IMG/VR virus record: IMGVR_UViG_3300033183_000103
Coordinates: 1-38,671 of that record
DNA: 38,671 bases
Direction: 5' to 3' (one strand)
Source: a virus
A program made the translations under genes and the position numbers. How positions within the stretch are numbered: the stretch's first letter is position 1; each line of letters begins with the position of its first letter. The notes beneath the pieces are model-generated. The model had not been told where the DNA came from. It was given only the letters and a program-made list of their open reading frames with translations, and ran no database searches. Below, in pieces: positions 1 through 38,671 of this stretch.

Positions 1-270
1 CTAGCAGAAAAAGCAAACCTATTAGTCAAGGACGGTAATAGATTACGCTTTGGAGACGCAGAGGATCCAAATGCTATTAAGTTGTTCCGTAAAGCATGGG
101 AATCAAACGAGGAAGGTTGCCTAGATAAGATCATGGTTGCCTATGCAAATCAAGACAAGGAAGAGATAAGTAAATCTGACGTAGAGGCTATGGAAGATAT
201 CGCAGTTGAGGCAGAGATGTCAGCAACAGATGATGCCATAGAAACACCAGCAACAGAGGAACAGGAATAA
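1..270 (+). CDS. C-terminal fragment of an unrecognised phage protein
   Basis: Frame 1 is open from the first base to a TAA at 268-270, so this is the last 89 codons of a gene that begins upstream. The visible part has a moderately charged segment followed by a very acidic, Ala/Thr/Glu-rich tail that looks disordered. I do not recognise a domain. It lies one base upstream of the next gene and two genes upstream of uvsY. In T4, baseplate genes (25, 26, 51) neighbour uvsY, so a baseplate or assembly role is conceivable, but nothing in the residues shows it. A TTG at 82 is an in-frame Leu codon, not a likely start. Confidence 0.6.
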   Translation, partial: LAEKANLLVKDGNRLRFGDAEDPNAIKLFRKAWESNEEGCLDKIMVAYANQDKEEISKSDVEAMEDIAVEAEMSATDDAIETPATEEQE

Positions 271-271
271 A

Positions 272-541
272 ATGTCAGAACTTAATACTGCATTTGAGGT
301 TTGGTCTACCTTAAAGGACCAGGTAAAATATCCCAGAGATGCCGCAGAAGATGTGGTTAATTGCCTAATAGATAATCTAGGATACAGCAGTGAAGAGATC
401 AAAGAAAGTGATTTCATAACAGATTCAGACATTAAACATGTGTTGGCCGATCTTGATTTGATAGAAGAATCAGATGAGGACGAAGGTCTTGATGAATGGG
501 GAGATGAACTAGATGCTGAGGAAGACGAGGACGACTACTAA
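272..541 (+). CDS. Small acidic hypothetical protein
   Basis: An 89-residue protein with a helical-looking N-terminal two thirds and a C-terminal tail made almost entirely of Asp and Glu. No enzyme motif is visible. The start at 272 follows the previous stop by one base and has an AGGAAT-like ribosome site inside the upstream gene. Its TAA overlaps the ATG of uvsY by one base (TAATG), so the two are probably translationally coupled. Extreme acidity suggests a DNA-mimic or a partner of a basic recombination protein, but this is only inference from charge. Confidence 0.65.
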   Translation: MSELNTAFEVWSTLKDQVKYPRDAAEDVVNCLIDNLGYSSEEIKESDFITDSDIKHVLADLDLIEESDEDEGLDEWGDELDAEEDEDDY

Positions 542-993
542 TGTGGTATAACAAGGTAGTTGACAACATAGCAAATTTGCCTGATTGCATCATGCACTTT
601 CGTAATGAGTTAGAAAAGGCCAAGAAAGAAGTCTCAGTGTATGGTTACGTTGAGAAAAATCTTGCTGACTTGCCTGGACTGACCGAGCATCGCTTTAACC
701 AATTACAAGAAATAGAAGCAGTCCTTAACTTCTTAAATATTCAATTACGTAAGATTAGACGTAAGCACTTCCAAAAATACCTAGAAGCATATCAACGTGC
801 ATTAACAAGTCGCGATGCAGAAAAGTATGTTGACGGTGAGGATGAAGTTATTGAATACGAAACATTGATCAATGATGTTGCCCTATTAAGAAATCAATGG
901 TTAGGCATCATGAAGGCATTTGAATCAAAGAACTTCATGCTAGGACACATAGTTAGATTACGTGCGGCTGGCATGGAAGATATACAACTGTAA
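541..993 (+). CDS. uvsY: UvsY-like recombination mediator
   Basis: A 150-residue protein resembling the marine T4-like UvsY family. In T4, UvsY helps load the UvsX recombinase onto gp32-coated single-stranded DNA during recombination-dependent replication and repair. Supporting features are the size (T4 UvsY is 137 residues), a basic helical centre (RKIRRKHFQKYLEAYQRAL, about residues 71-89), and a C-terminal helix pattern (LRNQWLGIMKAFESKNF, then HIVRLRAAGMED) that matches the T4 C-terminus in spacing of hydrophobic and basic residues. It overlaps both neighbours by one base (TAATG junctions). Its partner UvsX is not in the window, while UvsW lies 9 kb downstream. The assignment comes from remembered family features, not an alignment. 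Confidence 0.75.
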   Translation: MWYNKVVDNIANLPDCIMHFRNELEKAKKEVSVYGYVEKNLADLPGLTEHRFNQLQEIEAVLNFLNIQLRKIRRKHFQKYLEAYQRALTSRDAEKYVDGEDEVIEYETLINDVALLRNQWLGIMKAFESKNFMLGHIVRLRAAGMEDIQL

Positions 994-1742
994 TGCCGTT
1001 TCCAACAGCACAAGAAAGCCACGATCATTCAGCATTTGTTTTAGATACTCTACAAGAGTTTGATGACTTTATGGAAAGCATTGGCACAGTATGCGACATG
1101 GGTGGAGGCGCAGGATTAGATGCACTATGGTGGTCAACCAGAACTGTGAGAGAGGATAAACCAAACCCAACTCCCCTCAACATTAAATCAACTGTGGTTG
1201 ACATCAAAGATACATTTGACGTTAAACACAAGAATGTCAAATTCCACAAGGCCAACTTTGAGGACACTGGTCTTAAAGAAAAGTTTGATATGATATGGAG
1301 CCATGACAGTTTCCAATACGCATTAAATCCAGTTAAGACTCTGGCTCATTGGTGGTCTCTAGCAAATCCAAATGCTATGTTAGTATTACAAGTTCCACAG
1401 ACTACAAACATTAAACATAACAGACAAGAATTTACCAACGAAAACTTCTCATACAATCACTATACCTTGGTTAACTTGATACACATGTTGGCAGTCAACG
1501 GATGGGATTGCCGAGACGGTCGCTACTATAAAAGAATAAATGATCCATGGATAAGGCTAGCGGTCTACAAGAGTGAAGTAGAACCAATGGATCCTCAGAC
1601 AACTACTTGGTATAATCTAATAGACAAAGGTCTGCTACCTGATTCTGCAGAGAGATCAATAAACAAATGGGGTTATCTTAGACAAGAGGATCTAGAACTA
1701 AGTTGGTTTGACGGACACCTCGAAGCATTTTTCAATCACTAA
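993..1742 (+). CDS. Class I SAM-dependent methyltransferase
   Basis: A 249-residue protein with a Rossmann-type methyltransferase core. Motif I is VCDMGGGAGLD (about residues 33-43), a VVDI strand follows near residue 68 with the acidic residue that usually binds the SAM ribose, and FDMIWSHDSFQY (about 98-109) fits motif IV. The C-terminal half has no clear family signature, so the substrate is unknown. It is the first gene of the glycan-modification island and is coupled to uvsY by TAATG, so methylation of a sugar or a surface glycan is the most economical guess. A small-molecule or DNA substrate is not excluded. Confidence 0.75.
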   Translation: MPFPTAQESHDHSAFVLDTLQEFDDFMESIGTVCDMGGGAGLDALWWSTRTVREDKPNPTPLNIKSTVVDIKDTFDVKHKNVKFHKANFEDTGLKEKFDMIWSHDSFQYALNPVKTLAHWWSLANPNAMLVLQVPQTTNIKHNRQEFTNENFSYNHYTLVNLIHMLAVNGWDCRDGRYYKRINDPWIRLAVYKSEVEPMDPQTTTWYNLIDKGLLPDSAERSINKWGYLRQEDLELSWFDGHLEAFFNH

Positions 1743-1753
1743 TTAACTACGTA

Positions 1754-1761
1754 GATAAATA
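1754..1761 (+). promoter_or_regulatory. T4-type late promoter GATAAATA, leaderless geometry
   Basis: The octamer GATAAATA matches the T4-like late consensus (TATAAATA) at 7 of 8 positions. It ends five bases before the ATG at 1767. T4 late transcription starts about six bases after the element, so the message would begin at or next to the start codon. It would drive the glycosyltransferase operon beginning at 1767. Confidence 0.6.
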
Positions 1762-1766
1762 TTGGT

Positions 1767-2483
1767 ATGGCTAAACAAGACACTATACCAGTATTCATCG
1801 GTTATGATCCACGCGAAGCAATAGCGTTCCATACCTGTGTTAATTCAATCATTAGACATGCTACACAATCTGTAAGCATACATCCTCTAGCACTTAACTT
1901 ATTAAATGGATACAATGAAACACACACCGATGGTTCAAATCATTTTATATATTCAAGATTCCTAGTTCCTTATATAATGGGATTCCAAGGTCGTGCTATA
2001 TTCATTGATGGGGATATGATAGTCAAAGGAGACATAGCAGAACTTTGGGACTATGCAAGTAATCTTGGTGCGTTTGATGTTGCTGTGGTTAAACACGATT
2101 ACAAAACTAAGATGCCTGTAAAATATCTAGGTTCAAAGAATGAGGATTACCCCCGTAAGAATTGGTCTAGCGTTATGGTGTTTAATTGTAGTAACTTTCC
2201 TTGTAGAAAACTAACACCTGAATACATACAAGAAGCAACAGGTGCTCACTTACACAGGTTTGCCTGGACTACAGATGATCGTGTGGCAGAACTACCTAAA
2301 GAATGGAACTGGTTAGCAGAAGAATATGATGACAATCCTGACGCTAAACTTGTTCACTATACTCTAGGCACTCCTTGTTTCCACGAGTTTGCTGACACTG
2401 GTATGGCCAATGATTGGCATCAAGAAAGACTGTTTACTGAATACTGCCAACAACGTATTGACCTACTAGATGACGAACACTGA
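1767..2483 (+). CDS. Glycosyltransferase, GT8-like (GT-A fold)
   Basis: A 238-residue protein that probably transfers a sugar from a nucleotide-sugar donor. The N-terminus (IPVFIGYDPREAIAFHTCVNSI) is the usual first strand and donor-loop region, and the metal-binding DxD motif is IDGDMIV at about residues 77-83, followed by an LWDY segment, as in GT8 and glycogenin-like enzymes. A conserved-looking SSVMVFNC strand at about 134-141 occurs again in the glycosyltransferase at 7590, so the two are distant relatives. It sits directly behind a late promoter and overlaps the next gene by 14 bases. Acceptor and sugar are unknown. A virion-protein glycan or a modified host surface glycan are both possible. 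Confidence 0.75.
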   Translation: MAKQDTIPVFIGYDPREAIAFHTCVNSIIRHATQSVSIHPLALNLLNGYNETHTDGSNHFIYSRFLVPYIMGFQGRAIFIDGDMIVKGDIAELWDYASNLGAFDVAVVKHDYKTKMPVKYLGSKNEDYPRKNWSSVMVFNCSNFPCRKLTPEYIQEATGAHLHRFAWTTDDRVAELPKEWNWLAEEYDDNPDAKLVHYTLGTPCFHEFADTGMANDWHQERLFTEYCQQRIDLLDDEH

Positions 2484-3270
2484 TATACTCTGCATTGAAA
2501 GAAAGTTTCGAGATGACACACCCAAAGACAACATGGGCAGTTTCATTAATAACTTCGCACAAGGTTGTAACGGTCAAATAACCAGTTGGCAAGAAGCAAA
2601 AAGCAAACCCAATGACTTTGTGTTATGGGGTGCTGGTATGATTAAGGCAGTCAAACACGCAGAACAACAAGGTAACAATTACTACTATATTGACAATGGT
2701 TACTTTGGAAACTATCCTCATAAAAGATTCTTCCGTATAATAAAGAATGCAACACACGACACAAGGCCTATAATAGACAGACCCAGAGATAGATTAGACA
2801 CAACAGGCATCAAGACAAAACCTTTTACAAAGGGCTCTAGAATCATTGTAGCACCGCCTAGTCCAAAGAGTTTTACACTTTGGGACATTGACCAGCCTAC
2901 TTGGATAGAACAGACCGTAAACGAGCTTAAAAAGCACACAGACAGACCAATATCAATACGTGAGAAGCGTAGTCGCAAGGATAGACTACACAATGATACC
3001 ATACAGGAAGACCTAGCCGACGACTGCCATTGTCTAGTAACCTACAACTCAGTGGCGGCAGTTGAGGCATTGATAGAAGGTAAACCTGTGATCACACTAG
3101 GACCCAATGCGGCCACACACTTGGCCACACACCAGTTAAGTGATGTTGAGAATATTAAAATACCTACAGAGGAAGAACGTGAAGCGTGGTTGCGACATTT
3201 AGCATACAGTCAATTTACACATCAGGAAATGATCAATGGCACTGCTTGGAGAATCCTAAATGGCAGATAA
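2470..3270 (+). CDS. GT-B-like capsule/glycan protein, paralogue 1
   Basis: A 266-residue member of a four-copy family in this island (with 3260, 4371 and 6781). The C-terminal half carries the shared signature: a basic strand (RPISIREKRS), a YNSVAAVEALIEGKPVITLG block (about 192-211), then LSDVENI and a YSQFTHQEMINGTAW tail. The Asn-Ser-x3-Glu-Ala/Gly-x-Pro-Val-Ile arrangement resembles the donor-site half of GT-B enzymes and KpsS/KpsC-type capsule proteins. The N-terminal half is most like paralogue 2 (a YIDNGYFGNYPHKRFFR-type segment near 73). It overlaps its neighbours by 14 and 11 bases. Function as a glycosyltransferase is inferred from fold-like motifs and context only. Confidence 0.6.
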   Translation: MTNTDILCIERKFRDDTPKDNMGSFINNFAQGCNGQITSWQEAKSKPNDFVLWGAGMIKAVKHAEQQGNNYYYIDNGYFGNYPHKRFFRIIKNATHDTRPIIDRPRDRLDTTGIKTKPFTKGSRIIVAPPSPKSFTLWDIDQPTWIEQTVNELKKHTDRPISIREKRSRKDRLHNDTIQEDLADDCHCLVTYNSVAAVEALIEGKPVITLGPNAATHLATHQLSDVENIKIPTEEEREAWLRHLAYSQFTHQEMINGTAWRILNGR

Positions 3271-4378
3271 GATCATAATACTAGGACACGATGAAATAGC
3301 ACATCACTTGACATGGCTTACTCTTAAGAGAGCATTTAGCCGCGGACCACAGACATGGAAAATGACAAACAAGTTAATTTACTATGATCGTTATAGTCCT
3401 GATCATCCAATGAATGACATACATTCAGATGAGTTTCAGGCTAGACTACAAAAATTAGTAAGAAAAGATCTCAGTGGTTGGCTTGAACAAACAGCACGTC
3501 TAAGAAAAAACTTTCAAAAATTAAGTAAGATAATTGAAGATCACATTCCTATCTTTACTAAACAAGTCGGCCAAGGCGATATAAGTCTAGGACAACGTGC
3601 TATTGTAAAACAGATACTAAAAGGTAAAAGTCTAGGCTTTAGTAAAACTCTAGGTAAACAATTACTGCCTAAAGCAAAGTTTGTGTATCCAGAAAACTAT
3701 AAAGATGCTGATGATGTTTTTATACGAAACATTATACACAACGAAAATATAATTACAGATAGAATAAAAAACAACAGGCCTTTTTGGTTTGTTGATTCAG
3801 GTTACACTAACTTTATACATGGCGGCAACAAACGTTTTCATCGTGTAATGCGTAACGATATACATCACACACAGACTAATAGAACATTTCCAGCAGATCG
3901 TTTATCAAAATTTGATACTTTTCCTCAACCATGGAGAACAGACGGTGACACTATACTAGTAGTTGAACCGAGTAAATGGCAGTGCCAACTCTATGATATT
4001 AATATCACCAACTGGAGAAAAGAAGTTAAATTTGAATTAGCCAAACATACACATCGTAAAGTAGTATGGAGAGAAAAAGCAGGAACACGTAAATCCAGAG
4101 GCAACTTATATTTAGATCTATTAGATGACCCTAGCATATACTGTGTAGTTCATTATAATTCAAACGCAGGCACAGAAGCAGTGTGGGCAGGTGTTCCTAT
4201 AATTACCCTAGGGCAACATATCACTGAAGCAGTGGGTAGAACAGAACTCAAAGATGTCGAAAAATTATATCGAGGTCCTATAGGCAATTGGCTCTGTCAA
4301 CTAAGTTATAGTCAATTTACTTTTGGCGAATTAATTGATGGAACTGCTCGAACAATACTGGAGAAATATCATGTATGA
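3260..4378 (+). CDS. GT-B-like capsule/glycan protein, paralogue 2
   Basis: A 372-residue relative of the preceding protein with about 100 extra residues at the N-terminus. Shared blocks include FWFVDSGYTNFIHGGNKRF (about 176-194), a VVEPSKW strand, a KVVWREKAG strand, and the YNSNAGTEAVWAGVPIITLG block near residues 296-315, ending in LSYSQFTFGELIDGTA. The match to paralogue 1 extends through both halves, so the two are a tandem duplication that diverged in the N-terminal extension. It overlaps the previous gene by 11 bases and the next by 8 bases. A glycosyltransferase role is inferred. No catalytic residue can be named with certainty. Confidence 0.6.
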   Translation: MADKIIILGHDEIAHHLTWLTLKRAFSRGPQTWKMTNKLIYYDRYSPDHPMNDIHSDEFQARLQKLVRKDLSGWLEQTARLRKNFQKLSKIIEDHIPIFTKQVGQGDISLGQRAIVKQILKGKSLGFSKTLGKQLLPKAKFVYPENYKDADDVFIRNIIHNENIITDRIKNNRPFWFVDSGYTNFIHGGNKRFHRVMRNDIHHTQTNRTFPADRLSKFDTFPQPWRTDGDTILVVEPSKWQCQLYDINITNWRKEVKFELAKHTHRKVVWREKAGTRKSRGNLYLDLLDDPSIYCVVHYNSNAGTEAVWAGVPIITLGQHITEAVGRTELKDVEKLYRGPIGNWLCQLSYSQFTFGELIDGTARTILEKYHV

Positions 4379-5285
4379 TGTTGTAGTATATTTTTCTAGT
4401 TTACCACGTATTGCTGACCACGATCGCAAAGTTCAAATCTTACGAGCATTCTCTGAAGGTTGTAAAAAAATAGGACTGCGTGTATTAGATCAAACTAAAC
4501 TTGAAGTTGTTGACTGTCGACTAGCAGTAATGATTGGTTGGGTAGGGCAGACGTTTAAAGGACCACACATTCACTTACGCAACAATGTTATTAATCATCA
4601 ACAAGCAACGGGCAATCATGTCATGCCAATTGATGGAAGTTGCTTTAAGTTTGCAGATCCTCAATCAATGTATGTCCGCTACAGTTTAGATGGTGTATTT
4701 TATAATCAACACGAATACGCAAATAAAAATAGTCCTCCTCAGAAATGGAATCAAATAAGACACGATTTAAAAATGCCAAACATGTTACCTTATCGCAAAC
4801 AAGGTAATCATATTTTAATTTGTCTACAGAGAGATGGCGGATGGAATATGAAAGGCGAGGATCTAGAACGTTGGACTATGATGACTGTTAAAAAGATTAG
4901 AGCATACAGCAACAGACCAATATTAATAAGACCGCATCCTAAACGTCCAATGAAAGAAGCCATTGAGAGAACAAAAAGATGGCCAGATGTCTACGAGTCA
5001 GTTAAAGGTAGCACACTAGATGCTGACCTTGAAGGTGCATGGGCGGCAGTATTCTACAACTCATCAAGTTCAGTGGCCGCAGTGCTTAAAGGTATTCCTG
5101 TGTTTGTATCAGATGAAGATGCTGTTACCTGGGACGTAGCAAATCACACATTAAAAGATATTGAAAATCCTAGACTACCTGACAGAGAACAATGGTTATT
5201 AGATTTAGCAGGTTGCCACTGGAGTGATCAAGAGCTAAGAGAAGGCTTAGTGTATAAACACTTTAAAGGTTATCTAAAAGCCTAG
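4371..5285 (+). CDS. GT-B-like capsule/glycan protein, paralogue 3
   Basis: A 304-residue protein starting at the ATG at 4371 rather than an upstream ATG at 4335. The 4371 start has a GGAG ribosome site at 4360-4363 and gives a compact 8-base overlap with the previous stop. The C-terminal half has the family pattern: ILIRPHPKRPMKEA, then AVFYNSSSSVAAVLKGIPVF, then TLKDIENPRLP and a WSDQEL tail. The RPHPKR strand is typical of capsule-export-type GT-B proteins. Its end overlaps by 12 bases, tail to tail, with the leftward FkbM gene, so the rightward unit must terminate within or beyond an opposing gene. Confidence 0.6.
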   Translation: MYDVVVYFSSLPRIADHDRKVQILRAFSEGCKKIGLRVLDQTKLEVVDCRLAVMIGWVGQTFKGPHIHLRNNVINHQQATGNHVMPIDGSCFKFADPQSMYVRYSLDGVFYNQHEYANKNSPPQKWNQIRHDLKMPNMLPYRKQGNHILICLQRDGGWNMKGEDLERWTMMTVKKIRAYSNRPILIRPHPKRPMKEAIERTKRWPDVYESVKGSTLDADLEGAWAAVFYNSSSSVAAVLKGIPVFVSDEDAVTWDVANHTLKDIENPRLPDREQWLLDLAGCHWSDQELREGLVYKHFKGYLKA

Positions 5286-5918
5286 AATAACATCGTTACG
5301 AACACGAGCAAGTTCCTTCATACCCCAACTTATTAATAGGTCATAGGTTTGACCTTCATCTTTAATGCCAGTATCCTTGTGAAACTTTTGCTCTATAACA
5401 ATAACAGGTTTAAACTTCTTAACAGTTTGTTCAGCACCCTGTAAGATATTATATTCATAACCTTCGCAGTCTATCTTAATATAGTCAACTTGATGTAGTT
5501 CTAGATCATCTAAGCGATACATTGGTATCTTACCAGATCCTTTTGTTTCGGGATTAACGTGACTGTGTCCTGTGTTTTCTTCTGTAATGATCATATCGAT
5601 AAATGTATTTTCATTACCTAAGGCACAGGATTCGATAACAATGTTATCATTAGGAACATTTTGTTTTAAGCATTCACGGAAGTCTGCCACGGGTTCATAA
5701 GCAATTACTTTACGAAATTCTTGTGACATATCCAATGCCCACAGACCAACGTTAGCACCAATGTCTAGAGCAACACCTTTGTCTTTGACAAATGTAAATG
5801 ACTTCTTACGCACAGGTTCTTGATACACTGGGCGATTGCCTTTGGCTATGTTTTTATCTAACATTTCTGCAAAGTGTGTGTCATAGTCTGGAAACCAGAA
5901 GCCGTGTTTTTGATACAT
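5274..5918 (-). CDS. FkbM-family methyltransferase
   Basis: A 214-residue SAM-dependent methyltransferase on the minus strand. The SAM-binding motif is VALDIGANVGLWALD (about residues 49-63), followed by VIAYEPVADFRECL with the acidic ribose-binding residue, and the FkbM hallmark IKIDCEGYEYNIL near 147-159, then PVIVIEQK. FkbM enzymes commonly O-methylate sugars or polyketides, which fits the surrounding glycosyltransferases. Its start overlaps the stop of the next minus-strand gene by one base (TAATG), so the two form a two-gene leftward operon with a promoter at 6769-6776. Its 3' end overlaps the convergent gene 4371-5285. Confidence 0.85.
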   Translation of the reverse strand: MYQKHGFWFPDYDTHFAEMLDKNIAKGNRPVYQEPVRKKSFTFVKDKGVALDIGANVGLWALDMSQEFRKVIAYEPVADFRECLKQNVPNDNIVIESCALGNENTFIDMIITEENTGHSHVNPETKGSGKIPMYRLDDLELHQVDYIKIDCEGYEYNILQGAEQTVKKFKPVIVIEQKFHKDTGIKDEGQTYDLLISWGMKELARVRNDVILGF

Positions 5919-6739
5919 TATCCTTTACTCCTAACTGAATTCCAATAAGGATGATCCTCGTGTGTTTGTATGTCTCTCGCTGTGCTATGGCCGTCTTCCT
6001 TGCGTTTTCCTTTAACGTGGTCCATATACCTACCTATAACAGAATTAATAAAAGGGTGTCCTGCAAAACCTTTGAGATCTGGTTTAGGATTTAGATTGTA
6101 TACTTTATTGTTGTTGCGATACTGCTTTAACAATTCGCCCCAGACATAACTGTCGTGCCATTCTTTGAGATCAAATATTTTATCCTGTTCATACTGTGCT
6201 ACAAACTCATTGATAAACATACGAGTGTTTGGATGTCGCATATTGTAACCTTTCCAGCCACACTCTGGATGATACCGATCACCTCGGCCTAGGTAAGTCA
6301 ACATATATTCATTACCAGGATATGCCTGTCTAAAAAATTCCACGTCAATTGGAGTATGAGTAAGTGTATCAGCATCACACCAAGTTAGCCAGTCAGTGTC
6401 TATGTTGTTGGCCGCGTGTTTTTCAGCAAAAGGTTTCCAACAGAAACGAACAGCGTCCCAACGGAACTGCTTGTTGGGTTGATATACTTCTGGGGGTCCT
6501 GCCTGTCCGTGTGCCAGTGGATTGTCTTTGTGTCTCGCTAAAAACTCTACTAGATTAGGATTAACTGCTAGTGTGTCAACAAAGCGAACATTGTCCTTTG
6601 TTTTTGTTGGTTGACAATTTTCAGTATACACAACTAGATCAACTTCATCTGGCCAATACTGTTCAAAGGTATCAATCATCCTTTGGCCGTATTGTTCCAT
6701 ACCTGCCTGATGAAATGTAGTTATTAAGGTGTGCTTCAT
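5918..6739 (-). CDS. Glycosyltransferase-like protein with DAD motif
   Basis: A 273-residue leftward protein. The N-terminus (TLITTFHQAGMEQYGQRMI) and the central WLTWCDADTLTHTP at about residues 117-130 look like a GT-A nucleotide-sugar transferase with an Asp-Ala-Asp metal site. Downstream YLGRGDRYHPECGWKGYNMRH and an EWHDSYVW block are typical of phage and capsule transferases of this kind. It is the first gene of the two-gene leftward unit, with a perfect TATAAATA late element 30 bases upstream of its ATG. Pairing with FkbM suggests addition and methylation of one sugar. The acceptor is unknown. Confidence 0.65.
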   Translation of the reverse strand: MKHTLITTFHQAGMEQYGQRMIDTFEQYWPDEVDLVVYTENCQPTKTKDNVRFVDTLAVNPNLVEFLARHKDNPLAHGQAGPPEVYQPNKQFRWDAVRFCWKPFAEKHAANNIDTDWLTWCDADTLTHTPIDVEFFRQAYPGNEYMLTYLGRGDRYHPECGWKGYNMRHPNTRMFINEFVAQYEQDKIFDLKEWHDSYVWGELLKQYRNNNKVYNLNPKPDLKGFAGHPFINSVIGRYMDHVKGKRKEDGHSTARDIQTHEDHPYWNSVRSKG

Positions 6740-6746
6740 AAAACTG

Positions 6747-6754
6747 GATAAATT
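6747..6754 (+). promoter_or_regulatory. Possible rightward late promoter GATAAATT
   Basis: One mismatch from GATAAATA, placed 26 bases before the ATG at 6781 inside a 41-base divergent gap. It would serve the rightward genes at 6781 and 7590. It lies 14 bases from the opposed leftward element, so the two promoters would be closely back to back. The mismatch keeps confidence low. Confidence 0.35.
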
Positions 6755-6768
6755 ATTATATTAGCATA

Positions 6769-6776
6769 TATTTATA
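6769..6776 (-). promoter_or_regulatory. Leftward late promoter TATAAATA
   Basis: Read on the minus strand this is the exact T4 late consensus TATAAATA. Transcription would start near 6763 and run into the ATG at 6739, giving a leader of roughly 24 bases. It explains expression of the two minus-strand genes (glycosyltransferase and FkbM methyltransferase) as a late unit. Confidence 0.7.
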
Positions 6777-6780
6777 AACA

Positions 6781-7599
6781 ATGAAAACGCTGGCATATTT
6801 TCCTAATTCAACTGCGAGAAACTCTAAACCTGTTCTAGAAGCATTCTTAGATTCTGCACGTAGCAAGTATCAGATCAAACAAGGATCATTAAATGCTGAT
6901 GTGGCAGTGATATGGTCGTGCTTATGGGCAGGGCGTATGGAACCTAACAAGGCTATATATGAGGAATACCGTAGACAGGGTAAACCTGTTATCATTTTAG
7001 AAGCAGGTGCCTTAAAGAGAAATATAACCTGGAAGATTGCTGTTAATAATATTACCACAGAAGGCTACTACGGACACACTGAAAACTTAGATTGGGATAG
7101 GCCAAAGAAATTAGGTATACAACTAGAACAGCAACAGGGTAACAATGGTAAGATATTGATTGCGGCACAGCATCACAAAAGTCTACAACTACAGCACCTA
7201 GCATCACAGGAACAGTGGATTCAGAAACAGGTTAAAACAATACAAGAGCAAACAGACAGAGAAATAATTATAAGAAGCCATCCACGTAGTCCTCTACAGA
7301 TACCCAGTGAAATACCTAGAAAGATCACAGGAACATATGATGACTTTGACTTTGATAGTCGTTACTACTGTGTAGTAAACTATTCAAGTGGTCCTGGTAT
7401 ACAGGCCGCTATACAAGGCACACCAGTTATAACTAGCGAATTAAGTCTGGCACATCCTATAAGTAACAACATCAACAAAATAAGAAAGATGAAGCACCGT
7501 GCTACAGATCAATGGCTAACTGAAATTTGTCATACAGAATATCTAGTAGATGAAATACAGCGAGGTCTGTGGTTAACGAGATTGGAACAATGGGTTTGA
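6781..7599 (+). CDS. GT-B-like capsule/glycan protein, paralogue 4
   Basis: A 272-residue protein and the most divergent member of the four-copy family. Shared features are the basic strand IIIRSHPRSPL near residues 161-171, the YCVVNYSSGPGIQAAIQGTPVITS block near 197-218, and a C-terminal DQWLTEICHTEYLVDEIQRG stretch equivalent to the WLxxLxYSQFT tail of paralogues 1 and 2. The HPRSP motif matches the HPKRP of paralogue 3. It follows the divergent late-promoter region and overlaps the next gene by 10 bases. A glycosyltransferase-like function is inferred from family and context. Confidence 0.6.
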   Translation: MKTLAYFPNSTARNSKPVLEAFLDSARSKYQIKQGSLNADVAVIWSCLWAGRMEPNKAIYEEYRRQGKPVIILEAGALKRNITWKIAVNNITTEGYYGHTENLDWDRPKKLGIQLEQQQGNNGKILIAAQHHKSLQLQHLASQEQWIQKQVKTIQEQTDREIIIRSHPRSPLQIPSEIPRKITGTYDDFDFDSRYYCVVNYSSGPGIQAAIQGTPVITSELSLAHPISNNINKIRKMKHRATDQWLTEICHTEYLVDEIQRGLWLTRLEQWV

Positions 7600-8339
7600 A
7601 TAAAGCAACAAGAAAACAGTATGAGAAAGAAGGTATTCACTGTGCCTGTGTGATACACGGTGATTATTACAAATGGGAGTATGTTGAAAAACTATACAAT
7701 AGTTTGAAACGACATTTTTCATATCCAATACATTTTCATGTGCTAACAGAAGGTGGCAGAGATGTTCCTAAGCCAATGATCAAACACACTCTTAGAGATC
7801 TAGGAGTAAGTGGTCCTAAAAAGAGTTGGTGGTATAAGACACAGTTGTTTAATGCTAAGGAGTTTAAAGGTAGGTTATTTTACTTTGATCTAGACGTGGT
7901 TATAACTTCTAATTTAGATTGGATGCTATCACTTAGTGAAGATAAATTTTGGGCAGTTAGGGACTTTAAATATATATGGCGCAAGTCACGTAGTTGGTTA
8001 TTTAATTCTAGCGTTATGGTGTTTAATACAGAAAAGTATTCTGGTATATGGAAAAAGTTTAAACGTGATCCTCATAGTATTATGACCAAATTTATGGGAG
8101 ATCAGGACTATGTTAATGTAGAAGTTCCTCAGGACGAAAAAGGATTCTTAAATTGGGAATACGTAAAGAGTTTTCGTTGGGAAGTCATGGACGGCGGCAT
8201 AGACCCTATATATAGAAATTATCCTCGTAAAGGCAAAGATCGTAGTAAGATATTTGAGAATTTAAGTATAGTAGTATTTCACGGATTGCCAAAACCACAT
8301 GAAATTACCGATGATGACGTTAAACAGCACTGGCGATAA
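7590..8339 (+). CDS. Glycosyltransferase, GT-A fold
   Basis: A 249-residue protein if the ATG at 7590 is used. A GTG at 7569 is in frame but would lengthen the overlap with the upstream gene. The motif FYFDLDVVITSNLDW (about residues 91-105) is a typical DxD site, and SSVMVFNTEKY recurs from the enzyme at 1767. A GDQDYVN segment near 169-175 and VVFHGLPKPHE near the C-terminus resemble the acceptor-side motifs of GT8-like and Kre2-like transferases, where the His can bind metal. It closes the glycan island. Its product would be a sugar transfer onto an unidentified acceptor. Confidence 0.75.
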   Translation: MGLNKATRKQYEKEGIHCACVIHGDYYKWEYVEKLYNSLKRHFSYPIHFHVLTEGGRDVPKPMIKHTLRDLGVSGPKKSWWYKTQLFNAKEFKGRLFYFDLDVVITSNLDWMLSLSEDKFWAVRDFKYIWRKSRSWLFNSSVMVFNTEKYSGIWKKFKRDPHSIMTKFMGDQDYVNVEVPQDEKGFLNWEYVKSFRWEVMDGGIDPIYRNYPRKGKDRSKIFENLSIVVFHGLPKPHEITDDDVKQHWR

Positions 8340-8347
8340 GATAAATA
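8340..8347 (+). promoter_or_regulatory. Late promoter GATAAATA with strong ribosome site
   Basis: GATAAATA starts at 8340, overlapping the TAA stop (8337-8339) region of the preceding gene. The predicted start near 8353 gives a leader of about 23 bases containing an AGGAGAT ribosome site at 8361-8367 before the ATG at 8376. Together with the terminator at 9060-9082 this defines a one-gene late transcript. Confidence 0.75.
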
Positions 8348-8375
8348 AAAGTAGAATTAAAGGAGATTTCTCACA

Positions 8376-9032
8376 ATGGCAAACAGAACATTTAAAGTCT
8401 ATGGACAGGCATACGCGGCATCAGGTAATGTGTCGGTAACAATGTCAGTAGGCGGAACACAAGTATTCAGCGGCGATGTAAATGATTCGTCAACAGTTAG
8501 AAGCGGCCCACCGTCAACAGAGAACCATTTATGGTCATATGATCTAGACGAAAGCACAACAGGCAACTTAGCTGTTTCAATAACAGTTAGTGGTGGCGAA
8601 TTGTGTTTAGGTCCTACTCACCATAATTTAGGTCCAGCAAAATATATTCCATTATCGTGGTTTTCTGATACTGCAGATGCTAACTGGAGTGCATCTGATC
8701 AAACATACATGGCAACAAATGTTGGCCAAACAGCATTAGACGCACAAAAAGCTGGGCTATATGATAAATTAGTTGCTGGAACAGCAACAGCGTCCGACGA
8801 TCTAGACGCATTTGTAGCGGCAAATGATTCAGCACCAAGATCAACATCAACTTATGTAGTAGCCAATGATAATAGAACAAATTTAGCTATCAATGGTTCA
8901 ACATCGGCACCAAATATTTCTGAAGCATCAACTGATGCTGAAAAAGCACTTTGGTGGCCAGTGTTACAAGATGGTGATGAATTAACATATACTTGGGCAT
9001 TTAACCCAGACGAAGACGCAATTACATCATAA
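8376..9032 (+). CDS. Probable late virion structural protein
   Basis: A 218-residue protein rich in Thr, Ser, Ala and Asp with few Cys, in keeping with a beta-rich secreted or virion protein. The first 75 residues look like a beta-sandwich (alternating VSVTMSVGGTQVF and LAVSITVSGGELCLG strands). The rest is Asp/Asn/Ala-rich. I do not recognise a named family. The setting is informative: its own late promoter, a near-perfect ribosome site and an immediate strong terminator mark it as a highly expressed single-gene unit, as expected for a capsid decoration, tail or fibre component. Exact role is unknown. Confidence 0.65.
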   Translation: MANRTFKVYGQAYAASGNVSVTMSVGGTQVFSGDVNDSSTVRSGPPSTENHLWSYDLDESTTGNLAVSITVSGGELCLGPTHHNLGPAKYIPLSWFSDTADANWSASDQTYMATNVGQTALDAQKAGLYDKLVAGTATASDDLDAFVAANDSAPRSTSTYVVANDNRTNLAINGSTSAPNISEASTDAEKALWWPVLQDGDELTYTWAFNPDEDAITS

Positions 9033-9059
9033 TGAAATTGAGTTAGAGAAATCACAACT

Positions 9060-9082
9060 AACCCGCCCAAGGCGGGTTTTTT
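9060..9082 (+). terminator. Rho-independent terminator
   Basis: An 8-bp GC-rich stem (ACCCGCC pairing with GGCGGGT, plus an A-T closing pair), a 3-base loop and a run of six T. It ends the monocistronic late gene at 8376-9032. The next sigma-70-type promoter begins two bases later. Confidence 0.9.
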
Positions 9083-9083
9083 G

Positions 9084-9112
9084 TTGACCAAAAAATCAAA
9101 AGATCATATAAT
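9084..9112 (+). promoter_or_regulatory. Sigma-70-type promoter, TTGACC/TATAAT, 17-bp spacer
   Basis: The -35 hexamer TTGACC is at 9084-9089 and the -10 hexamer TATAAT at 9107-9112, separated by 17 bases. The -10 ends six bases before the ATG at 9119, so the predicted transcript starts at or beside the A of the ATG. It should drive the early small gene at 9119. The same -35 and A-rich spacer start recur at 38302. Confidence 0.75.
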
Positions 9113-9118
9113 GTTACT

Positions 9119-9307
9119 ATGACTTGGAAATTAGAAAACGTTAATCCTCACCTATACGACGATATAGATGATATTACCATGGACACTGTGGGTTATCTAG
9201 AAAAGCAACTGGCAGAAAAGGGAATAGCACTCACAGACGACGTATCAGAAACACTGTATGACAAGATCAGAATGGCAGTGCTGGATGATATTTTGGTTGA
9301 CCAATAA
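9119..9307 (+). CDS. Small early hypothetical protein
   Basis: A 62-residue acidic protein that looks wholly helical. No family recognised. The start is fixed by the promoter: the -10 element ends six bases upstream and no ribosome site is seen, pointing to leaderless translation. Its 3' end contains the -35 element of the next promoter, so it forms a self-contained early unit ahead of the ATPase gene. Small acidic early proteins in T4-like phages often act as host takeover factors, but there is no direct evidence of that here. Confidence 0.65.
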   Translation: MTWKLENVNPHLYDDIDDITMDTVGYLEKQLAEKGIALTDDVSETLYDKIRMAVLDDILVDQ

Positions 9308-9325
9308 ATCTATTTTTGCTATAAT
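9297..9325 (+). promoter_or_regulatory. Sigma-70-type promoter, TTGACC/TATAAT, 17-bp spacer
   Basis: TTGACC at 9297-9302 lies in the last codons of the preceding gene and TATAAT is at 9320-9325. The leader of about 25 bases carries a GGGGG ribosome site at 9347-9351 before the ATG at 9356. It would transcribe the AAA ATPase as an early gene. Confidence 0.8.
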
Positions 9326-9355
9326 ATTACTGTTAACTTAGATAACGGGGGTATT

Positions 9356-10162
9356 ATGGTAGCAAAAACAATCAAATTCAAAAAAGAATCAGACGAACAG
9401 ATAATGGAACGTATTGGTAAACGTTTCGATATCCTAGACGACATGACCAAGGCCTGTATCAATGGTGATGTAAGAGCTATGATCGTAGTAGGTCCTCCAG
9501 GTGTTGGCAAATCATATGGTGTTGAACGCCAATTGGAAAAGGCAGGTGTATACACAGAACTTAGTTCAAGACCTAAACCATATGATGTTGTTAAAGGTGC
9601 TATGTCAGCAATTGGTCTGTATTGTAAACTATTCAACTACAAAGAAAAAGATAATGTTTTAGTGTTTGACGATTGTGACTCTGTCCTACAAGATGAACTA
9701 TCATTGAACATCTTGAAGGCCGCACTTGATTCAAAAAAGACTCGTAAGATATGTTGGAACACGGACAGTTACAAACTACGTAACGAGGGCGTTCCTGACA
9801 CATTTAACTTTGAAGGTTCAGCAATCTTTATCACCAACGTCAAATTTGAAAATGTTAAAAGTAAAAAACTACAAGATCACTTAGAAGCAGTTCAATCACG
9901 TTGCCACTATCTGGATCTTACACTTGACACAGCACGTGATAAACTTCTACGTATCAAACAGATTGCTGGCACAGGTGCTCTTTATCAGGACTATGATTTT
10001 ACAGGACATCAAGTTGAAGAAATGTTAGAGTTTATGGACACCAACGCCGACAAACTAAATGAATTAAGTCTACGTATGGCACTTAAGATTGCTGATCTTA
10101 GAAAAGTGTCAACATCAAACTGGAGAGAGTTAGCAGAAGTTACCTGTATGAAACGCAGGTAA
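9356..10162 (+). CDS. AAA-type P-loop ATPase
   Basis: A 268-residue ATPase of a kind common in marine T4-like phages. The Walker A motif is GPPGVGKS (residues 46-53) and Walker B is LVFDDCD (102-108). A sensor-1-like stretch IFITNVKF sits near 157-164, and Arg residues after it could be arginine fingers. The N-terminal 30 residues and the C-terminal helical part (from about 215) are not recognised. It is not a convincing gp44 clamp loader, since it is shorter and lacks the RFC-box signatures I would expect. It has its own early promoter and lies upstream of uvsW, so a role in DNA metabolism is likely but unspecified. Confidence 0.8.
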   Translation: MVAKTIKFKKESDEQIMERIGKRFDILDDMTKACINGDVRAMIVVGPPGVGKSYGVERQLEKAGVYTELSSRPKPYDVVKGAMSAIGLYCKLFNYKEKDNVLVFDDCDSVLQDELSLNILKAALDSKKTRKICWNTDSYKLRNEGVPDTFNFEGSAIFITNVKFENVKSKKLQDHLEAVQSRCHYLDLTLDTARDKLLRIKQIAGTGALYQDYDFTGHQVEEMLEFMDTNADKLNELSLRMALKIADLRKVSTSNWRELAEVTCMKRR

Positions 10163-10170
10163 TTCTACCA

Positions 10171-10196
10171 AAGTGGGTCAAAAAGTTGGCCCACTT
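10171..10196 (+). terminator. Stem-loop, possible weak terminator
   Basis: AAGTGGG at 10171-10177 pairs with CCCACTT at 10190-10196, extended by two inner pairs. It is followed by a C-rich stretch and only four T, so termination would be weak. It lies between the ATPase and uvsW and overlaps the candidate -35 element of the uvsW promoter, which could allow a structural switch. Confidence 0.45.
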
Positions 10197-10215
10197 CCCC
10201 CTTTTAGTGTATAAT
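10186..10215 (+). promoter_or_regulatory. Candidate sigma-70-type promoter for uvsW
   Basis: A perfect TATAAT is at 10210-10215, with TTGGCC at 10186-10191 as a weak -35 at 18 bp. The -10 ends seven bases before the ATG at 10223, and no ribosome site separates them, so the transcript would be leaderless or nearly so. Confidence 0.5.
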
Positions 10216-10222
10216 TAATAAT

Positions 10223-11680
10223 ATGAAGAAAGCCTTATTACACGTTCTTGATGAAGTAAACGTCAAGATAGAAGGATTGGACCTTGATGTCCGTAAAGCC
10301 CTAACCAACAAATTTAAGTTTGAAGTGCCTGGTGCTCGTTACATGCCAGCAGTTAGACTAGGTCGTTGGGACGGCAAAGTTGGCTTCTTTCAACTAGGCG
10401 GTTCAACATACATTAACCTACTACCAGAAATACTCACTGTGTTAGAAGAATACAACTATGATGTTGATTTGGAAGACTACAGGGACTATGAAAGAAGTTA
10501 TCCATTAGAACCAGTAACAGAAGACAGTTATTCAGACTATGTTTGGCCCCCTGGACATCCAATGGCAGGACAACCAATCAAACTACGTGACTATCAAGTT
10601 GAGATAGTTAATAGATTTACTGAAAATCCACAATGCCTACAAGAGATTGCCACAGGCGCAGGTAAAACTTTAATCACAGCAGTGCTGAGTCATAGATGTG
10701 AACCACACGGTAGAACCATAGTCATTGTTCCAAACAAATCATTGGTCACACAGACAGAAGATGACTACATCAACATGGGACTAGATGTTGGAGTATTCTT
10801 TGGTGATCGTAAAGAGTTTGGCAAGACACATACAATCTGCACATGGCAAAGTCTAAACATTCTACTTAAGAAAACCCGTGCTAAAGATGTTGACATCACA
10901 ATAGATGAATTCCTACAAGACGTGGTCTGTGTTATGGTAGACGAGGTTCACATGGCCAAGGCAGATGCACTACGCACACTGTTAACAGGTGCCATGAGTC
11001 GTATACCAATTCGTTGGGGACTAACAGGAACGATACCCAAAGAAGAATACGAACGCATGAGTCTTAGATGTTCACTTGGTGATGTGGTTGGCAAACTATC
11101 AGCAAATGAACTACAACAAGAAGGTGTTCTAGCAAACTGTCATGTAAACGTTCTACAGTTGATTGATCATGCAGAATATAAATCATATCAAGATGAACTT
11201 AGATATCTATTAGAAACAGAAGATCGCATGAAGTATATTGCCGGTCTGGTAAACAAAGTTAGACTAAGTGGTAACACCTTGGTCCTAGTTGATAGAATAG
11301 CACCTGGTAAGAAACTAACAGAGTTGATTGATGATGCAGTGTTTGTGTCAGGATCAACCAAAGCAAAGGATAGAAAAGATGAATATGACGAAGTTGCCAC
11401 AATGGACGGAAAGGTTATTATCGCTACTTATGGTGTTGCCGCTGTTGGCATTAACATTCCTAGGATTTTTAATCTTATTCTCATTGAGCCTGGTAAGTCT
11501 TTTGTGCGTGTTATACAGTCAATTGGTCGAGGCATTAGGAAGGCTGAGGATAAAGATTTTGTGCAAATTTGGGATATAACATCAACATGTAAGTTTGCCA
11601 AAAGGCATTTAACAAAACGTAAGGCGTTTTACAAAGAAGCAAATTATCCATTTGAAGTGGAGAAAATTGAGTGGAATTAG
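10223..11680 (+). CDS. uvsW: UvsW-like SF2 DNA/RNA-DNA helicase
   Basis: A 485-residue superfamily 2 helicase. In T4, UvsW unwinds branched DNA and R-loops, helping shift replication from origin to recombination initiation. The N-terminal 110 residues match the UvsW DNA-binding region in layout (the AVRLGRWDGKVGFF segment at 43-56). The Q-like LRDYQVEIV is at 121-129, Walker A ATGAGKT at 143-149, DEVH box at 240-243, motif III GLTGTI near 267, and motif VI QSIGRGIRKA near the C-terminus. Length is close to the T4 protein (about 500). The last 80 codons (11400-11640) use noticeably more T-ending codons than the rest. Confidence 0.9.
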   Translation: MKKALLHVLDEVNVKIEGLDLDVRKALTNKFKFEVPGARYMPAVRLGRWDGKVGFFQLGGSTYINLLPEILTVLEEYNYDVDLEDYRDYERSYPLEPVTEDSYSDYVWPPGHPMAGQPIKLRDYQVEIVNRFTENPQCLQEIATGAGKTLITAVLSHRCEPHGRTIVIVPNKSLVTQTEDDYINMGLDVGVFFGDRKEFGKTHTICTWQSLNILLKKTRAKDVDITIDEFLQDVVCVMVDEVHMAKADALRTLLTGAMSRIPIRWGLTGTIPKEEYERMSLRCSLGDVVGKLSANELQQEGVLANCHVNVLQLIDHAEYKSYQDELRYLLETEDRMKYIAGLVNKVRLSGNTLVLVDRIAPGKKLTELIDDAVFVSGSTKAKDRKDEYDEVATMDGKVIIATYGVAAVGINIPRIFNLILIEPGKSFVRVIQSIGRGIRKAEDKDFVQIWDITSTCKFAKRHLTKRKAFYKEANYPFEVEKIEWN

Positions 11681-11683
11681 TAG

Positions 11684-11712
11684 TTGACAGACACGAAGAC
11701 ATAATCTATAAT
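11684..11712 (+). promoter_or_regulatory. Consensus sigma-70 promoter TTGACA-17-TATAAT
   Basis: TTGACA at 11684-11689 and TATAAT at 11707-11712 with a 17-bp spacer form a perfect consensus. It begins four bases after the uvsW stop. The -10 is followed by AGGAG at 11713-11717 and an ATG at 11722. It fixes the start of the next gene at 11722, because an upstream in-frame start at 11671 would lie before the promoter. Confidence 0.85.
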
Positions 11713-11721
11713 AGGAGTAGT

Positions 11722-12222
11722 ATGCAGATATTAACATTAGACAACGTAAAGTATGATCTTGACACACTACCTGAAGAGATAGATGATATGCGTTTCAGCA
11801 TCTTGGATAATTCAGATCCAAACAATCCAGATTATCATTGGATACCTCTGATATTTTTGGAATCGTTTAACTCGCCGGCATTGGTGTTAAAGATTGGTAA
11901 TCATAAAATTAGAATGCCAGTTGATTGGTCAATCCTAATAGGTGAACCTGATGTAGGCGACCTAGAAGTATTACCATTAACATCAATCAATGACAGAGGC
12001 TTTAAGGCATTTCAGTTTAACTCATTAACTGACTTCCGTCCAAGTTTCCTAGACGTTGAGATCGTTGATGTATATCAAGATGTGTCATGGTATTCACCCA
12101 AGCTCAAGAACGGACAACTACTAACAGTGCCGTTGAGTGATGGACCATCACCTGAATGTTGTTATTTTGTTAAAGATATCAGTCGTAACTGTGAAATTGT
12201 TAACTATAATTTATCGTTCTAA
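11722..12222 (+). CDS. Conserved phage protein of unknown function
   Basis: A 166-residue acidic protein starting at the ATG at 11722, chosen because it follows a consensus promoter and an AGGAG ribosome site. It seems beta-rich (alternating hydrophobic stretches such as PALVLKIGNHKIRMPVDW) with a Pro/Gly-rich C-terminus ending near CCYFVKDISRNCEIV. No motif is recognised. It resembles, from memory, unnamed proteins of marine T4-like phages found near replication genes. Its stop overlaps the ATG of the gp62-like gene by one base, so it is expressed with the clamp-loader subunit. A replication accessory role is possible from context only. Confidence 0.6.
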   Translation: MQILTLDNVKYDLDTLPEEIDDMRFSILDNSDPNNPDYHWIPLIFLESFNSPALVLKIGNHKIRMPVDWSILIGEPDVGDLEVLPLTSINDRGFKAFQFNSLTDFRPSFLDVEIVDVYQDVSWYSPKLKNGQLLTVPLSDGPSPECCYFVKDISRNCEIVNYNLSF

Positions 12223-12698
12223 TGGCAGATAAAAGTTCACCCTTATATATTGGTAATGAAATGGCGGCCTTTGATCGTAAGGACAGAGACTACTATGACA
12301 AATTTACTGATGAAGAAAAGAAACAGTTTAGCACATATCTAATGCTAAGGTATGGTGCTAGTGTAAGTGGCAACAAAGACCTGCAGGCCTACTACCTAAT
12401 GGCTACAAACAAGTATGTTAACAAACATTTCTTTGACCTAAACAAGCACACAAAACTACAGTGGTTGATGTGCACCACAGTATCACCTAACATGGGTAAC
12501 CAGTTTCACTATTGGTTAGCGGCCAAAAAGAAAGAAGGCAAATCAACAAACAAGTTACGCAAAGTGGTTGCAGAATTGTATCCAAACATGAAGTCAGACG
12601 AGTTGGACATGTTTATGTCAATGAATACTGAAAAAGAAATAAAAGAATATTGTAAAGAACTAGGTTGGGATGACAAACGAATTAAGTCAGAGTTTTAA
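12222..12698 (+). CDS. gp62-like clamp-loader small subunit (tentative)
   Basis: A 158-residue helical protein. The order of segments (YLMLRYGAS, then YYLMATNKYVNKHFFDL, then LQWLM...NQFHYWLAAKK, then a C-terminal MNTEKEIKEYCKELG) parallels the remembered pattern of phage clamp-loader A subunits (T4 gp62), in which an NRxLS-type helix, an N..N.....L block, an F.Y......K.R..KW strand-like segment and a terminal helix occur in that order. T4 gp62 with gp44 loads the gp45 clamp. Neither partner is present here. It starts on a TAATG junction and its end overlaps the next gene by 29 bases. A profile search would settle it. I treat it as probable, not certain. Confidence 0.5.
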   Translation: MADKSSPLYIGNEMAAFDRKDRDYYDKFTDEEKKQFSTYLMLRYGASVSGNKDLQAYYLMATNKYVNKHFFDLNKHTKLQWLMCTTVSPNMGNQFHYWLAAKKKEGKSTNKLRKVVAELYPNMKSDELDMFMSMNTEKEIKEYCKELGWDDKRIKSEF

Positions 12699-13362
12699 AT
12701 GTAGGTATTGTGAACGTGAGTTTCGTAAAGAAACTACACTAGAAGTTCACGTCTGTGAGCAGAAGCGTCGATATCAAACCAAAGACGATCCGGCTACACG
12801 TATTGCATTTCAGAACTATTTGAACTTCTATGAGGTTACACAAGGTTCGGCAAAGAATAAAACATTTGATGACTTTGCTAAGTCAGCATATTACAGAGCG
12901 TTTGTTAAGTTTGGCAACTACTGCGTAAATGCTCGTGTTGTTAGCTCAACTCGCTTTGCTGAATGGTTATTAAAAAATAACAAACGTATAGACTATTGGG
13001 GTTCGGACAAGATGTATGAGGAGTTTCTCAAAGAATACATCTATAGAGAGAACGCAACAGATGCACTCGCCCGTGCATTGGAAACTTCAATGGATTGGTC
13101 AGAAGCAACAGAAAATCCAACTGAACACTTCTTACGTTATGGTAACTCAAATAAGATATGTCACTATGTTACAACAGGACGTGTAACAGGTTGGACTATT
13201 TTTAACTGTGACTCAGGACACGAGTGGTTAGAGAATCTAACTGAAGAACAACTGGCAATAGTTTGGGATTTCTTAGATCCAGATCGTTGGTCAAGGATAC
13301 TAAGAGATTATCCAGGTGACACAGAATACATGAAAGAAATGTTAAGGAAAGCAGGATGGTAA
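12670..13362 (+). CDS. Conserved phage protein with N-terminal zinc finger
   Basis: A 230-residue protein. The N-terminus has a C2HC-type zinc knuckle: C11, C14, H27 and C29, embedded in FKCRYCEREF and ETTLEVHVCEQKRR. The rest (LNFYEVTQGSAKNKTFDDFAKSAYYRAFVKFG, and a C-terminal DPDRWSRILRDYPGDTEY) resembles a family seen repeatedly in T4-like cyanophages and pelagiphages without known function. Being between a clamp-loader-like gene and a DnaE-like gene it is probably a nucleic-acid-binding replication accessory factor, but this is inference. It overlaps both neighbours (29 and 7 bases). Confidence 0.65.
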   Translation: MTNELSQSFKCRYCEREFRKETTLEVHVCEQKRRYQTKDDPATRIAFQNYLNFYEVTQGSAKNKTFDDFAKSAYYRAFVKFGNYCVNARVVSSTRFAEWLLKNNKRIDYWGSDKMYEEFLKEYIYRENATDALARALETSMDWSEATENPTEHFLRYGNSNKICHYVTTGRVTGWTIFNCDSGHEWLENLTEEQLAIVWDFLDPDRWSRILRDYPGDTEYMKEMLRKAGW

Positions 13363-13943
13363 AATATTCAACAGACGTAGACATAGACTTTGCTGATCGT
13401 GATGACATATTAAAACTGATCAAACATACACCTGCTATGCAGGTTAACGATGGTGATATACGTAGGCATAACTCAGGTGTCTATGTTACAGACATTCCTT
13501 ACAATCCCTTGACACAGACTGCAAGTATTGATTATCAAGAAGCAGAAGACAGAGGATACTTTAAGATTGACTTTCTTAATGTTAATGTCTATAAGTTGAT
13601 TAGAGATCAACAACACTATGATGAACTAATGGCCAGGGAAACACCTTGGCATAGGCTAAAGGATAGAACATTCTTTGAGCAGGTCATACACATTGGTAAT
13701 CACTTTGATCTAGTTGGCGGGTTAGAGATAGACACAATACCAAGGATGGCAATGTTTTTGGCTTTGATTAGACCAGGCAAGAGACACTTGTTAGGCAAAG
13801 ACTGGAAGGCTATCTCTGAAGACATTTGGACACAGACAGAAGATCAATACTTCTTTAAAAAATCACACGCAGTGAGTTATGCTGTTTTAGTAACCTTACA
13901 TATGAAACTGTTAGATGAAAATTTATCTACACAAGGACAGTAG
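13356..13943 (+). CDS. Miniature DnaE (Pol III alpha)-like protein
   Basis: Only 195 residues, but it carries condensed landmarks of bacterial C-family polymerase in the right order. DVDIDFADRDDIL (7-19) corresponds to the DnaE palm strand with the first two catalytic aspartates (here D9 and D11). RRHNSGVYVTD (36-46) corresponds to the HAGGVVIAP strand. GYFKIDFLNVNV (67-78) corresponds to the KFDFLGLRT strand with the third catalytic Asp (D72). IRP-G (138-141) corresponds to the ALYRPG motif, and KKSHAVSYAV (168-177) to the NKSHSAAYA motif. The PHP domain, the GxGS motif before the palm and most of the fingers are missing. Whether it polymerises DNA is unknown. It may be a structural or regulatory relic. 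Overlaps of 7 and 29 bases place it in the replication operon. Confidence 0.7.
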   Translation: MVKYSTDVDIDFADRDDILKLIKHTPAMQVNDGDIRRHNSGVYVTDIPYNPLTQTASIDYQEAEDRGYFKIDFLNVNVYKLIRDQQHYDELMARETPWHRLKDRTFFEQVIHIGNHFDLVGGLEIDTIPRMAMFLALIRPGKRHLLGKDWKAISEDIWTQTEDQYFFKKSHAVSYAVLVTLHMKLLDENLSTQGQ

Positions 13944-14973
13944 ACTCCAACAGTTCCTTCGTAACCACGAAGTCTACGAAACAGTAGAAGACCTACAAGC
14001 CTTACCTGATGATACTCTACAGATTATTCCAATACTACCAGATGAGGATTACTTCTTAGACTATGTTAAATCAAGTCAGGCTAACATTATATTAGAAAAT
14101 CCATTTGAAGGTTCTAATACATTTGTGCGTATTTTAGACGTAGCAGGGCTGTTTAAAGATATCTTAGACGGTCGCTACGCAACGATCTGTTCAGGAGAAA
14201 TGCCAGAATCAGTTCGTAATTGTAACATACAGTATATGTTATATCTTACAGGACTTAAGAATGAACACCAAAAGCATATCATGTTTGGCAGACACCAAAG
14301 ACCTTACACATTTTTATACTTAAACAATCGTATAAGAGAACATAGAGTAGCTCTAGTTAACGAACTGGCCAAGAACGATGTATTGGATGATGCATTATGG
14401 AGTCATATCTCTAGTGGCAAGAAACTACCAAGCGAATATGATCTAGGTAGAGACATAACACACGACACACTGGTTGACTGGAAAAAGTGGGAAGCCGGCT
14501 TAATGGTTTTGCAACAACACTTTGACACTTACTTTTCTGTTCAAGCAGAATCAACAGTTAAATTAAAATACAGTTTTCTCACAGAAAAAACTTGGAAACC
14601 TATCTTAGGCGAACATCCTTTTATCACACTAGCAAGTGGTAATCATTATCGTGACCTTAAAAAGTTAGGATTTGAAACATTTGACAATGTATTCGGATCA
14701 GACTGGCAATCTATAGAGCCATGGGAGTCTAGAATGAAAGGTCTGGTTGACAGTATTATTCGAGTAACAGGACCTAATCTGCACGACATAATGTTTGATG
14801 ATGAAACACGCAGACAGTGTAGACACAATCAACGTAGGTTCTGGGACTTATGGAAAGAATATCCTAACACAGTTAGTGAGAAAGTTTCAACATTTATTGA
14901 AGAATTGTATCCTACAGCAGAGACTGATAAACGTCGTTGGCCTACTAACTTATCTTACGCACTAGAGTTATAG
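13915..14973 (+). CDS. Conserved phage protein with EKTWKP motif, GT-like
   Basis: A 352-residue protein. The first half is unrecognised. The central part contains YSFLTEKTWKPILGEHPFIT (about residues 221-240), followed by GNHYRDLKKLGFETFD. This SEK/TEKTWKP-HPF-LGF pattern is widespread in marine phage proteins and resembles the donor-binding end of fucosyltransferase-like GT-B enzymes, where Glu-Lys pairs contact the nucleotide sugar. A glycosyltransferase role is thus possible, although the neighbours are replication genes. The ATG at 13915 overlaps the upstream gene by 29 bases. Its 3' end overlaps the convergent minus-strand gene by 29 bases. Confidence 0.55.
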   Translation: MKIYLHKDSRLQQFLRNHEVYETVEDLQALPDDTLQIIPILPDEDYFLDYVKSSQANIILENPFEGSNTFVRILDVAGLFKDILDGRYATICSGEMPESVRNCNIQYMLYLTGLKNEHQKHIMFGRHQRPYTFLYLNNRIREHRVALVNELAKNDVLDDALWSHISSGKKLPSEYDLGRDITHDTLVDWKKWEAGLMVLQQHFDTYFSVQAESTVKLKYSFLTEKTWKPILGEHPFITLASGNHYRDLKKLGFETFDNVFGSDWQSIEPWESRMKGLVDSIIRVTGPNLHDIMFDDETRRQCRHNQRRFWDLWKEYPNTVSEKVSTFIEELYPTAETDKRRWPTNLSYALEL

Positions 14974-15322
14974 ACTTTTTCTTTGTGCGTTTCTTAGCAA
15001 GATCACTGAGACTAATCGTTGGACCTAACAGTATTTCTAAATCTTTGTTTGTGAATGTTTGTAGGTAAGGACGGAATACCAACCATTCCTCTCTAAGGAA
15101 TATATTAATTGGTATTGAACGATTTGATTCCCACCACCATACTTCTGCTAATTCTAAGAATCGTTGTTTGAGCTCTTGATCAACAATACGACCAAAATCA
15201 TACATGGTAGTAACCATAGCATCTCTGTTTTGAACTATGCCTACGTATTCGGCACCTGAGTAACTGACAACCGTTATGAACGGATACTTCTCATTCAGCT
15301 CTCTAAAGAAATCACTACTCAT
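14945..15322 (-). CDS. Conserved T4-like phage protein, unknown function
   Basis: A 125-residue leftward protein. It has an N-terminal SDFFRELNEKYPFITVVSYSG segment, a YVGIVQNRD strand, a WWWESNRSIPINIFLREEW core and a basic C-terminal tail (LAKKRTKKKSI). From memory this matches an unnamed family conserved across T4-like cyanophages and relatives. The tail suggests nucleic-acid contact. It is the only leftward gene outside the glycan island. A minus-strand TATAAATA at 15360-15367 lies 38 bases upstream of its ATG, so it is probably a late gene. It converges on the gene at 13915-14973 with a 29-base overlap. Confidence 0.6.
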   Translation of the reverse strand: MSSDFFRELNEKYPFITVVSYSGAEYVGIVQNRDAMVTTMYDFGRIVDQELKQRFLELAEVWWWESNRSIPINIFLREEWLVFRPYLQTFTNKDLEILLGPTISLSDLAKKRTKKKSITLVRKIS

Positions 15323-15328
15323 AAATGC

Positions 15329-15336
15329 GATAAATA
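15329..15336 (+). promoter_or_regulatory. Rightward late promoter GATAAATA, leaderless geometry
   Basis: GATAAATA ends five bases before the ATG at 15342, the same spacing as at 1754 and 25910. The predicted transcript starts at the ATG. It supports 15342 as the start of the structural gene rather than an upstream in-frame codon at 15276. Confidence 0.65.
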
Positions 15337-15341
15337 CTCAT

Positions 15342-16097
15342 ATGTTTACGACCCAAGTCTATTTATATAATCAAAATCAGAAGGTAGTATTAAGGGACAC
15401 TACCCAAGCCCTAACGTCCCGGAGGTATAGAACCGTGTATGCAAAAGATTTAACTCTACATAAAGGAACAGATAATGTCCTTATATTTACATTTATCAAT
15501 CAAGACCAAAAGCCGGTGAATAATTCTACGGCTACATTTACATTCAGACTAATGAATCGTGAAGGAACTGAATTGATAACCAGCAAGACTATGGAAGCCA
15601 TTGATGCGACCAAGGGAACTGCTAAGGTAACTATCACAGAGGAAGACCTTGATGCTATCACAGCACAACAGGCTAACTACTCAATTGAGCGTAGTCTCTC
15701 AACAAGTGATTTGTATGACGCGGTGTTCGTAGATGATAACAACGGTGGGCGTGGCGTTGTTAACATTGTAGACTCAGTATTGCCAGAGCACACGGCAAGC
15801 ACAACAGTGACTATACCAAGTTTCAATGACACAGACGGATCAACCACACACTACTCAAGTGAGTTTTCCAGCAAAGGTCAAACAACTACAATTCAATATA
15901 AGCCAAGTTCATTTACAGGCATTCTTGTTTTAGAAGGTGCCACTGGTAATGATGATCTATGGTATGACATTACATCAGATATAAATTTAGAAGCGAGTTC
16001 TACTACCGGATATATAAATGTAACCGGGTATCACCCATATCTAAGATTACGCATCGAAGAAGTGAGTGGTAGTATTTCAGAACTTAAAGTTAGATAA
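15342..16097 (+). CDS. Probable late virion protein (baseplate/tail-like)
   Basis: A 251-residue Thr/Ser-rich, beta-predicted protein. The N-terminal domain (about 30-135) has the alternating pattern of an immunoglobulin-like or baseplate-upper-protein domain: DLTLHKGTDNVLIFTFINQDQ, FTFRLMNREG, AKVTITEEDLDAI. The C-terminal half (from about 145) includes SKGQTTTIQYKPSSFTGILVLEG and a final GYHPYLRLRIEEVSG strand, resembling a beta-sandwich. No named family is certain. The start at 15342 follows a late promoter by five bases. Late expression and composition indicate a structural role, probably tail or baseplate associated. Confidence 0.6.
   Translation: MFTTQVYLYNQNQKVVLRDTTQALTSRRYRTVYAKDLTLHKGTDNVLIFTFINQDQKPVNNSTATFTFRLMNREGTELITSKTMEAIDATKGTAKVTITEEDLDAITAQQANYSIERSLSTSDLYDAVFVDDNNGGRGVVNIVDSVLPEHTASTTVTIPSFNDTDGSTTHYSSEFSSKGQTTTIQYKPSSFTGILVLEGATGNDDLWYDITSDINLEASSTTGYINVTGYHPYLRLRIEEVSGSISELKVR
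15360..15367 (-). promoter_or_regulatory. Leftward late promoter TATAAATA inside a coding region
   Basis: On the minus strand this reads as the exact consensus TATAAATA. It lies within the first codons of the rightward structural gene, 38 bases upstream of the leftward ATG at 15322. With the element at 15329 it forms an overlapping divergent pair whose transcripts are complementary over their first bases. Confidence 0.6.
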
Positions 16098-16103
16098 TTT
16101 ATA

Positions 16104-16826
16104 TTGAAAATTAAAAAAATTGTTGGTTTTGGCGATAGCTGGACCTTTGGTGATGAATTAATCGCACCTGAACTTCGTGGTCAAGAATACGCATCAAGTT
16201 TAGACCAAAATAAAGATTACAGAGAAGGACATTGTTACCTAGGACTGTTAGGTAAACATTATGGCGTGCCTGCTGAAAACTACGGCATACCTGGTGGCAG
16301 TCTACAGAGTGCTATATGGACCTTTTTATGGTGGCTACGCAACGAACCTAATCCTGAACAATGTTTAGTCTTACACGGTATTACTGATTCGGATAGATTT
16401 ACACTGTTTAACCCTGATCATCATCAATACTGTGATGATGAGGAATGGAATAAGTTTGAACACTCGGCTTGGATAGAATTTGGGTCTAGTGTTATTCCTG
16501 AACACTTCCGTGACATTGGTAAAAAGTTACTAGCATATTCAAGTTCTCCTGAGCTTGATCGATATAACTATGAACAGGCTGTCTATCTATTTGATGGAAT
16601 CAGTGCTAGACAACAAATACCAATGCTACAGTTTCATATCATGCCACCAGAAAAACCAATACAGGTGCCAACATTACTTTGGCCAGAACGCAATTACTGT
16701 AATTGGATAGTTCATCACCCAGAAAAAGAAACAGTTACAGCACCAGAAGGTCATCCAAATGAAATTGGACACCAAATGATTAAAGACCAGTTGATTCCTG
16801 AGATAGATTCTGTTATACTAACTTAA
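16104..16826 (+). CDS. SGNH/GDSL-like hydrolase
   Basis: A 240-residue protein with a TTG start at 16104, six bases after the previous stop. Block I is VGFGDSWTFGDE (residues 7-18) with the presumed nucleophilic Ser in GDSW. The GIPGGSLQSAIW stretch near 60 suits the Gly-containing block II, and block V is EGHPNEIGHQMI near the C-terminus, supplying the catalytic His. The Asp expected shortly before that His is replaced by Glu (EGH), as a conservative change. SGNH enzymes are esterases that often deacetylate polysaccharides, fitting a surface-glycan or depolymerising role. It is coupled to the primase gene by TAATG. Confidence 0.7.
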   Translation: MKIKKIVGFGDSWTFGDELIAPELRGQEYASSLDQNKDYREGHCYLGLLGKHYGVPAENYGIPGGSLQSAIWTFLWWLRNEPNPEQCLVLHGITDSDRFTLFNPDHHQYCDDEEWNKFEHSAWIEFGSSVIPEHFRDIGKKLLAYSSSPELDRYNYEQAVYLFDGISARQQIPMLQFHIMPPEKPIQVPTLLWPERNYCNWIVHHPEKETVTAPEGHPNEIGHQMIKDQLIPEIDSVILT

Positions 16827-17803
16827 TGTTAGACATTACATCTGTTATTCCTAGTAAACACAAGCGAACTGCATCAGGTTGGATATCCTTTAATGCTGTC
16901 TGCTGTGAACATAATGGTGATACGAGAGATCGTAGACAGCGTGGTGGCATCAAACAAAACGGTGAGGACTGGAGTTATCACTGTTTCAACTGTGGATTCA
17001 AAGCAAGTTTTAAACTAGGCAGAACATTATCCTTTAAAACACGCAAACTATTGTCGTGGTTTGGATTAGATCAGCCAACTATACAAGCACTTAACCTAGA
17101 AAGTCTCAAACACAAGGATATGGCACAGTTAGTTGAGGATCGTGCCAAGCCAAAGATTGAAAACATATCCTTTAATGATGTTGAAATGCCAGCAGATCTT
17201 AGATTGATCGAAGAGTCAGACACAAAGTATGTGGACTACTTAGAATCTAGGGCAATAGATCCGGGTGATTATCCATATATGATATCACCAGACCAAAAAG
17301 GTAGACAAGCAGAACGCATTGTTATACCATATACCTATGAGGATAGGCTTGTTGGCTACACTGCGAGATACTTAGATGATCGCAAACCAAAGTTTATCAG
17401 TGAACAGCAACCAGGATATGTGTTTGGCACGGACCTACAACAGGGACATTGGACACAGGCCATAGTTGTTGAGGGCATATTTGATGCACTGAGCTTAAAT
17501 TGTTTGGCATTGTTACACAATGATATTAACGATAAGCAGGCAAGACTGTTAAAGAGCCTACGCAAGGACATAACAGTGGTGCCAGATCAAGATGAGGCAG
17601 GACTTAAACTGATTGATCGTGCTGTTGAACTGGGTTTTGCTGTGTCAATACCCAATTGGGCAGATGACATCAAGGATGTCAATGATGCTGTGAAACGTTA
17701 TGGTAGATTGGGAACTTTGATAACTATAATGACAGCAAGAGAAACTTCAAAAATTAAAATAGAACTAGCGAGGAAGAAACTTGATAAACGAATACGGACC
17801 TGA
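16826..17803 (+). CDS. gp61: DNA primase, T4 gp61-like
   Basis: A 325-residue primase that makes RNA primers for lagging-strand synthesis with the gp41 helicase. The N-terminal zinc ribbon has C26/C27 and H29, then C53 and C56 in YHCFNCGFKAS. The catalytic Toprim domain begins near 165, with VVEGIFDAL (E216, D220) and the acidic DQDEAG (D254, D256) for metal binding. T4 gp61 is 342 residues, so the length fits. It starts on a TAATG junction and overlaps gp41 by 23 bases, consistent with balanced production of the primosome. No Walker motif is present, as expected for the separate-subunit arrangement. Confidence 0.9.
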   Translation: MLDITSVIPSKHKRTASGWISFNAVCCEHNGDTRDRRQRGGIKQNGEDWSYHCFNCGFKASFKLGRTLSFKTRKLLSWFGLDQPTIQALNLESLKHKDMAQLVEDRAKPKIENISFNDVEMPADLRLIEESDTKYVDYLESRAIDPGDYPYMISPDQKGRQAERIVIPYTYEDRLVGYTARYLDDRKPKFISEQQPGYVFGTDLQQGHWTQAIVVEGIFDALSLNCLALLHNDINDKQARLLKSLRKDITVVPDQDEAGLKLIDRAVELGFAVSIPNWADDIKDVNDAVKRYGRLGTLITIMTARETSKIKIELARKKLDKRIRT

Positions 17804-19193
17804 GATACAAAGACTGTTCTTAGAAATGATGTTACAGGATGCACAGAGCTATATTCGTGTGCAGAACATCTTTAATCCTGAGAACTTTGATCGTAGTCTA
17901 CAGGACACAGCCAAGTTCATCAAAGAACACTGCGACAAACATCAAACTATGCCTGATCGCAAACAGGTAGAAGCAGTGGCCAGAGTCAAGTTAGATGAGA
18001 TTCCTGACATCAAGGATGGACATTATGATTGGTTCTTAGAAGAGTTTGAGAAGTTTACACGTAGACAGGAACTAGAACGTGCTATCCTCAAATCAGCAGA
18101 CCTATTAGAAAAAGGCGACTACAATCCAGTAGAGAAATTAATTAAAGACGCAGTGCAGATATCATTGACAAAAGATATGGGCACAGATTACTTTGAAGAT
18201 CCTAAAGCAAGACTAGAAGCAATTAAGTCTAGCAACGGACAAGTGTCAACAGGTTGGCCAATGTTGGATAGATTACTGTATGGTGGATTCAACAGAGGTG
18301 AGCTACAGATATTTGCAGGTGGATCAGGCTCGGGCAAGAGTTTGTTTATGCAGAACTTGGCAGTCAACTGGGCAATGACTGGTATGAATGGTGTATATGT
18401 AACACTGGAACTATCAGAGGGACTATGTTCAATGCGTATGGACTCTATGATGACTAATACAAGTTCAAAAGAAATCTTTAAGAAAATTGAAGATGTTGAA
18501 ATGAAAGTCAAACTAGCAGGTAAGAAAGCAGGACAACTGCGTATCAAATATATGCCAGCACAGTCAAACGTTAATGACTTGAGAGCATATATGAAAGAAC
18601 TTGAGATACAGACAGGCAAACGAGCAGACTTTATGTGTGTTGACTATTTGGACTTATTAATGCCCGTAAGTGCTAAAGTTAGTCCAAATGACTTATTTGT
18701 TAAAGACAAGTATGTGTCAGAAGAATTGCGTAACCTAGCAAAAGAACTAGACATTGTGTTTGTAACTGCTTCACAGTTGAATAGGGGTGCTGTTGAAGAA
18801 GTAGAGTTTGATCACAGTCATATTGCAGGTGGGTTGAGTAAGATCAACACTGCTGATAATGTATTTGGTATCTTTACAAGTAGAGCTATGCGTGAGCGTG
18901 GCAGATATCAATTACAGTTAATGAAGACTAGGTCAAGTTCAGGTGTAGGACAGAAAGTAGATCTAGAGTTTAATGTAGAAACATTGAGAATTACTGATCT
19001 AGGTGAAGAAGGACAGCAAGGATATCAAGCATCACAACCAAGTGGCAAGGATATTATGAAGTCTATCAAGTCAACTGCTGGTGTAGAAGCAACAGAATCA
19101 ACAAATTATCCACAAGAAGAAAAGAAAGTGACAGCAGAAGTGCAGAGTTCAAAACTTAAGAGTCTGTTAAATCAAATCAAAACTACTCAATAA
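17781..19193 (+). CDS. gp41: Replicative DNA helicase, T4 gp41/DnaB-like
   Basis: A 470-residue hexameric replicative helicase. The RecA-type motor starts near 150. Walker A is GGSGSGKS (180-187), a GVYVTLELSEG segment follows (the conserved Glu of motif 1a), and Walker B is FMCVDYLDLL near 285. An ITASQLNRG-type motif III region (VFVTASQLNRGA) and a final Arg-containing MKTRSSSGVGQKVDLEF follow. T4 gp41 is 475 residues. The TTG at 17781 is preferred as start: it has a strong GAGGAAG ribosome site at 17770-17776 and restores a full N-terminal domain, whereas the next ATG (17827) would trim it. The C-terminal 60 residues are low-complexity. Confidence 0.9.
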   Translation: MINEYGPEIQRLFLEMMLQDAQSYIRVQNIFNPENFDRSLQDTAKFIKEHCDKHQTMPDRKQVEAVARVKLDEIPDIKDGHYDWFLEEFEKFTRRQELERAILKSADLLEKGDYNPVEKLIKDAVQISLTKDMGTDYFEDPKARLEAIKSSNGQVSTGWPMLDRLLYGGFNRGELQIFAGGSGSGKSLFMQNLAVNWAMTGMNGVYVTLELSEGLCSMRMDSMMTNTSSKEIFKKIEDVEMKVKLAGKKAGQLRIKYMPAQSNVNDLRAYMKELEIQTGKRADFMCVDYLDLLMPVSAKVSPNDLFVKDKYVSEELRNLAKELDIVFVTASQLNRGAVEEVEFDHSHIAGGLSKINTADNVFGIFTSRAMRERGRYQLQLMKTRSSSGVGQKVDLEFNVETLRITDLGEEGQQGYQASQPSGKDIMKSIKSTAGVEATESTNYPQEEKKVTAEVQSSKLKSLLNQIKTTQ

Positions 19194-19197
19194 AGAC

Positions 19198-19205
19198 GAT
19201 AAATA
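19198..19205 (+). promoter_or_regulatory. Late promoter GATAAATA for the 19229-22580 cassette
   Basis: GATAAATA begins five bases after the gp41 stop. Transcription from near 19211 leaves a leader of about 18 bases to the ATG at 19229. It separates the replication operon from a late cassette of five tightly packed genes. Confidence 0.7.
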
Positions 19206-19228
19206 CTATCACTAACGAGATTTGAACA

Positions 19229-19474
19229 ATGCAAAAGAAAACTAGAAGCATACTTGACGAATTAAATGACTTACACGTCTCAAAAGATAAAAAACATCTT
19301 ATGGAAAGCCGTGGAAGTAACATCATACAGAGTGCTATCAATTTATTTGAACAGATTGATTCTACGTATGACAGAGACCAAGCAGATGATCTTCAGCGTA
19401 AATTCATTAATGCTATCAAAGCTCGTGATCCACAGAAATTCTATAGATCAGTGAGACGCAAAGATGAAGATTAA
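19229..19474 (+). CDS. Small hypothetical protein, late cassette
   Basis: An 81-residue charged helical protein (LDELNDLHVSKDK, then ESRGSNIIQSAINLFEQID, ending in a basic-acidic SVRRKDED tail). It is the first gene after the late promoter at 19198 and overlaps the next by 11 bases. I do not recognise a family with confidence. Its size and helical content would suit an internal virion or assembly protein. No catalytic motif is visible. Confidence 0.6.
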   Translation: MQKKTRSILDELNDLHVSKDKKHLMESRGSNIIQSAINLFEQIDSTYDRDQADDLQRKFINAIKARDPQKFYRSVRRKDED

Positions 19475-19958
19475 TGAGCTACGTGAAGGCATATTTGATA
19501 GATCAACACAGTCCAGCATAGCAAACTTTGGTAAGGTTGCGGCCAAACAGTGGAACATCTACAAACAGAATCTACAGAGAAAGAATAATTTTGAAAAATT
19601 ATCTCCACAACAACTTCAAGGTCACTTAGAGAAGTTTGTTCAGGATAACATCTTAGTAAGATACGATGTTGGTCCTGAAGATCGGAATGAAGCAGAGATC
19701 ATAAAAGGTATGAAAGCCAAGATCTTAGCAACGGATGACATCGCTCAACAGAGTGCATCGTTTGCTACAATAGCACAACAGGCAAGTAAATTAGGATTAT
19801 CACCGGACCAACAAGGAAACTTACCAACTCCAAAAGACTGCAAAGTAACTTCAGCAAACAATAAAGTAACAGTGTGCGGTCAAGAAATTAATCCAACAAC
19901 TGATAAACAATTATACGATAAATTAAAAGACTTACTGGCTAAACAAGGACGAGCATAA
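19464..19958 (+). CDS. Hypothetical late protein
   Basis: A 164-residue protein with a Gln/Lys-rich helical N-terminus (KINELREGIFD start, common in marine phage proteins of this cassette type) and a C-terminal part with two Cys (DCKVTSANNKVTVCGQEI) that might form a small beta-hairpin. No domain recognised. It overlaps the upstream gene by 11 bases and the nucleotidyltransferase fusion by one base (TAATG), so it is likely made in step with that protein and may be a partner or substrate carrier for it. That is an inference from coupling only. Confidence 0.55.
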   Translation: MKINELREGIFDRSTQSSIANFGKVAAKQWNIYKQNLQRKNNFEKLSPQQLQGHLEKFVQDNILVRYDVGPEDRNEAEIIKGMKAKILATDDIAQQSASFATIAQQASKLGLSPDQQGNLPTPKDCKVTSANNKVTVCGQEINPTTDKQLYDKLKDLLAKQGRA

Positions 19959-21781
19959 TGGACTTGTTTGAAGGTGGTAACGTATTCAAAGACGCTGATG
20001 GGAATCCTCAAACACAGAGAATTAACAAACAAGACGTCCAACCAACTGTAAAGTATCTAGAAAAACTTACAGGACTTCCACTTCTACAGAATATGCTAGG
20101 CTCCACAGGCATAGCACAATCATCAGGTGACCTAGACCTAGCAGTTGATGTTAAGTCAGTAGCCAAACAAGATCTATATAACCAACTAGCACAGCACGTT
20201 CAAAAGCAAGGCCTAGAAGTTCGTGACTATGTTGCTAAGACTGGTGACTCAGTTCACTACAGAACACCTATCAACGGACAGGCATTAAATGGCTTTGTGC
20301 AGACAGACTTTATGTTTGGTGAGCCACAGTGGCAGAAGTGGGCATTGTCAGGTGCACCAGCAGGCTCAGAGTTCAAAGGCAAACACAGAGCAATAGTTCT
20401 AGCAAGTATAGCCCGTGCAAGAGGTATGAAGTTTTCAGTTAAGAATGGATTGTTGGCCAGAGAAACAGATAAACCTATTTCAAAAGATCCAGATGAGATA
20501 GCAAGGATACTAGTAGGCGGCACAGAACGAGATCTAGTGTCAGTTGAGTCAATAGTTAACAAACTTAAATCAGATCCAGACTACGAAAAATTAATAGCAG
20601 ATGCTAGAGAAACATTAGCCAAAGAAGGTCTTAACTTAGATGCTATGACTGAAACTAACATTATGCGTAACCTAAGAGATCGCATTGTTAATCAAGGTAT
20701 GAGTGTGATAGTCGAAGGTGCTCGTATTGAACATCCAGAAGATATGATATTTGACTATGGATCAAAAGGTGCTCTTTCAGCATTGACAAAACTACAACAA
20801 CTTCCTGATCAAGCCAAAGACATTACAATCAAATGGGACGGCAAGCCGGCAATCATATTTGGCCGTGATACAGACGGTAAGTTTGTGTTAACAGACAAGT
20901 CAGGCTTTACAGCAAAAGGTTATCAGGGCATGGCACGTTCACCTGCCGAACTAGAAAAGATTATGCAACAACGTGGTGGCGATAGAACAGAATTAGTTAA
21001 TGTCTACAAGTTTTTATGGCCAAAATTAGAAGCACAGACTCCTTCAAATATGAAAGGCTATGTTATGGGCGACTTATTGTATGTAGGCAAACCTAAAGAA
21101 GTCAACGGCAACTATACATTTACACCAAACACTGTTACATACTCAATTGACAAAGATTCAGATGTTGGACAAGACATAGGTCAATCATCAGCAGGTGTTG
21201 CTATACATACCTACAAACGAGATCAAGAGGACACAGGTGTTCCTTTCAGCGACATTGATCAACTTGGCAAAGGTGATGTCTTATTTGTAAGTCCTAAAAT
21301 GACTACCACAGTTGAACTAGACTTGCCCATAAAAGAACTTAGACAGATAGAACAAACAGTTAGAAAAAACAGTCAAAAGATTGATGCAATATTCAATCCT
21401 CAGACATTGAGAGAATATAAACTAGCAAACTTACCTGCATTAATGAAACAGTATGCTAACTTTAAAGTTAGAGAAGGCAACTTTGAGAATATGGCACAGG
21501 GCTTTATTGACTTTACGAAAACAAAAGTCAGTGAGCCTAAGCAACAGAGAATAGAACAAGTAGTATCAGACAATCAACAGGCAGTGACAGCAGTGTTTGC
21601 TATCTTTAGAATGATAGCCGCAATCAAAACACGTATGGTCCGAGAACTAGATAGAGAAGGCTCAGGTATCCGTGCTTCAATTGATGGCGAACCAGGACAC
21701 GAAGGTTACGTTGCTAGTGGCATTAAACTTGTTGATCGACTACGTTTCTCAAAATCAAACTTTGCAAAGAACTTACAATAA
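19958..21781 (+). CDS. Pol-beta-like nucleotidyltransferase fused to DUF6267-like/ligase-like domain
   Basis: A 607-residue two-domain protein. The N-terminal domain (about 30-170) shows the Pol-beta superfamily pattern: G48-S49 in MLGSTGIA, D58-x-D60 in GDLDLAV, and a third carboxylate D117 in VQTDFM. The second domain (about 250-600) resembles DUF6267 of marine myoviruses. It contains IKWDGKPAIIFG (K292, D294, G295), which looks like the KxDG adenylation motif of ligases and capping enzymes, then LTDKSGFTAKG, YVMGDLLY and GVAIHTYK, in the order expected for ligase motifs III, IIIa and IV. Activity is untested. Possible roles are RNA or DNA end repair or protein modification. It is late-expressed and TAATG-coupled on both sides. 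Confidence 0.6.
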   Translation: MDLFEGGNVFKDADGNPQTQRINKQDVQPTVKYLEKLTGLPLLQNMLGSTGIAQSSGDLDLAVDVKSVAKQDLYNQLAQHVQKQGLEVRDYVAKTGDSVHYRTPINGQALNGFVQTDFMFGEPQWQKWALSGAPAGSEFKGKHRAIVLASIARARGMKFSVKNGLLARETDKPISKDPDEIARILVGGTERDLVSVESIVNKLKSDPDYEKLIADARETLAKEGLNLDAMTETNIMRNLRDRIVNQGMSVIVEGARIEHPEDMIFDYGSKGALSALTKLQQLPDQAKDITIKWDGKPAIIFGRDTDGKFVLTDKSGFTAKGYQGMARSPAELEKIMQQRGGDRTELVNVYKFLWPKLEAQTPSNMKGYVMGDLLYVGKPKEVNGNYTFTPNTVTYSIDKDSDVGQDIGQSSAGVAIHTYKRDQEDTGVPFSDIDQLGKGDVLFVSPKMTTTVELDLPIKELRQIEQTVRKNSQKIDAIFNPQTLREYKLANLPALMKQYANFKVREGNFENMAQGFIDFTKTKVSEPKQQRIEQVVSDNQQAVTAVFAIFRMIAAIKTRMVRELDREGSGIRASIDGEPGHEGYVASGIKLVDRLRFSKSNFAKNLQ

Positions 21782-22332
21782 TGGAATTCTTACAGCAATT
21801 AGATGAATCAAGAATGTATCGTCGACTTAACCAGTTGACTGGTATGAAGATTGATGACATAGCAAAGACTATGTTTAATCATCTCCTCTTACTAAGAGCA
21901 TTGTATGATGTTGACAAAGCCAAAGCAATGAAGTATGCAGGTGAGATCGTCAGCAACTTAAACTTCAACGGATTCCGTCCTAGTATGCCTGACCTATACA
22001 ATATGATTGTCATGGTCATGGAACAAAAGAAATATGCTGACCGAGTGTTTAATAATTGGGACATTGTGTTACCTGAAATGCGTATCAAACGAGTATTTAG
22101 AGATATGGCTTCTGGCACATTAAACTCAAACGACTTTGCACAGTTAATGTTAATTCTACAACGTAGATTATCAGGGTTGGATGCAGATCAAATGAAAATG
22201 CGTAGAATGGTGCAACAACCTAAACTCACAGCCAGCGATCAAAATTGGATGAAGAAACGTTTGGTCCAAATGACTCGTAATTCAAGTGGTGCTAATTCAG
22301 ACCTGCACGAACTATATAGACAAGCAATCTAA
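21781..22332 (+). CDS. Hypothetical helical late protein
   Basis: A 183-residue, almost entirely helical, basic protein (MYRRLNQLTGMKIDDIAKTMFNHLLLLRAL near the start, LMLILQRRLSGLDADQMKMRRM later). No catalytic motif. TAATG junctions at both ends bind it to the nucleotidyltransferase fusion and to the next small gene. It might be an accessory subunit of the fusion protein, or a virion-internal protein. I recognise it only as a type found in uncultured marine myoviruses. Confidence 0.55.
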   Translation: MEFLQQLDESRMYRRLNQLTGMKIDDIAKTMFNHLLLLRALYDVDKAKAMKYAGEIVSNLNFNGFRPSMPDLYNMIVMVMEQKKYADRVFNNWDIVLPEMRIKRVFRDMASGTLNSNDFAQLMLILQRRLSGLDADQMKMRRMVQQPKLTASDQNWMKKRLVQMTRNSSGANSDLHELYRQAI

Positions 22333-22580
22333 TGTGGGGTTATATAGTAGGCCTGTGTATGATGGTCGATGGGCAACAAGAGTGTGAAGATCAACAGTAT
22401 GTTCCTAACTTTACATCAGAAACAGCCTGTGAAGTTCATTCAGTTATAGCAACAACTTTAATTAATTACGATCTACAACACATAGACGGTGTTTATGATG
22501 TATGGGTAGCACCTACAAACTGCGTAGACGTTCCTATGTATCCTCAAACAACACAAGACTTTTTCAAAAAACTACGTTGA
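22332..22580 (+). CDS. Small Cys-containing hypothetical protein
   Basis: An 82-residue protein with four Cys (C9, C18, C33 and C63) and a short hydrophobic N-terminus (MWGYIVGLCMMV). The N-terminus could act as a weak signal sequence, in which case the Cys pairs could form disulfides outside the cytoplasm. That is uncertain because no Lys/Arg precedes the hydrophobic run. It ends the late cassette, 71 bases before the next structural gene. Confidence 0.5.
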   Translation: MWGYIVGLCMMVDGQQECEDQQYVPNFTSETACEVHSVIATTLINYDLQHIDGVYDVWVAPTNCVDVPMYPQTTQDFFKKLR

Positions 22581-22597
22581 TTATTTCTGATTTCTAT

Positions 22598-22605
22598 GCT
22601 AAATA
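22598..22605 (+). promoter_or_regulatory. Late promoter variant GCTAAATA
   Basis: GCTAAATA differs from GATAAATA at one position. A leader of about 40 bases follows, with a TTAGGAGAT ribosome site at 22635-22643 and the ATG at 22651. With the terminator at 23038-23065 it defines a one-gene late unit like that at 8376. Confidence 0.55.
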
Positions 22606-22650
22606 AGTGTAGGGACAATATGATCCCAAATATTTTAGGAGATTAGAAAA

Positions 22651-23016
22651 ATGGCAACATTTACAAGAACGCATCCAGCGACAACAACTACAGACGTAGA
22701 AGTAGGTCAGAATTTACACTTCTTCATAGTAGACTATGTTAACGCAATTAACGGTTCAGCAGGCCCAGAAGGCGCACAAGTAGCAGTGTTAAACGCAATT
22801 CAAGACACAGCAACTATCGCGGCTATTGGTCCACTAGTTGACACAAACACACAGCAAACATTTGCTGTTGAAGCAACAGGTGGTAACGGCACAGTTGTAG
22901 CGGCTACATTACAAACTGCTATTCGTGCATTAGGCACAGTTGACTCAGTTGACTTATCAAGCTCAACAGTTACAGATACAAAATTAGGTATCTTAACAGC
23001 GGCGGCAGTATCATAA
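22651..23016 (+). CDS. Probable abundant virion structural protein
   Basis: A 121-residue protein of Ala, Thr, Val and Asn with a single charged patch and no Cys, ending in TAAAVS. It looks like a compact beta-plus-helix capsid-type protein. It has its own late promoter, a strong AGGAG ribosome site and an immediate terminator, and its codons are highly regular. These are all marks of very high expression. A head decoration or tail-tube-like component is plausible. No named family is recognised. Confidence 0.65.
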   Translation: MATFTRTHPATTTTDVEVGQNLHFFIVDYVNAINGSAGPEGAQVAVLNAIQDTATIAAIGPLVDTNTQQTFAVEATGGNGTVVAATLQTAIRALGTVDSVDLSSSTVTDTKLGILTAAAVS

Positions 23017-23037
23017 GTTTTAAACTTATACTTAAAG

Positions 23038-23065
23038 AAGCCTACTTTTTACAGTAGGCTTTTTT
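23038..23065 (+). terminator. Rho-independent terminator
   Basis: A 9-bp stem (AAGCCTACT at 23038-23046 with AGTAGGCTT at 23053-23061), a 6-base loop and a six-T run. It ends the monocistronic late gene 22651-23016. Confidence 0.9.
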
Positions 23066-23070
23066 ATTGG

Positions 23071-23078
23071 CGTAAATA
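23071..23078 (+). promoter_or_regulatory. Late promoter variant CGTAAATA, leaderless geometry
   Basis: CGTAAATA has two mismatches to GATAAATA. It ends exactly five bases before the ATG at 23084, the same spacing as at 1754, 15329 and 25910, which is the main reason to believe it. Confidence 0.4.
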
Positions 23079-23083
23079 TCTGT

Positions 23084-23341
23084 ATGGAACAACGAGATTT
23101 GTTTGAAGAGAAAGATACAACCGCCTGGGTCTATGAATCACCCGATGGTGGCAATACCATTTATAGACGTAGGCTCATGGACCCTAGTTACAAGCGTGAA
23201 CTGGTCCAGCAGATAGAAGATGAGTTTCGTGACTACAGAGAATGGATATACAGACAGCATTGGAATGAATTGGTTAAGCACCCTGCGGTCAAAGACGCAA
23301 TAGATAGATTAAAAACAATAGTGGCATTGGTAGAAGAATGA
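23084..23341 (+). CDS. Small hypothetical protein
   Basis: An 85-residue charged protein. The middle (DPSYKRELVQQIEDEFRDYREWIYRQHWNEL) is strongly helical and amphipathic. No recognised domain. It follows a terminator and a weak late element and overlaps the next gene by four bases (ATGA), suggesting coupled translation. It resembles short conserved proteins of T4-like marine phages, but I cannot name it. Confidence 0.6.
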   Translation: MEQRDLFEEKDTTAWVYESPDGGNTIYRRRLMDPSYKRELVQQIEDEFRDYREWIYRQHWNELVKHPAVKDAIDRLKTIVALVEE

Positions 23342-23772
23342 TAGTTTGTTGGACATTGGCAGATATCACTAACACTGGCTTTACAGCAAAGCCAAAGAAC
23401 GAGCACGAAGTTAAACTGCGTAATCAACAACGCAATTATGAGACATTCCTACAACTTATTGGTATGCGTAACCAACCAACTGTTCTCATACATCCAACAC
23501 AGTTAGAAGATCAAGACATAGCACAGTATCCATTTGGACGTTGGTATATGCAGGACCTAGGCTTCAAGTATAATGTATGGATGTTTGCCTTTGAAGTTGA
23601 ACAACCAACAGCATTTGACAACGAAAACGGCCCACTCATGGCACTTATGGAAGACTTCAACAACATACCTATCATAACAGATCTAGAAGAAAACTGTAAA
23701 ATCAACAATACTATCAACACGTTAGGTCCAAAATGCAACACTTTCTTTATGCACGAAAAAACAAAAGTATGA
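23338..23772 (+). CDS. Conserved phage protein of unknown function
   Basis: A 144-residue protein with a hydrophobic core and several aromatic clusters (PFGRWYMQDLGFKYNVWMFAFEVEQ). It begins inside the previous gene by four bases. From memory it belongs to an unnamed family shared by T4-like cyanophages and pelagiphages. No catalytic residues are evident. The late element at 23771 starts at its stop codon. Confidence 0.55.
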   Translation: MIVCWTLADITNTGFTAKPKNEHEVKLRNQQRNYETFLQLIGMRNQPTVLIHPTQLEDQDIAQYPFGRWYMQDLGFKYNVWMFAFEVEQPTAFDNENGPLMALMEDFNNIPIITDLEENCKINNTINTLGPKCNTFFMHEKTKV

Positions 23773-23778
23773 TAAATA
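23771..23778 (+). promoter_or_regulatory. Late promoter GATAAATA with a long leader
   Basis: GATAAATA overlaps the last base pairs of the upstream stop. The next ATG is at 23883, leaving an unusually long leader of about 99 bases that contains a direct repeat (TAGGCTCAA at 23813-23821 and 23823-23831). A second promoter within the leader (GATAAT near 23856) is possible. Confidence 0.6.
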
Positions 23779-23882
23779 CTTCTGAAGCATCACATAACCG
23801 AACACATAACTTAGGCTCAAATAGGCTCAACTCAATACACAACTGGCACGTGTGATAATATCGTATTGACGGAAATTTTGAG

Positions 23883-24146
23883 ATGAGCACACAAGCAACA
23901 GAGATCGAAAAGGAAAACTTGGAAGCCCACGTCGAGTTATGTGCCGAAAGGTATGAGGCATTGGAAAATAAACTTGATCAGGTAGAAGAGAAAGTCAGCA
24001 AGTTGGAAGGTGTAGTCCATGAGATCAAAGATATGATCGTAAACATGAACGACCGCCGTAACCAACAGTTGATAAAATGGGGTATGTCAGCGATTGGTGC
24101 CCTATTAGCCGTGGTTGCATGGTTCGTAATTAAGTATTTAGGCTAA
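23883..24146 (+). CDS. XhlA-like coiled-coil membrane protein, candidate holin
   Basis: An 87-residue protein with a heptad-patterned coiled coil (about residues 8-58, KLDQVEEKVSKLEGVVHEIKD) and one C-terminal membrane segment (about 64-84, GMSAIGALLAVVAWFVI) with a short Lys-containing tail. This layout matches haemolysin-XhlA-type phage membrane proteins and some class III holins, which cooperate with the endolysin. A SleB-type hydrolase lies 14 kb away. The late promoter upstream suits a lysis or virion role. An alternative is a virion membrane-contact protein. Confidence 0.6.
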   Translation: MSTQATEIEKENLEAHVELCAERYEALENKLDQVEEKVSKLEGVVHEIKDMIVNMNDRRNQQLIKWGMSAIGALLAVVAWFVIKYLG

Positions 24147-24150
24147 CACT

Positions 24151-24618
24151 ATGAAGCAGGCTCAAGCATATAAGAAACTTCGTAGCCTCGCAAAGCAGAG
24201 TTTAGATTCAATCAGACAAAACATCATTGTAAAAGAAAAAAATTACTACGTTGCTTTTGATAGATTTAAAATTACTAAAACAACAGATGGTTTTTCTGTG
24301 TATAGACTTGGCACATTTGAACATGAGTTTGTTAATTCACAGAATGCAACAAGTTACTGTATACTAGAGAAGCACGGAAGACAAGATTACTCTCAAAATT
24401 TACTACACTTAGATAAGAAATTGCAACACAAAATGTTTGATTTTGAAGTTGCTAAGAATACTATATCAAAATCTAAAGACAAAGATAGAATCACAACAGC
24501 GGCCATAAGAGCTCAAGAATCTATATTAGAATCTAAGAACTTGAAAGAACAAATTAACCACATAGTTAATTTGGCTAAATACTTCCAAGAAAAGGAATTA
24601 ACAAATGAAACTAACTGA
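24151..24618 (+). CDS. Hypothetical late protein
   Basis: A 155-residue basic protein. The N-terminal 50 residues contain YVAFDRFKITKTTDGFSVYRLG, likely beta strands. The C-terminal half is helical (KNTISKSKDKDRITTAAIRAQESIL). Unrecognised, but the pattern resembles small proteins preceding prohead or scaffold-type genes in marine T4-like phages. Its end overlaps the next gene by 14 bases, and that gene's AAGGA ribosome site lies inside it. Confidence 0.55.
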   Translation: MKQAQAYKKLRSLAKQSLDSIRQNIIVKEKNYYVAFDRFKITKTTDGFSVYRLGTFEHEFVNSQNATSYCILEKHGRQDYSQNLLHLDKKLQHKMFDFEVAKNTISKSKDKDRITTAAIRAQESILESKNLKEQINHIVNLAKYFQEKELTNETN

Positions 24619-25453
24619 CATCGCACCAAAAACGGATGCTAGACTGATTACTAAGGTAATGGAAAGCCATTTTGCACCTAAGTTTGATGTGTCTACATTA
24701 AAAATAGAACAAGCACGTCAAATGCTTACTAAGACACAGGCATTAATCAGAGAAGCAAGAAACAAACCAAGTTTTCATCAAAGTGAAAATTCACCTGCAT
24801 ACCTGCAGTTAATGATGATGGAACAAGCACTTAAGGCTCACATCACTGAGTATGGTGCTGACAGTGCTTCATATGCTAACGGAACTGCATATCAATCAGC
24901 ACAAGGACAAGCAATCAAGAAAGCCGTGATGCCTGATATCAAGGATGCTGAAGAGGACGAAGACGAGATGGAAGAGGGTTCATGTGGTTCTAAACGTAAG
25001 ATGGGCGAATATGGCAAGAAGAAAATGAAAGAGTCCAAGTTAACAGAATCAGAAGTAGAACAGGCACAGGTGGTATTGGCCGCACAAGATATGGTAGACA
25101 AGATACAAGGTATGTTAGAAGATGTCACTGACATGCAGTATAAGGATTTACCGAACCTAGTTGAAATGATGCGTAATGAAGTTGGTGTCAACGAGGCACA
25201 ATCATTCTTGGACGCACAGACAGCGGCATTATCACAATTAGTAACGGCACTAGAACAAGCAAAACAAGAATCAACAAACGCTATGGCACCATTGACAGGT
25301 GAGTCAGCAGTTGCTCCAGAAGACTTCAGTGACAATGATCTGGACGCAGGTGTTGACAACGACACACCTCCAACACTAGATACTGAAGAAGAACCAGAGA
25401 TCACAGAACCAGAAGCAGACTTAGAACCAGATCTAGGCAGAGAAAGACGATAA
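24605..25453 (+). CDS. Scaffold- or head-associated acidic protein
   Basis: A 282-residue protein with helical N-terminal part (STLKIEQARQMLTKTQALIREARN), an acidic linker (DAEEDEDEMEEGSCGSKRK near 114-132), a second helical domain (LAAQDMVDKIQGMLEDVTDMQYKDLPNLV, about 158-186) and a Pro/Glu/Asp-rich disordered tail. The second domain resembles a conserved block in T4-like marine phage proteins I associate with prohead or internal structural genes. That recall is not firm. The mosaic of disordered acidic and helical segments is typical of phage scaffolding and internal proteins. It is coupled by TAATG to the next gene. Confidence 0.5.
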   Translation: MKLTDIAPKTDARLITKVMESHFAPKFDVSTLKIEQARQMLTKTQALIREARNKPSFHQSENSPAYLQLMMMEQALKAHITEYGADSASYANGTAYQSAQGQAIKKAVMPDIKDAEEDEDEMEEGSCGSKRKMGEYGKKKMKESKLTESEVEQAQVVLAAQDMVDKIQGMLEDVTDMQYKDLPNLVEMMRNEVGVNEAQSFLDAQTAALSQLVTALEQAKQESTNAMAPLTGESAVAPEDFSDNDLDAGVDNDTPPTLDTEEEPEITEPEADLEPDLGRERR

Positions 25454-25776
25454 TGAAAATGTTTGAGGTTGACGGTCAATCAACAGAGTTGGCCGCTCTA
25501 GTCCAATACTTAATGGGCAAGAGTGATGACCTTAAATCTAAGCCAGAAATGAAAACAGATACTTTCATTAACATGGCTAAAAGCATGGGTGTTAACATAA
25601 CATTTGGCAACTTACAGGCACTAGCAAACCAGGCTCCACTAAAGAACATGATTACTACTCTTAACCAGGATGTTATCGCATTTGGTGATACAGATCCCAA
25701 CGTTAAGATGCCAGTAGACAAGGCAAGAGACACAGTTAAAAAGATGGCAAAAAGATCAATGGCTCAGAGAAGATAA
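25453..25776 (+). CDS. Hypothetical protein, possible head partner
   Basis: A 107-residue protein, helical with a basic C-terminus (KARDTVKKMAKRSMAQRR). Contains the blocks ELAALVQYLMGKSDD and INMAKSMGVNITFGNLQALA, which look like a small DNA- or protein-binding helical domain. No named family. The TAATG junction implies a stoichiometric link with the acidic protein upstream. A strong terminator 30 bases after its stop ends the operon. Confidence 0.55.
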   Translation: MKMFEVDGQSTELAALVQYLMGKSDDLKSKPEMKTDTFINMAKSMGVNITFGNLQALANQAPLKNMITTLNQDVIAFGDTDPNVKMPVDKARDTVKKMAKRSMAQRR

Positions 25777-25804
25777 GATATATACAGTTAACATGATGCT
25801 CCAG

Positions 25805-25828
25805 AACCCTACTTCGGTAGGGTTTTTT
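25805..25828 (+). terminator. Rho-independent terminator with TTCG loop
   Basis: An 8-bp stem (AACCCTAC at 25805-25812, GTAGGGTT at 25817-25824), a stable TTCG tetraloop and a run of T. It separates the head-like genes from the HNH/iron-sulfur region. Confidence 0.9.
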
Positions 25829-25839
25829 ATTGGCTATGG

Positions 25840-25869
25840 TTGACGGTTGGTTGATAAATAGTTTACAAT
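25840..25869 (+). promoter_or_regulatory. Mixed promoter region upstream of HNH gene
   Basis: A sigma-70-like pair (TTGACG at 25840-25845, TACAAT at 25864-25869, 18-bp spacer) encloses a late element GATAAATA at 25853-25860. A further TATAAATG (25883-25890) lies downstream. The stretch could be read by host-type and late polymerase forms. This is a weak call. Confidence 0.4.
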
Positions 25870-25909
25870 AATAGTCAAGTATTATAAATGACACATTGGT
25901 GCACCTAGA

Positions 25910-25917
25910 CATAAATA
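25910..25917 (+). promoter_or_regulatory. Late promoter CATAAATA, leaderless geometry
   Basis: CATAAATA ends five bases before the ATG at 25923, again the leaderless spacing. It favours 25923 as the HNH start over an upstream TTG at 25896. No ribosome site precedes 25923. Confidence 0.5.
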
Positions 25918-25922
25918 CTAGT

Positions 25923-26513
25923 ATGAAAAAATACGGTATAATAAAAAAGTGTAAGCATTGTGGAACTGAGTTTGAAACTAGACCTAGGTTTTTAGACTAT
26001 TGCTCTCAAAAATGTAAAAATCCGTTAAACCGAGGAGAATATAAACCTTGGAATAAAGGTAAGAAAATGTCTAAAGAGTTTATTGAAACTAAAATGAACT
26101 TAGACGGTTTAGAAAAAGGTCGGGGTTATTGGAAAGGTAAGAAAAATCCTGGTGCGGCAAAAAAATGGCTAGGAGAAAATAATCCTAACTGGGACGGCAA
26201 GATGAATAATCAACGTCCTAAAAATTACGTTGATGATGAATTTACAGCATACAAAAGAGAGTGCCGTAAAGCAACATATCGATCTTGGTATGCTATGAAG
26301 AAAGAAGGAACAATACCTGATAATACAGGTAAAAGAAAAGACCAATATCAATTAGATCATATTATTCCTTTTAAGCAAGGATTTGAATTAGGAATAGATC
26401 CTGTGATTATTGGTGGTAGACAAAATCTACAATGGATATTAGGTGAAGAGAATAGAAAGAAGTGGGATTCTTATCAACCTAATAATGTTATTAAAACTAT
26501 TTTAGGAGATTAA
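25923..26513 (+). CDS. HNH homing endonuclease
   Basis: A 196-residue endonuclease of the free-standing homing type. The N-terminal zinc motif has C10, C13, C27 and C31 (KKCKHCGTEF and YCSQKCK). The middle carries NUMOD3-like DNA-binding repeats (PWNKGKK, GYWKGKKNPGA and NPNWDGK). The HNH core is YQLDHIIPFKQGFELG, with NLQWILGEENRKKWD supplying the Asn and the end of the beta-beta-alpha metal fold. It is much more AT-rich than the iscU gene that follows, starting three bases after its stop. Its last bases supply the TTAGGAGAT ribosome site for iscU. It is probably mobile by homing. Confidence 0.85.
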   Translation: MKKYGIIKKCKHCGTEFETRPRFLDYCSQKCKNPLNRGEYKPWNKGKKMSKEFIETKMNLDGLEKGRGYWKGKKNPGAAKKWLGENNPNWDGKMNNQRPKNYVDDEFTAYKRECRKATYRSWYAMKKEGTIPDNTGKRKDQYQLDHIIPFKQGFELGIDPVIIGGRQNLQWILGEENRKKWDSYQPNNVIKTILGD

Positions 26514-26516
26514 ACT

Positions 26517-26904
26517 ATGGGTTATTCAGCCAAGGTTCTTGATCACTATGAAAATCCCAGAAATGTGGGATCAATGGATAAGGAGTTGCCACAAGTCGGA
26601 ACCGGTATGGTCGGTGCCCCGGCTTGTGGATGACGGAGACGTCATGAAACTCCAGATAATGGTAGAAGATGGAATTATTCAAGACGCTAAGTTTAAGACT
26701 TATGGTTGTGGTAGTGCTATCGCAAGTAGCAGTCTCGTCACAGAACTTCTCAAGGGGAAGACACTGGATGAAGCCACCGCAATTAGAAACAGCGATATCG
26801 CGGAGGAACTCGCACTTCCGCCCGTCAAGATTCATTGCTCTGTCCTTGCTGAGGATGCGATTAAATCAGCGATAGCAGATTACAAGAAAAAGAATGGAAG
26901 TTAA
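26517..26904 (+). pseudogene. iscU: IscU iron-sulfur scaffold, frameshifted at a UGA-C
   Basis: The reading frame from the ATG at 26517 (after a TTAGGAGAT site) matches IscU through residues 1-38, ending GMVGAPACG with C37, then meets TGA at 26631-26633. The downstream frame, shifted by +1, continues with DVMKLQI, TYGCGSAIASSS and VKIHCSVLAEDA to a TAA at 26902. All three cluster-ligand cysteines and the LPPVK motif are intact. Seven extra bases (26631-26637) break the frame. If a ribosome skipped one base at UGA-C, the protein would gain just Asp-Gly after G38. This is either a dead gene, a programmed +1 frameshift, or an assembly error. The gene is more GC-rich than its surroundings, suggesting recent acquisition. 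Confidence 0.85.
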
Positions 26905-27061
26905 ATCACCATGTGTGTCTATATGTGCCTTGCATGAGGGAATATGCCAAGGTTGCGGAAGAACACAGAAAGAAATAGCAGGTTGGTGGGACATGTCCAA
27001 CGAAGAAAAACAACAAGTGTTAGATCGATTAGAGAAAGAAACCAATGATCTCATTGACTGA
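26894..27061 (+). CDS. DUF1289-family protein (predicted Fe-S binder)
   Basis: A 55-residue protein. The pattern SPCVSIC (C7, C11), a spacer, then GICQGCGRTQKEIAGW (C18, C21) and WDMSNEEKQQVLDRL is the DUF1289 signature found in proteobacteria, usually four cysteines for metal or Fe-S binding and often next to redox genes. It overlaps iscU by 11 bases and iscA by 17 bases, so the three are one transcript. Function in the family is not established. A small Fe-S or zinc protein helping cofactor transfer is the fair inference. Confidence 0.85.
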   Translation: MEVKSPCVSICALHEGICQGCGRTQKEIAGWWDMSNEEKQQVLDRLEKETNDLID

Positions 27062-27365
27062 ACAGGCCGCTAAAAAAGCACTGCATCATATAACAAGTAG
27101 ACAAGGAACCCAGGGCCTTCGTATTGGTGTAAAAACCACTGGGTGTTCTGGTATGGCATATATACTAGAGTTCGTAGACGAAATTTTACCAGATGATGTG
27201 ACATTTGTTGACAAGGATGTTACACTGGTAGTGGACAAGTTACATCTAACATATCTAGATGGACTTACATTAGATTACCAGAAAAAAGGATTAAACGAAG
27301 GCTTTGAATTCATCAACCCAAACGAATCAGCAAGATGTGGCTGTGGAGAATCATTCACGGTCTAG
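27045..27365 (+). CDS. iscA: IscA/HesB-type Fe-S assembly protein
   Basis: A 106-residue A-type carrier that delivers Fe-S clusters to target proteins. The three ligand cysteines are C34 in GVKTTGCSGMAY and C98, C100 in the C-terminal ARCGCGESFTV, matching the IscA positions (35, 99, 101). The length is typical. It is coupled to the DUF1289 gene by overlap and followed by the nuclease gene, whose possible start lies within it. With iscU and DUF1289 it makes a compact phage-borne Fe-S cassette. No cysteine desulfurase (IscS) is present, so host sulfur supply would be needed. Confidence 0.9.
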   Translation: MISLTEQAAKKALHHITSRQGTQGLRIGVKTTGCSGMAYILEFVDEILPDDVTFVDKDVTLVVDKLHLTYLDGLTLDYQKKGLNEGFEFINPNESARCGCGESFTV

Positions 27366-28047
27366 AATAGTCGCGAGACATGACTATGCAGAACTCACAA
27401 GAAACTCAGTGGGTGGTCAGCGTTTATATCAATGTCCAGATGGTAACAGCGTTCCGTCAGTTACCACAATTTTAGATAAGACAAAACCCAAAGAAAAACA
27501 AGAAGCCTTGGCCAAGTGGCGTCGATCAGTGGGTGAAGAAAAAGCACAACAGATAGTTACAGAAGCCGCCAACAGGGGAACAAGGATGCACAAGTATCTT
27601 GAAGACTACGTCAATGGTGAAGAATTAAAAGAAAGTGTTGGTAATCCCTATGCACAACAAAGTTTGGACATGGCCAAGATTGTGATCAAAGAAGGACTCA
27701 AAGATGTGGATGAGTTTTGGGGAACTGAGGTTGCCTTATATCATCCTAAGATATATGCAGGCACTACAGACTGTGTAGGTATACACAAGGGCGAAGGTGC
27801 CATACTCGACTTTAAACAAACCAATAAACCTAAAAAGCGTGAGTGGATTGAAGACTACTTTCTACAGTTGGCCGCATACGCAGAAGCACACAATGAAGTA
27901 TATGGAACTAAAATTAACAAAGGCGTAGTTCTCATGTGTTCAAAAGACTATGAGTATCAAGAATTCATATCAGAGGGTGCGGAATTTGACATGTGGAAAG
28001 AACTTTGGTGGAAACGTGTTGAAGAATATTACGTCAAACATAGATGA
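27304..28047 (+). CDS. Cas4/RecB-like PD-(D/E)XK nuclease
   Basis: A 247-residue (if TTG 27304 is used) exonuclease-like protein. Core motifs: H96 in MHKYLED, E142 in GTEVALYHP, D156 in GTTDCVG, and D169-x-K171 in AILDFKQTNK, then Q188-x3-Y192 in QLAAYAE, the RecB-type signature. The start is unclear. 27304 overlaps iscA by 62 bases, and GTGs at 27337 and 27343 are in frame, but no ribosome site is convincing. It lacks the four cysteines of a Cas4 Fe-S cluster (only C44, C157 and C223 seen). A role in host DNA degradation or recombination end-processing is likely. Confidence 0.8.
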   Translation: MNSSTQTNQQDVAVENHSRSRIVARHDYAELTRNSVGGQRLYQCPDGNSVPSVTTILDKTKPKEKQEALAKWRRSVGEEKAQQIVTEAANRGTRMHKYLEDYVNGEELKESVGNPYAQQSLDMAKIVIKEGLKDVDEFWGTEVALYHPKIYAGTTDCVGIHKGEGAILDFKQTNKPKKREWIEDYFLQLAAYAEAHNEVYGTKINKGVVLMCSKDYEYQEFISEGAEFDMWKELWWKRVEEYYVKHR

Positions 28048-28625
28048 GTTACCTTACTAGAGAAATTGATAACTTTTTATCCAAAGAAGAACTAGCAGAA
28101 GTATGGTCTGCAATAAACTCTGAGTCACGATGGAAATGGCACAAGTTTGCAGGCGGAGCCATGTTTTGGTATTACGAAGTATTTTTAAGTGACAGTTTTT
28201 ATTTTGAAGAAAATTTAGGATCTTCAGGACAATGGACACATGCACCCGAATGGGTAGAAGGCATACACCCAGTTTGGAATAAAATATATCTTAAGGTCAA
28301 AGAACTAGCTGGGCCTAATTTTGTTATGTGGCGTTACATCATTAATGGTCAAACCTGGGGACAAGAAGGCGAAGCACACACTGATTTTGTAGGCAGTGAA
28401 ACTAATTCAGAAACCTTTATATTGTATCTCAATGAGCTATGGGAGCCTGAATGGGGAGGAGATACTATATTTTATCACCCCAGATCAATGGATGAACGTG
28501 GCAGAACTCCTGTTAGTCCAGGTAAACTAATAAGTTATGACAGCAGAGTAAAACACAGAGGGTCCGCACCTACAGAAAAAAATATTCTTAGAGTTACTTT
28601 AGCCATACAAGGCAAATATGAATAA
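28044..28625 (+). CDS. 2-oxoglutarate/Fe(II)-dependent oxygenase
   Basis: A 193-residue oxygenase of the prolyl-4-hydroxylase-like type. The iron ligands are H112-x-D114 in GEAHTDF and H171 in SRVKHRGSAP. R183 in LRVTLAI would bind 2-oxoglutarate. The flanking strands (NELWEPEWGGDTIFYHP, then PGKLISYD) are typical. It overlaps the nuclease gene by 4 bases and precedes the tail fibre, so it may hydroxylate a virion protein or a host target. It belongs to a frequent group of cyanophage and pelagiphage oxygenases. The substrate is unknown. Confidence 0.85.
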   Translation: MSYLTREIDNFLSKEELAEVWSAINSESRWKWHKFAGGAMFWYYEVFLSDSFYFEENLGSSGQWTHAPEWVEGIHPVWNKIYLKVKELAGPNFVMWRYIINGQTWGQEGEAHTDFVGSETNSETFILYLNELWEPEWGGDTIFYHPRSMDERGRTPVSPGKLISYDSRVKHRGSAPTEKNILRVTLAIQGKYE

Positions 28626-28628
28626 ATA
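28621..28628 (+). promoter_or_regulatory. Late promoter AATAAATA for tail fibre
   Basis: AATAAATA overlaps the stop codon of the oxygenase gene and lies 24 bases before the ATG at 28653. It has two differences from TATAAATA or GATAAATA at its 5' end. Position in front of a clear structural gene supports it. Confidence 0.5.
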
Positions 28629-28652
28629 GTAGCATAATAACGGAATAGACAG

Positions 28653-30233
28653 ATGGCAATAACTCAAATATCACGAATACAACATAGACAAGGTCTAAAT
28701 GAAAATTTACCACAACTAGCAGGTGGCGAGTTTGGATGGTCATTAGACACACGTCAACTATATATTGGTAATGGCACAACAGCAAACGGTGCACCAGTTA
28801 TCGGTAACACTGAAGTTTTAACAGAGTTTTCAAACATTGTTGGACTTGCTGACACTTATACATATAAAGGTGATGATGCTGGATATGTTGTTAAAACAGG
28901 CGAATTAGTTTCAACACCAGTATCAAGATCACTACAAGATAAATTAGATGAAGTAGCAAGTGTTAAAGATTTTGGTGCAGTAGGCGACGGATCTACAGAT
29001 GATACTGATGCTATTAACCGTGCGTTGTATGAAATATTTTGTCGTGAAGTAAATTCTGAAGTAAGACGTAGTTTATATTTTCCAGCAGGAACATACGTTG
29101 TTACTGGCACACTGTTAATTCCACCTTATGCTAAACTGTTTGGTGAAGGCATGGACAGTTCTATTATTAAATTAGATAATGACCCTGCATCTACTATTCC
29201 AGATTATATTGCTAGAACAACGGACAGTCTACAACAAACTGGTTTAAACATTGGAACAAACTCAGCAGTGGCACCACAGCATGTTGAAATTAGTTCTTTA
29301 ACATTTGAAACAGCAGAAGAAACAGATTTATTCTTTGTTGAGTCATGCGAACAAATTCATTTTGATGCAGTAGGTTTTAAAGGACCACTAGGCACAACAG
29401 ATTTAACGTCAGCAACAGATGCATTAGCCTGTGTTAGAACATCAGGCACTGCAAGTAATATTCCTAAGAATGCTACATTTGATAAGTGTGCATTTGAAGG
29501 TATGACATATGGTTTTTACATCGATGATCGTTGCCAAGGTTGGACTGTATCAAACTCAAAATTTGAGACACTATATAACGGTATTGTGTTAGGTGTTTCA
29601 CCAGCAGACGGTGGTCCAATTGGCTTCCGTGCTGTTCATAACTTGTTTAATGATACATATGGTTCTGCTATTGTATATGATCAAGTTGGCAAATGTATTT
29701 CAGGATACAACATATTCTTAGACTGTGGTAATCAGTTCAATGGTGCAGGTTCACCAGCAACACCAGTTATTGATTTTAATTCAGACAACTGTGTATCAAT
29801 TGGTGATGTGTTTGAACGTGATGATACAGATGATTTATCATACCCTAGAGTTGACGTTGGCACTACAACAAGTATTGGCTTTTCAAACTCTAAAGATGTT
29901 AAATTAGGCAGTTTTGTCCGTGAGTCAGGTGACACGGCAACACTAACAGATAATACGTCATCTGCTACATCAGTGTTTACAATGGACAGTGGCGATGTAT
30001 CAGCATGGTCATTAGACTATACAATAACACGTGGTTCAAATGTTAGACATGGTAAGTTGACCGTGCGTAATGCGTCAACACCTGTTTACTCAGATGACTA
30101 CGCAGAGAACGCAGGAACAGGAGTCGTTCTATCAGTTGCTAATACAACCGGCACTACATACGCCCTACAGTATACAACTACTAGCACAGGAACAGACGCT
30201 ACATTAACATACAGCCTTACTCAGTTAGGTTAG
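28653..30233 (+). CDS. Tail fibre/spike with pectate-lyase fold
   Basis: A 526-residue tail protein. The first 50 residues (ISRIQHRQGLNENLPQLAGGEFGWSLD, LYIGNG) form a short domain found at the N-terminus of phage tail or receptor proteins. Residues about 90-110 link to VKDFGAVGDGSTDDTDAI (104-121), the hallmark start of a pectate-lyase-like parallel beta-helix, which runs on to about 410. The C-terminal 100 residues are Thr/Ser-rich, possibly a receptor-binding or trimerisation tip. Depolymerase activity is possible, but no catalytic residues can be identified by eye. It lies downstream of a late promoter and upstream of a conserved small gene. Confidence 0.8.
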   Translation: MAITQISRIQHRQGLNENLPQLAGGEFGWSLDTRQLYIGNGTTANGAPVIGNTEVLTEFSNIVGLADTYTYKGDDAGYVVKTGELVSTPVSRSLQDKLDEVASVKDFGAVGDGSTDDTDAINRALYEIFCREVNSEVRRSLYFPAGTYVVTGTLLIPPYAKLFGEGMDSSIIKLDNDPASTIPDYIARTTDSLQQTGLNIGTNSAVAPQHVEISSLTFETAEETDLFFVESCEQIHFDAVGFKGPLGTTDLTSATDALACVRTSGTASNIPKNATFDKCAFEGMTYGFYIDDRCQGWTVSNSKFETLYNGIVLGVSPADGGPIGFRAVHNLFNDTYGSAIVYDQVGKCISGYNIFLDCGNQFNGAGSPATPVIDFNSDNCVSIGDVFERDDTDDLSYPRVDVGTTTSIGFSNSKDVKLGSFVRESGDTATLTDNTSSATSVFTMDSGDVSAWSLDYTITRGSNVRHGKLTVRNASTPVYSDDYAENAGTGVVLSVANTTGTTYALQYTTTSTGTDATLTYSLTQLG

Positions 30234-30234
30234 T

Positions 30235-30666
30235 ATGTGGCTTGATCGATTTGAAGATCGTCTAGCATCCTGGTCTGAACTTAGATCACACAGCGAAGAG
30301 CTCCCCTTAGAACAAGCACTTGATCATATAGCCAATTGGTGGGGTCATGCACCTAGAGTCCACAATGTTATACATTGGAATGATCAATCAAATTGGCCCG
30401 ACCCTTGGGATCTTTTGGCAGATAATTCATTTGACGAACTTGCTCTAGCACTAGGAATGTCATATACTATTAGTATGATTGAAAAGTTTGATTGTTCAGT
30501 TGAGATCGCCCAAGCAAAGGACGATCAAGGACAAGAATATAATTTAGTCCTAGTAGACGATCGAAAATATATACTTAATTACGACCCATGGTCAACGGTA
30601 AGTAAAGAACAATTCAATTTTGAAATTACCAATTTTATAGACGCAAGAACACTTAGGATAGAATAA
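30235..30666 (+). CDS. Conserved phage protein next to tail fibre
   Basis: A 143-residue acidic protein with many Trp residues (NWWGHAPRVHNVIHWND, SNWPDPWDLLADN). The C-terminal YNLVLVDDRKYILNYDPW strand resembles an uncharacterised family in marine myoviruses, often located beside tail-fibre genes. It could be a fibre chaperone or structural cap. The stop-start overlap with nrdA is TAATG. Confidence 0.6.
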   Translation: MWLDRFEDRLASWSELRSHSEELPLEQALDHIANWWGHAPRVHNVIHWNDQSNWPDPWDLLADNSFDELALALGMSYTISMIEKFDCSVEIAQAKDDQGQEYNLVLVDDRKYILNYDPWSTVSKEQFNFEITNFIDARTLRIE

Positions 30667-32978
30667 TGTCAGAGATATTAGTAACTAAAAGGGACGGTAG
30701 ACGAGAGCCCTTAACCATTGATAAACTTCATAAAGTAGTAATGTGGGCCTGTGAAGGCATCACAGGTGTATCAGCAAGTGAAGTTGAAATTAAAAGTCAT
30801 TTACAGTTTTATGAAGGTATCAAAACCAGTGACATACAAGAAACAGTTATTAAATCAGCGGCTGACCTTATCACAGAAGAAACTCCAAACTATCAATATG
30901 TAGCAGGTAGATTAATTAACTATCATCTACGTAAAATGGTCTACGGTGACTTTGAACCGTGGCATGTTAAAAAGTTAGTTGAAACTAACATTGAGCGTGG
31001 TATGTATGATCCTGAACTTATTGATTTATATACAGATGAAGAGTGGGATAAACTTAATTCATATATCAAACACGACAGAGATGAGTCGCTAACTTATGTT
31101 GCTATGGAACAGTTCCGTGGCAAGTATCTAGTGCAGAATCGTGTTACTAATGAAATATATGAAACACCTCAGATGACATACATGTTGATTGCGGCCACAT
31201 TGTTTGGTAGTTACGACAAAGCAGAAAGACTAGGTTGGGTTAAAGACTATTACGATGCTATCTCAACACATCAAGTGTCATTACCTACTCCTGTTATGGC
31301 AGGTGTTAGAACTAGCCAAAGACAGTTTAGTTCATGTGTGCTTATTGAAACAGATGACTCGTTAGATTCAATCAACGCAACATCATCAAGTGTTGTTAGA
31401 TATGTTTCACAGAAAGCAGGTATTGGTATTGGTGCAGGTCGTATTCGTGCTATTAAATCACCTATTAGAAAAGGTGACGCATACCATACAGGTGTTATAC
31501 CTTTTTATAAACTTTTCCAGGCGGCGACCCGCTCTTGTTCACAAGGTGGTGTTAGAAACGGAGCGGCCACTCTCTACTATCCATTATGGCATTTAGAAGT
31601 GGAAGACCTATTAGTTCTTAAGAACAACAAAGGAACAGATGACAATCGTGTTAGACACATGGACTATGGTGTTCAGTTTAACAAGCTAATGTATGAAAGA
31701 TTGATCAGCGGTGGCGATATTACATTGTTCTCACCTAGTGATGTTCCTGGCTTGTATGATGCTTTCTTTGCTGATCAAGACAAGTTTAAAGAACTATATG
31801 AAACAGCAGAGCGTAATACTAGAATACGTAAGAAAACAGTTAAAGCCATCGACTTGTTTAGCCAGTTCATACAAGAGCGTAAGGACACAGGACGTATATA
31901 CCTAATGAATGTAGATCATGCTAACACACATGGTGCATTCAAACCTGAGGTAGCACCTGTTAAACAAAGTAACTTATGTTGCGAAATTGATTTACCTACT
32001 AAACCATTAAATGACATTAACGATCCTGAAGGAGAGATTGCTCTTTGCACACTGAGTGCTATAAATTGGGGTGTGTTCAAGAGCCCAGAAGAGATGAAAA
32101 AGGCGTGTAGGCTTGCTGTGCGAGGATTAGACGCCCTTTTAACGTATCAAAACTACCCAGTATTGGCCGCTAAACTAGCAACAGAAAAGCGTAGACCATT
32201 GGGTGTTGGTATCATTAACTTTGCTTATTGGTTAGCAAAGAATGACTTTACCTACAGTGATCCTGAGTGTTTACCAGAAGTAGATCGTTGGGCTCAACAT
32301 TGGTCATACTACTTGATTGAAGCAAGTGTAGAACTAGCAGAAGAACAGGGTGCATGTCCAGGTAGCAACGAAACTAGATATGGTGATGGTCTACTACCAG
32401 TTGACACATATAAGAAAGAAGTTGATGAACTAGTTCCACACAAAGATCAAGTTGACTGGAAAGGACTGCGTAAGAGATTAAAAGAATCAGGTATACGTAA
32501 TTCAACTCTAATGGCACTTATGCCTGCTGAAACATCAGCACAGATATCAAACTCAACCAATGGTGTAGAACCACCACGTAGTTACGTTAGTGTTAAACAA
32601 AGTAAACATGGCGCACTAACACAGGTAGTTCCAGAGTTCCGTAGATTAAAGAACAAGTATGAATTGTTATGGGATCAACGCTCACCAGAGGGTTATCTAA
32701 AAATTATGGCAGTTCTCCAGAAGTATATTGATCAAGGCATATCGGTAAATACCTCATACAATCCAGAGTTCTATGAAGACCATAAGGTTACAATGAGTGA
32801 CCTGTTAAAACATGTGGTCATGTTTTATAAATATGGTGGTAAGCAGTTATACTATAATAACACTTACGACGGTCAGGGCGAGATAGACGTGGATCGTGAC
32901 ACTGCTAATTCTGTAGAAGGCAGTGAGGGAGTTGCAGAAGAGAACTACGAAGAAGACTGCGACAGTTGCAAAATTTAA
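30666..32978 (+). CDS. nrdA: Ribonucleotide reductase class Ia, alpha subunit
   Basis: A 770-residue catalytic subunit that turns ribonucleotides into deoxyribonucleotides. The N-terminal 90 residues are an ATP-cone (VTKRDGRREPLTIDKL). The redox cysteines are C224 (FSSCVLIETD) and C461 (ALCTLSAINW). The thiyl-radical site is N436-C438-E440 in QSNLCCEIDL, nearly the E. coli numbering. The C-terminal CDSC (C765, C768) is the swinging-arm pair that accepts reduction from glutaredoxin. No intein or insertion is seen. It is expressed with nrdB and glutaredoxin, as in T4. Confidence 0.97.
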   Translation: MSEILVTKRDGRREPLTIDKLHKVVMWACEGITGVSASEVEIKSHLQFYEGIKTSDIQETVIKSAADLITEETPNYQYVAGRLINYHLRKMVYGDFEPWHVKKLVETNIERGMYDPELIDLYTDEEWDKLNSYIKHDRDESLTYVAMEQFRGKYLVQNRVTNEIYETPQMTYMLIAATLFGSYDKAERLGWVKDYYDAISTHQVSLPTPVMAGVRTSQRQFSSCVLIETDDSLDSINATSSSVVRYVSQKAGIGIGAGRIRAIKSPIRKGDAYHTGVIPFYKLFQAATRSCSQGGVRNGAATLYYPLWHLEVEDLLVLKNNKGTDDNRVRHMDYGVQFNKLMYERLISGGDITLFSPSDVPGLYDAFFADQDKFKELYETAERNTRIRKKTVKAIDLFSQFIQERKDTGRIYLMNVDHANTHGAFKPEVAPVKQSNLCCEIDLPTKPLNDINDPEGEIALCTLSAINWGVFKSPEEMKKACRLAVRGLDALLTYQNYPVLAAKLATEKRRPLGVGIINFAYWLAKNDFTYSDPECLPEVDRWAQHWSYYLIEASVELAEEQGACPGSNETRYGDGLLPVDTYKKEVDELVPHKDQVDWKGLRKRLKESGIRNSTLMALMPAETSAQISNSTNGVEPPRSYVSVKQSKHGALTQVVPEFRRLKNKYELLWDQRSPEGYLKIMAVLQKYIDQGISVNTSYNPEFYEDHKVTMSDLLKHVVMFYKYGGKQLYYNNTYDGQGEIDVDRDTANSVEGSEGVAEENYEEDCDSCKI

Positions 32979-33000
32979 CTTAACATAGAAGAATAATCAC

Positions 33001-34122
33001 ATGAGCGTATTGAATACTAAAAAAGACCACTTGAAATCATTAGCATTTCTAGACAAATCAGGAGGTCCTGGCATTCAACGTTATGACACACTCAAATACA
33101 AACAGTTCGACAAACTAACAGATAGACAGTTAGGTTTCTTTTGGCGTCCTGAGGAAGTTGATGTCTTACGTGATGCTAAAGACTTTAAGGATCTCACACC
33201 TTACGAACAACACATTTTCACAAGCAATCTGAAACGTCAGATTTTGCTCGACTCTGTGCAGGGCCGTTCGCCCAACTTGGCTCTGTTACCGATAGTAAGT
33301 TTGCCAGAGATTGAAACTTGGATTGAGACCTGGGCTTTTAACGAAACTATTCACTCACGTTCATATACACACATTATTAGAAACGTTTATTCTGATCCAT
33401 CAAAGATATTTGATCAAATGATGGACATCAAAGAAATCGTAGCATGTAGTGAAGACATTACAAAATACTATGATGATCTAATTGAATACGGTTCTTGGTA
33501 TAACCTATTAGGTGAAGGTGAACACACAGTCAACGGTAAGAAGATTACTGTAGATTTATACGAGCTCAAGAAGAAACTATGGTTATGTATTAACTCAGTT
33601 AACGCACTAGAAGGTATTCGTTTTTATGTTTCATTTGCTTGTTCATGGGCATTTGCTGAACTTAAGAAAATGGAAGGTAATGCTAAGATTATCAAATTGA
33701 TTGCTAGAGATGAAAACGTTCACCTAGCATCAACACAGCACTTGTTAAAAATGTTACCACAAGATGACAAAGACTATGTTAAGATTAAAAAAGAAACAGA
33801 ACAAGAAGTAGTTGACATATTCAAGTCAGCAGTAGCACAGGAAGAAGCATGGGCCAAATACTTGTTTAAAGATGGTTCTATGATTGGTCTTAACGAACAG
33901 TTATTGAAAGACTATGTTGAGTGGATTGCACACAAACGTATGAGCTCACTAGGATTACCTCAGATCTATAAAGGTGGTTCTAATCCTCTACCATGGACAC
34001 AGAAATGGATTGCAGGTGGAGAAGTTCAAGTTGCACCACAAGAAACAGAAATTTCATCATACACAATTGGTGCTGTTAAACAAGACGTATCAGAAGAAAC
34101 ATTTAAAGGATTTAGTTTATAA
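33001..34122 (+). CDS. nrdB: Ribonucleotide reductase class Ia, beta subunit
   Basis: A 373-residue diiron-tyrosyl radical subunit. The iron ligands fall at exactly the E. coli positions: D84, E115, H118, E204, E238 and H241, with the radical tyrosine Y122 in HSRSYTHIIRN. It forms the active complex with NrdA and depends on iron. It starts 22 bases after nrdA and overlaps the glutaredoxin gene by one base (TAATG). Unlike T4 nrdB, there is no intron or endonuclease in this copy. Confidence 0.97.
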   Translation: MSVLNTKKDHLKSLAFLDKSGGPGIQRYDTLKYKQFDKLTDRQLGFFWRPEEVDVLRDAKDFKDLTPYEQHIFTSNLKRQILLDSVQGRSPNLALLPIVSLPEIETWIETWAFNETIHSRSYTHIIRNVYSDPSKIFDQMMDIKEIVACSEDITKYYDDLIEYGSWYNLLGEGEHTVNGKKITVDLYELKKKLWLCINSVNALEGIRFYVSFACSWAFAELKKMEGNAKIIKLIARDENVHLASTQHLLKMLPQDDKDYVKIKKETEQEVVDIFKSAVAQEEAWAKYLFKDGSMIGLNEQLLKDYVEWIAHKRMSSLGLPQIYKGGSNPLPWTQKWIAGGEVQVAPQETEISSYTIGAVKQDVSEETFKGFSL

Positions 34123-34367
34123 TGCTTACAGTATATTCAAAACCAGCCTGTCCTTTTTGCGACAAGGCTAAACATCTACTAGAAACCAAGGGCGTTGACT
34201 TTGAAGTAGTAGACATTTCAGAAAACTCTGAGGCTAGAGATTGGTTATTAGGCTCAGGATTTCGTTCAGTTCCACAGATATTCAAGGATGGAGAATTATT
34301 CGTTGACGGCGGCTATCAAGGGCTAATTAAGTTAACAGAAGACGAATTTAACTCTAAACTTGGATAA
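34122..34367 (+). CDS. Glutaredoxin
   Basis: An 81-residue dithiol glutaredoxin that likely reduces ribonucleotide reductase. The redox motif is CPFC (10-13) after VYSKPA, the cis-Pro segment is SVPQIF (about 51-56), and the C-terminal GG motif is DGGYQGL. The fold length is standard. It is TAATG-coupled to nrdB, so it is most likely the RNR reductant. Supply of Fe-S cofactors is less likely because a monothiol motif is absent. Confidence 0.95.
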   Translation: MLTVYSKPACPFCDKAKHLLETKGVDFEVVDISENSEARDWLLGSGFRSVPQIFKDGELFVDGGYQGLIKLTEDEFNSKLG

Positions 34368-34370
34368 CTT

Positions 34371-34670
34371 ATGGACATTACAAAAAACGAAATTTACACA
34401 TTTAAATTAAACTCAGGAGAAGAACTAGTAACTAAAGTAGTAGACGTCCAAGACGATCACTACCTTATTAGTCATCCTGTGTCTATAGCACCTGCACAAC
34501 AAGGAGTCCAAATGATTCCTAGTGCGTTTACCCTAGATCTTGAAAAAAATGCTCGGCTAAATATTAGTAGTATAACAATGGTGTTTGAAACAAACCCTGA
34601 AGTTGTTGAAAACTACAGAACAGCAACTACAGGCATTGTAGCACCAGAAAAGAAAATCTTAAAAGGATAA
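34371..34670 (+). CDS. Small conserved phage protein, Sm-like fold possible
   Basis: A 99-residue protein. The first strand pair (YTFKLNSGEELVTKVVDVQDDHYLISHPVSI) resembles an LSm-type beta-barrel, as seen in many phage proteins with no known function. The remainder is a short hydrophobic strand (ISSITMVFETN) and a flexible tail. RNA binding is possible by fold analogy only. It sits between glutaredoxin and the PAAR protein. Confidence 0.6.
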   Translation: MDITKNEIYTFKLNSGEELVTKVVDVQDDHYLISHPVSIAPAQQGVQMIPSAFTLDLEKNARLNISSITMVFETNPEVVENYRTATTGIVAPEKKILKG

Positions 34671-34674
34671 ACAA

Positions 34675-34965
34675 ATGCCAGCGATAGTTAGGCAAGGTGA
34701 TATTAATGATGCGGGAGGAGCCGCAGTCTACCCTACAACTAGATCAGTAAAAGTTAACGGTAGATTTTTAGCACAGCCAGGAACAAGTGTAACGCCACAT
34801 CCATGTTGTGGTGCTGACGGTTGCGAAATACACTGTGCGGCTGTGATTATTGGCCCTGGGTCAAGTTCAGTGGTTATAGAAGGAAAACCAGCAATCACTG
34901 TTGGTGATTGGGACGTATGTGGACATAGTAGACTTACTGGCAGTCCTGACGTAACGGTAGGTTAA
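34675..34965 (+). CDS. PAAR-domain tail spike tip
   Basis: A 96-residue protein matching the PAAR-repeat fold that caps the cell-puncturing spike (T4 gp5.4). It starts with PAIVRQGDINDAGG, contains VTPHPCCGADGCEIHCA, where His and Cys residues can bind the tip metal, and ends in repeats GKPAITVGDWDVCGH and GSPDVTVG. The spike trimer and gp5 hub are outside the window. The genes on either side are tail structural. Confidence 0.9.
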   Translation: MPAIVRQGDINDAGGAAVYPTTRSVKVNGRFLAQPGTSVTPHPCCGADGCEIHCAAVIIGPGSSSVVIEGKPAITVGDWDVCGHSRLTGSPDVTVG

Positions 34966-34968
34966 CTT

Positions 34969-36048
34969 ATGGCCTGTGCAGGATATTATACTGGACTGAT
35001 GTTGACCATGGCCCAAACGGCCTTGAGTAATACTGGTTTTGGCGAATCTCTCAAAAACGCAGTAGGCGACACTATCGGTGATTTCATTGACTCAACTCCT
35101 TTTCTAAGTGGATTAGACGAGATGGCACAATCTGTTGCTAGTTGGGGTAGTGAAGTGTTTGATAATTTCACTTCAATGGGAGATGGTATATTTAACGGTC
35201 TTGGCAACTCGCTAACAGCAGAAGGCAAGAGTGTGTTAGACAACGCATTAATGACAACTGCTATTGATTCGGTCTCTCAAGAACTATTAGGGGCTGACAT
35301 ATCTGTTTATCTACAACATGTAGCACAGGCCAACAGTTGGACAGCAGGACGTAATGCTATAATAACTTCAGCAATTATTGATACTGCTACATACGCATAC
35401 GAATCAGTAAATTCAATTGATTCACAGGTTACAGCAAAACTATCATCAGTAAATAAAGCACTGCCAACGTTCTCAACAGAATTGGCAAACACTGGTAGCA
35501 TTTTAAGTTTTGATAATTTAAATCAAATGGGTAATCCTTTAAGCCTAGTAAAAAATCTACAGATACAGGCAGGTGGTTTAGCAGTGTTAGAACCAGCATT
35601 ACTAGCACAAGGTGTTAATCCAACACAGTTAAACAATGTATTAAGCACAACAGATGATGTAAATGGACTAGCAAGTTTATCAATTCAAGATGCACTAGGA
35701 ACAAGTGGTGTTGTAGCAATAGCAGAAGATACATTAATTGCTGACTCACTTAGTGGTGGAACAACAATATACGAAGGAACATCATCAGTTGCTAATAAAG
35801 GATTAGGACAAGCAGTCTATGATGCACTTGGATCAGTTGACGGCACAAATCTTAATACAATGCAGAGCATTATGGGATCAAATGTAAGCGGAGTAACTAC
35901 AGCACAAGATTTATTAAATCCAAGTAAATTATTTCCACAGAGTTATGAGTCATTAACGTCAACAGCATCGATAGAGAAAGTTGAAAATACACAAGCACAA
36001 CAAGCATCAAATTTAATAACCGGAACGGCTAAAATTTATACGAGTTAA
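34969..36048 (+). CDS. Tail-associated structural protein
   Basis: A 359-residue Ala/Ser/Thr/Asn-rich protein, mostly helical, with a glycine-containing N-terminal hydrophobic region (CAGYYTGLMLTMAQTALSNTGFG). The body includes repeated segments such as SFDNLNQMGNPLSLVKNLQIQAGGLAV. It starts three bases after the PAAR stop and is followed by a partner gene at 36052. Based on neighbours and composition, it is a tail or baseplate component. It may be translocated or act as a spike-associated protein. No enzyme motif is recognised. Confidence 0.6.
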   Translation: MACAGYYTGLMLTMAQTALSNTGFGESLKNAVGDTIGDFIDSTPFLSGLDEMAQSVASWGSEVFDNFTSMGDGIFNGLGNSLTAEGKSVLDNALMTTAIDSVSQELLGADISVYLQHVAQANSWTAGRNAIITSAIIDTATYAYESVNSIDSQVTAKLSSVNKALPTFSTELANTGSILSFDNLNQMGNPLSLVKNLQIQAGGLAVLEPALLAQGVNPTQLNNVLSTTDDVNGLASLSIQDALGTSGVVAIAEDTLIADSLSGGTTIYEGTSSVANKGLGQAVYDALGSVDGTNLNTMQSIMGSNVSGVTTAQDLLNPSKLFPQSYESLTSTASIEKVENTQAQQASNLITGTAKIYTS

Positions 36049-36051
36049 CAT

Positions 36052-37104
36052 ATGGCATCAGTAAACGACAAATTTAAAGGTATAGGATCAGAGTTATATT
36101 CGTCAACACCTGAAGATATAGCAGATGCTAATCGTGCATTAGCAAACAGTCTAGGTCAAATTAAAAACATTTTCAATGTAACTCCACAGCAGTTGGCCAC
36201 AGTAGGTGCAACATTAGAAACACTCAAAGGATTAGACAAACTCGATGGACAGGTTATACCAGCACCAGATACTATTGAATATTTTAAAACAAACTTTGCT
36301 GGAGGTAGTGGGCAAAATGGCGAATACTTACTAACTGATGTTGTAGGAACTCCAACAGGTTGGGTGCATAAAGACGAACTAGAGGCTGAAGGTCCTAGAC
36401 TAAAGGAAATGGAAAGTATAGGAGCTATGGACAATCTTGTGAGAGACCCAGGACCATATCCAAACGCACCAACTAATACAAACAATGGTGTTTATACAGT
36501 GATGAAATATCATGTCCTTCAGGATTCATATTATTCGCCATACACTGTAGTTGACCTTTCAGAACCAAGCGGATTTAGAACTATTCCTAGATGGATTATT
36601 CCTGCAGGATTATACGGTGCAGGAACTTATGGAACCAGAGATGCCGCACTACAAGCACTGATTGATGATGCTAATACTGAAATAACTGCTATTGCTAGTC
36701 AGTATCCATTACAGGCAAGTCAAAGTAATACAGCATATCAAAATATGGCAAATCAACTTGTTCGTGAAAAAACAACATGGGCAAAAGTTGGTATTGATCC
36801 TGAAAACACACTAGCAGGAACAGAACAACCAATCATGCAATTTGTTTCAAACATACACGACTATGGTAGTGACACAGCATTAGGTGGCAAAGCCTGGATA
36901 TTTGAACAACTAGCAGTTACAACAACTAGAGGTGGTCAAGCAATTATTGGTGCTATGCGAGAAGGTCGTAACATTCAACGTTTAGCAGATGCTGGTATTC
37001 CGACTAGTCTATTCCGTGATCAACGTGATTCAACAACAGAAGAAGCAACACTGCTAAATTCGTCTTACACAGTTGAAGAAGCAAAGAACTCAATTAAGGA
37101 ATAA
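36052..37104 (+). CDS. Tail-associated structural protein
   Basis: A 350-residue protein with an N-terminal helical part (TPEDIADANRALANSLGQIKNIFNVTPQQL) and a central FKTNFAGGSGQNGEYLLTDVVGTPTGW segment. The helices resemble those of the upstream protein in composition, and the two genes are separated by only 3 bases, suggesting a functional pair. The protein looks like baseplate- or tail-associated proteins of marine T4-like phages. The assignment is by context. A sigma-70 promoter starts within five bases of its stop. Confidence 0.6.
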   Translation: MASVNDKFKGIGSELYSSTPEDIADANRALANSLGQIKNIFNVTPQQLATVGATLETLKGLDKLDGQVIPAPDTIEYFKTNFAGGSGQNGEYLLTDVVGTPTGWVHKDELEAEGPRLKEMESIGAMDNLVRDPGPYPNAPTNTNNGVYTVMKYHVLQDSYYSPYTVVDLSEPSGFRTIPRWIIPAGLYGAGTYGTRDAALQALIDDANTEITAIASQYPLQASQSNTAYQNMANQLVREKTTWAKVGIDPENTLAGTEQPIMQFVSNIHDYGSDTALGGKAWIFEQLAVTTTRGGQAIIGAMREGRNIQRLADAGIPTSLFRDQRDSTTEEATLLNSSYTVEEAKNSIKE

Positions 37105-37108
37105 TTTC

Positions 37109-37136
37109 TTGACACTGTTAACTAATCCTGTATAAT
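37109..37136 (+). promoter_or_regulatory. Sigma-70-type promoter TTGACA-16-TATAAT
   Basis: TTGACA at 37109-37114 and TATAAT at 37131-37136 with a 16-bp spacer. The -10 ends seven bases before the ATG at 37144, so the transcript starts at or next to the start codon. It shows the cyclotransferase-like gene is early and independent of the tail operon. Confidence 0.75.
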
Positions 37137-37143
37137 TAAAGAC

Positions 37144-37572
37144 ATGCGTTACTTTTCATATGGATTAACAGTAGCAGAATCAGAGATGGATCAGGCTTGT
37201 CCTGAGGCCAAACTATTAGGTTCAGCAACACTATGGAGTCATGAATTAAGATTTGCTAGTCAAGCAGATGTAATCCTCAATGTGCGTAGTAACGTTCAAG
37301 GTATGTTATGGGAGATACCTGAGGAATATATTGATATGGTCACTGCCTATGAGAGACATGACAATAAAAGGCAGTTAATGATTAACCATGATAATAACAC
37401 AATGAGAGCATGGGTATCATACAAGCGTCCAGAAACTGCGCCTCATCAACCAAGTTGGGACTACTGGCAAGATCTAGAGTCAGCATACACAGAAGCTGGC
37501 CTGCCACTAGATACCCTAGTGAGAGCAACAGAACTCACTGATTACTACATCAATCTTAACCAAAATTTTTAG
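37144..37572 (+). CDS. Gamma-glutamylcyclotransferase-like protein
   Basis: A 142-residue protein with the AIG2/GGCT layout. YFSYGLT at 3-9 fits the YGS-N ligand-binding loop although the Ser-Asn is lost. The strand LRFASQADVILNVRSNVQGMLWEIP (35-59) matches the VxGxLWxI region. At the catalytic Glu position (usually LDxxEG), the sequence is IDMVTAYE, so T67 replaces the Glu and the true E may be E70. The family makes 5-oxoproline from gamma-glutamyl compounds. Activity here is doubtful. The phage role may be binding or host glutathione control. The gene is monocistronic with its own early promoter. Confidence 0.6.
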   Translation: MRYFSYGLTVAESEMDQACPEAKLLGSATLWSHELRFASQADVILNVRSNVQGMLWEIPEEYIDMVTAYERHDNKRQLMINHDNNTMRAWVSYKRPETAPHQPSWDYWQDLESAYTEAGLPLDTLVRATELTDYYINLNQNF

Positions 37573-37576
37573 TCTA

Positions 37577-37605
37577 TTGACAAAATAATAAAAAGACACT
37601 ATAAT
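37577..37605 (+). promoter_or_regulatory. Consensus sigma-70 promoter TTGACA-17-TATAAT
   Basis: TTGACA at 37577-37582 and TATAAT at 37600-37605, with a 17-bp spacer. The leader of about 47 bases contains AAAAGGA near 37641-37647 before the ATG at 37659. A late-like AGTAAATA at 37622-37629 in the leader may add late expression, useful for a lysis gene. Confidence 0.75.
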
Positions 37606-37658
37606 ACTGAATTAAATGAGTAGTAAATAATATAACGATTAAAAGGACACGACGAAGT

Positions 37659-38243
37659 ATGCTAAAAACATATCTATCTAGGTCATTATTTGTAGTATTA
37701 TTCCTAACGTTATTCTTAGGGGTAGAAAATGACGTGGGCACTGCCCAAACTTATACAGATATTAACTACGAAGTTAAGAAAGAACAAATGGTAGTCAAAT
37801 TAACCAGAGAAGGACAATGGTTAAAAGAAATACAATGCTTGGCTAGAAACGTTCACTACGAAGCAAGAGGCGAAAGCCGTCGCGGACAACTAGCAGTAGC
37901 AAAGGTTACACTGAACAGGGTAGAAAGTGATCTATTTCCAAACTCAATCTGTGCGGTAGTCAACGAAGGCAAACACAATGATCGTGGTTATTATGTTTGT
38001 CAGTTCAGTTGGAGATGCGAACCTTGGACAAATCCAAAACGCACATTCCATAAAGATCATCCAAGTTACCAAGCGGCCTTAGATGCTATTCTAGGTTATG
38101 ATAATTTAGAAATGGTAACTGAAGATACATACTGGTTCCATACACCTGCTGTAAAACCGAGATGGCGTAAGCATAAACAACGTCTAGCACAGGTAGATGG
38201 ACACATCTTTTACACTAACAAACCAGGTCAAACTGGTAGATAG
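37659..38243 (+). CDS. SleB/CwlJ-type cell-wall hydrolase (endolysin)
   Basis: A 194-residue hydrolase. Residues 8-21 are a hydrophobic segment preceded by Lys and Arg (a signal peptide or SAR-type anchor), with an AQ-T cut possible near 30. The catalytic region contains CLARNVHYEARGE (60-72, E68 likely the general acid), LAVAKVTLNRV (78-88) and VCQFSWRCE, typical of SleB lytic transglycosylases. Secretion by the host export system would place it in the periplasm. It likely acts at lysis, or in virion entry. It is followed by a strong terminator at 38266. Confidence 0.85.
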   Translation: MLKTYLSRSLFVVLFLTLFLGVENDVGTAQTYTDINYEVKKEQMVVKLTREGQWLKEIQCLARNVHYEARGESRRGQLAVAKVTLNRVESDLFPNSICAVVNEGKHNDRGYYVCQFSWRCEPWTNPKRTFHKDHPSYQAALDAILGYDNLEMVTEDTYWFHTPAVKPRWRKHKQRLAQVDGHIFYTNKPGQTGR

Positions 38244-38265
38244 TGTGGCAAAAAAACAACATTAC

Positions 38266-38290
38266 AAAGGGCATTTATCGCCCTTTTTTT
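38266..38290 (+). terminator. Rho-independent terminator
   Basis: A 7-bp stem (AAAGGGC with GCCCTTT), a 7-base loop and a run of seven T. It terminates the hydrolase transcript just before the next early promoter. Confidence 0.85.
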
Positions 38291-38301
38291 GTCTTTAATG
38301 G

Positions 38302-38330
38302 TTGACCAAAAAATCGTTTTTTCATATAAT
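38302..38330 (+). promoter_or_regulatory. Sigma-70-type promoter TTGACC-17-TATAAT
   Basis: TTGACC at 38302-38307 and TATAAT at 38325-38330. The -35 and next eight bases equal those at 9084. A leader of about 25 bases holds AGGGG at 38352-38356 before the ATG at 38362. Confidence 0.8.
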
Positions 38331-38361
38331 ATATGTATAGGTTAATTAATTAGGGGTAATT

Positions 38362-38671
38362 ATGTCATACTTAGAATTAAAAACAAAACAAGAATTAGAA
38401 GCAATTTATAACAGCACTGAACGTCGTTTCAGCAACGGCACACAAGGTGAATTTGCTCGTAGAGGTGTTGCTGTTTTAGCAGAAAAAGAATACCACTTAG
38501 GTCCTAAAGGTGAGGTTCGTTGGGATTCTTCAGACAACATTGTTCCTAGTGATATTTTAGAAATGGCTGTGGTTGATGGCACCATTGATATTGCTGTAAG
38601 AAATAGAACAGAAGAAGTTCGTGCAGTTGAAGACGAAATCTTTATTAAAAACTATATCAACTTCCGTCAAA
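38362..38671 (+). CDS. N-terminal part of an unrecognised early protein
   Basis: The frame from the ATG at 38362 stays open to the window end (103 codons), so the gene is incomplete. The start follows an early promoter and an AGGGG site. The visible part (YLELKTKQELEAIYNSTERRF, then DNIVPSDILEMAVVDGTIDIAV) is acidic and mixed alpha/beta. I do not recognise it. Early expression suggests host takeover or DNA metabolism. Confidence 0.7.
   Translation, partial: MSYLELKTKQELEAIYNSTERRFSNGTQGEFARRGVAVLAEKEYHLGPKGEVRWDSSDNIVPSDILEMAVVDGTIDIAVRNRTEEVRAVEDEIFIKNYINFRQ

Follow-up and report, generated by a model that had tools for sequence, protein, structure and literature searches.

A single open frame on the plus strand (19958..21781, 607 residues) in the stretch of viral DNA analyzed (38,671 nucleotides, the window) encodes a protein in which a nucleotidyltransferase (NTase) half with a predicted fold like that of family-X DNA polymerases (PolX-like) is joined to a DUF6267 half that is predicted to be ligase-like. 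All features of this gene and of its operon given below lie on the same strand. The explanation that we tentatively favor is that the fusion protein would be a virion-packaged two-domain repair enzyme of a T4-like phage, made late and injected with the genome, where it would fill gaps and seal them. If true, a polymerase–ligase shipped with the phage DNA would allow breaks to be repaired ahead of all phage gene expression; injected proteins would gain a new class, and the enzyme would be a compact one for gap repair. Known folds are recognizable in each half. What appears to be new in the literature searched, where we found no mention of DUF6267, is that the two halves are fused, that the chain has a putative packaging signal, and that DUF6267 is read as a ligase.

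The same-strand frame 19958–21781 encodes both sets of motifs as the original prediction had given them. The AlphaFold2 model of the fusion protein (61 sequences) has a mean pLDDT of 88, with residues 1–6 and most of 232–254 disordered. From the N terminus, the chain presents a predicted propeptide, MDLFE (residues 1–5, 19958..19972), disordered in the model and ending in a prohead-protease-like (L/I)-x-E|G site; a PolX-like palm and thumb (residues 6–197, 19973..20548); a linker (residues 224–256, 20627..20725), over most of which the model confidence is low; and the DUF6267 ligase-like adenylyltransferase domain (residues 257–607, 20726..21778). Structure prediction and structural comparison, which had been suggested as a check, were run for both halves and gave a PolX-like N-half and a ligase-like C-half, so that the claim of two distinct nucleotidyl-transfer folds within one chain is borne out at the level of predicted-structure matches. 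Sequence searches of the PDB with the fusion protein and with the profiles A3 and A4 returned no relevant match.

The N-half contains G48-S49, D58-x-D60 (catalytic carboxylates 1 and 2, 20129..20137), and D117 (the third carboxylate, 20306..20308), that is, the full Pol-beta acidic triad, present as first stated. The three aspartates are invariant in 21 aligned sequences, with identities down to 25–29% and including three jumbo-phage proteins. In the AlphaFold2 model, D58 and D60 open the strand 58–64 and D117 is within the strand 113–121, a predicted placement that is as expected for a Pol-beta palm; from the fold superposition and these strand positions, we infer that the three carboxylates would cluster. 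The best 50 PDB rows are all DNA polymerases mu, lambda, or beta, and, in VIA-align, residues 11–197 superpose on family-X DNA polymerases with a Z of 10.1 (162 residues, rmsd 3.4). For the helix-hairpin-helix fingers region, some PDB alignment rows begin at model residue 1 and most at 11–12. In Pfam, DNA_pol_B_thumb gives weak, sub-threshold matches in three members (best E 0.087), and the fusion protein passes none of the PolX models at their cut-off. Membership in RlaP was rejected, since PF10127 matches neither the fusion protein nor any window relative. Because no PolX or RlaP profile passed, the N-half is called PolX-like in fold and is not filed as a member. It shares with Pol beta, lambda, and mu the palm and thumb fold, the G-S, and the D-x-D...D triad; it differs from them by the absence of a Pfam polymerase match and of the 8-kDa domain, by the ligase-like domain that follows, and by its occurrence in a putative phage late protein.

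The original prediction placed the second half in a "DUF6267-like context"; DUF6267 is indeed present, but "context" is too weak a word, as residues 257–604 are Pfam DUF6267 itself (PF19782, E 8e-50, 170.7 bits vs. a cut-off of 27). It had also read K292-x-D-G followed by three motifs in ligase order, and this order holds: motif I K292-W-D294-G295 (20831..20842), a motif III-like D372 in G-D-L-L (21071..21073), and, together at 21701..21739, motif IV E582-G583-Y-V and a motif V-like K590-L-V-D-R594 are invariant in 61 sequences. Eight DUF6267 proteins that are very divergent also keep K292, D294, G295, D372, E582, G583, and K590 unchanged. By a very rough estimate, K-x-D-G occurs by chance in about one protein in five of such length; here it stands above chance because it is invariant at 23–32% identity. 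Motifs III and IV are separated by a mainly helical insertion (about residues 440–570, 21275..21667), much of which is gone in the ~295-residue cyanophage forms (Syn33, P-SSM2) with every motif kept.

Folded alone, the C-half reaches a pLDDT of 90 and a pTM of 0.85. Foldseek matches are weak (best E 0.036) and mostly to DNA and RNA ligases and capping enzymes, with 6wbo and 5d1o in the top rows. In VIA-align, nucleotidyltransferase-type ligases occupy 49 of the 50 best rows for residues 252–607 (Z 7.6 for Naegleria RNA ligase, 6.7 for T. brucei REL1, 6.4 for Trl1, 6.3 for T4 Rnl1 and Rnl2, and 5.8 for T4 DNA ligase), Z values of 7–8 being modest and of a size that also arises for models without clear relatives. 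The structure matches of the fusion protein in BFVD include phage RNA ligases; the Pfam profiles RNA_ligase and DNA_ligase_A_M do not match it. Although Z alone is unconvincing, a ligase fold becomes likely because the rows belong to one superfamily, the motifs come in ligase order, and viral RNA ligases are matched in BFVD. The modeled DUF6267 half thus likely combines the fold of lysine-adenylating ligases with their motifs I, III, IV, and V.

In this half, motif III has a D in place of E. The chain ends 17 residues past K590, in one helix, and therefore has no C-terminal OB domain; the OB domain with motif VI by which ATP-dependent DNA ligases are recognized is thus absent from the fusion protein, which fits RNA ligases better than DNA ligases. 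With the RNA ligases NgrRnl, REL1, and T4 Rnl1–Rnl2, the DUF6267 half has in common motifs I, III, IV, and V, the overall fold, and the absence of an OB domain after motif V; it differs from them by the D of motif III, by the absence of a Pfam ligase match, and, in the long forms, by the helical insertion of ~130 residues between III and IV. With ATP-dependent DNA ligases, the adenylyltransferase core is common. A polymerase and a ligase also occur in one chain in bacterial LigD, but the LigD polymerase is primase-type, whereas that of the fusion protein is PolX-like.

The N termini of the relatives consist of a few residues followed by Gly-Gly. Of 47 non-redundant sequences, 46 have E at position P1, before Gly-Gly, and 45 have L or I at P3, and P2 and P4 vary freely (entropy about 3 bits). 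This pattern corresponds to the specificity of the T4 prohead protease, (L/I)-x-E. That protease cleaves after Glu in a short motif, LTE in Alt (PMC5694885). Both an S77 protease and gp23, the capsid protein, are encoded by the sister genome G001. The (L/I)-x-E sites of this capsid protein number four, all of them within residues 1–43; the protein in the scaffold position, between the protease and capsid genes, has six such sites. At protein starts the motif is rare (5/132 G001 ORFs within the first 15 residues, with a crude gene caller). The neighbors of the fusion gene in the window's own clade share the motif; in more distant relatives, the downstream neighbor is a different protein without it.

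The NTase homolog of the Pseudomonas phage PA5oct is annotated in its record as a structural protein by ESI-MS/MS, and presence in the virion is known, from this annotation, for the PA5oct homolog only. In the Agrobacterium phage Atu_ph07, the NTase and ligase-like genes are CDS 65 and 66 and fall, by position alone, inside the cluster CDS 31–76, for which 29 virion proteins were reported by mass spectrometry (PMC6102473). Against the packaging reading, the NTases of Atu_ph07, of the Sinorhizobium phage Phosso, and of PA5oct begin directly at (G/S)G, without a cleavage site. The proposal that the protein is packaged thus becomes probable through the conserved cleavage site and the PA5oct homolog in virions, with detection limited to that homolog. 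The fusion protein would then share with the T4 internal head proteins (IPI–III, Alt) an N-terminal (L/I)-x-E tag, a late operon, and predicted injection; unlike them, it is a large two-domain enzyme with a shorter tag (5 residues vs. 10–20 in T4).

The fusion gene is the third of four genes in an operon (19229–22332). A T4-type late-promoter core, TAAATA (19200..19205), is found 29 nt before the first gene (19229..19474, 81 residues), which matches PHROG 11854, "virion structural protein" (E 1.4e-15), and has its own site, L-M-E|S. The second gene (19464..19958, 164 residues) begins with MKINELRE|G, which is capsid-tag-like. The downstream gene (21781..22332, 183 residues) begins with MEFLQQLDE|S and has a homolog directly 3′ of the NTase gene in Atu_ph07 and Phosso. 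In the window, TAAATA precedes 9 of the 49 ORF starts (1.2 expected), a number never equaled in 2000 shifts; the exact TATAAATA is not enriched, and it is the shorter core upstream of starts that is. The core lies ahead of the fusion operon at every one of the 59 distinct loci, and this conservation supports the late expression originally suggested for the gene; the primase and helicase genes are upstream of the core. The nine ORFs preceded by TAAATA (window 1767–37659) include a virion gene (24605) and a tailspike-like gene (28653). In the tailspike-like product of the latter (28653–30233), the N-terminal domain is Mtd_N, and there is also a pectate-lyase-like domain.

Four arrangements were found: the NTase without DUF6267, DUF6267 without the NTase, the NTase beside another ligase-like gene, and the fusion. 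The occurrence of all four is a usual sign of a functional partnership. In Atu_ph07 and Phosso, a separate NTase gene adjoins an RNA-ligase-like gene with K-L-D-G-S and E-G-V-V motifs (PF09414 E 0.002, sub-threshold), and the pair is followed by the homolog of the 183-residue protein. With hhalign, DUF6267 and these jumbo-phage ligases align at motif I only (probability 0.4%), and the two appear related, as far as shown, at the superfamily level only. The arrangement recalls RlaP and its RNA ligase (PF10127 with PF09414/PF09511), in which a Pol-beta-type NTase likewise adjoins a ligase, as the adjacent genes of the two jumbo phages do; the NTase here differs from RlaP by sequence, by the fusion in one chain, and by being apparently late and probably packaged. 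A scan of viral contigs with the Phosso NTase found none. Phosso itself (PV764938) contains, at 118347–119138, a second and diverged NTase copy, the neighbors of which are annotated as hypothetical. S-x-K stretches, which could be nuclease sites, are present in the gene upstream of DUF6267 in Melnitz (L003:6872-7957) and in the gene upstream of the NTase in PA5oct (L138:4644-5663). The two genes show no mutual similarity by phmmer, and the cyanophage gene upstream of DUF6267 received no Pfam assignment.

In the explanation that we favor, the fusion protein would be expressed from the late operon, beside a virion protein gene, would enter the prohead, would there be cut after E5 with exposure of Gly-Gly, and would exit the head with the DNA on injection. 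With less certainty, domain 1 would add missing nucleotides at a gap or a 3′ end and domain 2 would seal the break through K292-AMP, the preferred targets being the gaps and nicks that packaging, irradiation, oxidation, or host nucleases would leave in the incoming genome. The original interpretation stands as regards the two folds, the late timing, the probable packaging, and the repair of nucleic acid, which is the most likely role. The resemblance of domain 1 to family-X DNA polymerases with a thumb, and the place of its homolog next to a separate ligase-like gene in two jumbo phages, make the picture more specific than that interpretation had it; its other suggestion, the modification of a packaged protein, is supported by nothing that we found.

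The nature of the substrate is the least certain part. DNA is favored over RNA because a PolX and a ligase would be self-sufficient on DNA ends and because the relatives searched contain no RNA-end-healing enzyme: neither a PNKP-type phosphatase nor T4 Rnl1 was found in the window relatives, most of whose records are fragments, so that these absences are weak. The higher scores of RNA ligases over DNA ligases for the C-half (Z 7.6 vs. 5.8) count against DNA. It is possible, if less probable, that the packaged enzyme repairs RNA, with the NTase restoring to tRNAs the nucleotides lost to host anticodon nucleases and the ligase resealing them, as a counter-defense at injection. A C-half closest to RNA ligases, with no OB domain after motif V, and the PF09414-like gene that accompanies the NTase in two jumbo phages agree with such a role. 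RlaP, an RNA-ligase-associated Pol-beta family of jumbo phages, was proposed for the same role (PMC7824862), and T4 internal proteins have been described as a defense versus host attack enzymes (PMC3012670). On the other side, the NTase is PolX-like and not RlaP, the PNKP phosphatase was not found in relatives known mostly from fragments, and neither the window, where Rfam and tRNA scans were empty, nor G001 contains a tRNA.

Another explanation, which we regard as unlikely, is a nucleotidyl transfer, by AMPylation or in a capping-like manner, to a protein or a small molecule, which would, for example, disarm a host factor after injection. Both folds are also known in enzymes that act on non-nucleic-acid targets or caps, and the Atu_ph07 genes adjoin a run of transferase-like genes; both points count for this explanation, but the pairing of PolX-like and ligase domains, by fusion here and by neighborhood elsewhere, points to nucleic-acid ends. 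The Atu_ph07 run (L139:7579-12465, beside the NTase/ligase pair) is made of similar genes, most starting with M(R/K)W(H/D)QL(T/I)E. Their products resemble ADP-ribosyltransferase-type proteins, with one weak GNAT match, and the run is possibly a bank of injected effectors; for two of these transferase-like genes, Pfam gave no confident assignment.

The enzyme might also be confined to replication and repair in the infected cell, with the N-terminal motif a coincidence. The fusion gene does come after the primase and helicase genes, and the standalone cyanophage DUF6267 is in the replication region and without the motif in the forms examined. This is nevertheless improbable in view of the operon's own late-promoter core at all 59 loci, the virion gene at its head, the strict conservation of P1 and P3, and the mass-spectrometric detection of the PA5oct homolog. 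That the protein is catalytically idle and plays a structural part inside the head, in line with an operon shared with a structural protein, is very improbable, given that both active sites are invariant across distant relatives.

Standalone DUF6267 proteins are found in 468 records of phages; cyanophages account for about 450 of these, and in several the gene adjoins the gp43-uvsX-gp41 region. The domain and motifs in cyanomyoviruses are the same as in the C-half of the fusion protein; the cyanomyovirus proteins differ in that they stand alone or, in S-PM2, are joined to a cytidylyltransferase, and the Kyanoviridae cyanophage forms examined have no packaging site. Cyanomyoviruses are without T4 gene 30 (PMC2984593), and most phages of the cyanomyovirus subgroup are without any known DNA ligase (PMC7824862). 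In S-WAM1, P-TIM40, P-SSM2, Melnitz, and one 187-kb cyanophage-type contig, DUF6267 is present and the PF01068 ligase is absent; four window relatives encode both DUF6267 and an ordinary PF01068 DNA ligase. In the cyanomyovirus and Melnitz loci inspected (L001, L002, L003, L260, L261), the standalone DUF6267 is usually in the replication gene region, with no recognized DNA ligase. The lack of a recognized ligase in cyanomyoviruses makes DUF6267 a candidate for that function, which is not proof, and the missing OB domain calls for caution. The broader idea is speculative and on balance doubtful: DUF6267 would be an unrecognized ligase family. By itself it would supply the DNA ligase that is missing from T4-like cyanophages, and, joined to a PolX-like polymerase, it would have become a head-packaged and injected break-repair enzyme that fills gaps and seals them within one chain. 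If the reading is right, DUF6267, as a concrete candidate found in about 450 cyanophage records, makes the old question of the missing ligase testable.

In S-PM2 (L263:5995-7770), DUF6267 is fused C-terminally to a HIGH-type cytidylyltransferase-like domain, and, in many other cyanophages, DUF6267 and a cytidylyltransferase-like gene are neighbors. DUF6267 therefore pairs with two unrelated nucleotidyltransferases.
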